From Longimicrobiales bacterium (lineage in GTDB: Bacteria > Gemmatimonadota > Gemmatimonadetes > Longimicrobiales > Gaopeijiaceae), in the NCBI GenBank assembly GCA_028823235.1, contig JAPKBW010000009.1:62001-126000 (forward strand): DNA of 64,000 nucleotides, written 5' to 3'. This document shows, piece after piece, positions 1 through 64,000 of this stretch. How positions within the stretch are numbered: the stretch's first letter is position 1; every line of letters starts with the position of its first letter. The notes under the pieces were generated by a model that did no database searches, was not told where the DNA came from, and saw nothing but the letters and a program-made list of their open reading frames with translations. The position numbers and the translations under genes are program-made.

Positions 1-510
1 TCCACCGATACCAATGACCGGTGTGCCCATCGCTGCCTCAACCAGTTCGCCCAGAGCGACTGCTCCGATACCAGCTGTCCCCGGGTGTGATTGCGTCGCA
101 TAGACAGGACCTGCGAACAGGTAGTCTGGCGCTCGCTCCACCGCGGCCCAGACCTCCTCCTCGGAATGTACCGATACACCCACGGACACACCCTCACCTA
201 CCACTCGCCGCGCATCTCTCACGTCGAGCGAGCGCCGTCCAAGATGTACTGCCGGGAGTCCCAGAGCCTTGGCGACATCGAGACGATCGTTCGCCACGAC
301 CCAACCGTCGCTCTTCTCCGCGACCACCTGGAGCCGCGCCGAAGCTCGGAACACCTCCGCACCGGAAGCGCGGGGGCCGCGAACATGCAAGGCGACGTTC
401 GAGCCACCCATCGACAGGATCGACTCCGCTACGGACGGCCATTCATCTCTGGCGAGCGCATCATCGTCCGTCACGATGTGAAGTCGGGGGATCAGGGTCG
501 AAGCCGCCAT
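1..510 (-). CDS. Thiamine phosphate synthase / TenI-family protein, 3' end cut by window edge
   Basis: The reverse strand from an ATG at 510 is open to the window edge (170 codons) and was recognised by direct translation. It begins MAASTLIPRLHIVTDD, has VVANDRLDVAKALGLPAVHLG near residues 70-90, YLFAGPVYATQSHPG near 135-150 and ends at PVIGIGG. These are the landmarks of the ThiE/TenI TIM barrel: the LxxVTD start, the NDRxDxA...GVHLG strand, the GPVF/YxTxSHPG phosphate loop and the GIGG loop. ThiE joins the thiazole and pyrimidine phosphates in thiamine synthesis, while TenI is a thiazole tautomerase; the sequence does not separate them. The start lies 23 bases after the fmt stop, so it is probably the distal gene of the ruv-fmt operon. 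thiC is elsewhere in the window (30.6 kb) with a TPP riboswitch; none is visible here. Confidence 0.85.
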   Translation of the reverse strand, partial: MAASTLIPRLHIVTDDDALARDEWPSVAESILSMGGSNVALHVRGPRASGAEVFRASARLQVVAEKSDGWVVANDRLDVAKALGLPAVHLGRRSLDVRDARRVVGEGVSVGVSVHSEEEVWAAVERAPDYLFAGPVYATQSHPGTAGIGAVALGELVEAAMGTPVIGIGG

Positions 511-533
511 CGCCGGTGGCCCGTCACCGCGCG

Positions 534-1526
534 TCACTCGAAGCGCTGGCCCGGCTCGATGCCACGGCCGTTGATCCAGTCCGAGATCGTCATCCGGCGC
601 TTGCCGGGGGGCTGTCCTTCATGGAACGAAACGCCGCCGGAGCTAGTCGCGACCAGAACGCCGTCCTCAACCGATGCTCTCAGTACCGTTCCCGGACTCA
701 CATTGAGTTGCGCGGTGCGGGGGCCACCGTTTGTCGACAGTCCGCCAGCCTCGAGCGACTCAACGTCCTCTCCTGACCAGACAGCCGGACGAAACAGTTT
801 CACCGGAGCATCCGCCAGCATCGACCACGCCCCAGGCACCGGGTCCATTCCCCTTGCATGGCCGGCGACCTCAGCAGCCGGACGGTTCCAATCGATTCGT
901 GCTACCGCCCGATTCACCTTGGGAGCGAACGTCGCCAAGGTGTGATCCTGCTCGACCTCTTCGGCGGCGCCAATACTCATCAGGGCAAGTGCCTCGACTA
1001 AGGCCGCCGCACCGAGCTCGGACAGGCGAGTCGTCAGGTCTCCGGCGGTCTCGTCCGAGAGAATAAGCTCCTCGACTCGATGGATCATGGCGCCCGCATC
1101 CATTGCCTTCACCATGCGCATGACGGTGACACCGGTCGTCTGATGACCGCGTGCGATCGCCCAGTTGATCGGGGCCGCCCCGCGAAGCTCGGGAAGCAGG
1201 GAGGCGTGCACATTGATCGACCCGAGGCGCGGAAGTTCCAACACCTCGGTGGTAAGAATGTGGCCGTATGCGACGACGACAGAGATATCCGGCTCAAGCG
1301 CCCGAACCTCCTCGATGAATTCTTGCGTTTTCGGAAGGTCCGGCGTCAGGACGGGGAAGCCCTGCTCGATGGCCACTTCCTTAATCGGTGACGGACGAAG
1401 CCGGCGTCCACGCCCCGCAGGGCGGTCGGGCTGTGTCACCACTCCGACGATCTCGAAGCCCTCGCCGTCTATGGCTCGCAGCGACGGAACCGCAAAAGCT
1501 GGCGTGCCCCAGAACAGAATCCTCAC
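534..1526 (-). CDS. fmt: Methionyl-tRNA formyltransferase
   Basis: This enzyme formylates initiator Met-tRNA with 10-formyl-tetrahydrofolate in the cytoplasm. The 330-residue length is normal. The N-terminal formyltransferase domain shows WGTPAFAVPSL (residues 6-16), QPDRPAGRG (32-40) and INVHASLLPELRGAAPI (104-120). The catalytic triad is visible as N105, H107 and D143 (in MDAGAM). The C-terminal part, from about residue 205, fits the tRNA-binding OB-like domain. The gene starts 7 bases after the def stop; fmt next to def is a classic pairing because deformylase removes the group that Fmt adds. Confidence 0.97.
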   Translation of the reverse strand: MRILFWGTPAFAVPSLRAIDGEGFEIVGVVTQPDRPAGRGRRLRPSPIKEVAIEQGFPVLTPDLPKTQEFIEEVRALEPDISVVVAYGHILTTEVLELPRLGSINVHASLLPELRGAAPINWAIARGHQTTGVTVMRMVKAMDAGAMIHRVEELILSDETAGDLTTRLSELGAAALVEALALMSIGAAEEVEQDHTLATFAPKVNRAVARIDWNRPAAEVAGHARGMDPVPGAWSMLADAPVKLFRPAVWSGEDVESLEAGGLSTNGGPRTAQLNVSPGTVLRASVEDGVLVATSSGGVSFHEGQPPGKRRMTISDWINGRGIEPGQRFE

Positions 1527-1533
1527 GAGCGGC

Positions 1534-2054
1534 TCACGCCTCCTCGGCCTCCAGTTTCTTCCACTTCTTCATGAGCATGCGCCGCTTCAAGGGACTCACT
1601 CGATCGACGAAAAGAACTCCGTTCAGATGATCGATTTCATGCTGGAGAGCCCGACCGAACAGTCCATCGGTTTCGATGATGATTTCGTCCCCTTCGGGAT
1701 CACGACCCTCGACTCTGACTTCTGCGGGCCGCTGAACGGTTTCCTCGAGGCCTGGAATTGAAAGACATCCCTCCGATTGCTTCGCCGTCTCGTCACTGGA
1801 CCACGTCACGACCGGGTTCACCAGAGCGACGCGTTCGAAATCCTCGTCTTCGTCATCACTGTCAGGGCGACGAAGGTCCACGACGATGATCCGAAGTGGA
1901 AGGCCGATCTGAGGTGCGGCCAGACCGATGCCGTCGGCATGGTACATCGTCGCGTACATATCGCGCACCAGAGACCGGAGATCGTCGTCAAAAACCGTGA
2001 TCGCCTCAGCCTCCGTCCGGAGAACCGGATCGCCCATGAGGACGATATCCCGAA

Positions 2055-2058
<4 letters not shown>
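1534..2058 (-). CDS. def: Peptide deformylase
   Basis: This metalloenzyme removes the N-formyl group from nascent proteins. All three family motifs are present: GIGLAAPQIG (residues 43-52), EGCLSIPG (96-103) and QHEIDHLNG (139-147). The metal ligands are C98, H140 and H144, with E141 as general base. At 174 residues it is a normal type 1 deformylase, with an acidic insert (DSDDEDEDFE, about 66-75) and a lysine-rich tail. Its start overlaps the yajC stop as ATGA (2055-2058), indicating translational coupling in the operon. Confidence 0.97.
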
Positions 2059-3553
<1,495 letters not shown>

Positions 3554-4630
3554 TTACCGGCCGGGCGGCAGCGCCATCGCATCGCCGTAGGAATAAAAGC
3601 GGTACGCGTTGAGCACTGCCTCTCGATAGGCCCCCATCGTCGCCTCATAGCCCCGGTGCGCGGCGACGAGCATGAGAAGCGTGGAACGTGGCAGATGGAA
3701 ATTCGTGATCAGCCCATCGACGACGCGGAAGTCGTAGGGCGGTCGGATGAACAGCCGGGTCTCGCCAGAGCCCGGGGTCACACGTCCGGCCGCATCGGCA
3801 CATGATTCGAGCGTGCGAACTGACGTCGTACCGACCGCCCACACGCGTCCGCCTCGATCGCGGGTCTGGTTGACGGCGTCAGCCGTCTGCTCCGAAAGAG
3901 TATACGACTCCGCATGCATCGGGTGGTCCGCCGGATGGTCCACCTCGATGGGTCGGAAGGTGCCGATACCGACGTGAAGCGTGACCGACGCAAACGCGAC
4001 CCCACTCGCCTGGATTCGGCGGAGGAGATCTTCCGTGAAATGGAGCCCCGCGGTTGGGGCCGCGACCGAACCCGGCGTTCCGGCGTAGACCGTCTGGTAG
4101 CGCTCCCGGTCGACCTCGTCGTCGGAGCGTTCGATGTACGGAGGAAGAGGAATGTGGCCGTGTCGTTCCAATGCTTCTTCCGCCGACATGGCGGTGACCA
4201 GTCGTACCACTCGGTTGCCTGACGGAGTCGTCGACAGGATTTCCACAGTCAGATCATCCGCGATAGTCACGGTCCTGCCCGGCTTCAGCTTTCCTCCCGG
4301 GCGAACCAGCGCCTCCCAGACATAGCTGTCATCGCCTGTCTGGCGGATCAGGAATACCTCCGCCGCCGCACCGGTCGGCTTCCGCCCGAGAAGGCGCGCG
4401 GGGAAGACTCGACTCTCGTTCGCAACGAGCAGGTCACCCTCGGCAAACAGACCGATGACATCCGGGAACCGACCGTGACCGACAGAACCGTCGGACCCGA
4501 GGGTCAATAGCCGGCTGGCGTCACGCTGTTCGGCCGGATACTGAGCGATCAGTTCGGTGGGGAGTTCGTAGTCGTAATCGGATACGATGGAGCCATCAGG
4601 CTCACGACCCTTTCCTGCTCCAGAGATCAT
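3554..4630 (-). CDS. queA: S-adenosylmethionine:tRNA ribosyltransferase-isomerase
   Basis: QueA transfers and rearranges the ribosyl group of SAM onto preQ1-tRNA, making epoxyqueuosine. Signature blocks are GHIPLPPYI, YQTVYAGTPGSVAAPTAGLHFT, VGIGTFRP, VGTTSVRTLE, TNFHLPRSTLLMLV and YRFYSYGDAM. The only usable start in frame is the ATG at 4630, which gives a 15-residue N-terminal extension before the usual SDYDYELP beginning. The length of 358 is normal. It lies 9 bases after the small secreted protein gene and 24 bases before tgt. Confidence 0.97.
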   Translation of the reverse strand: MISGAGKGREPDGSIVSDYDYELPTELIAQYPAEQRDASRLLTLGSDGSVGHGRFPDVIGLFAEGDLLVANESRVFPARLLGRKPTGAAAEVFLIRQTGDDSYVWEALVRPGGKLKPGRTVTIADDLTVEILSTTPSGNRVVRLVTAMSAEEALERHGHIPLPPYIERSDDEVDRERYQTVYAGTPGSVAAPTAGLHFTEDLLRRIQASGVAFASVTLHVGIGTFRPIEVDHPADHPMHAESYTLSEQTADAVNQTRDRGGRVWAVGTTSVRTLESCADAAGRVTPGSGETRLFIRPPYDFRVVDGLITNFHLPRSTLLMLVAAHRGYEATMGAYREAVLNAYRFYSYGDAMALPPGR

Positions 4631-4639
4631 CTCGAGACG

Positions 4640-5146
4640 TCAGCCCTGATCGCCTTGATCCACGGCTTCGATCCCACCTGGCGTGACTCGGAAGCGCCGC
4701 ACGACCGGCTCGGTCGGGCAACACATCACGTCATCGGGACCGTGTTCAGTCAGGTGAAGCTCGGCCGTGTCGTCGTCCAGTGTCATGGCTCGAACCCCGA
4801 CACGGTCTCCCAGAGCGACTGCTCCCTGCCACTGCCAGGCCGCTGAGCCGGGAGTCAGCTCGAAAAGGGCGAACTCCATGAATGTCCCGCTGCCTCCACC
4901 CGACACCCATGCGACGGCCAAGGCCTCGGTGCTCTCGTCACCGTCTGGGTCACCTTCGATCACCCAGTCCGTAATGCCACCGCGCGCGATGACCACGTCT
5001 CCCTCGACGGCCTCCCCTTCGCCTGCACGCAACTCCATGGTCACCGCATCAAAGTCCGCGAATACGATCTGCGCGTCCTGCAAAGACGGAGGTGGGGCGG
5101 CAGCGCACAGCAGCACTGTCAGGCAGCAGAGCGTAGCCCGGGTCAC
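4640..5146 (-). CDS. Secreted LppP/LprE-like protein
   Basis: This 168-residue protein has an N-terminal export signal with [15 protein letters not shown]; the cysteine could be lipidated, but the box is not canonical. The rest resembles the LppP/LprE lipoprotein family: a segment with [20 protein letters not shown], then [22 protein letters not shown] and a terminal [15 protein letters not shown] block with a double cysteine. The family has no firm enzymatic role that I know of. It is embedded between ruvB (ATGA overlap at 5143-5146) and queA (9 bases), so it is co-transcribed with DNA repair and tRNA modification genes, with no obvious functional reason. Confidence 0.75.
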
Positions 5147-6207
5147 GACTCTTCCACGAAGAGCGAACCCTGCGGGCCTTTCTGCCCCTCAGGCCCGCCT
5201 CGGCCATCCGGGATCGTATAGCCAAACCGCCGGAACGCTCGCGGGGTGGCGATCCTTCCCTGCGGTGTGCGCTGCAGGAAGCCCTCCATGATCAGAAACG
5301 GCTCGTACACCTCTTCCAGTGTCGTCGCGTCCTCACCCATGGCGACCGCCAAGGAGTTCAGGCCTACCGGGCCACCCTCGAATTTTTCGATCAGCGTCTT
5401 GATGACCTGAGCATCCATCTCGTCGAGGCCATATTCATCGACATCGAGGAGGGTCAGGGCGGCGCGGGCAGTATCGACGTCGATGTGCCCTTCACCCCGA
5501 ACCTGTGCGTAGTCGCGGACGCGCCTGAGGAGTCGATTCGCGACGCGGGGCGTCCCTCGGGAGCGCTTGGCGATCTCGATCGCTCCGTCCTCCGTGGTGT
5601 CGATGCCAAGAATCTCGGCACTTCGACGGACAATGATGACCAGTTCCTCGGACGGATAAAAATTCATGCGCTGGACGATGCCGAAGCGCGCTCGCATGGG
5701 TGACGTCAACGCGCCGAAGCGAGTCGTCGCTCCAACCAAGGTGAAGCGCTCGATCTTCATCGTCATAGTCTCGGCCTTCGGTCCATCGGACAGGCGGATG
5801 TCCACCTGCCAGTCCTCCATCGCCGGGTAGAGGAACTCTTCGATAATGGGTCTCAGCCGATGGATCTCGTCGATGAAGAGGATGTCCCCCTCTCGCTGGC
5901 TGGTGAGGATGCTCACCAGATCAGCAGGACGTTCGAGCACCGGGCCTGATGTGGTCTTGATGTTCACCCCCATCTCACGGGCGAGCAGGGCCGCCAGTGT
6001 GGTCTTCCCCAGTCCGGGAGGGCCATGGAACAGAACGTGATCCAGCGCTTCCTTCCGACCCTTCGCAGCCTCAATCGCGATCGAGAGGGCCTCGCGGACC
6101 TTGGCCTGGCCAATGAACTCCGCCAGCCGACTCGGCCGGAGTGACGGCCCACTCCCCCCATCCTCGGGGAGGGATTCCGGTGTAGTGATGTGAGTGTAGT
6201 CGGTCAT
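5143..6207 (-). CDS. ruvB: Holliday junction branch migration ATPase RuvB
   Basis: RuvB is the hexameric AAA+ motor that drives branch migration with RuvA. The 354-residue protein has Walker A ([11 protein letters not shown]), Walker B (LFIDEIHRL), the AT-rich sensor region [18 protein letters not shown] and the C-terminal winged helix with [18 protein letters not shown]. The N-terminus carries the usual short variable part before [12 protein letters not shown]. The start is 9 bases after the ruvA stop. Confidence 0.98.
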
Positions 6208-6216
6208 AAGACTACC

Positions 6217-6798
6217 TTACCCCGCCAATGCCCGGCGGATCAACTCCTCCGTGGAGTCGGGCACCCCTGCCTCGAGTACTGCCCGGACGGCATGGTCGGC
6301 ATCGCCGAACGTGAGGCCGAGAGCGACCAGCGCCTGTACGGCCTCCTGGGCTCCTGTTGATTCACGCGGCCCGGTGGGTGTCACGATCGCGAGATCGGCA
6401 ACCTTATCAGCAAGATCGAGGGCGATCTTCTCGGCCTTCTTCTTCCCGATTCCGCTGACCTGCTGCAGCGCGACCGTGTCTTTCTCCATCAGAGCTCGGG
6501 CTAGGCGCTCGGCCGGATACGTCGACATCATCGCAAGGGCGACCTTCGCTCCCACGCCAGAGGCGGTAAGGAGGCGCTTGAACAGCGTCCGCTCGTTCTC
6601 GTCAATGAAGCCGTAGAGGGCGACGGAATTATCGGTTACGACTTGGAGTGTCCGCAACTCTAAAACGCCTCCAGGTGACGGGAGACGCTGGAGGACAGTC
6701 AACGGCACTTCCACTTCGTAGACGACCCCCCCGGTGGTCTCGACCTCGACACGATCGGTCTCCAGCGAGAGTAACGTTCCCCGCAATCTCGAGATCAT
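6217..6798 (-). CDS. ruvA: Holliday junction DNA helicase subunit RuvA
   Basis: RuvA binds the four-way junction as a tetramer and loads RuvB. The start is placed at the ATG at 6798 because it overlaps the ruvC stop as ATGA and gives the standard N-terminus MISRLRGTLLSLE; an upstream start at 6828 would add ten unusual residues. The protein is 193 residues, with the OB domain, the two helix-hairpin-helix motifs (TASGVGAKVALAMMS and VSGIGKKKAEKIALDL) and the C-terminal RuvB-binding domain (EAVQALVALGL...RRALAG). Confidence 0.97.
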   Translation of the reverse strand: MISRLRGTLLSLETDRVEVETTGGVVYEVEVPLTVLQRLPSPGGVLELRTLQVVTDNSVALYGFIDENERTLFKRLLTASGVGAKVALAMMSTYPAERLARALMEKDTVALQQVSGIGKKKAEKIALDLADKVADLAIVTPTGPRESTGAQEAVQALVALGLTFGDADHAVRAVLEAGVPDSTEELIRRALAG

Positions 6799-7304
6799 CG
6801 GGGAAAGCTCCCCATGAGCGCGTGGCATAATGCGGCCGCGACACCGTCGGCCGCATCGGCCGGCTTCGGAGCCTCTAGGAGTCTCAACTGCTGTTTCACC
6901 ATGAAGGCGACCTGATCCTTTGAAGCGTTGCCGTGACCTGCGACGGCTTTCTTGATCTGGCGAGGCGCGTACTCGGCAATGATAAGGTCGCTGTGCGCCG
7001 CGGCGAGAAGAATCGCTCCCCGAGCATGGCCGAGCTTGAGCGCACTCTGGGCGTTCTTCCCGTGGAAAACATCCTCGACGGAGACCCTTGCCGGCTCATG
7101 GCGTTCGATAATGGCCACGATGGAGTCGTAAATTTCCCTGATGCGGATCGCGAGCGGCTCTCGAGGCGTCGTCCTGATCACACCACACTCGACGAGCGTC
7201 ACACCCGCATCTGAAGCCCGTCGCACAACCCCGTACCCTGTGGCCGCGGTCCCCGGGTCGATTCCGAGAATCAGAACGCCTTCAGCCGCCGGCGAGCTAT
7301 CCAT
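6795..7304 (-). CDS. ruvC: Crossover junction endodeoxyribonuclease RuvC
   Basis: RuvC resolves Holliday junctions by paired nicks. It has the RNase H-like fold and four acidic catalytic residues: D16 (LGIDPGTAATGYG), E77 (VSVEDVF), D150 and D153 (PADAADGVAAALCH). The 169-residue length is normal. It is first of the ruvCAB run, 48 bases after yebC, and overlaps ruvA. Confidence 0.97.
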   Translation of the reverse strand: MDSSPAAEGVLILGIDPGTAATGYGVVRRASDAGVTLVECGVIRTTPREPLAIRIREIYDSIVAIIERHEPARVSVEDVFHGKNAQSALKLGHARGAILLAAAHSDLIIAEYAPRQIKKAVAGHGNASKDQVAFMVKQQLRLLEAPKPADAADGVAAALCHALMGSFPR

Positions 7305-7352
7305 GGCCCAGTCTCCGGGGTCCGCCTCGGGAAAAGATCGCCAAGCCTTCTA

Positions 7353-8099
7353 TCACATCGCCTCAGCGAGAACCGCGTCGTCGATATCCCCGTTGGAGTG
7401 GACCTTCTGCACATCGTCGAGGTCGTCGAGCATCTCCATGAGTCGGAGCAGTTTTTCCGCGTCCTTTCCAGCAACCTCGACTTCGTTCTTGGCGACACGC
7501 GTCAGCTCCGCCGAGGACGCCTCGATCCCGGCATCCTTTAGTGCACCCTGAACGCCTGCGAATTCGGCAGGCTCCGCGGTGACCACGAATTCCTCGCCGT
7601 CCCCTGCCACGTCCTCCGCCCCAGCCTCTATCGCTGCCTCGAATACCGCGTCCTCCGTGTACTTCGTCGCATCGATGACGATCTGACCCTTTCGGTCGAA
7701 CTGCCAAGCAACGGAGCCGTCCGTCCCGAGACTGCCATCGCACTTATTGAGCGCATGGCGCACGTCGGCGACGCTCCGATTCGTGTTGTCCGTCAGGCAT
7801 TCGATGAACAGGGCCACGCCACCGGGGCCGTATCCCTCGTACGTGATCTCTTCGTAGCTGATGCCCTCGAGTTCACCGGTACCCTTCTTGATGGCGCGAT
7901 CGATGTTCTCCTGAGGCATCGAGTTTCCCTTCGACGTCTCTACAGCGAGTCGGAGTCGGGAATTGAACTCGACGCTTCCTCCACCTTCTTTCGCAGCGAC
8001 AGTGATCTCTCGAATGAGCTTGGTGAAGAGCGCGCCGCGCTTAGCGTCATTGACGCCCTTCTTGCGCTTGATCTTCGACCACTTGTTATGGCCAGCCAC
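7353..8099 (-). CDS. yebC: YebC/PmpR-family regulator
   Basis: This 248-residue protein starts with the family hallmark MAGHNKWSKIKRKKGVNDAK and contains SMPQENIDRAIKKGTG and YEGYGPGGVALFIECLTDN. Members are DNA-binding regulators or ribosome-associated factors that relieve stalling; the sequence does not decide which. Its position upstream of ruvC is the common yebC-ruvCAB arrangement. It is probably the first gene of the 8-kb operon, since the region to its right is a 190-base divergent gap. Confidence 0.96.
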   Translation of the reverse strand: MAGHNKWSKIKRKKGVNDAKRGALFTKLIREITVAAKEGGGSVEFNSRLRLAVETSKGNSMPQENIDRAIKKGTGELEGISYEEITYEGYGPGGVALFIECLTDNTNRSVADVRHALNKCDGSLGTDGSVAWQFDRKGQIVIDATKYTEDAVFEAAIEAGAEDVAGDGEEFVVTAEPAEFAGVQGALKDAGIEASSAELTRVAKNEVEVAGKDAEKLLRLMEMLDDLDDVQKVHSNGDIDDAVLAEAM

Positions 8100-8220
8100 T
8101 GGATGCCTCCGGTGCTTCGAATGATATCGGAATGGGAAACTACGGGTTCGACATGGATCCGATCAATTGGGATTGCCCGACCGGCCCTAAGAAAGTGCCT
8201 GCGGCTTAGGCGGCTCCTGT

Positions 8221-8260
8221 CTAGCGTTCGTTACCGTAGGTGGAGTCTTCCCTAGCGTTC
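8221..8260. promoter_or_regulatory. Paired 9-base direct repeat upstream of the pilin gene
   Basis: CTAGCGTTC occurs at 8221-8229 and again at 8252-8260, 31 bases apart start to start (three helical turns), ending 31 bases before the pilin start. It lies in the divergent gap between yebC and the pilin gene. Such spacing would suit two protomers of one regulator on the same face of the helix. No clear sigma-70 or sigma-54 promoter was recognised with it. Confidence 0.3.
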
Positions 8261-8291
8261 AATTCAGTCGCCAAAGATCGGCAAGATAAAA

Positions 8292-8684
8292 ATGAGGGAA
8301 CCAAAGGAGACGGGATTTACGCTGATTGAGCTACTCATCGTTGTTGTGATCATTGGGATTCTGGCCGCCATCGCGATTCCAAAGTTCTCAAGCATGCGCG
8401 CGAAGTCATATATCGCGGCAGTCACGGCAGACCTGAAGAACTTTGCGACCCTGCAGGAGATCTATCTGAGCGACCAGCACACGTACGCTCCAGATATCGT
8501 GAGCCTGGAAATGTCGGTCAGCCCCGCCGTCACGATCACCGTGAACACGGCCACCAGAACGGGCTGGGCCGCAACGGGCACACACACGGGGCTTGCCGGA
8601 CAGTTTTGCAGGATCTACTACGGCGACGCTGACGCCATCGGCGCGAATCCAGCAGCTTTCCCTAGAGCCATGGCGTGCAACTAG
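8292..8684 (+). CDS. Type IV pilin-like protein
   Basis: The protein starts MREPKETG|FTLIELLIVVVIIGILAAIAIP, a textbook class III signal: a short charged leader, the prepilin peptidase site after G8, phenylalanine +1 and glutamate +5. The hydrophobic N-terminal helix is followed by a 90-residue globular part with two cysteines near the C-terminus (FCRIYYG and AMACN), which could form the pilin disulphide loop. At 130 residues it could be a major pilin or a minor pseudopilin. No pilus assembly, prepilin peptidase or secretion gene is nearby, so it is an orphan. Confidence 0.88.
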   Translation: MREPKETGFTLIELLIVVVIIGILAAIAIPKFSSMRAKSYIAAVTADLKNFATLQEIYLSDQHTYAPDIVSLEMSVSPAVTITVNTATRTGWAATGTHTGLAGQFCRIYYGDADAIGANPAAFPRAMACN

Positions 8685-8782
8685 TCGGCCGGGTCAGCTA
8701 GCCCCGTCCTTCAGATTGTACGGCCGTTGGCACCTCGCATCAGGGGCGCAGCGAGTCGACGCCATGCCAACGCGAAACCGGA

Positions 8783-8899
8783 CTACACGAGCACGACCGA
8801 GAGGAGTGTCACCAAGCCGGCGACGGTCTGCCCCACCAGTCCGAAGTACTCCCCGGCGTGAGCAAATCGGAGGAATGTCCGGAATCGCCGCCGCGGTAG
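8783..8899 (-). pseudogene. C-terminal remnant of a PepSY-associated membrane protein
   Basis: Reverse-strand translation of this segment gives 38 residues ending at a stop at 8783: LPRRRFRTFLRFAHAG, then EYFGLVGQTVAGLVTLLSVV, then LV. The pattern LRFxHxGExFGxxGQxxAGLxxL matches the last membrane segment of PepSY-associated TM proteins (iron-siderophore reductase-like). The upstream part does not continue as a convincing protein and there is no start, so only the tail survives. It fills most of the 269-base gap between the convergent pilin and outer-membrane protein genes. Confidence 0.55.
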
Positions 8900-8953
8900 G
8901 TCCGAGCCAGCGATCTGATTGGTTTCCGATGTGGCTCGTGTTCGGTTGGACCC

Positions 8954-10330
8954 CTACCTGCGGTAGCCACTGTAGCCACCACCGCCGGTGTTATTGAAGC
9001 GGTTGTTCACGACGTTGTTGAAGATCGATCCAAACTGGATCGAAAAACCGACCGACAACCCATAATTGAAGTCCGTTCCGCGTTGCTGCAGGCGTAGAAG
9101 GGCTTCTTCGTCAGTGGCACCATTGGCCGAGAGATAAATCTGATCTTGGACCCAAGCTATGTTGCTCCGGGCATTCACACTGAATCCGCGCATGATCCGG
9201 AAGTCGATATCACCCCGGAGCGAGACGTTGTAGAGGTTGGTGTCATGGAGGTAGTGGGATCCCGACACCGTGACACCCGCATCTCCCCACGTCTGGCGCT
9301 GCGACAGCTCAATTTCGAGTGCCTGCTCCCATCGGGTCTCGTCCAGTTCCCCAAACACAGTCTCTTCGTGGTAGTCCCGAAACGCTGGGCCGACCTTGTA
9401 GAAGAACGTGAACGACTTCCGGGTCGCCTCTCCATACGGGAAGACGCTGAATTCGACCGCAGGCGTGACCTCCCAACGGAAGTCCTGGTTCACGCGGGTC
9501 ATTCGAGCCACCTGGCCCTGCACGCCGACCGACCAGTGCTCAGCGAGCGAATACACGACGAGGGGATTGAAGCCCCAGTCGACCCGTGAGTCGTTGAAGG
9601 TCCCGTCATCGAGCTCAAATTCCTGACGGCTGTAATTCACGTTGCCGTTGAACCGCATCTTCCAGGTCGGAGTTACCCGAGACGCGTTGAAGCTTCCGTT
9701 CAGCCGCTCGGTCTTTCGTGTCTCTTCGCCATCGAGATTCCCGCTGCCATTGAGCCGGAAGACCCAGAGATTCCACGGGTCGTCGACTTCCTCCTGGGAG
9801 ACGACACGTCCCCCGCTCCGGCTACCACCTCCGGCACCAGGGCCAGACAGAGCCACGATGTCACGGTATCCCGCGACGCTTGCGAAGCGAGCGAGTCCGA
9901 CGCCGAGCGCATGCGTGATTCCGTCCAACCGCTCTCGATCCGTATCAGTCGGGAGCGATTGGTACCGCATGACATCGAGATACCCGTCCTGGGTACCCCT
10001 GCCGATGAAGTCGAGCTGATACTCCCTCCCGCCCGCCCCTGTCGTCGTGCTCGCCATGATGACATGCACATCAGAAACCTCCTGATCGTTCACCCAATTC
10101 ACCCAGGTGATCTCGGTCCGGTAGTACTGCGAGTTGCAGTCCCGTCCATCGCAATCAAAGAAGATCTGGGGTGGTGACGCGTTCTGGCCGGAGAGCGCTG
10201 TCGAGCCGCCATCGACGGCTACTAATGCTGCGATCGCGAACACGACTGAGAAGAGCGCAGATCCAATTGTCTGACCGACTCCACCATGGGACGGACTACA
10301 GCAGATAAGGCCTTTAGGTGTAGAGGGCAT
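8954..10330 (-). CDS. Putative outer-membrane beta-barrel protein
   Basis: I do not recognise a named family with certainty. The reading frame extends further upstream, but that part overlaps the amidase gene, so the start is placed at the ATG at 10330. The N-terminus has an export signal (SALFSVVFAIAALVAVDGG). The region to about residue 200 includes a CDGRDCNSQYYRTEI segment that looks like a soluble domain; the second half is rich in alternating aromatic/polar strands such as WKMRFNGNVNYSRQEF, typical of DUF481/YaiO-like barrels. The C-terminus (NNRFNNTGGGGYSGYRR) is Asn/Gly-rich rather than ending in the usual aromatic residue. It is the last gene of the secreted-hydrolase block. Confidence 0.6.
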   Translation of the reverse strand: MPSTPKGLICCSPSHGGVGQTIGSALFSVVFAIAALVAVDGGSTALSGQNASPPQIFFDCDGRDCNSQYYRTEITWVNWVNDQEVSDVHVIMASTTTGAGGREYQLDFIGRGTQDGYLDVMRYQSLPTDTDRERLDGITHALGVGLARFASVAGYRDIVALSGPGAGGGSRSGGRVVSQEEVDDPWNLWVFRLNGSGNLDGEETRKTERLNGSFNASRVTPTWKMRFNGNVNYSRQEFELDDGTFNDSRVDWGFNPLVVYSLAEHWSVGVQGQVARMTRVNQDFRWEVTPAVEFSVFPYGEATRKSFTFFYKVGPAFRDYHEETVFGELDETRWEQALEIELSQRQTWGDAGVTVSGSHYLHDTNLYNVSLRGDIDFRIMRGFSVNARSNIAWVQDQIYLSANGATDEEALLRLQQRGTDFNYGLSVGFSIQFGSIFNNVVNNRFNNTGGGGYSGYRR

Positions 10331-10449
10331 GCGCACCAGAGCAGGTCGGTGTGTTGATGTCGGTCGTGCACACGACACCAGACCACGAATTTTAGTTGAG
10401 AAGGACCGAAGGCTTCGCAAGCAAGACAGGTGACGAAACGAAGGTAACG

Positions 10450-12066
10450 TCAGCCGCCCGGTTTCACGGTGAGCGTTGGCGCCCGCCTGGCCTCCGTGGC
10501 CTGCTCCAGCGCGAAGGCGAAGGCCAGAAGCTCGGCTTCGCTCCACATATCCCCAATGAACGCCAGCACGAAAGGAGTCCCATCTTCGAAGTAGCTGTAG
10601 GGCAAGGTCACCGTCGGTACGCCCAGGTCGTTGATGATGTTGCTCGGGATCTCGGCCCAGTTGTTGGGGGTGTAGTCCGGTCGTTCAGGATCTTCGACGA
10701 CGGGTCGATTCGGGGTCCCCGACTGAGGGAAGAAGAGGCCATCGAGATCGTTCTCTTCCAAAACTGAACGGAAGAGATTCCGGGTCTTGTAGCGCCACGC
10801 CTGATACGCGTCACCCTGCTCCGTCGCACTGGGGCGCGCCGGAGATGGCGGCCCGTTACCGCCTCGGCCCTGTCCGCGGCTGTAGACCTCACCGCTGAGC
10901 ATCTCCCACTCCTGGATGGAGGTGAAAGGAGCGCCTGACCCGAGTCCTTGCAAATACACGAACATGTCGTGAGTGCCCTGCGTGGGAACGTTCGTTCGCT
11001 CGCCGTAGACCTCCTTGAAGTCGCTATCTGCGAACGGGTCTTCAACGACCACTGCACCCAAACTCTGGAGCATGGTTACGGCATCATCGTAGGCGGTTTG
11101 GCTCAGCGGATCGAGTGGCAGAAAGTCGTCGCGCCAGCCAGTGCCAACGAGGCCAAAGCGCTTACCCTCGAGCGACGCCTGTCCCAAGGCCGCCACATAT
11201 CCGCCCTCCGGCATGTGCCCTTGTGAAGCAAAGGTCGCGAGGTCTTCGGTGGTCGGTCCTGCGAGAATGTCCAGTGTGATTGCCGCATCCATTACCGTCT
11301 TCGCGATCGGCCCTACCACATCAACGTAGGTACCGCTCAGCGGTACAACCCCCTCGATCGGGACAAGTCCGTATGTGGGCTTCACACCTACCAGTCCCTG
11401 AGCAGATGCCGGGTTCTGAATGGAGCCACCCGTCTCCGTCCCCAGCCCGAGCACCGCAAAGCTCCCGTTTACAGCCGTCGCCGTCCCCCCGCTCGACCCG
11501 CCCGGCACCTTGTCGACGTTGTATGGGTTGAGCGTCATGCCGGCGACAGTGCTGTTGGTCCGCGTGCCGTGGCCGGCGAAATCGGGAAGGTTGGTCTTGC
11601 CGAGAATGATCGCCCCGGCGGCACGCAGTCGCGTGACCACGGCTGCGTCATCGTCTGGCACCATATCCACGCCACCCATCCGGCTGCTGAAACCCTCCCA
11701 GCCCGCCGTGGTCACGAGTCCGCCATAGTCGATGTTGTCCTTGATGACGACCGGCACACCGTGCAGAGGGCCTCGCGGCCCAGAACCGGCATACTCCACA
11801 TCGAGCGCTTCAGCGATCGACAGCGCGTCGGGATTCATCGAAATGAAGGCGTTGTAATACCCCTCGTAGGCAGTGATGCGAGAGAGGAACGCCCGTGTGA
11901 GTTCGACAGCCGTGAAGGCGCCCGAGGCATAACCTTCCTGGACGTCTTCGACTGTGAGCTCGACGACGTTGATCTCCTGAGAAACTGCCTGAACCGGCGA
12001 GAGCGTCGCGGCCGCCATGGCGACCGCGAGCGCTCCACACCTGATAAGACTCAAACTATTTGCCAC
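10450..12066 (-). CDS. Secreted amidase (amidase signature family)
   Basis: This is an amidase-signature hydrolase, related to GatA and peptide amidases, that cleaves carboxamide bonds. It has an N-terminal Sec signal (ALAVAMAAATLSPVQAVSQ), so it acts outside the cytoplasm and is not the tRNA amidotransferase. The Ser-cisSer-Lys triad is visible: K109 (VVIKDNIDYGG), S191 (VPGGSSGGTATA) and S215 (GTETGGSIQNPAS). Length is 538 residues. Its start overlaps the end of the M20 gene by 11 bases, so the two are coupled. The substrate is unknown; the neighbouring AbgB-like enzyme suggests N-acyl or peptide amides. Confidence 0.92.
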   Translation of the reverse strand: MANSLSLIRCGALAVAMAAATLSPVQAVSQEINVVELTVEDVQEGYASGAFTAVELTRAFLSRITAYEGYYNAFISMNPDALSIAEALDVEYAGSGPRGPLHGVPVVIKDNIDYGGLVTTAGWEGFSSRMGGVDMVPDDDAAVVTRLRAAGAIILGKTNLPDFAGHGTRTNSTVAGMTLNPYNVDKVPGGSSGGTATAVNGSFAVLGLGTETGGSIQNPASAQGLVGVKPTYGLVPIEGVVPLSGTYVDVVGPIAKTVMDAAITLDILAGPTTEDLATFASQGHMPEGGYVAALGQASLEGKRFGLVGTGWRDDFLPLDPLSQTAYDDAVTMLQSLGAVVVEDPFADSDFKEVYGERTNVPTQGTHDMFVYLQGLGSGAPFTSIQEWEMLSGEVYSRGQGRGGNGPPSPARPSATEQGDAYQAWRYKTRNLFRSVLEENDLDGLFFPQSGTPNRPVVEDPERPDYTPNNWAEIPSNIINDLGVPTVTLPYSYFEDGTPFVLAFIGDMWSEAELLAFAFALEQATEARRAPTLTVKPGG

Positions 12067-13738
12067 CCGGACCCCGCTCGCCTGAACCGGGGATCACGCC
12101 ATCTACCTCAGGCTGAGCTTCATCATCCTCGGAAACCGGACGTGTCCTGATCGTCGGGTACTCGATTCCGAGTTGCTCGAGATACGTGTCGAACTTCGAG
12201 GCGTCGTAGTAGAACGGGCGCATCCGTTCGCGCCATGCACCCATGATGCCCTCGTTCAGCCAGATCGCGGGCTGATCCGTCTCAGCGATGAAGGGGATGT
12301 ACTCCGTATCGACGGTCTGGACGTCGTTGAAGTACGCCCACGCTGCCTCGACTGTCTCGCCATCGAGGAACAGATCCAGGAGCGTCAGCGCCTGTGCCTG
12401 CGCACCAGCGACGCCGCCCTTGTGCGCGATCGGGGTCGCCATCGCGATGCCATTCGCCCAGTTGTGCCCGGGACCGCCTCGCATGTTCGACGGATAGCCC
12501 ATGGTCACGGTCGGCATATTCCAAGAAATGTCGCCGATGTCGTCTGACCCACCACCGAGAGACAGGGACAGATCGACCGGCCCCCTCAGCTCACCGACAA
12601 TCGTGTCGAGTCCGGTCACCTCGACATTCATCTCTGCCTGGAATGCCTCGGCGAACCGAACGTCGTCCGCGTCCCAGTCGGGCATGCCGACTCTCTCAAT
12701 GTTTGCGTAGGTGGCTTCTGCGACTGGCTTACTGAAGTGCCTGCCCCACGCGGACCCGACCGTCATGATCGTGTCGATGGTGGTACCCGTCATCAGTGCT
12801 GCGCCCTGAGCCATCAGCGCGGCAGCGTCGTACTGCTCTTTCGTCAGATCATAATCCCGCTCGCGAAAGTAGAACCAGATCGTGGCCGTCTGGGGCACGA
12901 CATTCGGCTGATCGCCACCCTCGACGATGATGTAGTGCGAGCGGGCTGCCGGGCGCAGGTGCTCACGCTTGAACTCCCAGGCCGAAGCCATCAGCATGAC
13001 CGCATCGAGCGCGGAGCGGCCTCGCCACGGCGAGCCAGCCGAGTGCGCGGTCTCACCTGTGAATCGGTATTGAACGGACCAGAGCGCGTTGCCGCCGGCC
13101 TGCCCCCAGCCCACGCCAAAGCCGCTGCTGACGTGGGTGAAGAGGTTCACGTCGACGTCGTCGAAGACACCCTCACGCACGAAGAACGCCTTGGAGGCGA
13201 CCTGCTCCTCTGCAACGCCCGGCCAGAGCAGGAGCGATCCGTTGATATTTTCTCGCTCCATGATCTCTTTCACGGCGAGGGCGCCCACGATATTAACGGC
13301 CTGACCCGAGTTGTGGCCTTCGCCGTGCCCCGGAGCCATTCCAAGGATCGGATCGCGATACGCCACGCCGGGCTTCTGATTTGACTGGGGAATCCCGTCG
13401 ACATCAGAACCCAGCGCGATCACCGGCTCGCCCGTCCCGTTGGACCAGCGGGCGGTCCAGGCCGACGGCATGCCTGCGACACCAAGCTCGATGTCGAAGC
13501 CTTCGTCTTCCAGAAGTCCGGTGAGGTATGCCTGAGTCTCGAACTCCTGCATGCCGAGCTCGGCGAACGAGAAGAGATGGTCGATGATCTCTTGGACGAG
13601 CTTTGCATTGTCCTGAACCATCTCCATCGCCTCGTCCTTCAGGTCGTCGAGACGAGGATCCGCCTGAGCATCCACGTTCAGGGGGAGAAGGGTCAGGCCG
13701 AGTAGCGCGGCGGCGAGACGAAGGATCGATGAACGCAT
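12056..13738 (-). CDS. Secreted AbgB-like M20 amidohydrolase (copy 1)
   Basis: The protein is related to subunit B of p-aminobenzoyl-glutamate hydrolase (M20D metallopeptidases). It has a signal peptide (LRLAAALLGLTLLPLNVDAQ). Landmarks are GSDVDGIPQ (110-118), APGHGEGHNSGQ (135-146), WPGVAEEQ (172-179) with the catalytic Glu pair, and SDDIGDISWNMPTV plus GGPGHNWANG near the C-terminus. In AbgB and M20D enzymes the second block reads GCGHN with a metal-binding cysteine; here the cysteine position is E140. A close paralogue lies at 18.7-20.3 kb with the same substitution. It is followed by an overlapping amidase gene, suggesting a joint degradative role. Confidence 0.9.
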   Translation of the reverse strand: MRSSILRLAAALLGLTLLPLNVDAQADPRLDDLKDEAMEMVQDNAKLVQEIIDHLFSFAELGMQEFETQAYLTGLLEDEGFDIELGVAGMPSAWTARWSNGTGEPVIALGSDVDGIPQSNQKPGVAYRDPILGMAPGHGEGHNSGQAVNIVGALAVKEIMERENINGSLLLWPGVAEEQVASKAFFVREGVFDDVDVNLFTHVSSGFGVGWGQAGGNALWSVQYRFTGETAHSAGSPWRGRSALDAVMLMASAWEFKREHLRPAARSHYIIVEGGDQPNVVPQTATIWFYFRERDYDLTKEQYDAAALMAQGAALMTGTTIDTIMTVGSAWGRHFSKPVAEATYANIERVGMPDWDADDVRFAEAFQAEMNVEVTGLDTIVGELRGPVDLSLSLGGGSDDIGDISWNMPTVTMGYPSNMRGGPGHNWANGIAMATPIAHKGGVAGAQAQALTLLDLFLDGETVEAAWAYFNDVQTVDTEYIPFIAETDQPAIWLNEGIMGAWRERMRPFYYDASKFDTYLEQLGIEYPTIRTRPVSEDDEAQPEVDGVIPGSGERGPGGK

Positions 13739-13797
13739 GAGACGGTCTCCGGTGTTCAGCTGGTGCAGCTTGATGAAACAGAAAGAGATAGGTCGTT

Positions 13798-15471
13798 CTA
13801 CTGGTCGAGTGCTGGCCGACGCTTGTGCCAGTCGGTGCTTTTCTGGAATGCGTGCGCCAGATTCAGAATCTTGTCATCGGCGAAAAGGTCGCCCAGGATC
13901 GTCGTGGTCAACGGCATGGTGGTCGGACTGTCTGCTTCCGCATCGCGAACGCCGAAGCCGTACTGGACAATCGCAGCCGGGTGTCCGGTCTGGTTGGTGA
14001 GCCCGACTTCTCCTCGCCCTGACACGAACATGTCGAAGCCGTCCATGGCGGCCTGCACCTCTTTCATGAGAATCAGCCGACGGCGCTGACTCTGGACATA
14101 GTCGAGAGCGAGCGTGGCTCGCCCCCTGCGGAATCGACCCCGCCGCCGAGCCTCACGCGATTCGAGGCCGTCAGGGATGAGCTCGGGCTCGACCCCATCA
14201 GGTGCGACATGGAAATCGAAGGCCGCGGAGGACTCGACTCCCAGCGAGTTCGAACTGCCTTGCGGCATCTCGTTCATCTCGCGTAGCTCGACCCCCATGT
14301 CTTGAAGCTGTTGGAGGAATTCCTCAGGCGCGTCCTCGTCGTATCCGATTCGGTACGTGCTTAGATCGGCGTCCGGATCAAAAGCAAACGGCGCTGTCAT
14401 CGATGCGGGATCGTTCTCGCTCGCGCCGTGCAACTCGTTGAAGACGATCGCGCAGTCCTCAATGTTGCGACACATGGGGCCAGCCTTGTCCATGCTCCAC
14501 GAAAGCACCATCCCACCGTAGCGGCTGACGCGTCCGAAGGTGGGCCGGAGGGCCGACAATCCATTTCGCCGTGCGGGTGAGACGATCGATCCCTGGGTCT
14601 CCGTCCCGATGGCAAACGCGACCGTCGCCGCCGCCGTTGCCGACCCCGGACCCGCTGACGAGCCACTAGAGCCTTCTTCCGGATTCCACGGGTTCCTGGT
14701 CTGGCCACGGAACCAGCGGTCGCCGGAAGCGAACTCACCCGTCGCCAGCTTGGCGATGAGAACGGCTCCTTTCTCGCGGAGCTTCACCACGATGTCCGCG
14801 TCCTCATCAATCATCCGATCGGCAAACGCATCGGAGCCCCAGGTGGTGCGTGTGCCAGCCACCATGAAGAGGTCCTTCACGCCGTACGGAATGCCGTGTA
14901 GCGGGCCGCGGTTGTTCCCATTTCGCAGATCCAGGTCGGCCTGCTGCGCCTCTTCCATGGCCCGGTCTTCGAGAATCGACACAGCGCAAAGCAACACCGG
15001 GTCATACCGCTTCATGCGTTCGAGGTAGATCTCGGTGAGCTCGACCGATGACATGTGACCGCCCTGAATGAGGGCTGAGAGACGATGCACCGGGAGAAAC
15101 GCGACATCCGCCGCGTCACCCGGAACCGCTCCTCGCCACGGCTCGATCGGAATCACGTGTCGTGCGAACGGATCGATGCCCTCGTCGTGCCACTTCTGGT
15201 ACAAAGCGCCGGTTCCACCCGGATAAGCCTGGTAGACCGACGCAGGATGCTCACCGTTCCCGAGCGGCACGGGGGGAGGCCCCTCTTGCGACTGCTCTGC
15301 GATGGCTCGGACCAAGGCCGATGCCCGTACGGGGTCGGTCTCGCGAGCGAGCAACTCGGTGGGGGACACGACCCCCGCCAGGGCAGATGCGGCCGCGGCC
15401 TTCAAGAAAGAGCGGCGCTCGAGCTTCTCAAGTCGCTTCAAGAGATCTGTCGTGGTCCGGTGAGCGCCCAT
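13798..15471 (-). CDS. Tat-exported amidase
   Basis: This is a second amidase-signature enzyme, of a different subgroup from the one at 10.5 kb. The start is the ATG at 15471, preceded by AGAGGAAG; this gives an N-terminus with a twin-arginine signal, RRSFLKAAAASALAG, near residues 19-33. The catalytic regions are PYGVKDLFMVAG (Lys), EEGSSGSSAGPGSATAA (cis-Ser) and GTETQGSIVSPA (nucleophile Ser). The product of about 557 residues has an unusual N-terminal part before the domain (VPLGNGEHPASVYQAYPG). The gene is 59 bases upstream of M20 copy 1. Substrate unknown. Confidence 0.9.
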   Translation of the reverse strand: MGAHRTTTDLLKRLEKLERRSFLKAAAASALAGVVSPTELLARETDPVRASALVRAIAEQSQEGPPPVPLGNGEHPASVYQAYPGGTGALYQKWHDEGIDPFARHVIPIEPWRGAVPGDAADVAFLPVHRLSALIQGGHMSSVELTEIYLERMKRYDPVLLCAVSILEDRAMEEAQQADLDLRNGNNRGPLHGIPYGVKDLFMVAGTRTTWGSDAFADRMIDEDADIVVKLREKGAVLIAKLATGEFASGDRWFRGQTRNPWNPEEGSSGSSAGPGSATAAATVAFAIGTETQGSIVSPARRNGLSALRPTFGRVSRYGGMVLSWSMDKAGPMCRNIEDCAIVFNELHGASENDPASMTAPFAFDPDADLSTYRIGYDEDAPEEFLQQLQDMGVELREMNEMPQGSSNSLGVESSAAFDFHVAPDGVEPELIPDGLESREARRRGRFRRGRATLALDYVQSQRRRLILMKEVQAAMDGFDMFVSGRGEVGLTNQTGHPAAIVQYGFGVRDAEADSPTTMPLTTTILGDLFADDKILNLAHAFQKSTDWHKRRPALDQ

Positions 15472-15637
15472 AAGTCTTCCTCTGGTGTGTCTCCTGGGCT
15501 GAGGATGCCGGGCCATGGGTGACCCGGCAAGATCAGCGTCCTAAGATAAGGATCTTCGCGAACACGACGACGTGAACCGGGGCGAACGGAAACGGGACAA
15601 AAATGGGACCGAACGCATACTTGGTCTCGCCGAAGCC

Positions 15638-16726
15638 CTACAGAAAGAGGGTAGCCTCGACCGCGAGGCCGGGGCCGAACGCAAGCGAGACACAGGGAAG
15701 GTCGGCACCCTCAGTACGCATTCGGTCGATAATAAAGAGGATGGTCGGGGACGACATGTTTCCGTTCTCGGCCAGAACCGATCGCGACACCGAGGTGTGG
15801 TCGCGGGACAGTCCCAGGGCGGTCTGCACCGACGTGAGAATCCTCGGACCGCCCGGATGTACCGCCCATGACGCGATGTCAGCGATCGCCAACCCGTGCT
15901 CACCAAGCCACTGAGCGAGCCACGACTTCAGATTGGCCTCGATGAGGATCGGAACCTGCGCCGAGAGCGTCATCCGGAAGCCGTGGTCGCCGACACGCCA
16001 CGACATCGCGTCCTCGGAATCCGCCATGAGAAAAGTACCCGTGGCCCGGACTCGCCACGGATCGTCGGTATCAGTCGACCGTCCCACCAGGGCCGCCGCG
16101 CCATCCCCGAACAAAGCGTTGGCAACCAGCATGTCCGGGTCCCACCCGTAGGCGAAATGGAGCGTACACAGCTCGACCGCGCACAGAAGAGGCACGGCAT
16201 CAGGGTCAGCCTCGACGAACGAACGCGCCGCGCGAAGGCCGTTCAGGGCGCCGTGACAACCCATGAACCCGACATTTGTGCGCTCGGCTGTTCGGGAGAG
16301 ACCCAGTTGGTCGACCAATGCGGTGTCGACGCCCGGTGACACAAAACCGGTGCATGACACCGTGATCAGGTGAGTGATCTCCTCGGGTCGGGTGTCACTC
16401 GCGAGCAGCGCCCTCCCGGCGGCCGCAACGGCCAGCCCAGGCGCCGCAGTCTCGTAAACGCCCATTCGGGCCGACGTCGAAGGGCCGCAGTCCTGCTCGT
16501 CACGTGCATGCGGATAGAAACTGAGGCGCTCCTCGAGTGGCCCCTCGGACGCACGCAAAAGGACCGACCGTCGGGTCTTGATCCCGGACCGGCGATAGAG
16601 CGCGCGGAGGACGCGAGCGCGTTTGTCGTCGACGACTCCGAAGCTTCGCTGCAGGTCGACGGCCTGCGCCTGGGTGATGCTGTGTTCAGGTACTGCTGTT
16701 CCGATTCCATCGATTCGCATCATCAT
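15638..16726 (-). CDS. Type III polyketide synthase (chalcone/stilbene synthase family)
   Basis: This homodimeric thiolase-fold enzyme condenses malonyl-CoA onto an acyl-CoA starter, commonly giving alkylpyrones or alkylresorcinols in bacteria. The 362-residue protein has the Cys-His-Asn triad: C157 (GFMGCHGALNG), H290 (WAVHPGGPRIL) and N323 (ENGNMSSPTI), with the terminal loop AFGPGLAVE in place of GFGPG. Its start overlaps the FAD oxidoreductase stop as ATGA. With the methyltransferase it forms a tight three-gene cassette, comparable in enzyme classes to the Streptomyces griseus srsABC phenolic lipid operon, though the methyltransferase type differs. Confidence 0.93.
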   Translation of the reverse strand: MMMRIDGIGTAVPEHSITQAQAVDLQRSFGVVDDKRARVLRALYRRSGIKTRRSVLLRASEGPLEERLSFYPHARDEQDCGPSTSARMGVYETAAPGLAVAAAGRALLASDTRPEEITHLITVSCTGFVSPGVDTALVDQLGLSRTAERTNVGFMGCHGALNGLRAARSFVEADPDAVPLLCAVELCTLHFAYGWDPDMLVANALFGDGAAALVGRSTDTDDPWRVRATGTFLMADSEDAMSWRVGDHGFRMTLSAQVPILIEANLKSWLAQWLGEHGLAIADIASWAVHPGGPRILTSVQTALGLSRDHTSVSRSVLAENGNMSSPTILFIIDRMRTEGADLPCVSLAFGPGLAVEATLFL

Positions 16727-17913
16727 TGAGCCACTCCATGAGGCGTGGGACGAGCGCTGCGAGACCCCGCACGAACCAAGAGACGGGCGAGACCGGGCTG
16801 CGCCGCCAGCACACGGATCGCTGCGCGTGTCCAGGCCGGGCGCCGCAGGGCTTTAGCCATTCCTCTGCAGAACCACTGGGCACGCCCCACCCCCCTCCGA
16901 TGCACTCTTGTCCATTCACGGCCCAGGCGATCGTCCCATCGCTCGACCGCGCTGGCGACATAGGGGGCCGAGTCGACCGCGGAAGCGAGCGCCCACCCCA
17001 TCCCTTCTCCCGTGAAAGGCTCGACATATCCCGCTGCGTCTCCGATCCGAAACAGTCGTGGACTGGCGATCTCGAAGCTGCCGCGCGTAAGCAACGGCGT
17101 CCCTCGCCAGCCGGCGGACGGCCGTGCGCTGAGGGCAGGGAATCCGCTCTGCGCGAGGATTCCGTTAACGACCTCGGCCGGTGCGCGGCCGGTCTTCGCT
17201 CCGATCGCGGCGCCCACCGTGAGAGAGCCATCCTCATCGAGAACAAGCCCGACATACCCTTCTTTGCCGATGACCATATGCAGATTTCCAGGCAGGATCT
17301 CAAACGGGATTTGGTCGAACACCGCACCGACCCCCATGAAGGAGCCCGACGCTACCACGGGCCGGGCGGAGTCGAGCGTTCCCGCGAGCCCGGTGGCATC
17401 GACCACCACACGAGCACCAACAGTCGAGCACTCACCAGCCGTCCGCAGAGTGAGAGCGAGCCGTCCGGGCTCGTGTTCGAGTCTGATAGCTCCGGGAGCG
17501 GCACTCCGCTGATCCTGCGACGACACCACAGAGGCGGAGGTCCCTGGGCGAAAGTCCGCACCGGCCTCGACGGCTTCGGCCACAAGCGCGGTGTCCAGTG
17601 CTCGGCGAGACAGAGCCACGTTCCCATCGAGTGTTATGGTCGCATGCGAGCCGCTACTGCTCAGACGCAGAGTCGCGAGCGGAACCGCCCCGAGGTGTTC
17701 AGGGAGTTCTCCTAAGCCCACCGACCGCAGTACATCTTGTCCTGCGGGTCCCAAGCAGGCACCGCACACCTTCCAGCGCGGGAACGGGTCACGGTCCACC
17801 AGGAGGACTGACGCGCCGTTCGTGGCTGCCTGCCGGGCGGCCAGACTTCCTGCCGGCCCCGCGCCAACGACGACGACGTCCCACTCCTCGACCACTGGTT
17901 CTAGGGCTGTCAC
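16723..17913 (-). CDS. FAD-dependent oxidoreductase (UbiH / geranylgeranyl reductase-like)
   Basis: The protein is a group A flavin monooxygenase or reductase. The start is taken as the GTG at 17913, which overlaps the methyltransferase stop as GTGA; a GTG at 17949 is possible but would lie deeper in that gene. It has the dinucleotide-binding VVVVGAGPAGSLAARQAA, a PRWKVCGACLGP segment typical of the geranylgeranyl reductase group, the DATG motif and the FAD motif RLFRIGDAAGYVEPFTGEGM. About 396 residues. In the cassette it would oxidise or reduce the polyketide product, for example hydroxylating a resorcinol ring toward a quinone. Confidence 0.88.
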   Translation of the reverse strand: MTALEPVVEEWDVVVVGAGPAGSLAARQAATNGASVLLVDRDPFPRWKVCGACLGPAGQDVLRSVGLGELPEHLGAVPLATLRLSSSGSHATITLDGNVALSRRALDTALVAEAVEAGADFRPGTSASVVSSQDQRSAAPGAIRLEHEPGRLALTLRTAGECSTVGARVVVDATGLAGTLDSARPVVASGSFMGVGAVFDQIPFEILPGNLHMVIGKEGYVGLVLDEDGSLTVGAAIGAKTGRAPAEVVNGILAQSGFPALSARPSAGWRGTPLLTRGSFEIASPRLFRIGDAAGYVEPFTGEGMGWALASAVDSAPYVASAVERWDDRLGREWTRVHRRGVGRAQWFCRGMAKALRRPAWTRAAIRVLAAQPGLARLLVRAGSRSARPTPHGVAQ

Positions 17914-18638
17914 GGGCGGCGCCACCGAATCGTGAAGCGCTGCGGCCACCCCGTGTCGACCTTCGCACCGGAGAGGCCCGCATCCTCGCAGATTTTGCGA
18001 ATCTCACCCATTGAAAAAGCGCCGAAAACAGAGCGCAGTCCGTCCGTTCGAGCGACGTCGGATCGGGTCAGCGTGTGCAGCCCCACCCAGGCAAACAGAT
18101 AGCCGAGGCGCGTCCGCCGGAGATCCTGAATAAGAACTGATCGAGTTGTGGCCGCGGCCATCCGATTGAGGAGTGAGACCGCGTCTACCCGCGAGAGGTG
18201 ATGCAGGAAGAGCGACGAAGTGATGAGGCAATAGCCCTCGGGGAGATCACCTTCCAACGCGTCGAGTTTAAAGAGGTCGACAGAATCCGCGAGCCCTGCA
18301 TCACCGATGGTCCGACGCCCCTCCTCGAGAGCCACCGAACTGATGTCGCAGCCGCGAAGCTCAACCGAGATCCCGGAGCCCGCAGCCCGCCGTGCGACGT
18401 CCCGGAGGACATCACCACCACCGCACGCCACATCGAGAACGCGCACGGTCTCATTCCGCTCGGCGTAGAGCCTTTGGACTTCGTGCCAGACACGCAGGCC
18501 CCCGAACGAGACCCAGTTGATCCGTTCGAGGGCTTGGAGTGCCTCGAGGTGTCTGCCCCGGTCAAGACCGGGATCATCCATGAGCTCCGGCTGTCGGTCT
18601 CGTGACGAAATATCGACAACGGCAGTGCTCAGGAGCAA
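17910..18638 (-). CDS. Class I SAM-dependent methyltransferase
   Basis: The SAM-binding motif VRVLDVACGGGDVLRDVA, the acidic loop ELRGCDISSVALEEG and the post-motif region SSLFLHHLSRVDAV identify a class I methyltransferase, probably O-methylating a small molecule. The TTG at 18638 is preferred, with AAGG just upstream, because the segment RDRQPELMDDPGLD it includes looks like a conserved family start; an ATG at 18581 is the alternative. The gene is 26 bases after M20 copy 2 and overlaps the FAD gene, so it opens the PKS cassette. Substrate inferred from context only. Confidence 0.88.
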   Translation of the reverse strand: MLLSTAVVDISSRDRQPELMDDPGLDRGRHLEALQALERINWVSFGGLRVWHEVQRLYAERNETVRVLDVACGGGDVLRDVARRAAGSGISVELRGCDISSVALEEGRRTIGDAGLADSVDLFKLDALEGDLPEGYCLITSSLFLHHLSRVDAVSLLNRMAAATTRSVLIQDLRRTRLGYLFAWVGLHTLTRSDVARTDGLRSVFGAFSMGEIRKICEDAGLSGAKVDTGWPQRFTIRWRRP

Positions 18639-18664
18639 ACTACCTTACGCTCACCCGTGTCACT

Positions 18665-20323
18665 TCATCCGCCCGGACGCGATGCGTCCGGAGCGGCCTC
18701 CGCGCCATCCTCGCTGACGGGCTGTGTGCGCAGCGTCGGGTACTCGATGCCAAGCTGCTCCAGATAGGTGTCGAACTGGTCCGGGTTGTAGTAGTACGGT
18801 CGCATGATCTCCCGCCACGAATTCATGAGATCTTCGTTGAGGAAGATCGCGGGCTTGTCGTCCGGCGTGATGAATGGCGTGTACGTGGTCTCCACCGTCT
18901 GCACGTCGTTGAAATAGTCCCACGCCGATTCGACCGTCTCCCCGTCGAGAAAGAGGTCGAGAAGCGTCAGTGCCTGCACTTGGGCGCCTGCCAGCGATCC
19001 CTTGTGCGCGATCGGCGTTGCCATCGCGATTCCGTTCGCCCAGTTGTGCCCCGGGCCACCCGGCATGTTTGCCGGATATCGCATCGTTACGGTAGGCATG
19101 TTCCACGACACGTCGCCGATGTCGTCCGACCCGCCACCGAGAGAGCGGGAGAGGTCAACGGGGCCGTTCAGCGATCCGATCTCACTTGGCATCCCCCGCT
19201 CTTCCTGACCGAGCTCTCGCTGTAGGCCTTTGGCGAGGTTGTGATCGTCCTTCGTCCACTCAGGCAGACCTACACGCTCGATGTTGGCGTAGGAAACCTC
19301 AGCAACCGGCCGGCTCATGTGCCGGCTCCATGCCGATCCGACGGTCATGATCGTGTCGACCTGAGTCCCCGTCATGAGTGCGGCGCCTTCGGCCATGAGC
19401 TTCGCAGCGTTGTACGACTCCATGACGAGGTCGTAATTGATCTCACGGAAGTAGAACCAGATCGTCGCCAGCTGCGGTACAACGTTCGGCTGATCACCAC
19501 CGTCGACGATGATGTAGTGCGAGCGCTCCGCCGGACGAAGATGCTCGCGCTTGAACTCCCAGGCCTGCGCCATCAGCATGATCGCGTCGAGCGCCGACCG
19601 ACCGCGCCACGGGGAACCGGCGGAATGAGCGGTTTCGCCCACGAAGCGGAACTGAGCAGAGACGAGTGCGTTTCCACCGCCTTGCCCCCAAGCCATCCCG
19701 AAGTTCGACGAGACGTGTGTGAAGAGGTTCACATCAACCCCGTCGAATACTCCGTCCCGGACAAAGAACGCCTTCGAGCCGAGCTGCTCCTCCGCGATCC
19801 CCGGCCACATGAGCAGGGTCCCGTCGATGTTCTCCCGCTCCATCAACTCCTTCACGTTCAGCGCGGCCACGATGTTCACGGCCTGTCCCGAGTTGTGCCC
19901 TTCGCCATGCCCCGGCGCCATCGACAGAATCGGATCCCTGTAGCCAACACCCGGCTTCTGGTTCGACTGCGGAATTCCGTCGACATCGGAACCCATTGCG
20001 ATGACGGGAGAGCCGGTACCGTTCGCCCATCGAGCCGTCCATGCCGAGGGCATGCCCGCGACGCCGAGTTCAATCTCGAAGCCGGCCTCCTCGAGGATGC
20101 CCGTCAGGTAGCGCTGCGTCTCGAATTCCTGAAAGCCGAGCTCGCCGAAGCTGAAGAGCATGTCCACGATCTCCTGGACCTGCTTCGCATCCTCTTCGAC
20201 CATCTGGAGAACTTCGTCCTTGAGGTCGGGAAGGCGGTTGTCGGCCTGCGCAGAGGCCTGAATCGGAACCAAGAATCCGAGAAGCGCTGCGACTGGCAGC
20301 ACGCGTCGTAGGAGCGAGCGCAT
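18665..20323 (-). CDS. Secreted AbgB-like M20 amidohydrolase (copy 2)
   Basis: This is a close paralogue of the gene at 12.1-13.7 kb and is colinear with it over the whole length. The start is the ATG at 20323, preceded by GGAGAG and followed by a signal peptide (RRVLPVAALLGFLVPIQASAQ). Landmarks are GSDVDGIPQ, APGHGEGHNSGQ (E141 where M20D enzymes have Cys), WPGIAEEQLGSK and SDDIGDVSWNMPTV. The 552-residue protein should be periplasmic or outer-membrane associated. It lies directly upstream of the PKS cassette. The main visible differences from copy 1 are the loop with KDDHNLAKGLQRELGQ and the shorter C-terminal tail. Confidence 0.9.
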   Translation of the reverse strand: MRSLLRRVLPVAALLGFLVPIQASAQADNRLPDLKDEVLQMVEEDAKQVQEIVDMLFSFGELGFQEFETQRYLTGILEEAGFEIELGVAGMPSAWTARWANGTGSPVIAMGSDVDGIPQSNQKPGVGYRDPILSMAPGHGEGHNSGQAVNIVAALNVKELMERENIDGTLLMWPGIAEEQLGSKAFFVRDGVFDGVDVNLFTHVSSNFGMAWGQGGGNALVSAQFRFVGETAHSAGSPWRGRSALDAIMLMAQAWEFKREHLRPAERSHYIIVDGGDQPNVVPQLATIWFYFREINYDLVMESYNAAKLMAEGAALMTGTQVDTIMTVGSAWSRHMSRPVAEVSYANIERVGLPEWTKDDHNLAKGLQRELGQEERGMPSEIGSLNGPVDLSRSLGGGSDDIGDVSWNMPTVTMRYPANMPGGPGHNWANGIAMATPIAHKGSLAGAQVQALTLLDLFLDGETVESAWDYFNDVQTVETTYTPFITPDDKPAIFLNEDLMNSWREIMRPYYYNPDQFDTYLEQLGIEYPTLRTQPVSEDGAEAAPDASRPGG

Positions 20324-20476
20324 GAGAGTCTCTCCAGAAAGAACAAACGATGTGGCGAAAGCGGAAGCGGCAGAATGGGAACCGCGGGAGAGACGGACAA
20401 GTGCCCCCACCCAAGGTCCGGGCATCCGCACCGGCTCAGACGGTCGAGGCCAGAGTCATCCGGACGCGGCCCTCGG

Positions 20477-23275
20477 TCATCCGCCGATCCGCTTCGCCCG
20501 TTCCGTCCACGTCTCACCGTCAGTGATCCACGCGGGGGCGGGGTCGCCTCTGAGGTGGTGACCGAACCACTCTAGGATGCGCCGGTGGTAGTCGACCTGT
20601 TGCGTTTCCTCGCTGAGCCCGTGGTCCGCACCCGGGTAGACCAGCAAGACCACCTCCTTCCCTGCCCGGCGAGCGTAGTTGTAGAACTCCAGGCCTTGGT
20701 AAAAATCGACCACCCCGTCAGCGTCGCCGTGCATGAGCATCATCGGGGTGTTGAGATCCATGATGAAATTCGCCGGAGAGCTTTCGAGATGACCCTTGAG
20801 GTCCTCCCAGTACGGCGACGCCATGCGGGCCTGACCGGTCTCCCAGTGGCCAACCTCGGGAAGGCCTCCGTTCCAGTGCACTGCACCCATGAAGCTCATG
20901 AAGTTGGTGATCGCCGCGCCGGCAACGGACGCAGCAAAACGATCGGTGCGGGTCGGCAGATACGACGCCTGGTAGCCTCCCCATGAATGTCCAATGAGCC
21001 CCATCCCGTCCGCATCGACGTGTCCCGTGGCGACCGCAGCATCGAGAGCATGCTCGACCGCATCGAGAGCAGACGGCCCCGGGCGCCCCGGCTCGTAGAC
21101 GATGTCGGGCATCAGGACGAAGTACCCCTCCTGAGACCACGCCTGATAGTTGTAGTAGTCGCGCTCCCCCGGGACGTCGTAGCTGTGGAGGTTGTCGGAC
21201 AGTCGTTCATACTGGTAGAGAATCAGCGGGTACTGCCGGCCTTCCTGGAAGTCGGCCGGATAGACCAGAATCGCCTGCAGGTCGTGACCTGCGTCCGTGG
21301 TGTAGTCGAGCAGCTCGGAGCGTCCCCACGCGAAGTCGGCCTGGAACGGATTCGTCTGCGTCACCTGAGTGAGGTCAGAGAGATCGTCTCCTCCGACGAA
21401 AACGTCCGGAGAATCCTCCCACCGTTCCATCCGAAGAGCGAAACGATCCGAGTTGCGCGCCTTTCGGAACCCCGTCACCCGGGCGTCCATCGAAATCCGG
21501 GCTCGCTCCTGTCCTGAGTCGGTAGTCCTCACATATCCGGACGCCTTGGTGGTCAGGTGTCGAACGGAGAGCCACAGATCGTCATCGCTGTCGAGCAGGG
21601 CCGGTCCGAATGCCGACTGATCCGGGTCGATATTGGCAACGCGATACTGCTCTCCGGCTGACGCGCCGTCGGTAACCTGTGAAAGAGCGCCGTCGCTGAG
21701 GTCTGCCCGCCAGACGTCGTGCTTGTCGTAAAGGAGCGCCCACTCACCATCGGAGGACCACCCGCCGACACCCCACGTCGGACGCGAGCCGGGGTAGTCG
21801 TAGTCCGAAAGCGACTGGGTGAAACTGCGCCCGTCACCGAGGACCGCTCGTTTGAGGTTCGACATGTCAATCGCAGTCCAGCGTTCGTCCTTGTACACGA
21901 GGACGTGCGAGAGGTCGGCATGCGACTGAGCACCGAAGTCGACGCGGTCTGCGATCGCTATCCGCTCTCCGGTCTCTACGTCCACGCGATACCAGTCAGC
22001 GGTGCCCGCTCCGAAGCGTCGCTCGAAGAGGTATGGGTCGTAGTCGCCAACGAGGCCCCACTGACCCCCTGCAACGATTCGGACCGATTCTTCCAGGTCG
22101 TCGCCCAGCACGACCAGCCGATCCTCATCCAGATTCCAGGCGGCAAGGTTCGTCTGACGAGAGATCTGGCCGGACCGGTACTCCTGTGCCCTCAGAACCT
22201 GATCGTCATCCCAGTGCCAGACCTGAACGTCTGCGGGTCCCACTTCGTCCTTAGTGTCGTCGTGATCTTCGTCCTCGGAGTCCTGGGCTTCCCCCTCCGA
22301 GTCATCATCACCTGACTCCTGGTCCTCATCGGCGTCGCCTGAGCCCTCCCAGGGCCGGAGGCCCACGAACACTGTGCGGCCCGATTCGCTGAAGCGGAGG
22401 CCAGAGTAGTCCGTGATGCGTGTATCTGCAGGGATGCCCGCGTGTTCGATCGCATCGAGCGCCTGCACGGAGGAGGAGGAGCGCACATCGTCCCAGACCA
22501 GCAGATCGTGGGAGACTTCCTCATAGTCGTCGCGCTCAACCGAACGAAGGACACCCAGCTGGCTGGATTCGTCCCGCCATGCGAGCGCGGCATACTCCGC
22601 GTCTCCCGAGTCGAGTGTGCGGAGCGTGCCTGCCTCAGGATCGAACAGAACAACACCGTTCGATGAACCCCAGGCGGTCTTCAACGTGGCGGCGAGCAGC
22701 ATCCCCTCGTCCTGCCAACTGAAGAGGTCGACGTTGCCGATGACGGTGTGCTCACCCGTCATCGGATCCATCACGATCAGGTTCCCACCTACTGAGTCCG
22801 CGCTGGGCACACCCCTGGCTGCCAGCCATGTGCCGTCATCACGAAACGCGAACGAACTGATGTCAAACAGGACCGTATCGGTCGCGCTCTCGAGGTTCAC
22901 GAGCCCGAGTCGATCCTCAATCGGGTCCTCGGCGGCCTCGCTTTCGTCCTGTGAGACCCCCTTCCGGTAGGCGAGCCACCGTCCGTCCGCACTGAAAAAC
23001 GGGGTGCGCCCGTGTGGGAGAACGATCGCTGTCCCGGCGCCGCTGACCGGTGCCAGACGCAACTCGCTGCTCCCGTCCACTCTCGTGATCGTCGAGACGA
23101 GCCAGTCTCCGAGAGGATCGAGTTCGAAAGCTCCGAGGCGCTCGAACTGACCGTAGGCATCGGGTGTGAGCGTGGGCTGCTGGGCTTCGAGAAGTCCCGG
23201 GACGCAGAGCGTACAGAGCATTCCGACGACGCCCACCCTCCACCAGACACCAACTTCCTTCCGGCCTTCCTGCAT
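20477..23275 (-). CDS. Secreted S9 family prolyl oligopeptidase-like peptidase
   Basis: The start is the ATG at 23275, preceded by GAGGGAG, giving a signal peptide (VGVVGMLCTLCVPGLLEAQ). Residues up to about 650 form a beta-propeller-like region; the C-terminal alpha/beta hydrolase domain has the nucleophile in GLIGHSWGGYQ, an Asp in HGDADGVVDFYQ and the His in YPGADHGLS. The propeller contains a strongly acidic low-complexity insert (SGDDDSEGEAQDSEDEDHDD, near residue 325-345). At 932 residues it is longer than typical DPP-IV-like bacterial enzymes. It probably opens the hydrolase block and is divergent from the PQQ dehydrogenase. Confidence 0.92.
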   Translation of the reverse strand: MQEGRKEVGVWWRVGVVGMLCTLCVPGLLEAQQPTLTPDAYGQFERLGAFELDPLGDWLVSTITRVDGSSELRLAPVSGAGTAIVLPHGRTPFFSADGRWLAYRKGVSQDESEAAEDPIEDRLGLVNLESATDTVLFDISSFAFRDDGTWLAARGVPSADSVGGNLIVMDPMTGEHTVIGNVDLFSWQDEGMLLAATLKTAWGSSNGVVLFDPEAGTLRTLDSGDAEYAALAWRDESSQLGVLRSVERDDYEEVSHDLLVWDDVRSSSSVQALDAIEHAGIPADTRITDYSGLRFSESGRTVFVGLRPWEGSGDADEDQESGDDDSEGEAQDSEDEDHDDTKDEVGPADVQVWHWDDDQVLRAQEYRSGQISRQTNLAAWNLDEDRLVVLGDDLEESVRIVAGGQWGLVGDYDPYLFERRFGAGTADWYRVDVETGERIAIADRVDFGAQSHADLSHVLVYKDERWTAIDMSNLKRAVLGDGRSFTQSLSDYDYPGSRPTWGVGGWSSDGEWALLYDKHDVWRADLSDGALSQVTDGASAGEQYRVANIDPDQSAFGPALLDSDDDLWLSVRHLTTKASGYVRTTDSGQERARISMDARVTGFRKARNSDRFALRMERWEDSPDVFVGGDDLSDLTQVTQTNPFQADFAWGRSELLDYTTDAGHDLQAILVYPADFQEGRQYPLILYQYERLSDNLHSYDVPGERDYYNYQAWSQEGYFVLMPDIVYEPGRPGPSALDAVEHALDAAVATGHVDADGMGLIGHSWGGYQASYLPTRTDRFAASVAGAAITNFMSFMGAVHWNGGLPEVGHWETGQARMASPYWEDLKGHLESSPANFIMDLNTPMMLMHGDADGVVDFYQGLEFYNYARRAGKEVVLLVYPGADHGLSEETQQVDYHRRILEWFGHHLRGDPAPAWITDGETWTERAKRIGG

Positions 23276-23420
23276 GCGAACTCCCTCGTACAATTTGACG
23301 GACACCAGCAAGGGCATGAGGATGTCCGCCGTTCAGAGCCGGGGCAACTTGGGCAACCGACCCCTCGTCGACCCGCCCGCCGTCCTCACCGGCGTTTGCG
23401 GGGCAAGGAGTCCCCGAGGC

Positions 23421-25412
23421 ATGTTGGCGCCCCGCCCTGAAGTTTGGAGATTTCCATTGACTCGATTCGCACCCCTCGCGCTCACAGTGGCGTCAATCGT
23501 CCTGGCCTCAACGGCCTGTACTGATGCTTCAACACACGGCATCGACCCCGGCGACTGGCCCCACTACGCCCGAGACCTCGCAGCGACGAAGTACAGCCCA
23601 CTCGATCAAATCGACGCCACCAACGTTGGTGACCTCGAAGTTGCCTGGACGTGGGAGTCGGCCGACTATCGAATGGCCGGGGAGCACGAGGGGACGTCCG
23701 TAAATCCGAACTTTCAGGCGACGCCGATCAAAATCGGAAACCGTCTATACACGTCTACCAATCTCGGACAGGCTTTGGCCCTCGACCCGACAACGGGTGA
23801 AGAGGTCTGGCGCTACGACCCATACGCGGCAGGCCTTCGCGACACCCCAACCGGTCGCTCTAACCGCGGGGTCGGTTACTGGAGCGATGGTCAGGGCGAG
23901 CGAATCTTCGTCGGCTCAGGTGAGCACCTCGTGTCCATCGATGCTGTCACAGGACAGCCAGACCCGAACTTCGGGTCTGCAGGAGCCGTGAACCTGGCGG
24001 ACGACCCGGACCCTCGCGTGCTCACCTATCAGTGGTCATCGGCGCCCCTTGTGGTCCGCGACGTGGTGATCGTCGGAGCGACTGCGATGGTCCCCAACCG
24101 GAACTGGACGACTGCCCCTCCCGGGTACGTCCGGGCGTACGATGTGCGCACCGGAGAGCTGCGGTGGCGCTTCAACCCGATTCCGGAAGCCGGTGACCCC
24201 GGAGTCAGCACGTGGGCAGACTCGTCATGGGCCTACAGCGGCAACGGAAACGTCTGGACGCTAATGAGCGCAGATGAGGAGCTCGGTCACGTCTACCTCC
24301 CGCTCAAGACCACAACGAACGACTGGTACGGCGGAGCGAGGCCAGGAGACAACCTCTATGGCGAATCGGTCGTAGCAGTCGATGTCGATACGGGTGAGCG
24401 AGTCTGGCACTATCAGATGGTCCGGCACGGCATCTGGGACTATGACCCGCCGGCGGCACCGAACGTCATGGACGTCGTGGTCGACGGGCAGCCTGTGAAG
24501 GCAGTCGTTCAGGTGACGAAGCAGGCGTTCGTGTTTGCGTTCAATCGCGAGACGGGTGAGCCGCTGTGGCCGATCGAGGATCGTGCCGTACCTCCGTCCC
24601 CGGTGCCGGGAGAAGTCGCTGCCACGACGCAGCCCTTCCCCACCCATCCGGCCCCGTTCGACCTCCAGGGCATCACGACCGACGACCTCATCGACTTCAC
24701 GCCCGAGTTGCGGGCCGAAGCTGAAGGCATCCTCGAGGACTTCGTCTACGGTGAAATGTTCACGCCACCGACGGTGAAGGGTGTCGATGGAAAACTCGGC
24801 ACGATCCTCCTGCCCGGTTGGGTGGGAGGGGCGAACTGGGGCGGCGCCGCCGTGGATCCGGAGACGGGACGGCTCTTCGTTCCTTCAGTCACCTCGCCGA
24901 ACGTGACCGCGCTGGTTCCCCCGCCCCTACCAGACAGCTCCGACCATCGATACATCCGCGGGCTTCCGCGCGAGGTTCCGATGCCGGGCGGCTTGCCACT
25001 CCTCAAGCCACCCTACGGGCGCGTCACCGCCATCGATATGAATTCAGGTGACCACCTCTGGATGCAGGCGAATGGACCAGGCCCTATCGACCACCCTGCG
25101 ATCGCTCACCTCGACCTGCCGTGGCTCGGTCAGCGTGGTCGGCCGGCGCCGATGCTCACGAGCACCCTACTCTTCCTCGGCGAAGGCACCGAGGACGCGC
25201 TGTCGATTCTCCCGATCGCCGGCGGCAAGGCGTTCCGGGCGTGGGACAAGAACACCGGCAAGGTCGTCTGGGAGATGGATCTGCCAGCCGGCACCTCAGG
25301 AGCTCCAATGACGTACCTGTCGGACGGCAGGCAATTCATCGTCGTAGCGATCGGCGATCGGAACACATCCGGCCGCCTGATCGCGCTCGCGCTGCCGCCA
25401 AGCGCTCGCTAA
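23421..25412 (+). CDS. PQQ-dependent dehydrogenase-like quinoprotein, probable lipoprotein
   Basis: The product is a beta-propeller quinoprotein that would oxidise alcohols or sugars outside the cytoplasm. Propeller repeats appear as TTGEEVWRYDP, RTGELRWRFNP, DTGERVWHYQM, ETGEPLWPIED, SGDHLWMQANG and NTGKVVWEMDLP. GIWDYDPPAAPNVMDV resembles the active-site region of glucose/quinate-type PQQ dehydrogenases. The ATG at 23421 has AAGGAG upstream; a TTG at 23457 (GGAGA seven bases upstream) would give a shorter signal, TRFAPLALTVASIVLASTAC, and the cysteine suggests lipidation. There are no N-terminal membrane spans, unlike membrane glucose dehydrogenase. A cytochrome follows 73 bases downstream. 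Confidence 0.88.
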   Translation: MLAPRPEVWRFPLTRFAPLALTVASIVLASTACTDASTHGIDPGDWPHYARDLAATKYSPLDQIDATNVGDLEVAWTWESADYRMAGEHEGTSVNPNFQATPIKIGNRLYTSTNLGQALALDPTTGEEVWRYDPYAAGLRDTPTGRSNRGVGYWSDGQGERIFVGSGEHLVSIDAVTGQPDPNFGSAGAVNLADDPDPRVLTYQWSSAPLVVRDVVIVGATAMVPNRNWTTAPPGYVRAYDVRTGELRWRFNPIPEAGDPGVSTWADSSWAYSGNGNVWTLMSADEELGHVYLPLKTTTNDWYGGARPGDNLYGESVVAVDVDTGERVWHYQMVRHGIWDYDPPAAPNVMDVVVDGQPVKAVVQVTKQAFVFAFNRETGEPLWPIEDRAVPPSPVPGEVAATTQPFPTHPAPFDLQGITTDDLIDFTPELRAEAEGILEDFVYGEMFTPPTVKGVDGKLGTILLPGWVGGANWGGAAVDPETGRLFVPSVTSPNVTALVPPPLPDSSDHRYIRGLPREVPMPGGLPLLKPPYGRVTAIDMNSGDHLWMQANGPGPIDHPAIAHLDLPWLGQRGRPAPMLTSTLLFLGEGTEDALSILPIAGGKAFRAWDKNTGKVVWEMDLPAGTSGAPMTYLSDGRQFIVVAIGDRNTSGRLIALALPPSAR

Positions 25413-25485
25413 GGTGGCAATCCGTACTTATACCTGCACCGTCTGACCGCCCGGAGAATCGAGCCCTCAACCACGGAGGAAAGCC

Positions 25486-25953
25486 GTGAAGCATCCGTCA
25501 CAGAAGATTTTCGTCGGACTGGCCCTGGCCATGAGCCTCGGCATCGCTCCGCCTATGCAGGTAGCCGCGCAAGACGCCTCACCCGTTGTGCAGTATCGCC
25601 AATCGCTCATGGGATCGTTCCGGACCCACATGGGCGGTGTGCGCGCCGCAATGGGGGAGGCCGCACCGATGGGGCACGCCGAGCATCACGCTGTCGCCTT
25701 CGAGCGGATGGCTCAGGCCCTTGCCAACGCATTCCCGGAAGGCACCGCTGAGCCGGGCTCGAGAGCTCTGCCAGCCATCTGGGAGAACCGTGACGACTTC
25801 ATGGACAAGGTTACGGACATCCAGAATGCTACTGCGCGACTCGTGACCGCTGCGCGATCGGGAGATGTCGAAGCGATCGGCGCCGCGTTGCAGGGCGTCC
25901 AAGCTACATGTGGCGGCTGTCACACGTCCTACCGGGGGCCCGCCGCGAGCTAG
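25486..25953 (+). CDS. Class II cytochrome c (cytochrome c'/c556 type)
   Basis: The 155-residue protein has a signal peptide (GLALAMSLGIAPPMQVAAQ) and a single C-terminal haem site, CGGCHTSYR, near residues 142-150, which is the class II arrangement. The N-terminal YRQSLMGSFRTHM fits the first helix, with a Met that is the usual sixth ligand in c556-type members. It probably accepts electrons from the PQQ dehydrogenase just upstream, in the periplasm. The start ATG has GGAGGAAAGCC just before it. Confidence 0.9.
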   Translation: MKHPSQKIFVGLALAMSLGIAPPMQVAAQDASPVVQYRQSLMGSFRTHMGGVRAAMGEAAPMGHAEHHAVAFERMAQALANAFPEGTAEPGSRALPAIWENRDDFMDKVTDIQNATARLVTAARSGDVEAIGAALQGVQATCGGCHTSYRGPAAS

Positions 25954-26048
25954 TACGCTGTGGCCTCGCCCGGGAGCACTCGTAGAAAGTTCTCTGCTGT
26001 CACCGAACCGGAGAGGACTTCCTCGTAGCCGCAGGCGACGGTGGGTGG
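25950..26048 (-). pseudogene. In-frame downstream tail resembling an M19 dipeptidase C-terminus
   Basis: Directly after the TAG stop of the M19 gene the same frame stays open for 32 codons and ends at 25950: PPTVACGYEEVLSGSVTAEN followed by FLRVLPGEATAY. The part GYEE...AENFLRVL resembles the C-terminal helix of M19 dipeptidases (GYT...GxNFxRVL), which the gene upstream already has in its own last 20 residues. It could be the remnant of a second, deleted M19 gene or simply 3' sequence. It overlaps the end of the convergent cytochrome gene by a few bases. Confidence 0.3.
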
Positions 26049-27224
26049 CTACATCCCCTGCCAGATCTCACCGAGCACACGCTGGAAGTTCGCACCCAGA
26101 ATTCCGCGAATGTGGTCATCCGTGTACCCCCGTCGGATCAGGCCGTCCGTGACGTCGAACATCCGCTTAGGGTGAGCGATCGCATCGATATCGATCTTGT
26201 CTCTGAACCCGTAGGACCCCTTGTAGCCTGACTTTAGGCTCTCGTACTCGTCGGCTGGCATATCATCGTAGCCATGCAAGTCGATATCCGAACCCAGCCC
26301 GAGATGCTCGACCCCGATGAGATCGCGAACGTGATCGAAGTGGTCGAGGAAGTGCTCGACCGTGGTGGGCTCCTGATCAGAGACGAACATTCGGACCCCA
26401 GTGATCCCCATAACGCCACCGGTCTGCGCCATTCGCAGAATCGCCTCGTCCGTTTTGCAGCGGGGGTGTCCCGGGTTGAGGACACGTGCGTTGGAATGCG
26501 TATAGAGCACCGGAGCCCGAGAGACGTCACAGGCGTCCAGTGTGGTCTGGTCGCCCGAGTGCGACACGTCGACGACCATACCGACCCTGTTCATTTCCTC
26601 GACGATCGCGACCCCGAAGTCGCTGATGCCTCCGTCGACCCGCTCGGTCGAGCCGTTGCCGATCATGTTGCGGTCGTTGTAGGTCAACTGACTCACACGC
26701 TGGCCTAGCCCGTGAAATGTCTCGACGTCTGCCGGCGATCGGAAATGGGTGGAATTTTGAAGGCCGATCAAAATCCCAGCCCGGCCCGACCCGTGAACGG
26801 CCAAGAGATCCTCAACGGAATCGATCCGAACAAACACGTCCGGGCGATTCGCGATGATCGCGTTGAACGACCCTACGAAGGCGAGGACGTTCTGGTACGC
26901 CTGTTCCGCTGTCGCACCGCCTACACCGCGTGCGATATGAAACACGTCGATTCCCGATTGACGGAACTCTTCGACGTCCGTCTCCGTCATGCCGGAAAAA
27001 TCCACTCCCCATCGCTGTCGTCGTTCACCATTCAACGTCGTCAGTCCCAGCATGTCGATGACGAGCGAATCGTTTACTAGATCCACGCACCTACGTGTGT
27101 ACTCCTGAGCGCTCGCCGCGAAAAGTCGATATCGGCCCATGTTCACAAAGGGGGCAGCGACCGCAGCAGCAGCCACACCAACGCCGCTTCGGATGAGTGT
27201 CCTGCGAGTGATCAAATCAGACAT
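26049..27224 (-). CDS. M19 (renal dipeptidase) family protein with altered metal site, Tat-exported
   Basis: The N-terminus ITRRTLIRSGVGVAAAAVAA is a twin-arginine signal. The body follows membrane dipeptidase: VVDVSHSGDQTT (H222), YTHSNAR (H243) and GLGSDIDLHG near the C-terminus. However, the first metal-site motif, normally DxHxD, reads IDMLGLTTLNG (residues 56-66), and the bridging glutamate position, normally in an EG pair, appears as GLQNSTHF (Q156). A standard binuclear zinc site is therefore unlikely; it may hold one metal, act on another substrate, or be inactive. The length of 391 is typical. SD-like GGGAGG lies upstream. Confidence 0.85.
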   Translation of the reverse strand: MSDLITRRTLIRSGVGVAAAAVAAPFVNMGRYRLFAASAQEYTRRCVDLVNDSLVIDMLGLTTLNGERRQRWGVDFSGMTETDVEEFRQSGIDVFHIARGVGGATAEQAYQNVLAFVGSFNAIIANRPDVFVRIDSVEDLLAVHGSGRAGILIGLQNSTHFRSPADVETFHGLGQRVSQLTYNDRNMIGNGSTERVDGGISDFGVAIVEEMNRVGMVVDVSHSGDQTTLDACDVSRAPVLYTHSNARVLNPGHPRCKTDEAILRMAQTGGVMGITGVRMFVSDQEPTTVEHFLDHFDHVRDLIGVEHLGLGSDIDLHGYDDMPADEYESLKSGYKGSYGFRDKIDIDAIAHPKRMFDVTDGLIRRGYTDDHIRGILGANFQRVLGEIWQGM

Positions 27225-27371
27225 GGATCGGCCCTCCCGGCCTTGTCAACATCATGGGTCGGCGCTCGAGCCGGGTCCCCTGCCTTAACGATTGCGAAGG
27301 CCATCACGGCCAGTATGAAGCGAATCGTAGACTTGTCGTGCGTAGAGCGGCACCCCCGGCAGGCACCATCT

Positions 27372-28598
27372 CTAGGCTACGTACGCCTCAAGCATATTCA
27401 GGACCTCATCGATGTCCGACTCGGTGTGGTCCGCATTGATCTGTGTGCGAATCTCTTCGTCGCCTTTCGGCACAACCGGAAAGGCAAGGCCCGTAACCAG
27501 CACGCCATTTTCGTACAGGTGTCGCACAAGGTCGTGGGTCTTCTGAGTGTCACGAATCATGAGCGGTACGACCGGATGCTCACCAGGGATCGTCTCGATG
27601 CCAATCCGGCCAAGCCCGTCTTGGAAGCGCTTCGTCAGCGCCCGCAAATTGTCGAGCAGCGCCTCGCCCTCGGCACTCGCAACCAATCGTATCGAGGCGA
27701 GCGCGGCAGCAGCCTCACCCACCGTGATCGGGTTCGAATAGATATACATCTGTGACGACTCACGAAGGAAATTGATCGTGGCATCATTCGCGACAACATA
27801 TCCGCCATTAACCCCAAACGCCTTGCCCAACGTACCGACGAGAATGTCGGCCGGTGAGCAGTTCGTGTATTCCTCCGTACCTCGTCCGGTCTTCCCGAAG
27901 CCCCCAACGCCGTGTGAGTCATCCACAATGCATACCGCGTTCTCTTCGTAGCCAGCATCGTGCTTCGCACAAAGCGCCATAACCTCGTCGAGCGGCGCAT
28001 GGTCTCCGCGCATGGAGAAAATGCCGTCGGTAACCACCAGGGCACGTCTTGCCTTGCCCTTCCACTTCTCTAGGGCGGCATCGAGCTGCGCCATGTCATT
28101 GTGGGCGTAGATCGCCTTGCCCGCGGGACGAGACAGCCGCATCGCACTGATGATGCAGTTGTGGTTCAACTCGTCTGAAATGAGGACGGTGTCCGGCGTG
28201 ACCAGCGGCGTGATGGTTGAGACGATCGTCGCATAGGCGGATGAGAAAATCATCCCGGCATCGCGGCCATGGAACGCGGCCAACTCCCTCTCGAGCGTCA
28301 CGTGCGCTTGGTAACTCCCGGAAATGAACCGCACCGCCCCAGGCCCCGCACCGAATTCAGCGGTCGCCCTTTCCTCGGCGGCGACAACGGCGGGATGCAG
28401 GCCAAGTCCAAGGTAGGAATTGGAGTTCATTCTCATGAACTCCTTGTCACCTTCGCCCTCGAGGAGAAAGCGTGGCCCGCGCTCACCTTCAGCACGCCGC
28501 ACTCCGGTGACGACGGTTTCCGCACCCTTCGCGGTCCCCGCCTCGTGGAGCCCTGAAACGTGATCTTCGAGAACCGTGGTCAGGCGATCGACCGGCAT
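27372..28598 (-). CDS. kbl: 2-amino-3-ketobutyrate CoA ligase (glycine C-acetyltransferase)
   Basis: This PLP enzyme of the alpha-oxoamine synthase family cleaves 2-amino-3-oxobutyrate with CoA to glycine and acetyl-CoA. Visible motifs are NSNSYLGL (58-65), GSYQAH, the PLP-binding DDSHG (226-230) and the Schiff-base lysine K259 in VGTLGKAFG. The 408-residue length fits Kbl, BioF and HemA; Kbl is chosen because the gene lies 13 bases after a threonine dehydrogenase gene, which makes its substrate. Confidence 0.92.
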   Translation of the reverse strand: MPVDRLTTVLEDHVSGLHEAGTAKGAETVVTGVRRAEGERGPRFLLEGEGDKEFMRMNSNSYLGLGLHPAVVAAEERATAEFGAGPGAVRFISGSYQAHVTLERELAAFHGRDAGMIFSSAYATIVSTITPLVTPDTVLISDELNHNCIISAMRLSRPAGKAIYAHNDMAQLDAALEKWKGKARRALVVTDGIFSMRGDHAPLDEVMALCAKHDAGYEENAVCIVDDSHGVGGFGKTGRGTEEYTNCSPADILVGTLGKAFGVNGGYVVANDATINFLRESSQMYIYSNPITVGEAAAALASIRLVASAEGEALLDNLRALTKRFQDGLGRIGIETIPGEHPVVPLMIRDTQKTHDLVRHLYENGVLVTGLAFPVVPKGDEEIRTQINADHTESDIDEVLNMLEAYVA

Positions 28599-28611
28599 GA
28601 GCTACTCCGTG

Positions 28612-29553
28612 CTATTCTGCGGTGAGATGTGAAAACATGTCCGCCGTCATCGCAGCGGCATCATACGAAGGACTCCAGCCCCACTCTTCGCGAGCGGCAG
28701 TGTCCTCAATCCGGTCAGGCCAGGAATCGGCGATCGTCTGACGGACCGGGTCCACATCGTAGTCGATGGCGAAGTCGGGATAGTGCTTGCGGATCTCTGA
28801 TGAGAGGCCCTCCGGAGTCAGCTGCATACCCGTGACGTTGAACGCGTTGCGATGGATCAGCCGGTCCGGGTCGGCTTCCATGATGCCAATGAGGGCGTCG
28901 ATGGCATCCGGCATGTACATCATGTCCAGCTGCGACTCCGGACCCAAGAAGCAGGTATAAGAGCCTTTCTCGACGGCCTGATAGAAAATGTCGACAGCCC
29001 AGTCGGTGGTGCCTCCTCCGGGAGGAGCCCCATAGGAAATAAGCCCCGGGAAGCGAACGCCCCGCGTGTCCACACCGAATCGCGTGTGGTAGTAATCACA
29101 GAGCAGCTCGCCAGCGACCTTCGTGACGCCATACATCGTGGCGGGGCGCATGAGCGTGTCCTGCGGGGTGGAATCCTTAGGGGTACTTGGGCCGAATACC
29201 CCAATCGAACTCGGAGTGAACACCGCGCAATCCTGCTCTCGCGCAACTTCTAAGACCGCTTCCAGACTGGACATATTCACGTGCCAAGCGAGGCGCGGGT
29301 CACGCTCGCCGATCGCCGAGAGAATCGCCGCGAGGTGGTATACGGTATCGGCGCCGTGCCGCGTTACCGTCTCCCCAATCGCCTTGGCGTCCGTGGCGTC
29401 GAGCACCTGAAACGGCCCTGCGTCTATCACCTCGGAGGCCAGGTGCCGGACATCTGTCGCCATGACCGCCGATTCGCCGTACAGCTTGCGCAAGCGGGGG
29501 ACCAGCCATGAGCCGATCTGCCCTCCGGCTCCAGTAACGAGTATTCGCTTCAA
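28612..29553 (-). CDS. tdh: L-threonine 3-dehydrogenase, SDR (epimerase-like) type
   Basis: The protein is an NAD-dependent extended short-chain dehydrogenase: ILVTGAGGQIGSWLVPRL at the N-terminus binds NAD, and YGVTK with the upstream Ser region TPSSIGVFGP form the catalytic site. The family converts L-threonine to 2-amino-3-oxobutyrate, the kbl substrate. The start is the TTG at 29553, just ahead of the Rossmann motif, with GGAAAGG upstream; the open frame further upstream to 29733 encodes no recognisable protein. About 313 residues, matching the SDR-type Tdh length. Confidence 0.92.
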   Translation of the reverse strand: MKRILVTGAGGQIGSWLVPRLRKLYGESAVMATDVRHLASEVIDAGPFQVLDATDAKAIGETVTRHGADTVYHLAAILSAIGERDPRLAWHVNMSSLEAVLEVAREQDCAVFTPSSIGVFGPSTPKDSTPQDTLMRPATMYGVTKVAGELLCDYYHTRFGVDTRGVRFPGLISYGAPPGGGTTDWAVDIFYQAVEKGSYTCFLGPESQLDMMYMPDAIDALIGIMEADPDRLIHRNAFNVTGMQLTPEGLSSEIRKHYPDFAIDYDVDPVRQTIADSWPDRIEDTAAREEWGWSPSYDAAAMTADMFSHLTAE

Positions 29554-29752
29554 CGTGTGTGCCTTTCCGCGATGCGTTTTCGGGTCGAACCCGCTCGGCG
29601 GTTCACGCGCGAGGGTCCGAAGCGGTCCGAATGTACAAGGGAGAGCCCGACTTCGTCGAATGGACGCTAAGAGCCACGTTACCTTTTCGCCGATCGCACC
29701 GTCTCTACATCGAATGCGCCGCTGAAGGGACACTCAACCATGGAGACATCCG

Positions 29753-30235
29753 ATGAAGAACGTGCGACAGTCCCCGCTTCCTGCTCTTCTCGTCGCCTTG
29801 GCCAGGCCCGTACCGCGCTGGGCGCGTCCGCGGCGATTTTCCCTCGTCGTTGCTAGCACCGATGCCATTCAACGCGGAGTCCCGACGGAGGCGCTCAGGT
29901 CTCTGCCCCGCGATCGCCCCCGGTCTCCAGTAGCGCTGGTGGTGCTCGCCGAACTCATGGAGATGGCGCGCTGGCGGACACGTCAGTCCATGGACCAAAG
30001 AATGCAGGACGGCCGGATGCTCGATATCCCGGCCCGGGTCCGACGCCTGATCCGCGACGGCGTCCCGCCCCACGAGGTGATGGATCAAGTTCGGCGCGCG
30101 ATGCAGAGAGATCGCGGCCGACACTATGGCCCCGCGCTCCCCGTCAGTGACCGACCCATTTCTGATGGACGCCTCCGGGACGGGATCCGTCGGATCGGCT
30201 GCCCCTCCATGCGGGCCCTCCAGAGCCCCGTTTGA
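29753..30235 (+). CDS. Hypothetical protein, possibly degenerate
   Basis: I do not recognise this 160-residue frame. It starts MKNVRQSPLPALLVALA, which resembles a signal peptide that is interrupted by an arginine-rich stretch (RPVPRWARPRR); the alternative frame across that stretch reads TALGASAAIF, hinting at a frameshift. The second half, with VALVVLAELMEMARW, RVRRLIRDGVPPHEVMDQVR and RAMQRDRG, looks like genuine helical protein. An overlapping reverse-strand frame (29705-30298) has no such features. It lies in a fragment-rich region, so decay is plausible. Confidence 0.35.
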   Translation: MKNVRQSPLPALLVALARPVPRWARPRRFSLVVASTDAIQRGVPTEALRSLPRDRPRSPVALVVLAELMEMARWRTRQSMDQRMQDGRMLDIPARVRRLIRDGVPPHEVMDQVRRAMQRDRGRHYGPALPVSDRPISDGRLRDGIRRIGCPSMRALQSPV

Positions 30236-30287
30236 TCGCTCCGCGGCTGAGGTTGGGCTTCTTGCGACCTCACTTGGAGTTTGACCC

Positions 30288-30485
30288 ATGATGCCCATTC
30301 ACGGATCCGTCCAGCGCTCGCTCGCCACAGCTGCTTTCTTGTCGTTGGCGGCCGCCACAGCCGCCTCGGCTCAGAACGCCGACGTCCTGCACGCCTCCGC
30401 AGATGAGCTGGCTGCTACGATGACTGGGCAGGTCGTGGAATGGCGTCGGAATATCCACTCCCATCCAGGAGGGCATGTACGATGA
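30288..30485 (+). pseudogene. N-terminal fragment of a secreted M20 amidohydrolase
   Basis: A start with GGAG nine bases upstream opens a 65-codon frame: a clean signal peptide (SLATAAFLSLAAATAASAQ), then ADELAATMTGQVVEWRRNIH and SHPGG. The motif VxxWRRxIHxHPE is the N-terminus of M20 amidohydrolases (hippurate hydrolase type). After HSHPGG the frame ends within three codons and no M20 sequence follows, so about 350 residues are missing. The junction is at about 30475, where sequence that reads better on the reverse strand begins. Confidence 0.6.
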
Positions 30486-30612
30486 CGTCCCGAGAGAGCC
30501 ACCCCATAAACTCCGCCGTTTTCGGGACCGCCACGGATACCGGTCCGACCTCCACAAGCGCATTAGCCAGGTCCACGACCGCCTTCTCTGTCCCCCCACC
30601 CGGCGGAGGCAA
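30415..30612 (-). pseudogene. Unidentified coding fragment on the reverse strand
   Basis: The reverse frame contains PPPGGGTEKAVVDLANALVE followed by VGPVSVAVPKTAEFMGWLSR and DVIVHALLDG, which reads like real protein for about 50 residues and then degenerates where it meets the M20 fragment. I cannot name the family. It abuts the end of thiC (stop at 30648). The likely reading is the tail of another gene joined to the M20 start by deletion; the alternative is chance. Confidence 0.3.
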
Positions 30613-30647
30613 TCACGAGAATCACGTGTGGAGAGGACACCAGTGCT

Positions 30648-32550
<1,903 letters not shown>

Positions 32551-32593
32551 TCGTGAACTTAGGGTGCCCTTGGGGGAGGAAGGAAGGGGAAGA

Positions 32594-32950
32594 TCAGTCC
32601 TTCTCCCCATCCTTCATGTTTTTCCCCAGAACCATGGTGACGATCGACATGACGATGCTCCCGAGAATCGCCGACCACAGGCTGTCGATATTGAGGCTGT
32701 CGGTCAGGCCCGCCGTCGCCAGCAGGAGAGCCCCATTCACGACGAATGAGAACATGCCGAGCGTCACGATCAGGAACGGGATCGAAAATAAGACCAAAAT
32801 GGGCTTCAAGAGCGCATTCAGAATCCCGAAGATCAGGGCCACCACCAGAACATCGCCGAAGCCTCCGGTCAGGTTAATTCCCCCAACGATCCAGGCCGCT
32901 GCAGAAAGTGCCAGTGCATTCACCAGCAACCGTATTGCGAAGTTTTTCAT
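32594..32950 (-). CDS. Small membrane protein of the phage holin family IV type
   Basis: The 118-residue protein has four predicted membrane segments: LLVNALALSAAAWIVGGI, DVLVVALIFGILNALLKPIL, PFLIVTLGMFSFVVNGALLL and SLWSAILGSIVMSIVTMVLG. The NALLKPILxxxxxPFxxxTLGxFxxVxNxxLL pattern is the common chromosomal holin-IV superfamily protein, whose function in non-phage genomes is unknown. No other phage gene is near. It lies upstream of the riboswitch on the same strand but is probably a separate unit. Confidence 0.85.
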   Translation of the reverse strand: MKNFAIRLLVNALALSAAAWIVGGINLTGGFGDVLVVALIFGILNALLKPILVLFSIPFLIVTLGMFSFVVNGALLLATAGLTDSLNIDSLWSAILGSIVMSIVTMVLGKNMKDGEKD

Positions 32951-32993
32951 GAGATACCCTACGGGATTCCGTGTGGTAACGTTCCGTGCTTAG

Positions 32994-33344
32994 GCTTTCA
33001 AGCAGGCTGTCGAGTCCAGAGGCGGCAAGGCGGAGCAACTCGTTACAGAAGCGGCCGATCTTCTACAGTCCAGATCCTTTTCATCGGGCATGTACCTCCC
33101 GGAGCTCGTAGCCCAGAATCTCGCCGCCTACTAGGGGTTCATCGGCGACGTACCGCTAGCCATTGAATGGGTACGCTACGCCTTCGAGCTCTCGCCCGCG
33201 GCGGTCGATACTCGCGTTCTTGGGTCTGCCCTCTTCGAGCCGGTCCGAAACGATCCGCGTTTCGCAGCCGCGGCCGACGACATTCGGACAAACGCCATCG
33301 CCCGGGTCGAGGCCGCACGAGACCTGATCCTACCCCCTCTGTAG
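32994..33344 (+). pseudogene. C-terminal TPR-protein remnant with an internal amber codon
   Basis: The plus strand from 32994 to the stop at 33342-33344 is open except for one TAG at 33132-33134. It reads AFKQAVESRGGKAEQLVTEA ... YLPELVAQNLAAY, the amber codon, then GFIGDVPLAIEWVRYAFELS and SALFEPVRNDPRFAAAADDI. The pattern YxGFxGDxxxAIxWxxxAxELxP followed by LFxPVRNDPRF is typical of the last TPR repeats of bacterial multi-domain regulators and kinases. There is no start or N-terminal domain, and the sequence begins after a stop at 32991. Aside from the amber codon the remnant is uncorrupted, so loss is recent. Confidence 0.65.
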
Positions 33345-33387
33345 CCACGAGCTGGATCTCCCAAGCACCTGAGTCGGTACGAGGGTC

Positions 33388-33828
33388 ATGCGACCACTCC
33401 ACCTTCCTACGCTATTCGCCCTGTCCCTGCTCGCGATGCCATCTCCGGGCTCGAGTCAGGGCATCGCACAACTCATGACGGGATTCCGGGAGGGCGGTGG
33501 CTGGGTCAGCATTCCCATCGAGGAGGGCCGTGGGACGTTCTCTACGATCACGTTGCCGACCGCGGCCATGAGCGTCGCCGGATGCATCAACGTCTGGTCC
33601 GTCCATTCCGGCACATGGAAGATCGAGGCACACGAGAAGGTGCTCGGGTCGGTCCTGAGCCTCGATGCCGAACCAGGTCAAGGTGTGCCGTTCGAGCATG
33701 ACTTCGGAATGACCGCCCAGGTCGACTTCGACTTCCGGTGGAGTGAGCCCCGGGACACCACGTTGTACTTGTGGGTCGGACTAGGCAGGTCGGGCCGTGG
33801 TCCGGAGACGGTGTGTGAGCCCGGCTAG
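33388..33828 (+). CDS. Secreted hypothetical protein
   Basis: I do not recognise a family. The 146-residue product has a signal peptide (LHLPTLFALSLLAMPSPGSSQ) and a single compact domain predicted to be beta-rich, with GWVSIPIEEGRGTFSTITLP, a lone cysteine in VAGCINVW and another at the C-terminus (ETVCEPG) that could pair. GAGGG lies just before the ATG. It converges on the amidohydrolase fusion gene, with a palindrome over its stop codon. Confidence 0.6.
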   Translation: MRPLHLPTLFALSLLAMPSPGSSQGIAQLMTGFREGGGWVSIPIEEGRGTFSTITLPTAAMSVAGCINVWSVHSGTWKIEAHEKVLGSVLSLDAEPGQGVPFEHDFGMTAQVDFDFRWSEPRDTTLYLWVGLGRSGRGPETVCEPG

Positions 33829-33835
33829 CCGGGCT
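33818..33835. terminator. Palindrome between convergent genes
   Basis: AGCCCGGCTAGCCGGGCT is an 18-base perfect palindrome that contains the stop codon of the secreted protein gene and lies just before the convergent stop at 33837. It could form a hairpin in either transcript; there is no T-run, so it would be at most a weak intrinsic terminator or a stabilising 3' structure. Confidence 0.4.
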
Positions 33836-33836
33836 T

Positions 33837-36392
33837 CTACTGGGAGATCGGCCTGCTCACGCGCCGCAGGACCCGTCCTGCCCTCGTGTGCTGTGGCTCC
33901 CCTTCATCCACCGCCATCTCACCGTTGACTAGGACGTAGCGCATTCCCGTCGCGAGGAGACGGGGCTCTAGGAACGTGGACTCGTCCCGAATCGTCTCAG
34001 GGTCGAACACCGCGATGTCGGCAAAGCTGCCAACTGCAATGCGTCCACGATCGGTGAGGCCGAAGACCTCGGCGGGCTGAGAACTCGAAGCGCGAATCAT
34101 GCGGGACATGGAGAGGACCTCCTCGTCGAGCACATACTTTCGAATCTTCCGAGGATAGGTGCCATACTTCCGCGGATGGCCGTCGGAACCATCCGAGCCC
34201 GTCATGACGAACTCGGCCGCCATAAATGTCGCGATGTCATTCTCGTTCATGTTGAACGACCCAATACCCGCTCCACCGTCTCGAATGATCTCAATCGCTG
34301 TTTCGATCGGATCAAGCCCCCGAGCCGCCGCGACCGCCTCAAGCGTAAGGCCTCGAATGCTCTCGTCGCGCCCTCCCGTAATAAGCATCGCATCCGGTCC
34401 GTTTCGCCTCCGCATGTTGTCCTGCATATCGGAGACGAGTCGCTCACGCACCACCGGGTCGTCGAAACGCGCTAGGAGCGAATCGCGACCTCCTGACTGA
34501 GCCCACCTCGGTAGCAGCGAGGCGTTGAGAGATGATCCACTCGCCTCATACGGATACTGGTCCGCGGTCACACGCAGGCCCCTGGCCCGCGCGGTCCGAA
34601 TCATCTCGATGGCTTCACCGCTCTGGCCCCACACATCCACCCCAAGTGCCTTGATATGGGAGATGTTCGCAGCAATCTCCGCCTCCTCCGCCACGCGGAT
34701 GACCTCGGCGATCGAGCCCAGAAGCCCAATCGAATAAGAGGACTCGTCTCGCATGTGCGAGTCGTAGGTACCGCCGTACGCGGCGGCCACGCGGGCCAAC
34801 TCCACGACCTCTTCCGTCGATGAGAAGCTCTGAGGTGCGTAGAACAAACCCGTTGCGAGTCCTGCAGCTCCGTCCCGCATCGCCTGGTCCACGAGCCCCT
34901 TCATCTTCTCGATTTCATCGTCCGACGCGGGTTCGTCACGCATGCCCATGACCTCGCCGCGCACCGACCCGAAACCAACGAGGAGCGCCGCGTTGGTCCC
35001 TATCCCCCGTCCCTCCATCGCTGCACGGCTTTCCGCGATATCAAATGTTCCGTGCCCGTCGTTTCCGACGACCACGGTCGTCACCCCCTGCATGAGGTAG
35101 TTGAGATTCTCTCGACGCACCGGCTCCTCGGAAGCGAGGTCACGCTGAGCGTGAGCATGGGGGTCGATGAAGCCTGGTGACACGACGAGTCCGCTCGCGT
35201 TGATCACGCGCGTGCCTGCAACACCCGCAGCGGTGGCATCTCCCAAAAAGACGATTCGGTCACCCGAGACTCCGACGTCTCTGATCACGCCTTCTGAGCC
35301 TGACCCGTCGTATACCATCCCTCCACGGATCAGTACCTCTACTTCGTCGGGAACGTCTCCGAGCAGCTCTTTCGGCACCATCGAATGGACGCCGACATTG
35401 CCATCAACCAGCTCCGTGATTCCCAGATCGACTGCCATGGACACCACGGAGTAAGCCTCCCCCTGGCTCAGGCCGGTCCGCTCCTGAATCAACTCGACCG
35501 TCTCGCGGATCGCGATCTCTGTGGCCTCCTCTAGGTCCGGCGCGAAGCCCATCGCGATGTGATGCGTGGGAGTCTCGGCACGAGGCCAGTCCAGTGTTCG
35601 ATCCTTGTGGAGAATGAACTGGAGTCGACCTTCGAGGGAAGTCTCCAGTCCCGTCTGATTCACCTCTCCATCGCCCTGGGCAGCGTGCCCATCGCCGATC
35701 GCGAACAGTGCGCCTGTGACCCACACCGGCACGTAGAGAGTCGTCCCTGCAACGAGCTCCTTGAGGTCCATGTTTCCTGCGTGGCGTCCCGGTGGATTCG
35801 AGCTGACACGCCCCGAATCCGGCGGCGGGGCCACCCCCATGCTTCCGAAGAACGGCCGCGTCGTAACCGTCACACCCGGTGCGATTTCGGCTCGATGGTT
35901 CTGAGTGTCGATTCGAATCAGGCGAGACCGCACATTTTCGTCGCACAGGTCACGCACGAACCCACTGCATCCGTTGTACCCGTATGGAATCGAGTAATCG
36001 ACAGAGAGAATTCGTACCTCAAGCACGTCCCCGGGCTCGGCCCCTTCAATGTGGATCGGGCCGGTCAGGATGTGTCCACCGGGCCCGCGGTCCGTAACCT
36101 GTTCGACAATCGCCGCGAGGTTCTGCTGCACTTCTTCAGCGGGCAGACCCATCTGCTGTAGCCGCGTGGGATTGCTGGTGAGCATCGTGGTGATCTCGAG
36201 GAAATCACCTGACGCTATCCGCAACACCCCCGGCTTTTCCGGGTCGTAGTGACCGTATGCCACGGTCTCGGGTCCTGCCACGAGTCGGTGCGTTGCCTGT
36301 GCCGCGACCCGGCCGTTTCCGATGAGCGGGCCGAGGGCCGATGTAGCAAGGACGAACCATCCGAAACGGGCGACGTATCTGGAGTGCTTCAT
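33837..36392 (-). CDS. Secreted fusion: acetamidase/formamidase domain + D-aminoacylase-like amidohydrolase
   Basis: Two complete-looking enzyme domains are joined in one frame of about 851 residues. The ATG at 36392 gives a signal peptide (FGWFVLATSALGPLIGNGRVAAQ). Residues about 35-340 follow the acetamidase/formamidase (FmdA) fold: GGHILTGPIHIEGAEPGDVL, PFFGSMGVAPP, NPPGRHAGNMDLKEL and GDGHAAQGDGEV. From about 355 an N-acyl-D-amino-acid deacylase-like domain follows: VEVLIRGGMVYDGSG, VSPGFIDPHAHAQRD, YDSHMRDES, ISHIKALG and FVMTGSDGSDGHP. The bridging-Cys position of D-aminoacylase (GNCG) reads GNDG. The gene is downstream of the sdh terminator and is probably its own unit. A paralogue of the second domain alone is at 57.4 kb. 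Confidence 0.88.
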   Translation of the reverse strand: MKHSRYVARFGWFVLATSALGPLIGNGRVAAQATHRLVAGPETVAYGHYDPEKPGVLRIASGDFLEITTMLTSNPTRLQQMGLPAEEVQQNLAAIVEQVTDRGPGGHILTGPIHIEGAEPGDVLEVRILSVDYSIPYGYNGCSGFVRDLCDENVRSRLIRIDTQNHRAEIAPGVTVTTRPFFGSMGVAPPPDSGRVSSNPPGRHAGNMDLKELVAGTTLYVPVWVTGALFAIGDGHAAQGDGEVNQTGLETSLEGRLQFILHKDRTLDWPRAETPTHHIAMGFAPDLEEATEIAIRETVELIQERTGLSQGEAYSVVSMAVDLGITELVDGNVGVHSMVPKELLGDVPDEVEVLIRGGMVYDGSGSEGVIRDVGVSGDRIVFLGDATAAGVAGTRVINASGLVVSPGFIDPHAHAQRDLASEEPVRRENLNYLMQGVTTVVVGNDGHGTFDIAESRAAMEGRGIGTNAALLVGFGSVRGEVMGMRDEPASDDEIEKMKGLVDQAMRDGAAGLATGLFYAPQSFSSTEEVVELARVAAAYGGTYDSHMRDESSYSIGLLGSIAEVIRVAEEAEIAANISHIKALGVDVWGQSGEAIEMIRTARARGLRVTADQYPYEASGSSLNASLLPRWAQSGGRDSLLARFDDPVVRERLVSDMQDNMRRRNGPDAMLITGGRDESIRGLTLEAVAAARGLDPIETAIEIIRDGGAGIGSFNMNENDIATFMAAEFVMTGSDGSDGHPRKYGTYPRKIRKYVLDEEVLSMSRMIRASSSQPAEVFGLTDRGRIAVGSFADIAVFDPETIRDESTFLEPRLLATGMRYVLVNGEMAVDEGEPQHTRAGRVLRRVSRPISQ

Positions 36393-36474
36393 ACGGGTAG
36401 TTCTCTGAGAGCGGCCGTGCGAACGGACACGATACCCTTCCCCACCGGGCATAGCACCACCCGAGGCCACGGCC

Positions 36475-36519
36475 AGAAACAAGAACGGCCACCTCGAGCG
36501 CTTTGCCCGAGATGGCCGT
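36475..36519 (-). terminator. Intrinsic terminator after sdhCAB
   Basis: On the reverse strand ACGGCCATCTCG pairs with CGAGGTGGCCGT over 12 bp (one G-U pair) around an 11-base loop, followed by TCTTGTTTCT. It starts 55 bases after the sdhB stop and ends before the start of the amidohydrolase fusion, so it should separate the two transcripts. Confidence 0.8.
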
Positions 36520-36574
36520 CTTCAACTGGTCTGCGGGGTCGTCGGTGAATGCTCGACCTCTGGGGAACCTCGGG

Positions 36575-37318
36575 TTACCCGCCCTTCACCATCCGCATGA
36601 GAGCTGCAATCGGATCATACGAACGGTCCACAACCCGCTCCTTGAGCGGAATGATCGCGTTGTCTGTAATCGCAATGTGCTCAGGACACACCTTCGTGCA
36701 GCACTTGGTAATGTTGCAGTACCCGATCCCCATGTCGTCCCGCAAGTGCGCGGTGCGATCTCCGGTATCGATCGGGTTCATCTCCGCCTGAGCCGCGAAC
36801 ACGAAGTGTCGAGGCCCCGCGAACTTGTCATGCATCTGGTGGTCACGAAGTACGTGGCAGACGTCTTGGCACAGGAAGCATTCGATACACTTCCTGAATT
36901 CCTGCGGCCGCTCCACATCGGACTGCTGTATGTTCCAGGAACCGTCGTCGAAATCCGGCTTCCGAGGCGTAATCTGCTGGATCGCGGCTTTGACTTCGTA
37001 GTTCCAGGAGACGTCGCTCACGAGGTCCTTGATGACCGGGAACGTCCGCATCGGCTCGACAGTGATCGGCTTGTCGTCGGGCAAATCCTCTACCCGAGTC
37101 ATGCACATCAACTTCGGGGATCCGTTGATCTCCGCTGAGCATGAACCGCACTTCCCAGCCTTGCAGTTCCATCGGCACGCCAGGTCGTTGGCCTGCTCAG
37201 CCTGAATCTTGTGGACCGCGTCGAGGACGACGTAGCCAGGTTCGAGTTCCACATCGTACGACTCGAAGTCACCGCCGTCGCTGTTGCCCCGCCACACCTT
37301 GAACGTCGCGGTAGCCAT
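36575..37318 (-). CDS. sdhB: Succinate dehydrogenase iron-sulfur subunit
   Basis: SdhB carries electrons from the flavoprotein to quinone through three clusters. The 2Fe-2S ligands are in CRWNCKAGKCGSC plus a later cysteine (LMCMTRV); the ferredoxin-like half has CIECFLCQDVCHV and CNITKCCTKVCPEHI. The 247-residue protein is of the type found in actinobacteria and relatives, where the subunit functions with a single large anchor. Its start overlaps the sdhA stop as TGATG. Confidence 0.95.
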   Translation of the reverse strand: MATATFKVWRGNSDGGDFESYDVELEPGYVVLDAVHKIQAEQANDLACRWNCKAGKCGSCSAEINGSPKLMCMTRVEDLPDDKPITVEPMRTFPVIKDLVSDVSWNYEVKAAIQQITPRKPDFDDGSWNIQQSDVERPQEFRKCIECFLCQDVCHVLRDHQMHDKFAGPRHFVFAAQAEMNPIDTGDRTAHLRDDMGIGYCNITKCCTKVCPEHIAITDNAIIPLKERVVDRSYDPIAALMRMVKGG

Positions 37319-39135
37319 CAGCCTTGCTCCTCAATGATGTCCTTGAGGTCCTGACGCATGTCTGGGATGTCGCGACGCTCGATCTCCATCGATCCATCAG
37401 GTGCCTGACGGACGATATGGTTGAACGTGCCCCACGCCGGATCCTTGTCGAGGTGATCGAGCCTCGAGTGGGCACCCCGGCTCTCCTTTCGCTCCCGAGC
37501 CGCCAATGCGATGGCTTCGGAAACCGTGAGGAGATGCTTCATGTCGAGGGCCGTGTGCCACCCGGGATTGAACCAACGGTTTCCACCTGCACCGACGTCG
37601 GTGAGCTGTGTGCCGATCTCGCGAATCTTGTCGACGGCCTCGGTCAGTCCTTCATCCACGCGGGCGATGCCGACTTTGTCCTGCATCAGGGACTGTAGTT
37701 CGTACTGAAGCTGGAAAGGTCCCCGCTCCGTCTTCTCACGCTCAATCGGCGCGAGCGCTTCAGTCGCCGCGGCTTCCACGTCGGCCTCGGCCACGGAGTA
37801 AGACCCATGCTCTTTGGCGAACTTCGCCGCGTGCTCCCCGGCTCGCTTCCCGAAGACGACCAAATCCGAAAGTGAGTTCCCACCTAGACGATTGGCACCG
37901 TGCAAGCCACCGGCGACCTCGCCAGCCGCAAACAGGCCCGGCACCGTGGTGGTCATCTGCGTATCAGGATCGACCGCGATTCCGCCCATCGCATAGTGGG
38001 TGGTCGGGCCTACTTCCATCGGCTCCTTCGTGATGTCGATGCCCGCCAGTTCTTTGAACTGATGGTACATGCTCGGAAGCTTCTTTTTGATATGGCCCTC
38101 GGAGTCCTTGATGTTCTCTTTGATCCACGCGATGTCGAGGAAGGCTCCCCCGTGTGGGCTCCCACGACCCTCCTGGACTTCCTTCACGATCTTCCGCGCC
38201 ACATGGTCTCTCGTGAGGAGCTCCGGGGGACGCCGGGCATCCCGATCGCCAGTCACATACCGCCAGCCCTCCTCAGCAGTCTCCGCGGTCTGACCATCGT
38301 AGAGCGGGGGGATATCGTCGAACATGAAGCGCTTGCCTTCACTATTCTTCAGAACGCCGCCTTCGCCCCGCACACCTTCCGTCACGAGAATGCCGCGAAC
38401 ACTGGGCGGCCACACCATGCCGGTCGGGTGGAACTGGATGAACTCCATGTCGACGAGTTCAGCGCCCGCGTGGTATCCGAGCGAGTGCCCGTCGCCTGTT
38501 CCTTCCCAACTGTTGCTTGTGACGAGGAAGGAGCGGCCAAGGCCACCCGTCGCAAGAATGACGGCCTTCGCCTTGTATACGCGGAAACGGCCCTGCTCGC
38601 GATCGTAGCCGAACGCGCCCACACACCGCTCACCATCCTTCAACAGGCTGGTGACCGTCACCTCCATATGGACATCGATGCCCTGATGGATGCCGTGGTC
38701 CTGAAGCGTCCGGATCATTTCGAGTCCGGTCCGATCTCCCACGTGCGCGAGACGCGGATAGGCATGTCCACCGAAATTGCGCTGCAAAATCTTGCCGTCA
38801 GGCGTTCTGTCGAAGAGCGCGCCCCACGACTCGAGCTCGCGCGCACGCTCCGGCGCCTCTTTCGCGTGGTGCTCGGCCATACGCCAACTGTTGAGGTACT
38901 GACCACCACGCATCGTGTCGGCGAAGTGAACATTCCAGCCGTCACGCTCGTCGACATTCGACATCGCGGCCGCCATGCCACCCTCGGCCATGACGGTGTG
39001 TGCCTTACCGAGAAGTGACTTGCAGATCAGACCGACGGAGACGCCTTCAGCCGCGGCTTCGATGGCGGCCCGCAATCCCGCGCCGCCTGCACCGATGACG
39101 ATGACGTCGTGCTCAAACTCCTGGTACCCGGCCAT
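37318..39135 (-). CDS. sdhA: Succinate dehydrogenase flavoprotein subunit
   Basis: SdhA binds FAD covalently and oxidises succinate. The start is the ATG at 39135, which overlaps the sdhC stop as TGATG; the open frame further upstream lies inside sdhC. The 605-residue protein has the FAD motif VIVIGAGGAGLRAAIEAA, the flavin-linkage region with KAHTVMAEGGMAAA (His of the covalent bond), HPTGM, RGEGG and the C-terminal HYAMGGI and GLHGANRLGGNSL. Confidence 0.96.
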   Translation of the reverse strand: MAGYQEFEHDVIVIGAGGAGLRAAIEAAAEGVSVGLICKSLLGKAHTVMAEGGMAAAMSNVDERDGWNVHFADTMRGGQYLNSWRMAEHHAKEAPERARELESWGALFDRTPDGKILQRNFGGHAYPRLAHVGDRTGLEMIRTLQDHGIHQGIDVHMEVTVTSLLKDGERCVGAFGYDREQGRFRVYKAKAVILATGGLGRSFLVTSNSWEGTGDGHSLGYHAGAELVDMEFIQFHPTGMVWPPSVRGILVTEGVRGEGGVLKNSEGKRFMFDDIPPLYDGQTAETAEEGWRYVTGDRDARRPPELLTRDHVARKIVKEVQEGRGSPHGGAFLDIAWIKENIKDSEGHIKKKLPSMYHQFKELAGIDITKEPMEVGPTTHYAMGGIAVDPDTQMTTTVPGLFAAGEVAGGLHGANRLGGNSLSDLVVFGKRAGEHAAKFAKEHGSYSVAEADVEAAATEALAPIEREKTERGPFQLQYELQSLMQDKVGIARVDEGLTEAVDKIREIGTQLTDVGAGGNRWFNPGWHTALDMKHLLTVSEAIALAARERKESRGAHSRLDHLDKDPAWGTFNHIVRQAPDGSMEIERRDIPDMRQDLKDIIEEQG

Positions 39136-39944
39136 CAGAAGAACCTCACATTGGTCCAGACGCCCATCGCACAGAGGCGCACATAGATATCGGTGAACGC
39201 CACCCAGAGCAGGCTCGTCCATGCCCATGCCATGTGTCGACCATTCAGACAGGTCACACACTCATAGACCATTTTTCGTACCGGCCGTCTCGAAAGGATG
39301 TCTATGCCGCCGCCGACAAGGTGACGGAGCGAGTGACATCCGAACGTATAGCCGGAGAGAAAGACCACGTTCAGCGTGACGACGATCGTCCCGACGCTGA
39401 GGCCGAACTCCTTGCCGCCCGCAGCCGTATGGAACCACATCGCGTTCCAGGCGTCGATGCCGAGGAAGACGAGGAGCGCCAGTGCAAAGGGCAATGCGTA
39501 CCGGTGAAGGTTCTGGATCAGGAGCGGCATTTTCCGCTCACCGATGTACCCCTTACCGGGCGTCCCGACGGAGCAGGATGGCGGCCCCGGCCAGTAGGCC
39601 TTGTAGTACGCTCCCCTGTAGTAGTAACAGGTGAGCCTGAAGCTCACCGGTGCCCACAGAATGAGGAATGCAGGAGAATACGGCATGAACGACGGCCACC
39701 ACGAGGGCGATCCCGGTCGCTGCATGAGCGCGTGCTCGGTGGGTCCCCAGATCTCCGGTGAGTAGAACGGAGAGAGGAGGTTCTCGAAGTGGTAGAATTC
39801 GCCCTGAAAGGCGGCCCACGTCGAATAGAGAATGAATCCACTGAAGACTGTGAATACAGCGAGTGGCTGGAGCCACCATGCATCCTGCCGCATGGTTTCG
39901 CCCCACGATCGCTTGACCGGCAGAGTCGTGACTTTGGACGGCAT
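39135..39944 (-). CDS. sdhC: Succinate dehydrogenase membrane anchor (cytochrome b-type)
   Basis: The start is the ATG at 39944 with AAAGGTGAG just upstream. The 269-residue protein has about five hydrophobic segments, including LAVFTVFSGFILYSTWAAF, FLILWAPVSFRLTCYYY, YALPFALALLVFLGIDAW and GTIVVTLNVVFLSGYTFG. Several membrane-adjacent histidines (LHRYALP, MWFHTAA, GCHSLRHLVGG, GRHMAWAW) could ligate haem b. It is one long anchor rather than the short SdhC/SdhD pair, as in actinobacterial-type enzymes. It is the first gene of sdhCAB. Confidence 0.88.
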   Translation of the reverse strand: MPSKVTTLPVKRSWGETMRQDAWWLQPLAVFTVFSGFILYSTWAAFQGEFYHFENLLSPFYSPEIWGPTEHALMQRPGSPSWWPSFMPYSPAFLILWAPVSFRLTCYYYRGAYYKAYWPGPPSCSVGTPGKGYIGERKMPLLIQNLHRYALPFALALLVFLGIDAWNAMWFHTAAGGKEFGLSVGTIVVTLNVVFLSGYTFGCHSLRHLVGGGIDILSRRPVRKMVYECVTCLNGRHMAWAWTSLLWVAFTDIYVRLCAMGVWTNVRFF

Positions 39945-40086
39945 GTACTCACCTTTGGGGGTGTGGTGCACCGTTGGAAGCTTCGCGTCTTTTTGAGGTA
40001 GCTACTGCGCGTCGGGGCGCAGCGCCGCCGTAATATCAACGCCTCTCGCGCCACTGCAACGGGTTGCCAAACCCGAAGATCGACAA

Positions 40087-40392
40087 ATGAGCAATGTGGT
40101 CCGACCCGAAGCCCACGCCGAGCTCGTTCCGCGGCTCGATTCCCTGCGTCCGGATAGTGTTCGGCAATGGAGCCGAATGAACGCGCATCAGCCTGTGTGT
40201 CACCTCAACGACTCCTCCAAGGCGATCCTCCTGGATCGACCGCTCGCCGAGATATCCCCTGACATGAAGCGGCTAATCAGGAGGGGTTACGCCTTCGCCA
40301 TCCCGAATCCCTGGCCAAAGGGCGTCGCCACCTTATCAAGAATGGCCGCGTCAGGTGGCACCGGATTCGGCGCTGAGGGGGGGGGGCGCAGG
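40087..40392 (+). pseudogene. DUF1569-like gene, truncated at a G10 tract
   Basis: The frame from 40087 encodes about 80 residues resembling the DinB-like DUF1569 family: LRPDSVRQWSRMNAHQPVCH, LNDSSKAILLDRP, then PNPWPKGVATLSRMAASGGT. Members are about 150 residues with a metal-binding four-helix bundle. After FGAEGGG the frame enters an arginine-rich nonsense region exactly at a run of ten Gs (40377-40386) and then runs into the antisense of the rhomboid gene. A length change in the G tract or a true deletion explains this. The assembly could also have the tract length wrong. Confidence 0.55.
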
Positions 40393-40439
40393 CGCAGAGC
40401 GCGATCAGGCAGCCGGCAAGGACATTCGCACAGGCAGAA

Positions 40440-41288
40440 TCAGTTCGTGCGGTGCTTCTTCGAAACGTCGTCGAGAAGCCTTAGCTCGTCTTTGGTGAGC
40501 GACGACATTCCTTCAGCGGAGATCTTGTCGAGCACGGCGTCGACCTTGTCGTAGAGAGCTCCGTCTTCACGGACGTTCGGCCGACTGTCAGAGGCTGCAT
40601 CTTCTGCCGCTGACTCGTCACCCGGCACGATCGCCAGCCGTCGATTCTTCTTCCTCGCGGCCTTCTTCAAGCCTTCGAGCGGCTTGCTGCTCCGCCAGTC
40701 CGCCTTCAGGTAGAGGTAGCCGGCCAGTAGACCACCCAAGTGCGCGAAATGAGCCACGTTGCTCCCACCCTGCGCGCTACCCGCGGCCCCCAACAGATTC
40801 AAAACGCCCATGAACGCCACGAGGTACTTCGCAAGAACCGGAAAAATGCCAAAGACATAGATAGGCGTATTCGGCCAGTTCATCGCGAACGCTAGCATGA
40901 CGCCGTACACAGCCGCGGAGGCTCCAATCAGAGCACTCGCCTGAAAGAAGAGGCTCAGGGCGACTCCACCCAACCCGCAGATCAGATAGAACTTCAGGAA
41001 CTCCCGCTCGCCCCACTTCGATTCGAGCGGGGGGCCAAAAAAGAAGAGGAAAAGCATGTTCCCGACGAGGTGCATCAGGTTGCCATGCAGGAACATGTAC
41101 GTGAGCGGGCCCCACGGCTTGAACACGATCTGGCTCGGCTGGAAGGCGAACCAGTTGAACATCACGTCCGGCAGGGCCAACTGGAACGCAAATATGACCG
41201 CGCTGGCAATCAGAAGCCGCTTCACCATCGGGGTAGGCTTGAGGCCCAGCCCAAAGGATTGGAAGCCGTGACCGCTCTGATAACTCAT
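40440..41288 (-). CDS. Rhomboid-family intramembrane serine protease
   Basis: The 282-residue membrane protein has six hydrophobic segments and the rhomboid motifs: FLHGNLMHLVGNMLFLFFFG, the catalytic Ser in LIGASAAVYGVM and the His in NVAHFAHLGGLLAGYLY. The cytoplasmic C-terminus is basic (KKAARKKNRR) and ends in a helical module (DKVDAVLDKISAEGMSSLTK) as in the DUF6576 tail found on many bacterial rhomboids. It is last in the run mutS to rhomboid, 106 bases after ddl. Confidence 0.92.
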   Translation of the reverse strand: MSYQSGHGFQSFGLGLKPTPMVKRLLIASAVIFAFQLALPDVMFNWFAFQPSQIVFKPWGPLTYMFLHGNLMHLVGNMLFLFFFGPPLESKWGEREFLKFYLICGLGGVALSLFFQASALIGASAAVYGVMLAFAMNWPNTPIYVFGIFPVLAKYLVAFMGVLNLLGAAGSAQGGSNVAHFAHLGGLLAGYLYLKADWRSSKPLEGLKKAARKKNRRLAIVPGDESAAEDAASDSRPNVREDGALYDKVDAVLDKISAEGMSSLTKDELRLLDDVSKKHRTN

Positions 41289-41394
41289 GAGGTCGTAACT
41301 CGCGTTCGTCCTGAGGCCATTGGGAGTGGGTTGAACACCCTGAAACGAGAGCAGGTTCCGGGAAGCCAGACCCTCTCCTCAACCGCAGCCACGG

Positions 41395-42414
41395 TCACGA
41401 AGAATGGCTTCCGGAACGCCTGTACGCGAGCCGCACCACCCGATCGCAGAGTTCGGGAAAGGTGATTCCTGCGGAGCGGGCCCCCTTGGGTACCAGGCTG
41501 TTCGCCGTCATCCCCGGAAGCGCGTTGGCTTCCAGACACCATGGACGGCCGCCTTCATCGACAATGAAATCGATACGCGAGTAGTCTCGCATGCGAAGAG
41601 CCCGGTGGACTTCGAGCGCGAGGCGACGGAGCTCGTCAGAGAGTTCGGCCGGGATATCGGCGGGAAAAATCTCTTCCGCCATGCCTGGTTGATATTTGCA
41701 CTCATAGTCAAAAATCTCGTGCTCAGGCACGATCTCACCCACCGGGAAAGTGTCGGGGCCGACAACCCCCACAGTGAATTCCCGTCCTGCGTGGTATCGC
41801 TCGAACAAGACGACGTCGTCCCACGTCGCACTCACTGCAATCGCCGCGGCGAGCTCGTCTCGATCGTGCGCGAGAAACAGTCTCAGTGATGATCCACCCG
41901 CCGCCGCCTTCACGATCACAGGGAGCCCAAGCGCCGCCTCGACTTCATCGACCTTATGCGATCCGACCATCCAATCGGGCGTCGGAATCCCGGCATCCCG
42001 CAGCAGGCGTTTGGTAACCTCCTTGTCCATCGCGAGTGAGCACCCGAGGCGATCACTGCCCGTATAGGTCACACCAGCGACGTCGAGGAGCGCCTGGATC
42101 GTCCCGTCTTCTCCACTACCCCCGTGAAGGGCCAAGAAAAATACATCGACATCAGCGAGGTCGGCATCGCGAGTGAGCGCGACGGTGTGACTCTCGTCGA
42201 GGGCTGCGAGTGCTCCAGGACTGGGAGGAGCCGCCGCCTTGACGCCCTCTTCGAGCAGCTGTCGTTCCCGGTCGGGGCCCAGTCGGCCGTGCACCGTATC
42301 GACCGCTACGACTTCATGACCTGCTTGGCGGAGCGCTGATGCGACCTGAACACCGGACGCCAGAGAGACGTCCCTTTCGTCGGACGTACCACCGAGAAGA
42401 ACGGCGACCTTCAC
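41395..42414 (-). CDS. ddl: D-alanine--D-alanine ligase
   Basis: Ddl makes the D-Ala-D-Ala dipeptide for peptidoglycan in the cytoplasm. The 339-residue ATP-grasp protein has MKVAVLLGGTSDERDVSLAS, LHGGSGEDGTIQALLD, YECKYQPGMAEEIFPADI with the Lys-Tyr pair of the active site, MRDYSRIDF and EANALPGMTANSLVPKGA. The glycine-rich ATP loop, usually VKPxxxGSSxG, reads VKAAAGGSSLRLF, which is unusual. The start overlaps the cbs stop as ATGA. Production of the D-Ala-D-Ala form rather than D-Ala-D-Lac is suggested by the Tyr. Confidence 0.93.
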   Translation of the reverse strand: MKVAVLLGGTSDERDVSLASGVQVASALRQAGHEVVAVDTVHGRLGPDRERQLLEEGVKAAAPPSPGALAALDESHTVALTRDADLADVDVFFLALHGGSGEDGTIQALLDVAGVTYTGSDRLGCSLAMDKEVTKRLLRDAGIPTPDWMVGSHKVDEVEAALGLPVIVKAAAGGSSLRLFLAHDRDELAAAIAVSATWDDVVLFERYHAGREFTVGVVGPDTFPVGEIVPEHEIFDYECKYQPGMAEEIFPADIPAELSDELRRLALEVHRALRMRDYSRIDFIVDEGGRPWCLEANALPGMTANSLVPKGARSAGITFPELCDRVVRLAYRRSGSHSS

Positions 42415-43796
42415 CCGGCCAGCGCCTGGACGACGTCGTATCGGGTGATAATGCCCACGAGTTCGCCGTCGTCGCGCACTAGGCAGGCCGCATTGTCACG
42501 GGCGAGAAGCGGACGGATCTCTTCCGCATCGACGTGGCCCTCCAGGACCGGAAAGGGCGCACCCATGACGGTCTCTGAAGTCTTGTCAAGCAGTTCCGGG
42601 TCTTCGATGATCTGCGCCATCAGACGTGACTCAGTGATCGACCCGATACACTCGCCGTCGCGCACGACCGGAAGCTGGCCGATGTCATGGGCGGTGATCG
42701 CAGAGAGGGCGATCCGGATCGGAGTCGTCGGCTCGACCGTTACGAGTCCGGACACTCGGCCGTCCTTGCCGGCGACGGCCTCAAGCAGCGATGAGCGGCG
42801 GGGACGCTCGAGAAACCCGTTCTCTCGCATCCATTCATCGTCGTATGTCTTGCTCAGATACCGCTCACCCCAATCGCAGATCAGAGTGACCACGAATGCG
42901 TCGGGATCGTCGAGTTCTTTGGCAAGCTCGACCGCAGTGTGCACCATGAGGCCGGCCGAGCCACCAGCAAACAGGCCCTCCTCTCGGGACACGCGGCGTG
43001 CCATCCTGAAGGCTTCCGCATCGCCGTGACTTCGAAATTCGTCCACGTAATCGAGGTCGAGACTCCCTGGAATTTTGTCGTTCCCAATACCCTCCACCTT
43101 ATACGGAGAGCCTTCGACCATTTCTCCAGTATTAAAGAAGGGTGCGATCATCGATCCCTCCGGGTCCACACCGACGATCCGTACCGAGTCGCTCTGCTCC
43201 TTCAGGTAGCGACCCACACCTGTAATGGTGCCACCGGTACCTGCAGACGCGACGAAATGGGTGACCTTCCCCTCGCTCTGCTCCCAGATCTCGAGGCCAG
43301 TCGTCGCGTAATGAGCGTCCGGATTAGCCTGGTTGTAGAACTGATTTGCCAGCACTGCACCCGGTGTTTCGGCCGTGATGCTTCGAGCCTGCTGCAGATA
43401 GTGGTCGGGATGATCCGGAGGTACGGCCGTGGGCGTGATTACGACCTCGGCGCCGAATGCACGAAGCAGCTTCACCTTCTCGCTGCTCATCTTGTCCGGC
43501 ATCGTGCAAATGCACTTGTAGCCCTTCAGGGAGGCCGCCATCGCGAGCGCGAGGCCAGTGTTGCCCCCGGTCGCCTCGACGACGGTCCCGCCCGGCTTCA
43601 AGGTGCCATCCGCCTCCGCGGCTTCGATCATCGCGAGTCCGATTCGGTCCTTGATCGAACCACCTGGACCCATGAATTCACACTTCACGTAGACCGGTGT
43701 GCGACACCCATCTGTTACCGCGTTGAGGCGCACCATCGGCGTCCATCCGATGAGATCGAGAACGCTGTCGTATGGGCGCGGGTGACGCTCAGCCAT
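42411..43796 (-). CDS. cbs: Cystathionine beta-synthase with CBS domain pair
   Basis: This PLP enzyme condenses serine (or O-acetylserine) with homocysteine in transsulfuration. The catalytic lysine is K49 in GGSIKDRIG, with the substrate/PLP blocks EATGGNTGLALA and SAGTGGTITGVGRY. After about residue 330 two CBS domains follow (VSGLVTVEPTTPIRIALSAI and APFPVLEGHVDAEEIRPLLA regions), giving 461 residues, the full-length form that is typically nucleotide- or SAM-responsive. It overlaps ddl and is 30 bases after the TonB-domain gene. A cysteine synthase cannot be wholly excluded, but those lack CBS domains. Confidence 0.93.
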   Translation of the reverse strand: MAERHPRPYDSVLDLIGWTPMVRLNAVTDGCRTPVYVKCEFMGPGGSIKDRIGLAMIEAAEADGTLKPGGTVVEATGGNTGLALAMAASLKGYKCICTMPDKMSSEKVKLLRAFGAEVVITPTAVPPDHPDHYLQQARSITAETPGAVLANQFYNQANPDAHYATTGLEIWEQSEGKVTHFVASAGTGGTITGVGRYLKEQSDSVRIVGVDPEGSMIAPFFNTGEMVEGSPYKVEGIGNDKIPGSLDLDYVDEFRSHGDAEAFRMARRVSREEGLFAGGSAGLMVHTAVELAKELDDPDAFVVTLICDWGERYLSKTYDDEWMRENGFLERPRRSSLLEAVAGKDGRVSGLVTVEPTTPIRIALSAITAHDIGQLPVVRDGECIGSITESRLMAQIIEDPELLDKTSETVMGAPFPVLEGHVDAEEIRPLLARDNAACLVRDDGELVGIITRYDVVQALAG

Positions 43797-43826
43797 GTTT
43801 TACAAATCCAGACGGTGAGTGGTTTG

Positions 43827-44240
43827 TCAGCTTTGGGGTGCGCCAAGGGTATCCGGTCGGGGGCGTTTCGAGAAACGTACCGGCACCTCGGCCCAAACTT
43901 GGATTCGATCGCCGTCTTCCTGCCGAGCTGGCGTGAAACGAAGATGGCGAGCCCCCTCCGTAGCGGCGGAGTCGAAGGCGGCGTGTCCTGAAGATTCGAC
44001 GACCTCGACGCTGTCGACGCCCCCCGTATCTCCGACGAGAACCCGGAGAACGGTCTCGCCTTCCATATCCTGATCCCACATATGAAGGGGATACTCAATG
44101 GGGATCTCGCCGAGGGGGCGGGGTTCCTGGATCTTACCGTCGGCGGCGCATCCACCCATAGCCACACAGCCCGCTACCCAGAGGCCTACCGAACGGCGGC
44201 TACCCCTGAGCCCTGTCGAATCGTCTGGAATTCGCTTCAA
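43827..44240 (-). CDS. TonB C-terminal domain lipoprotein
   Basis: The 137-residue protein has a basic N-terminus, a hydrophobic stretch and a likely lipobox (VAMGGC, C31). The remainder is a TonB C-terminal-like domain: YPLHMWDQDMEGETVLRVLV, GDTGGVDSVEVVESSGHAAF, DSAATEGARHLRFTPA and VWAEVPVRFS. It has no long proline-rich linker or inner-membrane anchor, so it is probably not a classical TonB that spans the periplasm. Its start overlaps the mutS stop as ATGA, so it is translated after mutS. Confidence 0.85.
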   Translation of the reverse strand: MKRIPDDSTGLRGSRRSVGLWVAGCVAMGGCAADGKIQEPRPLGEIPIEYPLHMWDQDMEGETVLRVLVGDTGGVDSVEVVESSGHAAFDSAATEGARHLRFTPARQEDGDRIQVWAEVPVRFSKRPRPDTLGAPQS

Positions 44241-46855
44241 TCGTCTTCCCCGAGCCGGGTCGCGTTGCCGAGTTCATACAGAAGGTCGAGAGCCTCTTTC
44301 GGACTCAGTTCATTCGGATCGATGGCCTTAAGTCGGGTCACCGTCGGATGCTCGACCTGAAACATAGAGAGCTGTTCCTGCGGCCCCTCCGAGTCTGGGC
44401 CATGCGCCCCATGTCGACCGAGTCCCTCCCCACCACTGGTATGTGTTCCCTCGAGCTCCGCGAGAAGTTCCCGGGCCCTCGATACGATCCCGTCGGGCAG
44501 ACCAGCGAGCCGCGCGACCTGAATTCCATATGATCGATCAGCGCCTCCGTCTGCGAGTCGCCTAAGAAATACGATCTCCTCACCTACCTCACGAACGGAA
44601 ACATTCATGTTTTTCACACCATCGAGCTGATCGCCCAGCTGGGTGAGCTCATGGTAGTGAGTCGCGAAGATCGTCTTCGCACCAATGTGTTCGTGAATGT
44701 GCTCGGTGACCGCCCAGGCGATCGACACCCCGTCGTAGGTCGACGTGCCTCGCCCGATTTCATCGAGCAGTACGAGGCTCCGATCAGTCGCGCCGTGGAC
44801 GATGGCCGCGGTCTCGCTCATCTCCACCATAAAGGTGGACTGCCCGCGGGCCAGATTGTCCGACGCACCCACGCGGGTGAAAATCCGATCTGACACCGGT
44901 AGTCGGGCCGCGTCGGCGGGGACGAAAGAACCCAGTTGGCCAAGCAGTTGGATAAGGCCGATCTGCCTCAAGACTGTGCTCTTGCCAGCCATGTTCGGGC
45001 CGGTGAGCACGACGATGTGCCCGTGATCATCGAGTACGATGTCGTTGGGAATGAATTCGTCGCGCGGCATCATGGTCTCGACGACAGGATGCCGACCCGC
45101 CCGAATCTCCAGGTCGAAGCCCGTATGGATCTCCGGGCGAACGTATTGATGGCGGACGGCTATGTGGGCGAAGGCGGACAGGACGTCGAGCGCCGCAATC
45201 CTGGCGCCGGAATCCTGCAGCCTCGGAACGGCTCCGGCGACCTGGGCTCGCACTCCGGCAAAAAGCTCGACCTCGAGCTGCCCGATACGATCTTCGGCCC
45301 CGAAGACCTTCTCCTCCCATTCCTTGAGTTCCGGAGTGAAGTAGCGCTCGCCGTTCGTGAGGGTCTGCTTCCGGACGAAGTCATCAGGCACCTTGTCGAG
45401 GTTGGCCTTGGTCACCTCGAGATAGTATCCGAACACTTTGTTGAAACCGACCTTCAGGGACGAGATGCCCGACCGCTCGCGCTCCCGAGTCTGAAGGCTC
45501 GCAATGAAGTCGCGTGCACCGTCCCGGACGGCACGGATCTCATCAAGCTCTTGCGACCAACCCGTCCGGATCACGCCCCCGTCGTGAAGTGCCGCCGGGG
45601 GATCATCGGCAACCGCCGATGCGAGCAATTCGAGCACGTCCTTCATGCAGTCGAGGTCGGTGCCGAGACTTTGGGTCAGGTCAGACGACGCGTTACCGGC
45701 CGCTTCAGCAACCGCAGGCAGGCTCTCAAGCGAGTTCCGAAGACTCCCGAGGTCACGGGGCCCGACCCTGAGCGTTCCAATCTTGCCGGCGAGTCGCTCC
45801 AGGTCACTCACGCCTTTTAGGGCTCTTCGCAGAGCATCTCGGAGTTCCGGCGAAGCGACGCACTCTGCCACGGCCTCCTGGCGCGTCCAGATTTCGTCGG
45901 CGACGACCAAGGGCTCCAGAATCCAGCGACGAAGGAGCCGGCCACCCATCGGGGTCACGGACCCGTCGAGAACGTCGAGAAGCGTTCCGCCTTCTTCACC
46001 GGAGCGAAGAGGCTCGATCAGTTCGAGATTTCTACGGGTCATCTCGTCGAGGAGCATCACCCGCCCTGGACGTCGGATTTGAACGGCCTTGAGGTGCGTC
46101 ACACCCGCCGGACGAATCTCAGCCAGGTACTGAATCAGGGCGCCACCGGCACGAATCAGTGCGTCGTCGTGCGACTGGAAGCCAAACCCATCCAGCGACT
46201 GAACCGAATAGGCCTTGAGCAACTCGGCAGCCGCAATATCCTCCTCGAACATCCAGTCGTCACGAACGGTGCGGGGCAACGTCGAAGGCGCGGCGAAGGC
46301 AACCTCGGGGCTCTCCGCGAGGGCTCGGGGCAGAAGGACCTCAGATGGTTCGAGGCGGCCAAGCTCCGCGCGAAGCTCACCTTCGGGGACACGCTGGACC
46401 GACAGCTCTCCGGTGGACACATCGAGTGTGGCCAGTCCGTGCGAGCCATCCGGGCTCCCCACAAGCGCTACCAGAAAATTGTTACGCCGTTCGGAGAGCA
46501 GATTGTCTGCGAGAACAGTCCCCGGCGTCACGGTTTCGGTCACCTCGCGTTTGACCAAGCCCTTGGCGAGTGCCGGGTCCTCCACCTGGTCACAGATCGC
46601 GACACGCCGTCCGAGCTTGACGAGCCGCGAGAGGTAGTCGTCGAGAGCCTTCGCGGGCACACCCGCGAGCGGGACCTTCGCCGCCGCACCGTTGTTCCGT
46701 GAGGTGAGGGTGAGACCCAGGAGCTTCGCTCCCTCCTCGGCATCACCATGGAATAGCTCGTAGAAGTCGCCCACCCGAAAGAAGAGGAGCGAGTCCCGAT
46801 GGCGCGACTTGGCGTCACGCCACTGCTGCATGAGCGGGGTATCAGAGGAGGCCAT
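44237..46855 (-). CDS. mutS: DNA mismatch repair protein MutS
   Basis: MutS recognises mismatches and signals with ATP. The mismatch-binding domain has LLFFRVGDFYELFHGDA near the N-terminus (the Phe-x-Glu wedge) and the C-terminal ATPase has TGPNMAGKSTVLRQ (Walker A), SLVLLDEIGRGTSTYDGVSI (Walker B) and FATHYHEL. The start is the ATG at 46855; a GTG at 46885 would add ten residues but has no clear ribosome site. At about 872 residues it is a full MutS1. It probably opens the operon that runs to the rhomboid gene. Confidence 0.97.
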   Translation of the reverse strand: MASSDTPLMQQWRDAKSRHRDSLLFFRVGDFYELFHGDAEEGAKLLGLTLTSRNNGAAAKVPLAGVPAKALDDYLSRLVKLGRRVAICDQVEDPALAKGLVKREVTETVTPGTVLADNLLSERRNNFLVALVGSPDGSHGLATLDVSTGELSVQRVPEGELRAELGRLEPSEVLLPRALAESPEVAFAAPSTLPRTVRDDWMFEEDIAAAELLKAYSVQSLDGFGFQSHDDALIRAGGALIQYLAEIRPAGVTHLKAVQIRRPGRVMLLDEMTRRNLELIEPLRSGEEGGTLLDVLDGSVTPMGGRLLRRWILEPLVVADEIWTRQEAVAECVASPELRDALRRALKGVSDLERLAGKIGTLRVGPRDLGSLRNSLESLPAVAEAAGNASSDLTQSLGTDLDCMKDVLELLASAVADDPPAALHDGGVIRTGWSQELDEIRAVRDGARDFIASLQTRERERSGISSLKVGFNKVFGYYLEVTKANLDKVPDDFVRKQTLTNGERYFTPELKEWEEKVFGAEDRIGQLEVELFAGVRAQVAGAVPRLQDSGARIAALDVLSAFAHIAVRHQYVRPEIHTGFDLEIRAGRHPVVETMMPRDEFIPNDIVLDDHGHIVVLTGPNMAGKSTVLRQIGLIQLLGQLGSFVPADAARLPVSDRIFTRVGASDNLARGQSTFMVEMSETAAIVHGATDRSLVLLDEIGRGTSTYDGVSIAWAVTEHIHEHIGAKTIFATHYHELTQLGDQLDGVKNMNVSVREVGEEIVFLRRLADGGADRSYGIQVARLAGLPDGIVSRARELLAELEGTHTSGGEGLGRHGAHGPDSEGPQEQLSMFQVEHPTVTRLKAIDPNELSPKEALDLLYELGNATRLGEDD

Positions 46856-47018
46856 GCGGGAAGTTGGACGGGCTGATGGGTCCACTCAAGGCTCGGTCCG
46901 CAATTTCCGCCAAGATATACGCATATGTGCGAACGAATCCGTCGGCCCACAGACTCTGCGTCCAACTCATCTATACTCAGTTGCCCAACGGTAGGATGCT
47001 TCCGGCGGGCGCACGGTC

Positions 47019-47255
47019 ATGACAACACAGACCTGGATCGACAAGGCGGGAGAAATGGTCGTGCGAGATGGATTGGTGGAAACCGAGATCGGTCGCACGA
47101 CGGAACAGTTCGGCTTGATCGCCCACGTTTTCAGCACCTATGTGGCGTTTTGCAGCCGAGCGGACGCGTTCCACTTTCAGCGAAGGATCAACTCATTCCA
47201 GCTGATGAATGATGGTGACCGCGGGTGGATGACATTGCAGGTATTCAGTGACTGA
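47019..47255 (+). pseudogene. C-terminal half of an NTF2-like (SnoaL-type) protein
   Basis: The frame encodes WIDKAGEMVVRDGLVETEIG, RTTEQFGLIAHVFSTYVAFC, then FHFQRRINSFQLMNDGDRGW and VFSD. The pattern EIxRxTxxFGxIAHVFSTY...INSxQLxxDGxRxW is the second half of the nuclear transport factor 2-like family of about 150 residues. The first half is absent, and PFxRGINS has become FHFQRRINS, so it is probably a decayed copy. It lies upstream of mutS on the opposite strand and overlaps the DUF302 remnant by 8 bases. Confidence 0.55.
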
Positions 47256-47466
47256 GAGCATTTCCTGTGGCTACGAAACGACACCGCGGGTAGCCGTCGA
47301 TAACGCCGACACGAGAGTACGCGAGGCGCTGACAATCGAGAGGTTCGGCGCCCTCACCGAGATCGATGTCGCCGGAGCGGTCAATGACACGCTCGGGGCG
47401 AGACGATCATGCGCCGCTCGGCGAGGATGTCGCAACCCGCCTAAGCGGGTCATCGAGCCTCTGTAG
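47248..47466 (+). pseudogene. DUF302 protein remnant
   Basis: The frame encodes TPRVAVDNADTRVREALTIE, RFGALTEIDVAGAVNDTLGA and then CRNPPKRVIEPL before a stop. DUF302 proteins read VREALxxEGFGVLTEIDVxATLxxKLG...LGACNPPLAxRxLExEP...LLPCN. The segment between NDTLG and CRNPP is shortened, ACNPP is altered and the LLPCN end is missing, so this is a truncated, degenerate copy. Together with the adjacent NTF2-like fragment it fills the gap between mutS and the SPOR gene. Confidence 0.6.
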
Positions 47467-47487
47467 AGCAGACTCGACACACCTGAG

Positions 47488-48411
47488 TCAATCGCGGATC
47501 AGCAACTCTGGGCGCTCGTCACGGACGAGGGCTGCATTGACGCCCTGAGCGGCGAGCTCTTCAAGAAGATCGACCGCCGCAGACCGCTCGGCGAACCGGC
47601 CGGCCCGGACGTGGGTGAACTGACTACCTTCCACACGCACCACGCGAACATCGACGCCTGCAGCCTTCACTTCCGCGAATAGCACGAGCGCGCGCTCTTC
47701 CTCGCCGAACGCGCCGAGCTGGACGTAGTAGTTCATCGCAGGCTCGGTGGCTTCTTCAGTGACAGCGGAGTCGTCTGTCGTCGAGGCCTCCGTGGCTGAA
47801 GCCTCTGCCGCTGTAGCCGAGTCCATCGCTGACCCACTAGCAGCATGCGTAATTGGAGCCCCCTCAGGCCCAGGCGACGGACTCTCAGTCGACGTGGCCG
47901 AAGTGGCGCGGGTCGGGATGTCACCTGGCGGCGGTACCGGCCCGGCATTAGCAATCCACGCCTCAGCTCGGCCACGGGCATCTGATCGTGGATAGTCGCG
48001 GGAAAGCGTGTTCACATAATCACGGGCGGCGACCTCATCACCCATGGCGAACGCGGCCTGCGCGAGTCTCATCACGGCGTCCGGCGTGAACTGCCCCGAC
48101 GGGTACAACACGACGAGACGCCGGAAGTCGAGTTCAGCCTGGACCGGGTCCACGGTCAGACGGCCCCTGAGCCACAACCCACGCTGCCGTTCCCTGCGGG
48201 TGGCGTCCAACCGTTCGTCCTCCCACCAGACGATCAACTCATCACGGGCTTCGTCTGTCCGTCCCATCCGAGTCAGTTGCTCGACCGGCTCTAGCGTCGA
48301 TTGGGCCTCGACAACATCGGGCTGCATCAGCAGGGTGAACGCGGTCAGCACAGACACAAGTCCGACCCTCAAACCACCGCGCACCGCAAGGCTCCGCTCT
48401 CTACCGGTCAT
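47488..48411 (-). CDS. Secreted TPR/SPOR-domain protein
   Basis: The start is the ATG at 48411, overlapping the holA stop as ATGA; it gives a signal sequence (LRVGLVSVLTAFTLLMQPDVVEA). Residues about 40-150 look like YbgF-type TPR helices (LDFRRLVVLYPSGQFTPDAV, YVNTLSRDYPRSDARGRAEA). A Ser/Thr/Ala-rich linker of about 75 residues follows, then a C-terminal SPOR domain (NYYVQLGAFGEEERALVLFA ... VRAGRFAERSAAVDLLEELA). SPOR domains bind denuded peptidoglycan at septa, so the protein probably acts in the cell envelope. About 307 residues. Confidence 0.88.
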   Translation of the reverse strand: MTGRERSLAVRGGLRVGLVSVLTAFTLLMQPDVVEAQSTLEPVEQLTRMGRTDEARDELIVWWEDERLDATRRERQRGLWLRGRLTVDPVQAELDFRRLVVLYPSGQFTPDAVMRLAQAAFAMGDEVAARDYVNTLSRDYPRSDARGRAEAWIANAGPVPPPGDIPTRATSATSTESPSPGPEGAPITHAASGSAMDSATAAEASATEASTTDDSAVTEEATEPAMNYYVQLGAFGEEERALVLFAEVKAAGVDVRVVRVEGSQFTHVRAGRFAERSAAVDLLEELAAQGVNAALVRDERPELLIRD

Positions 48412-49448
48412 GCTGCCTCCGCATAAACCCGCAGCCCAAGCAGCCACGACTCCAGAAAATGTTCGTCGGTATGTGGGCTCGCCTTTAACAGCCGGTCCAC
48501 GTCGAGTAGCCCTTCGAGCGCGTGGTCGACATGAGGTAGTGACCACTTTCGTGCCTGAGAGCCGACGCGCCTTGCCAACCACTTCTGATGATGCGGGAGC
48601 ACGGCTTCGAGGCCGCCCGGACCCTTTTCTAGTGCGATACCGAGTCGCAGGAATTGGGTGGCCAGTCCGATCACGAGACTGACGCCGGAGTCTCCCTGAG
48701 ACAGCAAAACGGGTAGGCCCCGGCCGGCCTGCTCAAATTTCCGATCGGCGACCAGGTCGAACCACCCCCACCGATCCTGGGAGGGGAGCTTGGTACCCGC
48801 AGCATCGACGTCAGCCAGTGTGATGGTCTTCCGTTCGTCGATGAAGTCGGCCAACTTCGCCACTTCCTGCGACAGAACGCCAAGGTTCGTCCCGATCGCC
48901 GCGCCCAGCGCCTGTGCGGCCGAGACCTCAAACTCGACTCCGTGCTCCTCCGTGGCTCGCGCCATAAGCCAGCCCGGGACATCCGCCTCGGTGATCGCCC
49001 GGAACTCGACAGTCCGGCTGAACTTCGCCAGTTGGCTGTAGAATTTTGCCTTGGACGCCGAGGGAACAGTACAGCTGAGAATCAACGCCAGTCCCGGGGG
49101 CGGATTTTGCGCCACCGCGAGCAGAGCTTCCCTCGCATGCTTCGATCCGGATAGCCCCTCGACTTCGCTCAGTACGACAACCCGCCATTCGGCCATCATC
49201 GGTGGTGTCGCAATGATCGACGCCAGAGTCTCCGCATCGACGTTGCTGCCGCTGATCCGATCGAGGTTGAAATCCCGAGTCCCCGGATCGACATGCGCGT
49301 CGATGAGCGCGCGGACCGTGAGGTCTTTCCGGAAATGGTCTTCGCCATGGAGGTAGAAGACACCGCCGGGTTCAGAACCGAGTTTCCGGATGGAGGCGAG
49401 CGTAGTCACGTCTCGAATCTCGCCTCGGGCCTCACCTCTGGAAACCAC
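48408..49448 (-). CDS. holA: DNA polymerase III subunit delta
   Basis: HolA is the clamp-loader wrench that opens the beta sliding clamp. The sequence has the family N-terminus GVFYLHGEDHFRKDLTVRAL, the segment ATPPMMAEWRVVVLSEVEGL, and VSAAQALGAAIGTNLGVLSQ followed by EVAKLADF. At 346 residues it is full length. The GTG at 49448 lies 8 bases after the anti-sigma stop; a GTG 13 codons further in is an alternative start. Confidence 0.9.
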   Translation of the reverse strand: MVSRGEARGEIRDVTTLASIRKLGSEPGGVFYLHGEDHFRKDLTVRALIDAHVDPGTRDFNLDRISGSNVDAETLASIIATPPMMAEWRVVVLSEVEGLSGSKHAREALLAVAQNPPPGLALILSCTVPSASKAKFYSQLAKFSRTVEFRAITEADVPGWLMARATEEHGVEFEVSAAQALGAAIGTNLGVLSQEVAKLADFIDERKTITLADVDAAGTKLPSQDRWGWFDLVADRKFEQAGRGLPVLLSQGDSGVSLVIGLATQFLRLGIALEKGPGGLEAVLPHHQKWLARRVGSQARKWSLPHVDHALEGLLDVDRLLKASPHTDEHFLESWLLGLRVYAEAA

Positions 49449-49456
49449 CGATCAAC

Positions 49457-50008
49457 TCAACGATCGGGGAGAAATCTCTGACGCCCGCCAACTTGCTGAT
49501 CGTAGCGTTGCGACAAAGGTGTGTAGTCGTAGAGAATCGTATTCTCCCAGAGACCCTCGTCCAGATCATCACCCGCCTTCGAGCTGAACACGCGGGGAGG
49601 CGAACTCGCTGCCCGTACGGGTGACCGGGAAGGCGCACGATCGACGACGATCGGAGCCAACTCCACGGCTCTCGACCCAGCGAACATTGTCGGAGACCAT
49701 GCCGCCGCAGTCAGGAGCAGCGCGATACCGAGTACGGTCATCGCAGGCGTACCGGACGCGGCATGAACTCCGAGCAAGCGCTCATCATCGACGTGAAACA
49801 GCCTGTGTCGCAGGCGGGGTTCGAAGTCCGCGCGCAGCTCCGGCTCGGGGAGCGACCGAAGAAGCTGTCCGCCATGAACGACGACGTGCCGGTATCGGAC
49901 ACACGCAGAACAGGCGCCGAGGTGTCGTTGAATAGACGCTGCTTCCTCGCTGGACGTATCACCGTCCAGGTACTCCGTGAGGCGAGCTACGACTTCGGAA
50001 CAGTTCAT
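49457..50008 (-). CDS. Anti-sigma factor with zinc-finger domain
   Basis: The first 45 residues form a ZAS/zf-HC2 anti-sigma domain: MNCSEVVARLTEYLDGDTSS and RHLGACSACVRYRHVV, with the HxxxCxxC ligands H29, C33 and C36. A membrane segment (VLGIALLLTAAAWSPTMFAG) lies near residues 92-111 and the C-terminal 70 residues are a proline/serine-rich, presumably periplasmic part ending RQRFLPDR. It should bind and hold the ECF sigma factor encoded upstream. An intrinsic terminator stands between the two genes. Confidence 0.88.
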   Translation of the reverse strand: MNCSEVVARLTEYLDGDTSSEEAASIQRHLGACSACVRYRHVVVHGGQLLRSLPEPELRADFEPRLRHRLFHVDDERLLGVHAASGTPAMTVLGIALLLTAAAWSPTMFAGSRAVELAPIVVDRAPSRSPVRAASSPPRVFSSKAGDDLDEGLWENTILYDYTPLSQRYDQQVGGRQRFLPDR

Positions 50009-50094
50009 CGAATCGGTCTCTCAAGACGACTACAGACCCCAGTGGCCTTAACTCCGTGTCCGGTTACTACTGCACGTGCACGGCAGGGTTCCAC

Positions 50095-50133
50095 AAAAAA
50101 CAAGCCCCCACCGGGTTTCCCCGGCGGGGGCTT
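50095..50133 (-). terminator. Strong intrinsic terminator between sigma and anti-sigma genes
   Basis: On the reverse strand AAGCCCCCGCCGGG pairs with CCCGGTGGGGGCTT over 14 bp (one G-U) around a GAAA tetraloop, followed by GTTTTTT. It begins 57 bases after the sigma factor stop and ends 87 bases before the anti-sigma start. Read-through or an internal promoter must supply the downstream genes. Confidence 0.92.
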
Positions 50134-50189
50134 TCCCCACCCCACCCCACCTCACACTCGGACGAAGTACGCTTCAGTGGCACACCTCG

Positions 50190-50843
50190 TCAGTCAATCA
50201 TGGGAGCAATGATGTGCGCGAAGTTGTTCCGCGCACGATTTAGTCGACTCTTTACCGTCCCGAGGTTACAGCCCGTGATATCGGCGATCTCCTCGTACGT
50301 CTTTCCTTCCATCTCGCGGAGGACAAAAACGATGCGGTGATGCTCAGGCAGCTGCTCCACGGCCTCTTCGACCTTGGCCCGAAGGTGTCGCTTCCGGAAC
50401 AGGTCGTCAGGCTTGTACTGCGTGTCCTCCCACTCGAGCGGCCGATGGTCGGCGTCCCAGTTCTTCTTGAGCGTCTGGAAGAGCACCAGCGGATTACGGG
50501 CCCGATTCCGCAGCTCGTTCTTCGCAAGATTACTCGCGATCGTGTAGATCCATGTCGAAAACTTCTTCGACTTATCGAAACGGTGCAGGTGTCGGTAGAC
50601 ACGGACGAACGTCTCCTGAACCAAGTCCTGCCCGCGCTCGCGATCACCGATGGTCCGGTACACGAAGTTCAGCAGCCTCTGGTCATATCGACGCACCAGA
50701 TCGTTGAACGCCCGGGGATCTCCATCGAGAGATGCCTGGACAACCTCGGAATCGGTCATTTCGCCCAGCTTCAGACGGTGGTCACGAGCTTCGCTCGGCA
50801 TCACCTGAAGTTCAGTTGTTTCCTTCTTACGTGCCCTAGCCAT
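50190..50843 (-). CDS. ECF-type RNA polymerase sigma factor
   Basis: The 217-residue protein has sigma region 2 (FNDLVRRYDQRLLNFVYRTI, GQDLVQETFVRVYRHLHRFD, KFSTWIYTIASNLAKNELRN) and region 4 (EEAVEQLPEHHRIVFVLREM, EGKTYEEIADITGCNLGTVK, SRLNRARNNF). It has no region 1.1 or 3, as in the extracytoplasmic function group. The N-terminus carries a basic extension (MARARKKETTE). It is followed by its likely anti-sigma factor, so it should respond to an envelope signal. The 238 bases upstream hold no gene and should contain its promoter, which I could not identify. Confidence 0.93.
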   Translation of the reverse strand: MARARKKETTELQVMPSEARDHRLKLGEMTDSEVVQASLDGDPRAFNDLVRRYDQRLLNFVYRTIGDRERGQDLVQETFVRVYRHLHRFDKSKKFSTWIYTIASNLAKNELRNRARNPLVLFQTLKKNWDADHRPLEWEDTQYKPDDLFRKRHLRAKVEEAVEQLPEHHRIVFVLREMEGKTYEEIADITGCNLGTVKSRLNRARNNFAHIIAPMID

Positions 50844-51081
50844 GTCTCACCCCCTAGTTGCGGCAACCCGCACTGTCGGCAGATACACTCCTCACACGCC
50901 CTCTGGGAGTGCATAGGTCGTGCCAACCGTAGAATCCCGCTACCTCGCCGCAGATCAACTCCTACTGTCCTATTCATGTGACGTCTCAGCGACGCCGATC
51001 AAGACACATCGGCAGGAATCGAGTTGCATCTACCTGTCCCTCTTTCAGATAGGGCAGAGATCCAATCGGGTTGCACACCGC

Positions 51082-52446
51082 TCAACTCTCGGCGACCACG
51101 ACCTCCACAGGCGCAAGACCAAGAGACTCGAGTTCGGGTGTGATTATGTCGGCATCGCCAGCAACGATGACCTGGACCTCGTCCGGTCGCATGTGCCTCG
51201 CCGCAGCCGCAGCCGACTGCTCGGTGGTCACCCCACGAACCGTGTCCCGGTAACGATCGAAATGGTCGTCCGGCAGCCCGAAGACGACGAGCTGGGTGAT
51301 GCGAGTCGCGATCTGCCCCGCGCTCTCGAGCTGCAGACCGAAAATCCCGGCCGCGTAGTCCCGTGCGGCCGCGACTTCCTCGTCGCGGGGACCATCGTCA
51401 GCCATGAGCTGCAACTCTTTTATGATCTCACGCACGGCAGGCGCGGTTACGTCATTGCCGACCGAGGTGCCGATCTGAAACGGACCGGCCTCGCTACGGA
51501 AGGTGAAGCGTGAGCGGATCCCGTACGTGTAGCCGTGGTCCTCGCGGAGATTCAGGTTCAGGCGACTCGTAAACATGCCTCCTAGCACCATGTTGGCGAT
51601 CGAAAGCGGGTAGTAGTCCCGAGTAGAGCGAGCGGCTCCCACATGGCCGATTCGGACCTCCGACTGGACCGAGCCGGGCCGATCGACCACGACGAGTCGC
51701 CTGTCGCGCGTCGCTGGCTCGACGACGAAGTCCGGTCGAGAAGCAGGAGCCCCCGACCAGTCACCAAAATGCTCACCGATCATTGCGACGACCTCGTCGG
51801 GCTCCACGTCGCCGACGATGATCATTCCCCCACCCTCCGGACGATAGTTCGCATCGACGTAGCCCAGCATAGCCTCGCGGGTCACCGCGGCGATGGACTC
51901 CTCACTACCATCGACGGCTCGCCGATACGGAACTCCGTCCGCGAAGTAGCGCACCCTCGCCGAGTCCGTGGCTAGCGCTCCCGGATCCATGCGTCGTTGA
52001 CGGATCTGGGCTAGCTGCTGCTCACGAGCTCGGGCCACCTCCGCCTCAGGGAAGTCGGGTTCGAATACCATCTCGGCCAGAATCGCCATCGCCTCGGGAA
52101 GTCGGTCCGCGAGACATGACAGCCCGATACTCGTGCCTTCCCACCCACCGGACGCGCCGACACGGGCGCCAATTCGTTCGAGGGACTCCGCCAGGGCCGA
52201 GCCACTTCTCTTCTTCGTGCCACCCTCGAGTGTGTCCGCGGTAAGCACTCCGAGGCCTGCAGCTGCACTACCGAGTGCCGCCTCCCCTGCCCTCATGAAG
52301 AGATTCACGCTGACCATCGGAAGTCGATTCATGCACCCGATTCGAAGGTCAAGGTCATGCGCGGCAGTGCGCCGCTCAACCGCCGGGAATGCAAAGTCGC
52401 GTGGCGCGCCCGAAGCCGGCGGGGACGACCGATCGAGCGGGCTCAT
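51082..52446 (-). CDS. M16 peptidase-like subunit lacking the zinc motif
   Basis: The 454-residue protein has the M16 fold but not the HxxEH site; the corresponding position reads AAGLGVLTADTLEGGTKKRS. It retains the C-terminal substrate-clamp motif REDHGYTYGIRSRFTF (the Arg/Tyr region of the paired subunit) and the glycine-rich GGMIIVGDVEPDEVVAMIGE. M16B enzymes often work as an active/inactive heterodimer, and the active partner is encoded immediately upstream with an ATGA overlap. No clear signal peptide is present, so the location is uncertain. Confidence 0.9.
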   Translation of the reverse strand: MSPLDRSSPPASGAPRDFAFPAVERRTAAHDLDLRIGCMNRLPMVSVNLFMRAGEAALGSAAAGLGVLTADTLEGGTKKRSGSALAESLERIGARVGASGGWEGTSIGLSCLADRLPEAMAILAEMVFEPDFPEAEVARAREQQLAQIRQRRMDPGALATDSARVRYFADGVPYRRAVDGSEESIAAVTREAMLGYVDANYRPEGGGMIIVGDVEPDEVVAMIGEHFGDWSGAPASRPDFVVEPATRDRRLVVVDRPGSVQSEVRIGHVGAARSTRDYYPLSIANMVLGGMFTSRLNLNLREDHGYTYGIRSRFTFRSEAGPFQIGTSVGNDVTAPAVREIIKELQLMADDGPRDEEVAAARDYAAGIFGLQLESAGQIATRITQLVVFGLPDDHFDRYRDTVRGVTTEQSAAAAARHMRPDEVQVIVAGDADIITPELESLGLAPVEVVVAES

Positions 52447-53720
52447 CGGCTCGTCTCCGGCTGGTAAGTAACAATCGCTCGGTTGTCCGCTCCGAGTCGG
52501 GTTCCTGCGAAGTCCTTGATCTGATCGAGGGTGACCGCCCGAAGCCGATCAAGCTCGCGATTCAAACGGCCCGGATCATCGAAGTACAGGTCGAACATCG
52601 AGAGCAGGTCGGCTCGTTCAGCCGTCCGCTCCAGTGCTCGCACCAAGTCCGTCTCGGTGAGAGCGATCGCACGATCGATCTCGCTCTGTTGCGCCTCCGC
52701 CAGTGCGTCGATCTCCTCAATCATCGCCCGCTCAAGCTCTTCAGGGTCGCCCCCTGGATAACCCGTGGCCCAGACCAAGAACATCGAGGCGCCCGTCAGC
52801 AGCGGATAGACGTACGTCACAACCCCTTTCGCCACCTGTCGCTCCCGCACAAGGCGCCGATACAATCGGGACGCCCGCCCCATACCGAGAAGGGCCTGAG
52901 AAACCTCTGCCACTGCGAAGTCCTCCGCATCATACGAAGGAGACCGGAAGGCCATAATGACCCGAGGCAGGGGAACATCCGCCACCACGTGATCCCGCAC
53001 GGTCTGCCCGATTAGAGGTTCGACATCCGGATTGCCGGGGAGCGTCGGGATCGGCCCACCGGGCTCGATGTCTCCGAAATACCGTTTGATCTGCTCGAGG
53101 GCCGCTACCGGCTCAATGTCCCCCGCTAGCGTCAGGACTGCATTGTCCGGCACATAGAACGTTTCAAAAAACGAGCCGACATCGTCGAGTGTCGCTGCAT
53201 CGATGTCCTCCATCGAGCCGATCACAGTGTGCCGATAGGGATGTCCCTCGGGGTAGATCAGCTTCTGAACGCGTTCGCTCCAGTCCCCATACGGCTGATT
53301 GTCGTATCGCTGGAGTTTTTCATTTTTCACCACGTCGCGCTGGTTGTCGAGCTTCTCCTGCGTCATCGCGGGGAGCATCCAGCCCATGCGATCAGATTCT
53401 AGCCACAGCGTCAGCTCGAGGTCGTTCGAGGGCACGGTTTCAAAGTAGTTCGTGCGATCGAACCACGTCGTGGCGTTCAGGGTGCCGCCGACACGTTCGA
53501 TCAACTCGAAGTGCCGGTTCTTCGGCACGTGCGCGGATCCCTGAAACATCATGTGCTCGAAGAGATGGGCGAAACCGGTCATTCCTTCGACCTCGTTCCG
53601 CGACCCAACACCGTACCAGAGGTTGGTCGCCACGACGGGGACCGTCCGATCAGGTGCGAGGACGACCTTGAGTCCATTGTCCAGGCGGTGTCGCTCGAAA
53701 GGGATCGAGAGTTGACTCAT
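52443..53720 (-). CDS. M16 zinc metallopeptidase, active subunit
   Basis: The inverted zinc motif HLFEH (H52, E55, H56) stands in MTGFAHLFEHMMFQG, with a downstream Glu in NEKLQRYDNQPYG as the likely third ligand. The 425-residue protein has both M16 halves (N-terminal catalytic, C-terminal with PLPRVIMAFRSPSYDAEDFA). It should degrade short peptides, together with the next gene. No signal peptide is evident. The start directly follows the TPR gene stop. Confidence 0.93.
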   Translation of the reverse strand: MSQLSIPFERHRLDNGLKVVLAPDRTVPVVATNLWYGVGSRNEVEGMTGFAHLFEHMMFQGSAHVPKNRHFELIERVGGTLNATTWFDRTNYFETVPSNDLELTLWLESDRMGWMLPAMTQEKLDNQRDVVKNEKLQRYDNQPYGDWSERVQKLIYPEGHPYRHTVIGSMEDIDAATLDDVGSFFETFYVPDNAVLTLAGDIEPVAALEQIKRYFGDIEPGGPIPTLPGNPDVEPLIGQTVRDHVVADVPLPRVIMAFRSPSYDAEDFAVAEVSQALLGMGRASRLYRRLVRERQVAKGVVTYVYPLLTGASMFLVWATGYPGGDPEELERAMIEEIDALAEAQQSEIDRAIALTETDLVRALERTAERADLLSMFDLYFDDPGRLNRELDRLRAVTLDQIKDFAGTRLGADNRAIVTYQPETSR

Positions 53721-54560
53721 TCAGGGTCTCTCGTTGAGTCGAGTGCGAAGCAGATCTGGGGCGAAGTCTTCCATCAGCATCTCGCGGGCGGCGCCGTGAC
53801 CACCGTCGAGTCGGTCCTCCACATCGGTAACCAGCGCGAGGTCAGCTTCGGCAGCTCGAGTCCTCGCGCGTTCGAGCATTTCGTATGCGACGCCCTCTCG
53901 TCCAACTGCAGCCGTCGCCAACGAAGCAGCAAGCTGTGCGTCAACGTCCTCCTCAGCGATACGCGCGCCGGACAGGATCTCTCCTGCGCCCTCCTCAAAC
54001 TGTCCGGATTCGAGGAGCACGAGCCCGAACACGAGCCTCGCCCAGCCGTCATCAGGGTCGAGACTCACGGCCTCACCTAGTGCGTCGCTGGAGCGATCCC
54101 AATCCCGAGCCAGTGCATGGCCCACACCAAGTTCGTACGCGATCTGCGGATCGTCGGCATCGATCTCACGTGCCGCCTTGAGCTCACGCAACCCGTCTTC
54201 GAAGAGACCTTCACGAACGAGGTACGCTCCATAGAGCAATCGTCCGACGGCCACCTGAGGCGCCATCAATGCCGCTGCTCGAAGAGCTGGTTCAGCGTCG
54301 GCGTCATCGAAGTATGCGAGACCGTTCCCTGCGGTCGAAAGGATGTACGGATCCTCCGGATTGAGTGCGAGGGCCTGCTTGAATCGCTCATAGGCGACTC
54401 CCTCGAGACCCAGCTCGCGCTCCGCGACCCCAAGCCAGCAGTGCACGGCAGCTTCGTCCTTGAAGTCCTCGAGGTGGTCTCGCAGCAGCTCTACCGCACC
54501 CTCCCAGTCATTGTCCTCTGAAAGCGCGAGTACCCGTTCAAGTATTGTGTCGAGGTCCAT
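53721..54560 (-). CDS. Tetratricopeptide repeat protein
   Basis: The 279-residue protein consists of about six TPR units, for example VHCWLGVAERELGLEGVAYE, RFKQALALNPEDPYILSTAG, LRELKAAREIDADDPQIAYE and DALGEAVSLDPDDGWARLVF. It has no signal or membrane segment, so it is a cytoplasmic adaptor. It is squeezed between gpmI (TGATG overlap at 54560) and the M16 pair (adjacent stop and start), so the four genes are one unit. Partner unknown. Confidence 0.88.
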   Translation of the reverse strand: MDLDTILERVLALSEDNDWEGAVELLRDHLEDFKDEAAVHCWLGVAERELGLEGVAYERFKQALALNPEDPYILSTAGNGLAYFDDADAEPALRAAALMAPQVAVGRLLYGAYLVREGLFEDGLRELKAAREIDADDPQIAYELGVGHALARDWDRSSDALGEAVSLDPDDGWARLVFGLVLLESGQFEEGAGEILSGARIAEEDVDAQLAASLATAAVGREGVAYEMLERARTRAAEADLALVTDVEDRLDGGHGAAREMLMEDFAPDLLRTRLNERP

Positions 54561-56101
54561 CAGTCAGCTCGGTGTACAAGGGTTACGCCGGTCATTGCGA
54601 CAGGCGGTGCGACGGTCATGAATTCGAGAACGGTGGGTGCGACGTCAGCAAGTCGGCCGTCGCGGACGATGACATCGTCCCCATCCGTGGCCTGGGGGTC
54701 GTACACAATGAAGTCGACCGGAGTGGTCGTATGCGCCGTCCGCACGTTCCCCTCAGGATCGATCATCATCTCGCAATTTCCGTGGTCTGCCGTAATCAAC
54801 ACCACCCACTCAGGGTTCGCGTCGACGGTCGCGAGAATGTCCGTCATGCAGGCATCCACGGCCTCGACCGCACTGGTGGCAGCGGAAATCACACCCGTGT
54901 GCCCGACCATGTCCGGATTCGCGAAGTTCACGAGAATGAAGTCGTTCCCATCGGTCAGGCCGGCGATCACCGCATCCGAGACCCCGTGAGCGCTCATCTC
55001 AGGTTGAAGGTCATACGTCGCCACCTTGGGCGAGGAGACGAGACTGCGGCGCTCGCCTTCCCAGGGCGTCTCCTCCCCGCCGTTAAAGAAGTATGTCACG
55101 TGCGCGTACTTCTCCGACTCGGCGACCTTGAGCTGTGTGTGGCCGTTGGCCGCGAGGTGTTCAGAGAGTCCATCCCGAATGTTGTCCTTCGGGAATGCGA
55201 CCTCGGTGGGCAGGCCATCCGCGTATGCGGTCATCGTCACCACGCGGCCTGGCAGGCGGTCGGGACGATCGAAGCCGTCGAAGTCAGGAAGCGTGAGTGC
55301 TGAAGTGATCTGACGGACTCGATCCGCACGAAAGTTCATGAGAATGACTACGTCGTCAGCCGCCATCCCGGGTTCACCCACGCCGCGGATCCCGGTCGGC
55401 TCGATGAATTCGTCGGTCGTCCCGGCGGCATAGCTCTCTCTCAAGAAGGAGATGTCGTCCGCCCACACAGCGGCTTCGCCACTCACCATCAGGTCAAAAC
55501 CGCGCTTCGTCCGCTCCCATCGCTTGTCACGATCCATGACCCAGTAGCGCCCGCAGACGGAAGCGATCGCCCACTCGTCGTTGCACGCACATATCTCTTC
55601 AAGGGTCGAGAGGTATTCGATGCCCTTCGTAGGAGACGTATCGCGGCCGTCCGTCATGCAGTGGATTCGCACCCGGACGTCCGCAGGCAGCCGATCGAGA
55701 AGAGTCGTGAAGTGCCTGACATGACTGTGGACGCCTCCGTCGGACACGAGCCCTGCTATGTGGATCACGGAGCCCCGCGCGCGCGCTTGCTCGATAATCG
55801 ACGAAAGACCCAGAGCCTCCTCGAATGCTCCGTCCGCAATCGCCTTATCGATCCGGGCGATGTCCTGATACACGACACGGCCCGCCCCTAGGTTCAGGTG
55901 GCCCACCTCTGAGTTGCCCATCTGCCCGTCCGGGAGTCCGACGTCAGCACCTGAACACGCCAGGCGAGAACGCGGAAAGCCATCATAGAGACTCCGGAAC
56001 GTCGGCACATTCGCGAGCTCGACCGCGTTGCCAGTACTCGGCTCACCCTGAAAATCGGAGTGACCCCAGCCGTCCAGGATCACAAGGAGAACCTTTCTCA
56101 T
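54560..56101 (-). CDS. gpmI: 2,3-bisphosphoglycerate-independent phosphoglycerate mutase
   Basis: GpmI interconverts 3- and 2-phosphoglycerate with two manganese ions. The start is the ATG at 56101, giving the standard MRKVLLVILDGWG; the open frame further upstream is non-coding. The nucleophile is S64 in PDGQMGNSEVGHLNLGAGR, and the metal ligands include D10, and His/Asp residues in NFANPDMVGHTG and ITADHGN. 513 residues is the usual length. Confidence 0.97.
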   Translation of the reverse strand: MRKVLLVILDGWGHSDFQGEPSTGNAVELANVPTFRSLYDGFPRSRLACSGADVGLPDGQMGNSEVGHLNLGAGRVVYQDIARIDKAIADGAFEEALGLSSIIEQARARGSVIHIAGLVSDGGVHSHVRHFTTLLDRLPADVRVRIHCMTDGRDTSPTKGIEYLSTLEEICACNDEWAIASVCGRYWVMDRDKRWERTKRGFDLMVSGEAAVWADDISFLRESYAAGTTDEFIEPTGIRGVGEPGMAADDVVILMNFRADRVRQITSALTLPDFDGFDRPDRLPGRVVTMTAYADGLPTEVAFPKDNIRDGLSEHLAANGHTQLKVAESEKYAHVTYFFNGGEETPWEGERRSLVSSPKVATYDLQPEMSAHGVSDAVIAGLTDGNDFILVNFANPDMVGHTGVISAATSAVEAVDACMTDILATVDANPEWVVLITADHGNCEMMIDPEGNVRTAHTTTPVDFIVYDPQATDGDDVIVRDGRLADVAPTVLEFMTVAPPVAMTGVTLVHRAD

Positions 56102-56274
56102 GTTTCGTGCGGACTCGGTCTTGGCCTCAGCGAGGCGATTCACGGTTCGAGACGGGAATCTAATCGTGGCCCACAGACCCGTCATTTACTTCAGATAGAG
56201 AGCGGCGTAGCATCGGCGCTTGAGGCGCGCTGGCGGGCGGCTGACGCGTATCCACGATCTCCGGAGTTTCAGCC

Positions 56275-57393
56275 TTGCGTTACTCACCTTTCCGCATGGA
56301 GCGGTGGCAGTCCACGTACGAGCACCGCGTGAAAATCAATCTGTCAGAAAGCGGTGTGCATCCACTGACCGTGGATGAACTCATCGAAATTTCCGGCCAG
56401 GATGTCGACGTCGGCTCCACGCTCCTCGGCTACGGCCAATCGAACGGGTCGGACGAACTGCGGTCGCTCATTGCCGGGCAGTATGCCGGCGCGACGGACG
56501 CATCCGTGCTCGCCACGGTCGGTGGCGCAGAGGCCAACTTCACGTGCTTCTGGCATCTCTTCGAGGGTGGGGCGAAAGCAGCAATCATCCTGCCGACATA
56601 CGGCCAGGTACCCGGCCTGCTGGAGTCATTCGGGAGCAGACTGAGCCCGGTTCATCTGCGGGAAGAAGATGGATGGCAGCCGGACATGGAGGCGCTCGAG
56701 GCAGCTCTGGAAGACGGTGCCTCATTCGTCCTCATTACCAATCCGAACAACCCGACGGGCGCCTCGCTCACTCGTGAGTCGATGGACCGCATTGCTGAGC
56801 TGACAGAGAAGCACGGGGCCTGGATCCTGGCCGACGAAGTCTATGCAGGAGCCGAAACGGGGGAGGAACGGACACCGTCATTCTGGGGGTCGCATGAACG
56901 GGTGCTCGTCACCAATTCGCTCTCGAAGGCCTACGGCCTCCCCGGGCTGCGCCTCGGCTGGATCATGGGACCGGATGAGCTCATCAACGAACTCTGGGGT
57001 CGGACGGACTACACCACCATTGCCCCGGCTTCGGTTTCCGATCAACTGGCGTGTGTGGCACTCGCATCAGGTACGCGAGATCGCATCGGGGAGCGCACGC
57101 GCGGAATCGTAAGAAAGAACCTAGGTGTGGTCGAGCAGTGGATGGCCGCACAGGATGGTCGGTTCCGGTATCAGGCACCCGACGCCGGGGCGATCTGCTA
57201 TACGCACTACGACGACCCGATCAACTCGAGCGAGTTCGCCGAGAAAATGCGTGTCGAGAAGTCCGTCCTTGTCGTGCCCGGTGACCACTTCGGGATGGAC
57301 CACTATCTGCGCCTCGGCTTTGGAAATCCGGAGGACGAGTTGCTGGAAGGGTTGAGTCGGGTGCGTGAGGCGTTTGACGATATTAGCGGGTGA
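56275..57393 (+). CDS. Class I/II pyridoxal-phosphate aminotransferase
   Basis: The protein has the aspartate aminotransferase fold: TNPNNPTGASLT (155-166), DEVYAG (187-192) and the PLP lysine K218 in NSLSKAYGLPGLRLGW. The TTG at 56275 is preferred because CCGGAG lies upstream at good spacing; the ATG seven codons later has none. The 372-residue product resembles the capreomycidine-synthase/aminotransferase-like group, but the substrate cannot be read from sequence. It overlaps the next gene as GTGA, so it may act on the amino acids that the D-aminoacylase-like enzyme releases. Confidence 0.88.
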   Translation: MRYSPFRMERWQSTYEHRVKINLSESGVHPLTVDELIEISGQDVDVGSTLLGYGQSNGSDELRSLIAGQYAGATDASVLATVGGAEANFTCFWHLFEGGAKAAIILPTYGQVPGLLESFGSRLSPVHLREEDGWQPDMEALEAALEDGASFVLITNPNNPTGASLTRESMDRIAELTEKHGAWILADEVYAGAETGEERTPSFWGSHERVLVTNSLSKAYGLPGLRLGWIMGPDELINELWGRTDYTTIAPASVSDQLACVALASGTRDRIGERTRGIVRKNLGVVEQWMAAQDGRFRYQAPDAGAICYTHYDDPINSSEFAEKMRVEKSVLVVPGDHFGMDHYLRLGFGNPEDELLEGLSRVREAFDDISG

Positions 57394-59135
57394 CAAACTC
57401 CATGATGGCCATACGATTCGGATGGGCACTCACGGCGGCATTGGCCTTCGCTCCGGCTACCGCCGCCCCACTCCTCGCCCAAGACGCGGGGCCCTTCGAC
57501 CTTCTCGTGCGTGGCGGCCGCGTCCTCGATGGTACAGGAAACCCGTGGTTCCGAGCCGACATCGGAGTTCGTGACGGACGGATCGTGGCAGTCGGGCGAC
57601 TCAATGGTGCGGCAGCAACGAAAACGATCGACGCGGCAGGCCGATACGTGTCACCCGGCTTCATCGACATCCACTCGCATGCAGACGACGGGAGTGCTCA
57701 AATCGGCGGCGCCACGATCCGAACGGATCAACTCGACCGGAAGTCGGCACCCAATCTCGTCTCACAGGGCGTCACGACAGTCGTCGTCAATCACGACGGG
57801 CGCTCCCCGTGGCCGATCCGCGATCAGCGTACGCTCATCGAACAACAGGGTGTGGGTCCAAACGTCATGCTGATGGTCGGGCACGGTACAGTGCGTCGAC
57901 AGGTGCTGGGCGATGATTATCGGCGCCTCGCCACCGATGGCGAGGTCGAGCAGATGAAGGGTCTGGTGCGGCAGGCCCTCGAGGAAGGTGCGGTCGGTAT
58001 GTCCGCGGGCCTCGAGTACGTACCCGGTCGATGGAGCGAGACGAGCGAGGTAGCTCGCATCGCGGAAGAGCTCGTGCCGTATGACGGAGTGTACATCGCG
58101 CACGAACGCTCGGAGGGGGCCGACCCGATGTGGTTCTGGCCGAGCCAAAATGCAGCCGGCCCACCGACCCTCCAAGACGCAATCATGGAAACCATCGAGA
58201 TCGGGCGCCACTCGGGGGCACGGGTGGTCGCGTCACATATCAAAGCGAAAGGTGCGCATTTCTGGGGCTCGAGTGGCAGTGCGATCCAGCTCATTCAGCG
58301 TGCCCGAGACGAAGGAGTGCGCGTATGGGCAGATCAATACCCGTACGCGACGTCCGGCTCTGACGGAAACACCGTCCTCATTCCTTCCTGGGCCACATCT
58401 TCTGAGGACGGCCAGGACGGGCCAGGACCCGCTGCGATGCTGCGCAGGAATCTGACCGATGCCACGATCGAAGCGCAGATCCGTCAGGATATCGCACACG
58501 AGATTCGGCGCCGGGGAGGAGCAGATCGGGTCGTAATTTTCGAATATCCCAGAGACGAGTGGGTCGGCAAGAACCTCCAGGAGGTTGCAGACGCGCAGGG
58601 GGTCGATCCGGTTCAGATGGCGATCGATCTCCAGTTGGTAGGCGATCCAGAGCGACGCGGAGGTGGGCGGTTGCGCGGCTTCTCCATGTCGGAAGATGAC
58701 GTCGAGAGCTACGCAGCTCAGCCGTGGGTGGCGACCGCCTCCGACGGTGGTATCGCGCTACCGGACGACGGCTCCGTTCATCCCCGCTATTACGGGACCT
58801 TCCCACGCAAAATCCGTCAGTACGCCCTGACTGCGGGCGCCCTGTCCGTCGAGGCGGCGATCCGCTCTCAGACGTCCCTGCCCGCTCGCATCATGGGCCT
58901 CCAAGACCGAGGCGAAATCCGAACAGGAAACTGGGCTGACCTCGTGATCTTCGACCTCGAAACGATCACAGACGAGGCGACGTTCTTCGAGCCACACCAG
59001 CACGCTTCAGGAATCGATCACGTCATCGTGAACGGTGAGTTTGTCGTTGAGGACGGGGAAATCCTGTACGCGCTGCCTGGGAAGCTCATCTCCTCTCGTC
59101 GCGGCGGTCCTCCGAGCATCTCTCAAGAGCACTGA
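57390..59135 (+). CDS. Secreted D-aminoacylase-like amidohydrolase
   Basis: This 581-residue protein starts at a GTG overlapping the aminotransferase stop and has a signal peptide (GWALTAALAFAPATAAPLLAQ). It is an N-acyl-D-amino-acid deacylase-type amidohydrolase: DLLVRGGRVLDGTGNPWFRA, VSPGFIDIHSHADD (metal His pair), VYIAHERSEG, VVASHIKAKG and WVATASDGGIALPDDGSVHP. The bridging Cys motif GNCG of classical enzymes reads VNHDGRS here. It is related to the second half of the fusion protein at 33.8-36.4 kb but is a separate copy. Probable role: release of amino acids from N-acyl derivatives outside the cytoplasm. Confidence 0.9.
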   Translation: MTNSMMAIRFGWALTAALAFAPATAAPLLAQDAGPFDLLVRGGRVLDGTGNPWFRADIGVRDGRIVAVGRLNGAAATKTIDAAGRYVSPGFIDIHSHADDGSAQIGGATIRTDQLDRKSAPNLVSQGVTTVVVNHDGRSPWPIRDQRTLIEQQGVGPNVMLMVGHGTVRRQVLGDDYRRLATDGEVEQMKGLVRQALEEGAVGMSAGLEYVPGRWSETSEVARIAEELVPYDGVYIAHERSEGADPMWFWPSQNAAGPPTLQDAIMETIEIGRHSGARVVASHIKAKGAHFWGSSGSAIQLIQRARDEGVRVWADQYPYATSGSDGNTVLIPSWATSSEDGQDGPGPAAMLRRNLTDATIEAQIRQDIAHEIRRRGGADRVVIFEYPRDEWVGKNLQEVADAQGVDPVQMAIDLQLVGDPERRGGGRLRGFSMSEDDVESYAAQPWVATASDGGIALPDDGSVHPRYYGTFPRKIRQYALTAGALSVEAAIRSQTSLPARIMGLQDRGEIRTGNWADLVIFDLETITDEATFFEPHQHASGIDHVIVNGEFVVEDGEILYALPGKLISSRRGGPPSISQEH

Positions 59136-59222
59136 CCCAAAACAAGATCGCCCGGCCAAGGTGCCAGATCAGTTCCCCGCGGCCGGCCTCGCCGTAAAGG
59201 GATTCGGCATGACTTCATGGCT

Positions 59223-59372
59223 CTATCCGTCAGTGACGTGAATCAGCGCTTTGGCATCGAACGGGAACACCTTGTAGGACGGGTCGTCACTCGACACCGA
59301 GGCAATCAGTGTCGAGGGTGCGCGCTCTAAGCCTCTCTCCGTCACGATGGGCCAGAAAATCTCAGCGATGCG
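59223..59372 (-). pseudogene. C-terminal remnant of an unidentified gene
   Basis: Between two in-frame stops the reverse strand encodes 49 residues that read like real protein: RIAEIFWPIVTERGLERAPS, TLIASVSSDDPSYKVFPFDA, KALIHVTDG. There is no start codon upstream and the preceding sequence is not coding. I cannot assign a family. It lies in the 359-base gap between the D-aminoacylase-like gene and the small secreted protein gene; nothing else was seen in that gap apart from a hairpin at its right end. Confidence 0.35.
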
Positions 59373-59486
59373 CTAATGGAGAAGGACGGGCAGTCAGAGG
59401 GAATTGAGCCTAGACTGGGCCTGGCCGGAGATGTCCGGACCCACGTGCCCCCTTCAATGCAATCGCTCGGACTCCGTCGATCCTCC

Positions 59487-59505
59487 TGAGTCGCTCAGCG
59501 ACTCA
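59487..59505. repeat. Perfect inverted repeat around a stop codon
   Basis: TGAGTCGC-TCA-GCGACTCA is an 8-bp inverted repeat with a 3-base loop. The reverse-strand stop codon of the neighbouring gene (59495-59497) is exactly the loop. No T-run follows on either strand, so it may stabilise the 3' end rather than terminate transcription. Confidence 0.45.
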
Positions 59506-60019
59506 GCTGTGCGTGAAGCGCTACGTAGTTGAGGCCGCTGCTCGTCTCACGCAACACCTCCTCGACGGACAGACCGAGAGACTGCGAGATGACCCGAATG
59601 TTCACGAGTCCAATAATGTGCGGGTCGGTCAATTTTATGTCGCCCCACCCGGATACCGGGGCACCTCTGAATTGTTGGTACGCACCTTCGAGCGCGCCAG
59701 CTGGAACGTCGTCGCGAACTGGCACATAGAGAGCGGGTGCGTTCACCCGGTACTGCCCGGTCAACTGGGCCCAACTCTGACCGGCACTGCGAAGGGCTAC
59801 GAGCGCTTCCGGAGACACCCCGGCTCGGCGGGCCACGAAAAGGACCACGGGGATCTCGTCCGCCTCGAGCTCCCAGTCGCCGAGGATCGCGACTTCATTT
59901 GCAGGCAGACTGAAGAACGTGGCCACGGCGCGAAAAAAGTCCGCATGGGCTCCACTCTGTGCCGATGCGTCCGCAGCCGACACGAGGCAGCAGGTCAGCA
60001 CCATGAACACGCGCTTCAT
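59495..60019 (-). CDS. Secreted hypothetical protein
   Basis: The 174-residue protein (ATG at 60019; a TTG directly before it is also possible) has a signal peptide, MKRVFMVLTCCLVSAADASA. The body has a helical segment LEADEIPVVLFVARRAGVSP followed by EALVALRSAGQSWAQLTGQY and, after a proline-rich middle, a second helical part (INIRVISQSLGLSVEEVL-like). I do not recognise a named family; the ARRAGVSPxALxxLRxxGxSW pattern looks like a small domain shared by secreted proteins of related bacteria. Confidence 0.65.
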   Translation of the reverse strand: MKRVFMVLTCCLVSAADASAQSGAHADFFRAVATFFSLPANEVAILGDWELEADEIPVVLFVARRAGVSPEALVALRSAGQSWAQLTGQYRVNAPALYVPVRDDVPAGALEGAYQQFRGAPVSGWGDIKLTDPHIIGLVNIRVISQSLGLSVEEVLRETSSGLNYVALHAQLSR

Positions 60020-60121
60020 CAAGCCGTTCCAAGCTCCGGAAAGAGTTAGTACTCAATTATGGGATGGCTCACACACGTACACCATACGTGCCAAGTTGGC
60101 AGAAGACGCGCCTCAAAAACG

Positions 60122-60137
60122 TGGCACGACTCTTGAA
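60122..60137 (+). promoter_or_regulatory. Candidate sigma-54-type promoter
   Basis: TGGCACG-ACTC-TTGAA closely follows the -24/-12 consensus TGGCACG-N4-TTGCW; the only departure is GA for GC at -12. It would start transcription about 45 bases before the STAS-like gene. A sigma-70 reading, TTGAAC then 17 bases then TACAGC, overlaps it and is the alternative. Confidence 0.35.
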
Positions 60138-60193
60138 CACTTATAGGGCACGCTTTACAGCGGAAAGTGACCGTGAACCGAAGGAAGGCAGCC

Positions 60194-60475
60194 ATGAGAC
60201 ACGATGACAAAGACCATGACCGGCGACTCCAGATGGAGCTGCAGGAACGCGTCGACGAGACGCAGGACGACCGACACATCGTTTTCGACTTCACTGGTAT
60301 GGAACAGGCGAACGTCGGAGATCTGTCCATAATCCTTACGGCACGCTTGAAATCGTCGCCCACAGAAGCCATATGGGTGCGTTCACTTCCCGCTCGAACG
60401 GCTCGGATTCTCGAGCACCTGAGGTTGGACCACCTCTTCCGGCACTACCCGGAAGCGGCTGGCCCTCTGAACTGA
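60194..60475 (+). CDS. STAS-domain-like protein
   Basis: The ATG at 60194 has AAGGAAGG upstream and gives 93 residues; a GTG at 60167 would add nine. The core HIVFDFTGMEQANVGDLSII, LTARLKSSPTEAIWVRSLPA and ILEHLRLDHLFRHYP follows the STAS fold of anti-anti-sigma factors (strand, DxSG-like turn, helix, strand, helix ending LxxLFxxY/HP). The serine that is phosphorylated in SpoIIAA-type proteins (DSSG) is not present; the site reads NVGD. It may be a non-phosphorylated partner-binding module. An intrinsic terminator follows at 60495. Confidence 0.7.
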   Translation: MRHDDKDHDRRLQMELQERVDETQDDRHIVFDFTGMEQANVGDLSIILTARLKSSPTEAIWVRSLPARTARILEHLRLDHLFRHYPEAAGPLN

Positions 60476-60494
60476 CGGGTGGCGCCGCAAGGCG

Positions 60495-60535
60495 AGAGGC
60501 CCTGATCTGCACGGTGCGGATCGGAGCCTCTTTTT
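60495..60535 (+). terminator. Intrinsic terminator after the STAS-like gene
   Basis: AGAGGC-CCTGATC pairs with GATCGGA-GCCTCT over 13 positions with one mismatch; the loop TGCACGGTGCG can pair further internally, and TTTTT follows. It lies 20 bases after the stop codon and before the convergent leucine dehydrogenase gene. Confidence 0.85.
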
Positions 60536-60580
60536 CATTCACCTGCGTCCTCTATTGAGGACGCCCTTGCTGAGCGAAAT

Positions 60581-61651
60581 TTACTTCGGGCCACGCGCCA
60601 GAACGCGATCCGCGAGGGCTTGAGCGGACACCACCGGAGACCGTGCGGCCATCGCGGCCTCAGCGAAAATGCCTCCCAGGCTAGTCCCAATCGCTCGCAC
60701 ACGCCGATCGAGTTCGTCCAGGTCATCGACCCCCTGATAGATCGACGTGAATGCCATCGCTCCGCCTCCATTGATGACGTAGTCAGGGGCATAAAGAATG
60801 CCCCGCTCATGCAGGGCATCCGCGTCGGCAGGCCTCTGGAGTTGATTGTTCGCAGCACCTGCGACGATCGCGCATTGGAGAAGAGGTATGGTATCCGGAC
60901 CCAGCGTCGCACCGATCGCACAAGGCGCGTACACGTCGCAGGGCGTCGAATAGACCTCGCCAGTCGGCACGAATTCGCCGCTGAGGCGCTCCGCGAGCGC
61001 ACGTGCCCGCGCTTCGTCGATATCGGATATCAACAGGTGTGCCCCCTCGGCGGCGAGGTCGGTCGCAAGACCAGCCCCAACAGAGCCCACACCCTGCACC
61101 AAGATTCGACGGCCCCCGAGGTCGGCACTTTCAAACTTGTGGCGAACCGCGGACCGAATGCCCTCGAGGACTCCGAGCGCAGTATAGGGACTCGGATCCA
61201 TCGGCCCGTCCGTGCGGCCGTGAACGCCGATTACATACTCAGACACTTCGGCGATGGTCTGCATGTCCTCGGTGGTGGTGCCAAGGTCGGCACCCGTGCC
61301 ATAGCGCCCCCCCAGCGAATTCAGCAGCGCACCGAACCGGTGCAGCAGGCCACGTCGCTCTTCCTGGGCCAATGGTCGAGGGATGGCCAAGACGGTCTTC
61401 CCCCCGCCGAACGGAAAGTCCATCGCCGCCCACTTGTTGGTCATTCCTTGCGCAAGCCTGAGCGCGTCCACCAACCCGTCGACCGGATGATCGTAGACCT
61501 TCATACGACATCCACCCGTTGCCGGGCCTAGTGTGTCGTCGTGGATCACACAGAAGATCCAGGTGCCTGTCGGCTGGTCACGACGAACAACGACTCCGAC
61601 CCCATCGAAGCCCTCCAGGACAGCCAGGAAGTCCGGCGCCTTATCGCTCAT
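60581..61651 (-). CDS. Leucine/valine-type amino acid dehydrogenase
   Basis: The protein is a Glu/Leu/Phe/Val dehydrogenase that oxidatively deaminates branched-chain amino acids with NAD. The start is the ATG at 61651, which overlaps the M28 stop as TGATG. Motifs are GPATGGCRMKVYDHPVDGLV, MTNKWAAMDFPFGGGKTVLA with the catalytic lysines, the NAD-binding ILVQGVGSVGAGLATDLAAE and GAANNQLQRPADADALHERG followed by ILYAPDYVINGGG. The 356-residue length matches leucine dehydrogenase. Coupling to a secreted peptidase suggests use of peptide-derived amino acids. Confidence 0.92.
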   Translation of the reverse strand: MSDKAPDFLAVLEGFDGVGVVVRRDQPTGTWIFCVIHDDTLGPATGGCRMKVYDHPVDGLVDALRLAQGMTNKWAAMDFPFGGGKTVLAIPRPLAQEERRGLLHRFGALLNSLGGRYGTGADLGTTTEDMQTIAEVSEYVIGVHGRTDGPMDPSPYTALGVLEGIRSAVRHKFESADLGGRRILVQGVGSVGAGLATDLAAEGAHLLISDIDEARARALAERLSGEFVPTGEVYSTPCDVYAPCAIGATLGPDTIPLLQCAIVAGAANNQLQRPADADALHERGILYAPDYVINGGGAMAFTSIYQGVDDLDELDRRVRAIGTSLGGIFAEAAMAARSPVVSAQALADRVLARGPK

Positions 61652-63180
61652 CACTGCTCCGATACGATCTGCGCGTAACTCTCCGGATTCCACTTGGGCC
61701 TCTCGTCGGCGTTCCCAATTTCCATGCCGAGATAGAAAACGAGTTTTGCGATCCGGGCAGCCTTCTCCGCATCGATCCGATCAGGCTCGTCGTCACGGCC
61801 GTGATAGTCGTCGTGGGTGCCGTTAAAGAAAAAAAGTATCGGCACCCCTTTCTTCGCGAAATTGTAGTGATCAGAACGGAAGTAGAACCGTTCCTCGGGC
61901 CAGAGATCGTCGATCGCGGTCATCCGAAGCTCAGGATGATCGGAATTCACTCGGTTCATGGACTCGCCCAAATCCGAGTGTTCTTTCCCGATTGCTACGA
62001 TCGTGTCGGCCCAGTTCCGTCCGACCATGTCCGTGTTCAGATTCGCGGCCAGCGACTCGATCGGAACCGTCGGGTTCTCAGCAAACCACTCACTCCCCCA
62101 TAGCCCCTTCTCTTCCCCGCTAACGAGGAGAAACATCATGGAGCGCCGGGGGGCGATCAGCAGCGCAGTCATCGCCTCCGCGACCTCCATTACCGCGACA
62201 GTGCCAGACGCATCATCGTCGGCCCCGTTGAAGATCGAGTCGCCGTTCGCATCCGGCGCACCCATGCCAACATGATCCATGTGGCCAGAAAAGACGACGT
62301 ATTCATTCGCGAGCTCAGGGTCACTTCCATCGAGAATCGCGACCACGTTGGGGGCAGTCATCGATTCACTCCGGGTACGGAGCACCACGGTCGTGCGCAG
62401 GCCGCCCGTGTCGTGTACCTGAAGATCTTCCTTCGACCGATCCTGAAGGGCCGCGAGATCAATTCCTCGACCCTCCAGCATACTTTCGAGCGAGGACGTC
62501 CGCATCTGGAGAATCGGCACGAACACCTCCTCGCCGACGTCGTCGGTTGACCAGCCCTTCGACACGGAGGGCTGAAGTGCTCGGCGAGCATTGCCCGCCC
62601 ACTGTTCGTCACCGACCGGGGACGTCACGAGAACAGACGCGGCCCCGGCACCACGGAGTCCACCAATGAGCTGAAAAAGTTGACGGTTCTGGCTTGCCTG
62701 CTCAGCAGAAACCAGCACGGCCACATGCTTGCCATTGATCGCACGTTGGGCACTGCGCGAAAGAGCGCCCTGGCCCGATACCAGCACGAGGTCGGCACCC
62801 ATTTCGCCATCCGAGGAGGTTCCGAAGAGAGGAAGCACATCCGGACCGAAAGCAAGTCGGACACCACCAGCTGAGATGGTGGAGCGTTCAGTATCGACGG
62901 TAACCGAGTTCAATGGGTATCGCTGAATGAAAGCGCCATCGTCCCCCCCACCGCGCAAGCCCAGTCGGCGGAACTCTGCTGCGATCCAGTCTGCCGTCCG
63001 ATCCAAGCCCGGGCTCGGTGTGTTCCGACCCTGCATTGAGTCGTGGGCGATCACGCCCACGCGCCAATCGAAGTCGGCCTCGGTGATGGTGCGAGCCGCC
63101 TCTTCGACGCCTGACTGCTGACCGGCCACCCCGACAGGGATCAGTGTAAGAGCAAGTACGACCCAGCCTGTCCTCTTCAT
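61651..63180 (-). CDS. Secreted M28 family zinc aminopeptidase
   Basis: The start is the ATG at 63180 directly after GGAGGTGAT, an unusually good ribosome site; the longer frame upstream is not needed. The signal peptide is TGWVVLALTLIPVGVAGQ. The catalytic domain has SGHMDHVGMG, GADDDASGTVAVMEVAEAM, SGEEKGLWGSEWFAENP and NTDMVGRN, the M28 metal ligands and the catalytic Glu, and a PA-like inserted domain (residues about 110-250). Further ligand histidines lie in RSDHYNFAKKGVPILFFFNG. The 509-residue length fits M28B/E aminopeptidases. It should cleave N-terminal residues from extracellular or periplasmic peptides. Confidence 0.93.
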   Translation of the reverse strand: MKRTGWVVLALTLIPVGVAGQQSGVEEAARTITEADFDWRVGVIAHDSMQGRNTPSPGLDRTADWIAAEFRRLGLRGGGDDGAFIQRYPLNSVTVDTERSTISAGGVRLAFGPDVLPLFGTSSDGEMGADLVLVSGQGALSRSAQRAINGKHVAVLVSAEQASQNRQLFQLIGGLRGAGAASVLVTSPVGDEQWAGNARRALQPSVSKGWSTDDVGEEVFVPILQMRTSSLESMLEGRGIDLAALQDRSKEDLQVHDTGGLRTTVVLRTRSESMTAPNVVAILDGSDPELANEYVVFSGHMDHVGMGAPDANGDSIFNGADDDASGTVAVMEVAEAMTALLIAPRRSMMFLLVSGEEKGLWGSEWFAENPTVPIESLAANLNTDMVGRNWADTIVAIGKEHSDLGESMNRVNSDHPELRMTAIDDLWPEERFYFRSDHYNFAKKGVPILFFFNGTHDDYHGRDDEPDRIDAEKAARIAKLVFYLGMEIGNADERPKWNPESYAQIVSEQ

Positions 63181-63211
63181 ATCACCTCCTGATACTTCAT
63201 CGTCATACGCG

Positions 63212-63246
63212 CAAAGACCCCGCACCCTGTTCGAGCGCGGGATCTC
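63212..63246 (-). terminator. Probable intrinsic terminator upstream of the M28 gene
   Basis: On the reverse strand AGATCCCGC pairs with GCGGGGTCT (9 bp, one wobble), with TCTTTG after it. It lies in the 91-base gap between the edge-cut gene and the M28 gene. The T-run is short, so termination may be partial. Confidence 0.5.
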
Positions 63247-63271
63247 AAGATCGGCAGAGCCAGCATTTGCG

Positions 63272-64000
63272 TCAGCCCTCTGGAAAGAGACTGTCGAGAA
63301 GGCCCTGCAACTCCTCTTCGGCTCGAGGCCCGCGAAGCACAATCCAGCCACTCTCCGCGAGCACCGACACTTCGTTCAATCCACCTGTGGCAGCGGGCAG
63401 AATCGTCGGTTCTACATCAAGCTCCAGGTGGTAGATCTCGAACACCACGGCGCCCTCCAGCCGCTGTACCACATGAACACCCTTCGACATGGTGCCCCCT
63501 CCCATGTTCGTCACAGAAAGCACCTCATACCCAAGCACGACCAGGTTTGGCTCATCGTTCTGCCGATCCGCGTCGTCATCCATTACAGGTCGACTGGCCA
63601 GTCCGGACTGGTCGAGCGCGGAAGTGACAGCCATGCGCGACTCGGACCTGCGGCGCTCCGCCTCCTGTTCACTATCCGCCGCTGCCTGCACTTCGTTCAA
63701 CTCCGCGATTGCGGCTGGAGGAGGTGCTGCTGTCGTGCCCACAGCCGCGATCATGTCATCGAAGTGGGTCGAGCTCAACGCTGCCGGCGCCTCTTCAACG
63801 GCAGACGTGGGAGCTTCGTTCGCCAAAGCCTCGGCGGTACCATGCCTTGCTATATCCGTATCTGGCTCCATTTCGGTGACACCGCCTGCATCCAGCGCAA
63901 CTTCCGAGGCTAGCTCAAGAACAGCTCCAGCAGCGGCCACCTGGGTTCCAGCGCCTGCCGCGCCTTGTCCGCGCGACGGGCTCTCAGCCTGTGCGGCCTC
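63272..64000 (-). CDS. C-terminal part of a probable anti-sigma-factor-like protein, cut by window edge
   Basis: The reverse frame is open from the window edge to a stop at 63272 (242 codons visible), so the gene continues to the right and any start inside the window (a GTG at 63940) is not needed. The visible part is an acidic, alanine-rich linker followed by a small terminal domain: NLVVLGYEVLSVTNMGGGTM, SKGVHVVQRLEGAVVFEIYH and SVLAESGWIVLRGPRAEEEL. The GVxVxQRL...VFEI pattern is like the C-terminal domain of some anti-sigma factors, but the zinc-finger or membrane part is outside the window. Confidence in the frame is high, in the role low. Confidence 0.6.
   Translation of the reverse strand, partial: EAAQAESPSRGQGAAGAGTQVAAAGAVLELASEVALDAGGVTEMEPDTDIARHGTAEALANEAPTSAVEEAPAALSSTHFDDMIAAVGTTAAPPPAAIAELNEVQAAADSEQEAERRRSESRMAVTSALDQSGLASRPVMDDDADRQNDEPNLVVLGYEVLSVTNMGGGTMSKGVHVVQRLEGAVVFEIYHLELDVEPTILPAATGGLNEVSVLAESGWIVLRGPRAEEELQGLLDSLFPEG

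Follow-up and report, generated by a model that had tools for sequence, protein, structure and literature searches.

A predicted exported fusion of an FmdA-family domain and a D-aminoacylase-like amidohydrolase, conserved within one bacterial lineage

Why should one predicted exported protein carry two hydrolase domains, and might the two act in turn on one substrate? This question is raised by a gene in a stretch of 64,000 nucleotides (the window) from a Longimicrobiales bacterium (GCA_028823235.1, contig JAPKBW010000009.1, positions 62,001 to 126,000). Judging from its open reading frame, Pfam and phmmer, the gene (33837..36392, minus strand) encodes a predicted exported protein of 851 residues, in which an FmdA_AmdA (acetamidase/formamidase) domain is followed by a D-aminoacylase-like amidohydrolase domain (C-domain). 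Our analysis shows that this fusion of two known families is real, conserved and lineage-limited.

The minus strand can be translated without interruption from an ATG (36392) to the stop codon (33837). A predicted N-terminal signal peptide (residues 1-33, MKHSRYVARFGWFVLATSALGPLIGNGRVAAQA; 36294..36392, minus strand) was recognized by eye from its basic start, hydrophobic core and AQA, and residues 1-29 show a pLDDT below 50 in the AlphaFold model of the fusion (mean pLDDT 85.6, pTM 0.64). The FmdA_AmdA domain comprises residues 34-344 (35361..36293, minus strand) and the C-domain residues 351-845 (33858..35342, minus strand), both as assigned by Pfam, phmmer and fold match. Pfam detected FmdA_AmdA in the N half (E 3e-31) and Amidohydro_3 in the C half (E 3e-25), and phmmer matched the N half to the acetamidases 3b9t, 2f4l, 2ii1, 3tkk and 5ubu and the C half to D-aminoacylase 1m7j/1rjp (E 5e-65). 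The modelled N half superposes on 2f4l, 2ii1 and 3tkk with TM scores of 0.85-0.90, and the C half on 1m7j with 0.88, each normalized by target length. The linker of about six residues (345-350; 35343..35360, minus strand) was delimited by comparing the junctions of three fused proteins, and no second signal peptide is present there in any of the three. The GC content of the two halves is equal (0.616 and 0.618) and therefore gives no sign of a recent foreign origin. The proposal that two hydrolase families are joined in a single protein with an export signal is thus borne out by the reading frame, by matches in Pfam, in the PDB and at fold level, and by sister genomes.

The source is a MAG assembly, and FmdA and the aminoacylase are separate genes in relatives, both of which speak for an assembly or frameshift artefact that joins two neighbouring genes. 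Our family-level search covered 121 genomes. Two members of the same genus, G106 (80% identity) and G103 (76%), contain the same fusion, in each case as a single HSP in a single open frame spanning residues 29/31 to 850/851. The junctions of the three fused proteins read LLGDVPDEVEVLIRGG, LLGEIPSEVDVLIRGG and LLGEGMDVEVLIRGG. This common ORF rules out a frameshift or assembly join near residue 345, the event by which the original prediction would have fallen. As three separately assembled genomes share it, residues 345-350 contain neither a stop nor a change of frame, and FmdA and aminoacylase genes lie side by side in no relative examined, we consider an artefact exceedingly improbable. In a fourth genome, G107, the C-part is found at the same locus, where the gene is ended by the contig end. 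Both halves of the fusion are under purifying selection: NG86 dN/dS among the three fused proteins lies at 0.07-0.09 in the FmdA half and at 0.09-0.23 in the amidohydrolase half, compared to about 0.4-0.9, where computable, for the signal peptide, all of these being rough values with dS near saturation. The set leaves out the comparison of the G107 C-part with G103, which is out of frame.

Another member of the genus, G101, encodes FmdA alone (354 aa) at the same locus, together with the same small convergent gene, sdhB, sdhA and thiC; compared with G101, the extra C-domain of the fusion sits between the end of FmdA and the small convergent gene. The latter (33388..33828, plus strand) encodes an exported-looking protein of 146 aa, and each of the five genus members inspected has a homologue of it at the 3' end of FmdA or the fusion. 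A perfect palindrome, AGCCCGGCTAGCCGGGCT, at about 33817-33834 lies between the two convergent stops and is possibly a two-way terminator. The neighbourhood, i.e. thiC, sdhABC and the small orphan protein, offers neither a clue to function nor a pathway context. The nearest free-standing relatives of the C-domain are found in G061 and G063 (71%), and the one in G061 has a signal-like N-terminus of its own. In the aminoacylase tree, the C-domains of the fusions group with the truncated gene of G107 in a single clade (SH-aLRT 98), to which the free-standing gene of G061 is closest. The fusion may have formed, probably within this genus, by an in-frame join between the 3' end of an exported FmdA-family gene and the part of a D-aminoacylase-like gene that encodes the mature amidohydrolase without a signal peptide. 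FmdA trees do not discriminate between a G101 that never had the C-domain and one that lost it (AU p 0.15 and 0.23).

No other FmdA-aminoacylase fusion appeared among the best matches per genome in samples of two phyla, consisting of 395 Gemmatimonadota genomes and 396 genomes of a second phylum (probably Acidobacteriota), or in an order-level search of 154 genomes with the FmdA domain only, likewise by best matches per genome. Plasmid records contained no place covering 80% of the fusion query, and literature searches returned no description of such a fusion.

A closer inspection of the FmdA half revealed the conserved motifs RHAGNMDLKE (residues 203-212; 35757..35786, minus strand), of which RHAGNMD aligns with 3b9t, 2f4l, 2ii1, 3tkk and 5ubu, and GDGHAAQGDGE (residues 233-243; 35664..35696, minus strand), whose pattern GD.HA..GD.E recurs in the same five structures. 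The half passes the Pfam gathering cut-off of PF03069 FmdA_AmdA (109 bits vs 27), and with 62.2 bits it does not reach the 500 bits set for the formamidase FmdA equivalog NF045496 (NCBIfam). It is a family member by fold, not a formamidase equivalog.

The best NCBIfam match of the C-domain, the amidohydrolase subfamily NF006560 (PRK09061), likewise scores below its curated cut-off (197.8 vs 340 bits). Alignment to AfDam places in the C-domain the HxH metal/catalytic motif (H412 and H414; 35151..35159), the predicted metal ligands His546 (AfDam His220; 34755..34757) and His579, the latter close to the predicted α-carboxylate anchor Lys581 (34650..34658 for both), a second predicted anchor, Tyr613 (34554..34556), and the predicted catalytic Asp734 with a third anchor, Arg741 (34170..34193), all on the minus strand; the acyl-binding Y518 is retained along with K581, Y613 and R741. 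Among the D-aminoacylase active-site and anchor residues checked, only the Cys ligand differs, as Asp445 (35058..35060, minus strand) stands where AfDam has the metal ligand Cys96. Asp occupies this position in 52 of 56 aligned homologues and in nearly all those from Gemmatimonadota; it is found in no solved relative among the matches listed, and the literature searched yielded no description of a D-aminoacylase metal site with Asp in this place. Subtype V amidohydrolases, for which residue roles have been assigned, are defined by a Cys/His/His metal site (PMC12017989), so that by this definition the C-domain is not a member. Because the Asp is common to 52 of the 56 homologues, we regard the domain as an Asp variant of subtype V and not as a broken copy, and for the same reason do not favour a degenerate aminoacylase through Cys loss. 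The C-domain may work like a subtype V enzyme despite the Asp, with Asp445 as a putative ligand in an Asp/His/His site. The expectation that both domains keep most catalytic motifs proved right, with this one exception, and 'D-aminoacylase-type' describes the family and fold of the C-domain but not its metal site, which lacks the defining Cys.

Alcaligenes faecalis D-aminoacylase (1m7j) and Bordetella N-acyl-D-glutamate deacylase (3gip) share with the C-domain the fold (TM 0.88 by target), the HxH motif, a pair of His ligands to the metal, the catalytic Asp, the Tyr that binds the acyl group and the Lys/Tyr/Arg anchors of the carboxylate; the C-domain departs from them in the Asp ligand, in an identity of about 30%, in its fusion to FmdA and in its predicted export. 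The PpOngB GlcNAc1A deacetylase (9kb1-9kb4) shares the D-aminoacylase-like barrel and anchors and illustrates that members of this family can act on substrates other than N-acyl amino acids; unlike the C-domain, it has the Cys ligand, is free-standing and has a known catabolic role. The FmdA half is similar to the PF03069 members 2f4l, 2ii1, 3tkk, 5ubu and 3b9t (a TAT-signal protein) in fold and in the GD.HA..GD.E and GN.D motifs, but unlike these solved members it is fused to an amidohydrolase.

The two families were thought to be normally separate, which is true of FmdA; the aminoacylase family, in contrast, is repeatedly fused to other hydrolases. Several long open frames in these GC-rich genomes were spurious, and only fusions that Pfam confirmed on long frames were counted. 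Relatives of the aminoacylase are joined to Peptidase_S9 (G658, G714 and G698), to γ-glutamyltranspeptidase in two genera (G051 and G071; L142:3995-7405 and L143:295-3663, both minus strand), to penicillin amidase (G144; L148:1889-5599, minus strand, a frame of 1237 aa), to a β-lactamase-type domain (G785) and to a Sortilin-Vps10 propeller (G035 and G036). FmdA was found joined to an α/β-hydrolase in G086 (L132:2553-4535, plus strand). Long frames in G085, G355 and G756 were judged spurious by eye, and for those at L137, L140, L141, L144, L147 and L152 Pfam gave no second domain. Like the fusion studied here, the S9, γ-glutamyltranspeptidase, penicillin amidase, β-lactamase-type and Vps10 fusions have a related aminoacylase domain and, where clear, a single signal-like N-terminus; unlike it, they have other partners and occupy separate branches. 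Mapping the partners on the aminoacylase tree gave seven changes of state, with the β-lactamase row on a long branch and of unsure place. Apparently, the aminoacylase module was joined to varied partners independently. The genome of the window contains some 20 genes for Sortilin-Vps10/BNR propellers, each about 1000 aa long, and with this number the presence of Vps10 propeller genes next to FmdA or to the aminoacylase, as in G061 and G063, is uninformative.

Fusions point to shared function, and one such function would be sequential. Members of the FmdA family convert formamide or acetamide to ammonia and the acid (PMC10781810). In the present protein, the FmdA domain would cleave a carboxamide to ammonia and a free carboxylate; the pocket of the aminoacylase would then anchor this carboxylate through Lys/Tyr/Arg, bind the acyl group through Tyr and remove it, with the metal held by Asp/His/His. 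Candidate substrates are amides of N-acyl amino acids or comparable small N-acyl amides. The opposite order, deacylation before amide hydrolysis, had been proposed; the kept anchors K581, Y613 and R741 suggest the reverse, since an enzyme that anchors an α-carboxylate cannot readily take an amidated one, which would place the FmdA step first and deacylation second. The amides on which FmdA-family enzymes are known to act are small, and the amide of an N-acyl amino acid may therefore be a poor fit. We infer that the protein is exported and active, that Asp445 binds the metal, which substrate is used and in what order the steps occur. As judged from sequence, we assign the exported two-domain enzyme with carboxamide hydrolysis followed by N-deacylation a probability of roughly 0.4; the plainer claim of two active exported domains we hold at about three in four.

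A fusion by itself is no proof of shared substrates, and the sequential reading ranks just above one in which both domains are active without being coupled. In that case, both would act on unrelated amides, and the fusion would save a signal peptide and fix the stoichiometry of two exported nitrogen-scavenging enzymes with interchangeable partners. Such an arrangement, which we consider very nearly as credible, would agree with six different partners of the aminoacylase family, one of them a Vps10 propeller without known hydrolase activity, with at least 12 D-aminoacylase paralogues and another FmdA in the genome of the window (3.1 Mb), and with G101, which manages without the C-domain at the same locus. 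It is countered by the kept carboxylate anchors, which suit the sequential order, and by the partners themselves, most of which target peptide or other amide bonds (a tally with no null for partner types) and thereby lend the sequential reading some support; several of them, peptidases in particular, could also yield N-acyl amino acids whose carboxylate is free. Alternatively, one domain might have lost catalysis and now serve as a scaffold or binding module, e.g. an inactive amidohydrolase without its Cys ligand. The Asp445 at the Cys96 position would fit this, but with Asp in 52/56 homologues, the remaining active-site residues and the FmdA motifs intact, and dN/dS of both domains well below 1, we regard it as quite unlikely.

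If both steps of the sequential reading share one substrate, this would provide a testable function for the exported D-aminoacylase relatives of the Asp type, a large and uncharacterised group, and hint at how these uncultured bacteria may use acylated or D-amino-acid amides as a nitrogen source. Moreover, with one module joined to different amidases time after time, domain partners would become a guide to substrates. More broadly, and as a rather doubtful extension, the Asp-type D-aminoacylases of Gemmatimonadota and the second phylum (probably Acidobacteriota) might represent a mobile processing module, repeatedly and independently joined to exported enzymes that expose free carboxylates (FmdA, S9 peptidase, γ-glutamyltranspeptidase, β-lactamase-type and penicillin-amidase). 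If true, these proteins would be modular exo-amidases that work in two steps, a class with a parallel in the multi-domain carbohydrate-active enzymes. The window contains a second D-aminoacylase-like gene (57483-59090, plus strand), whose product shows 44% identity to the C-domain and has Asp at the Cys position.
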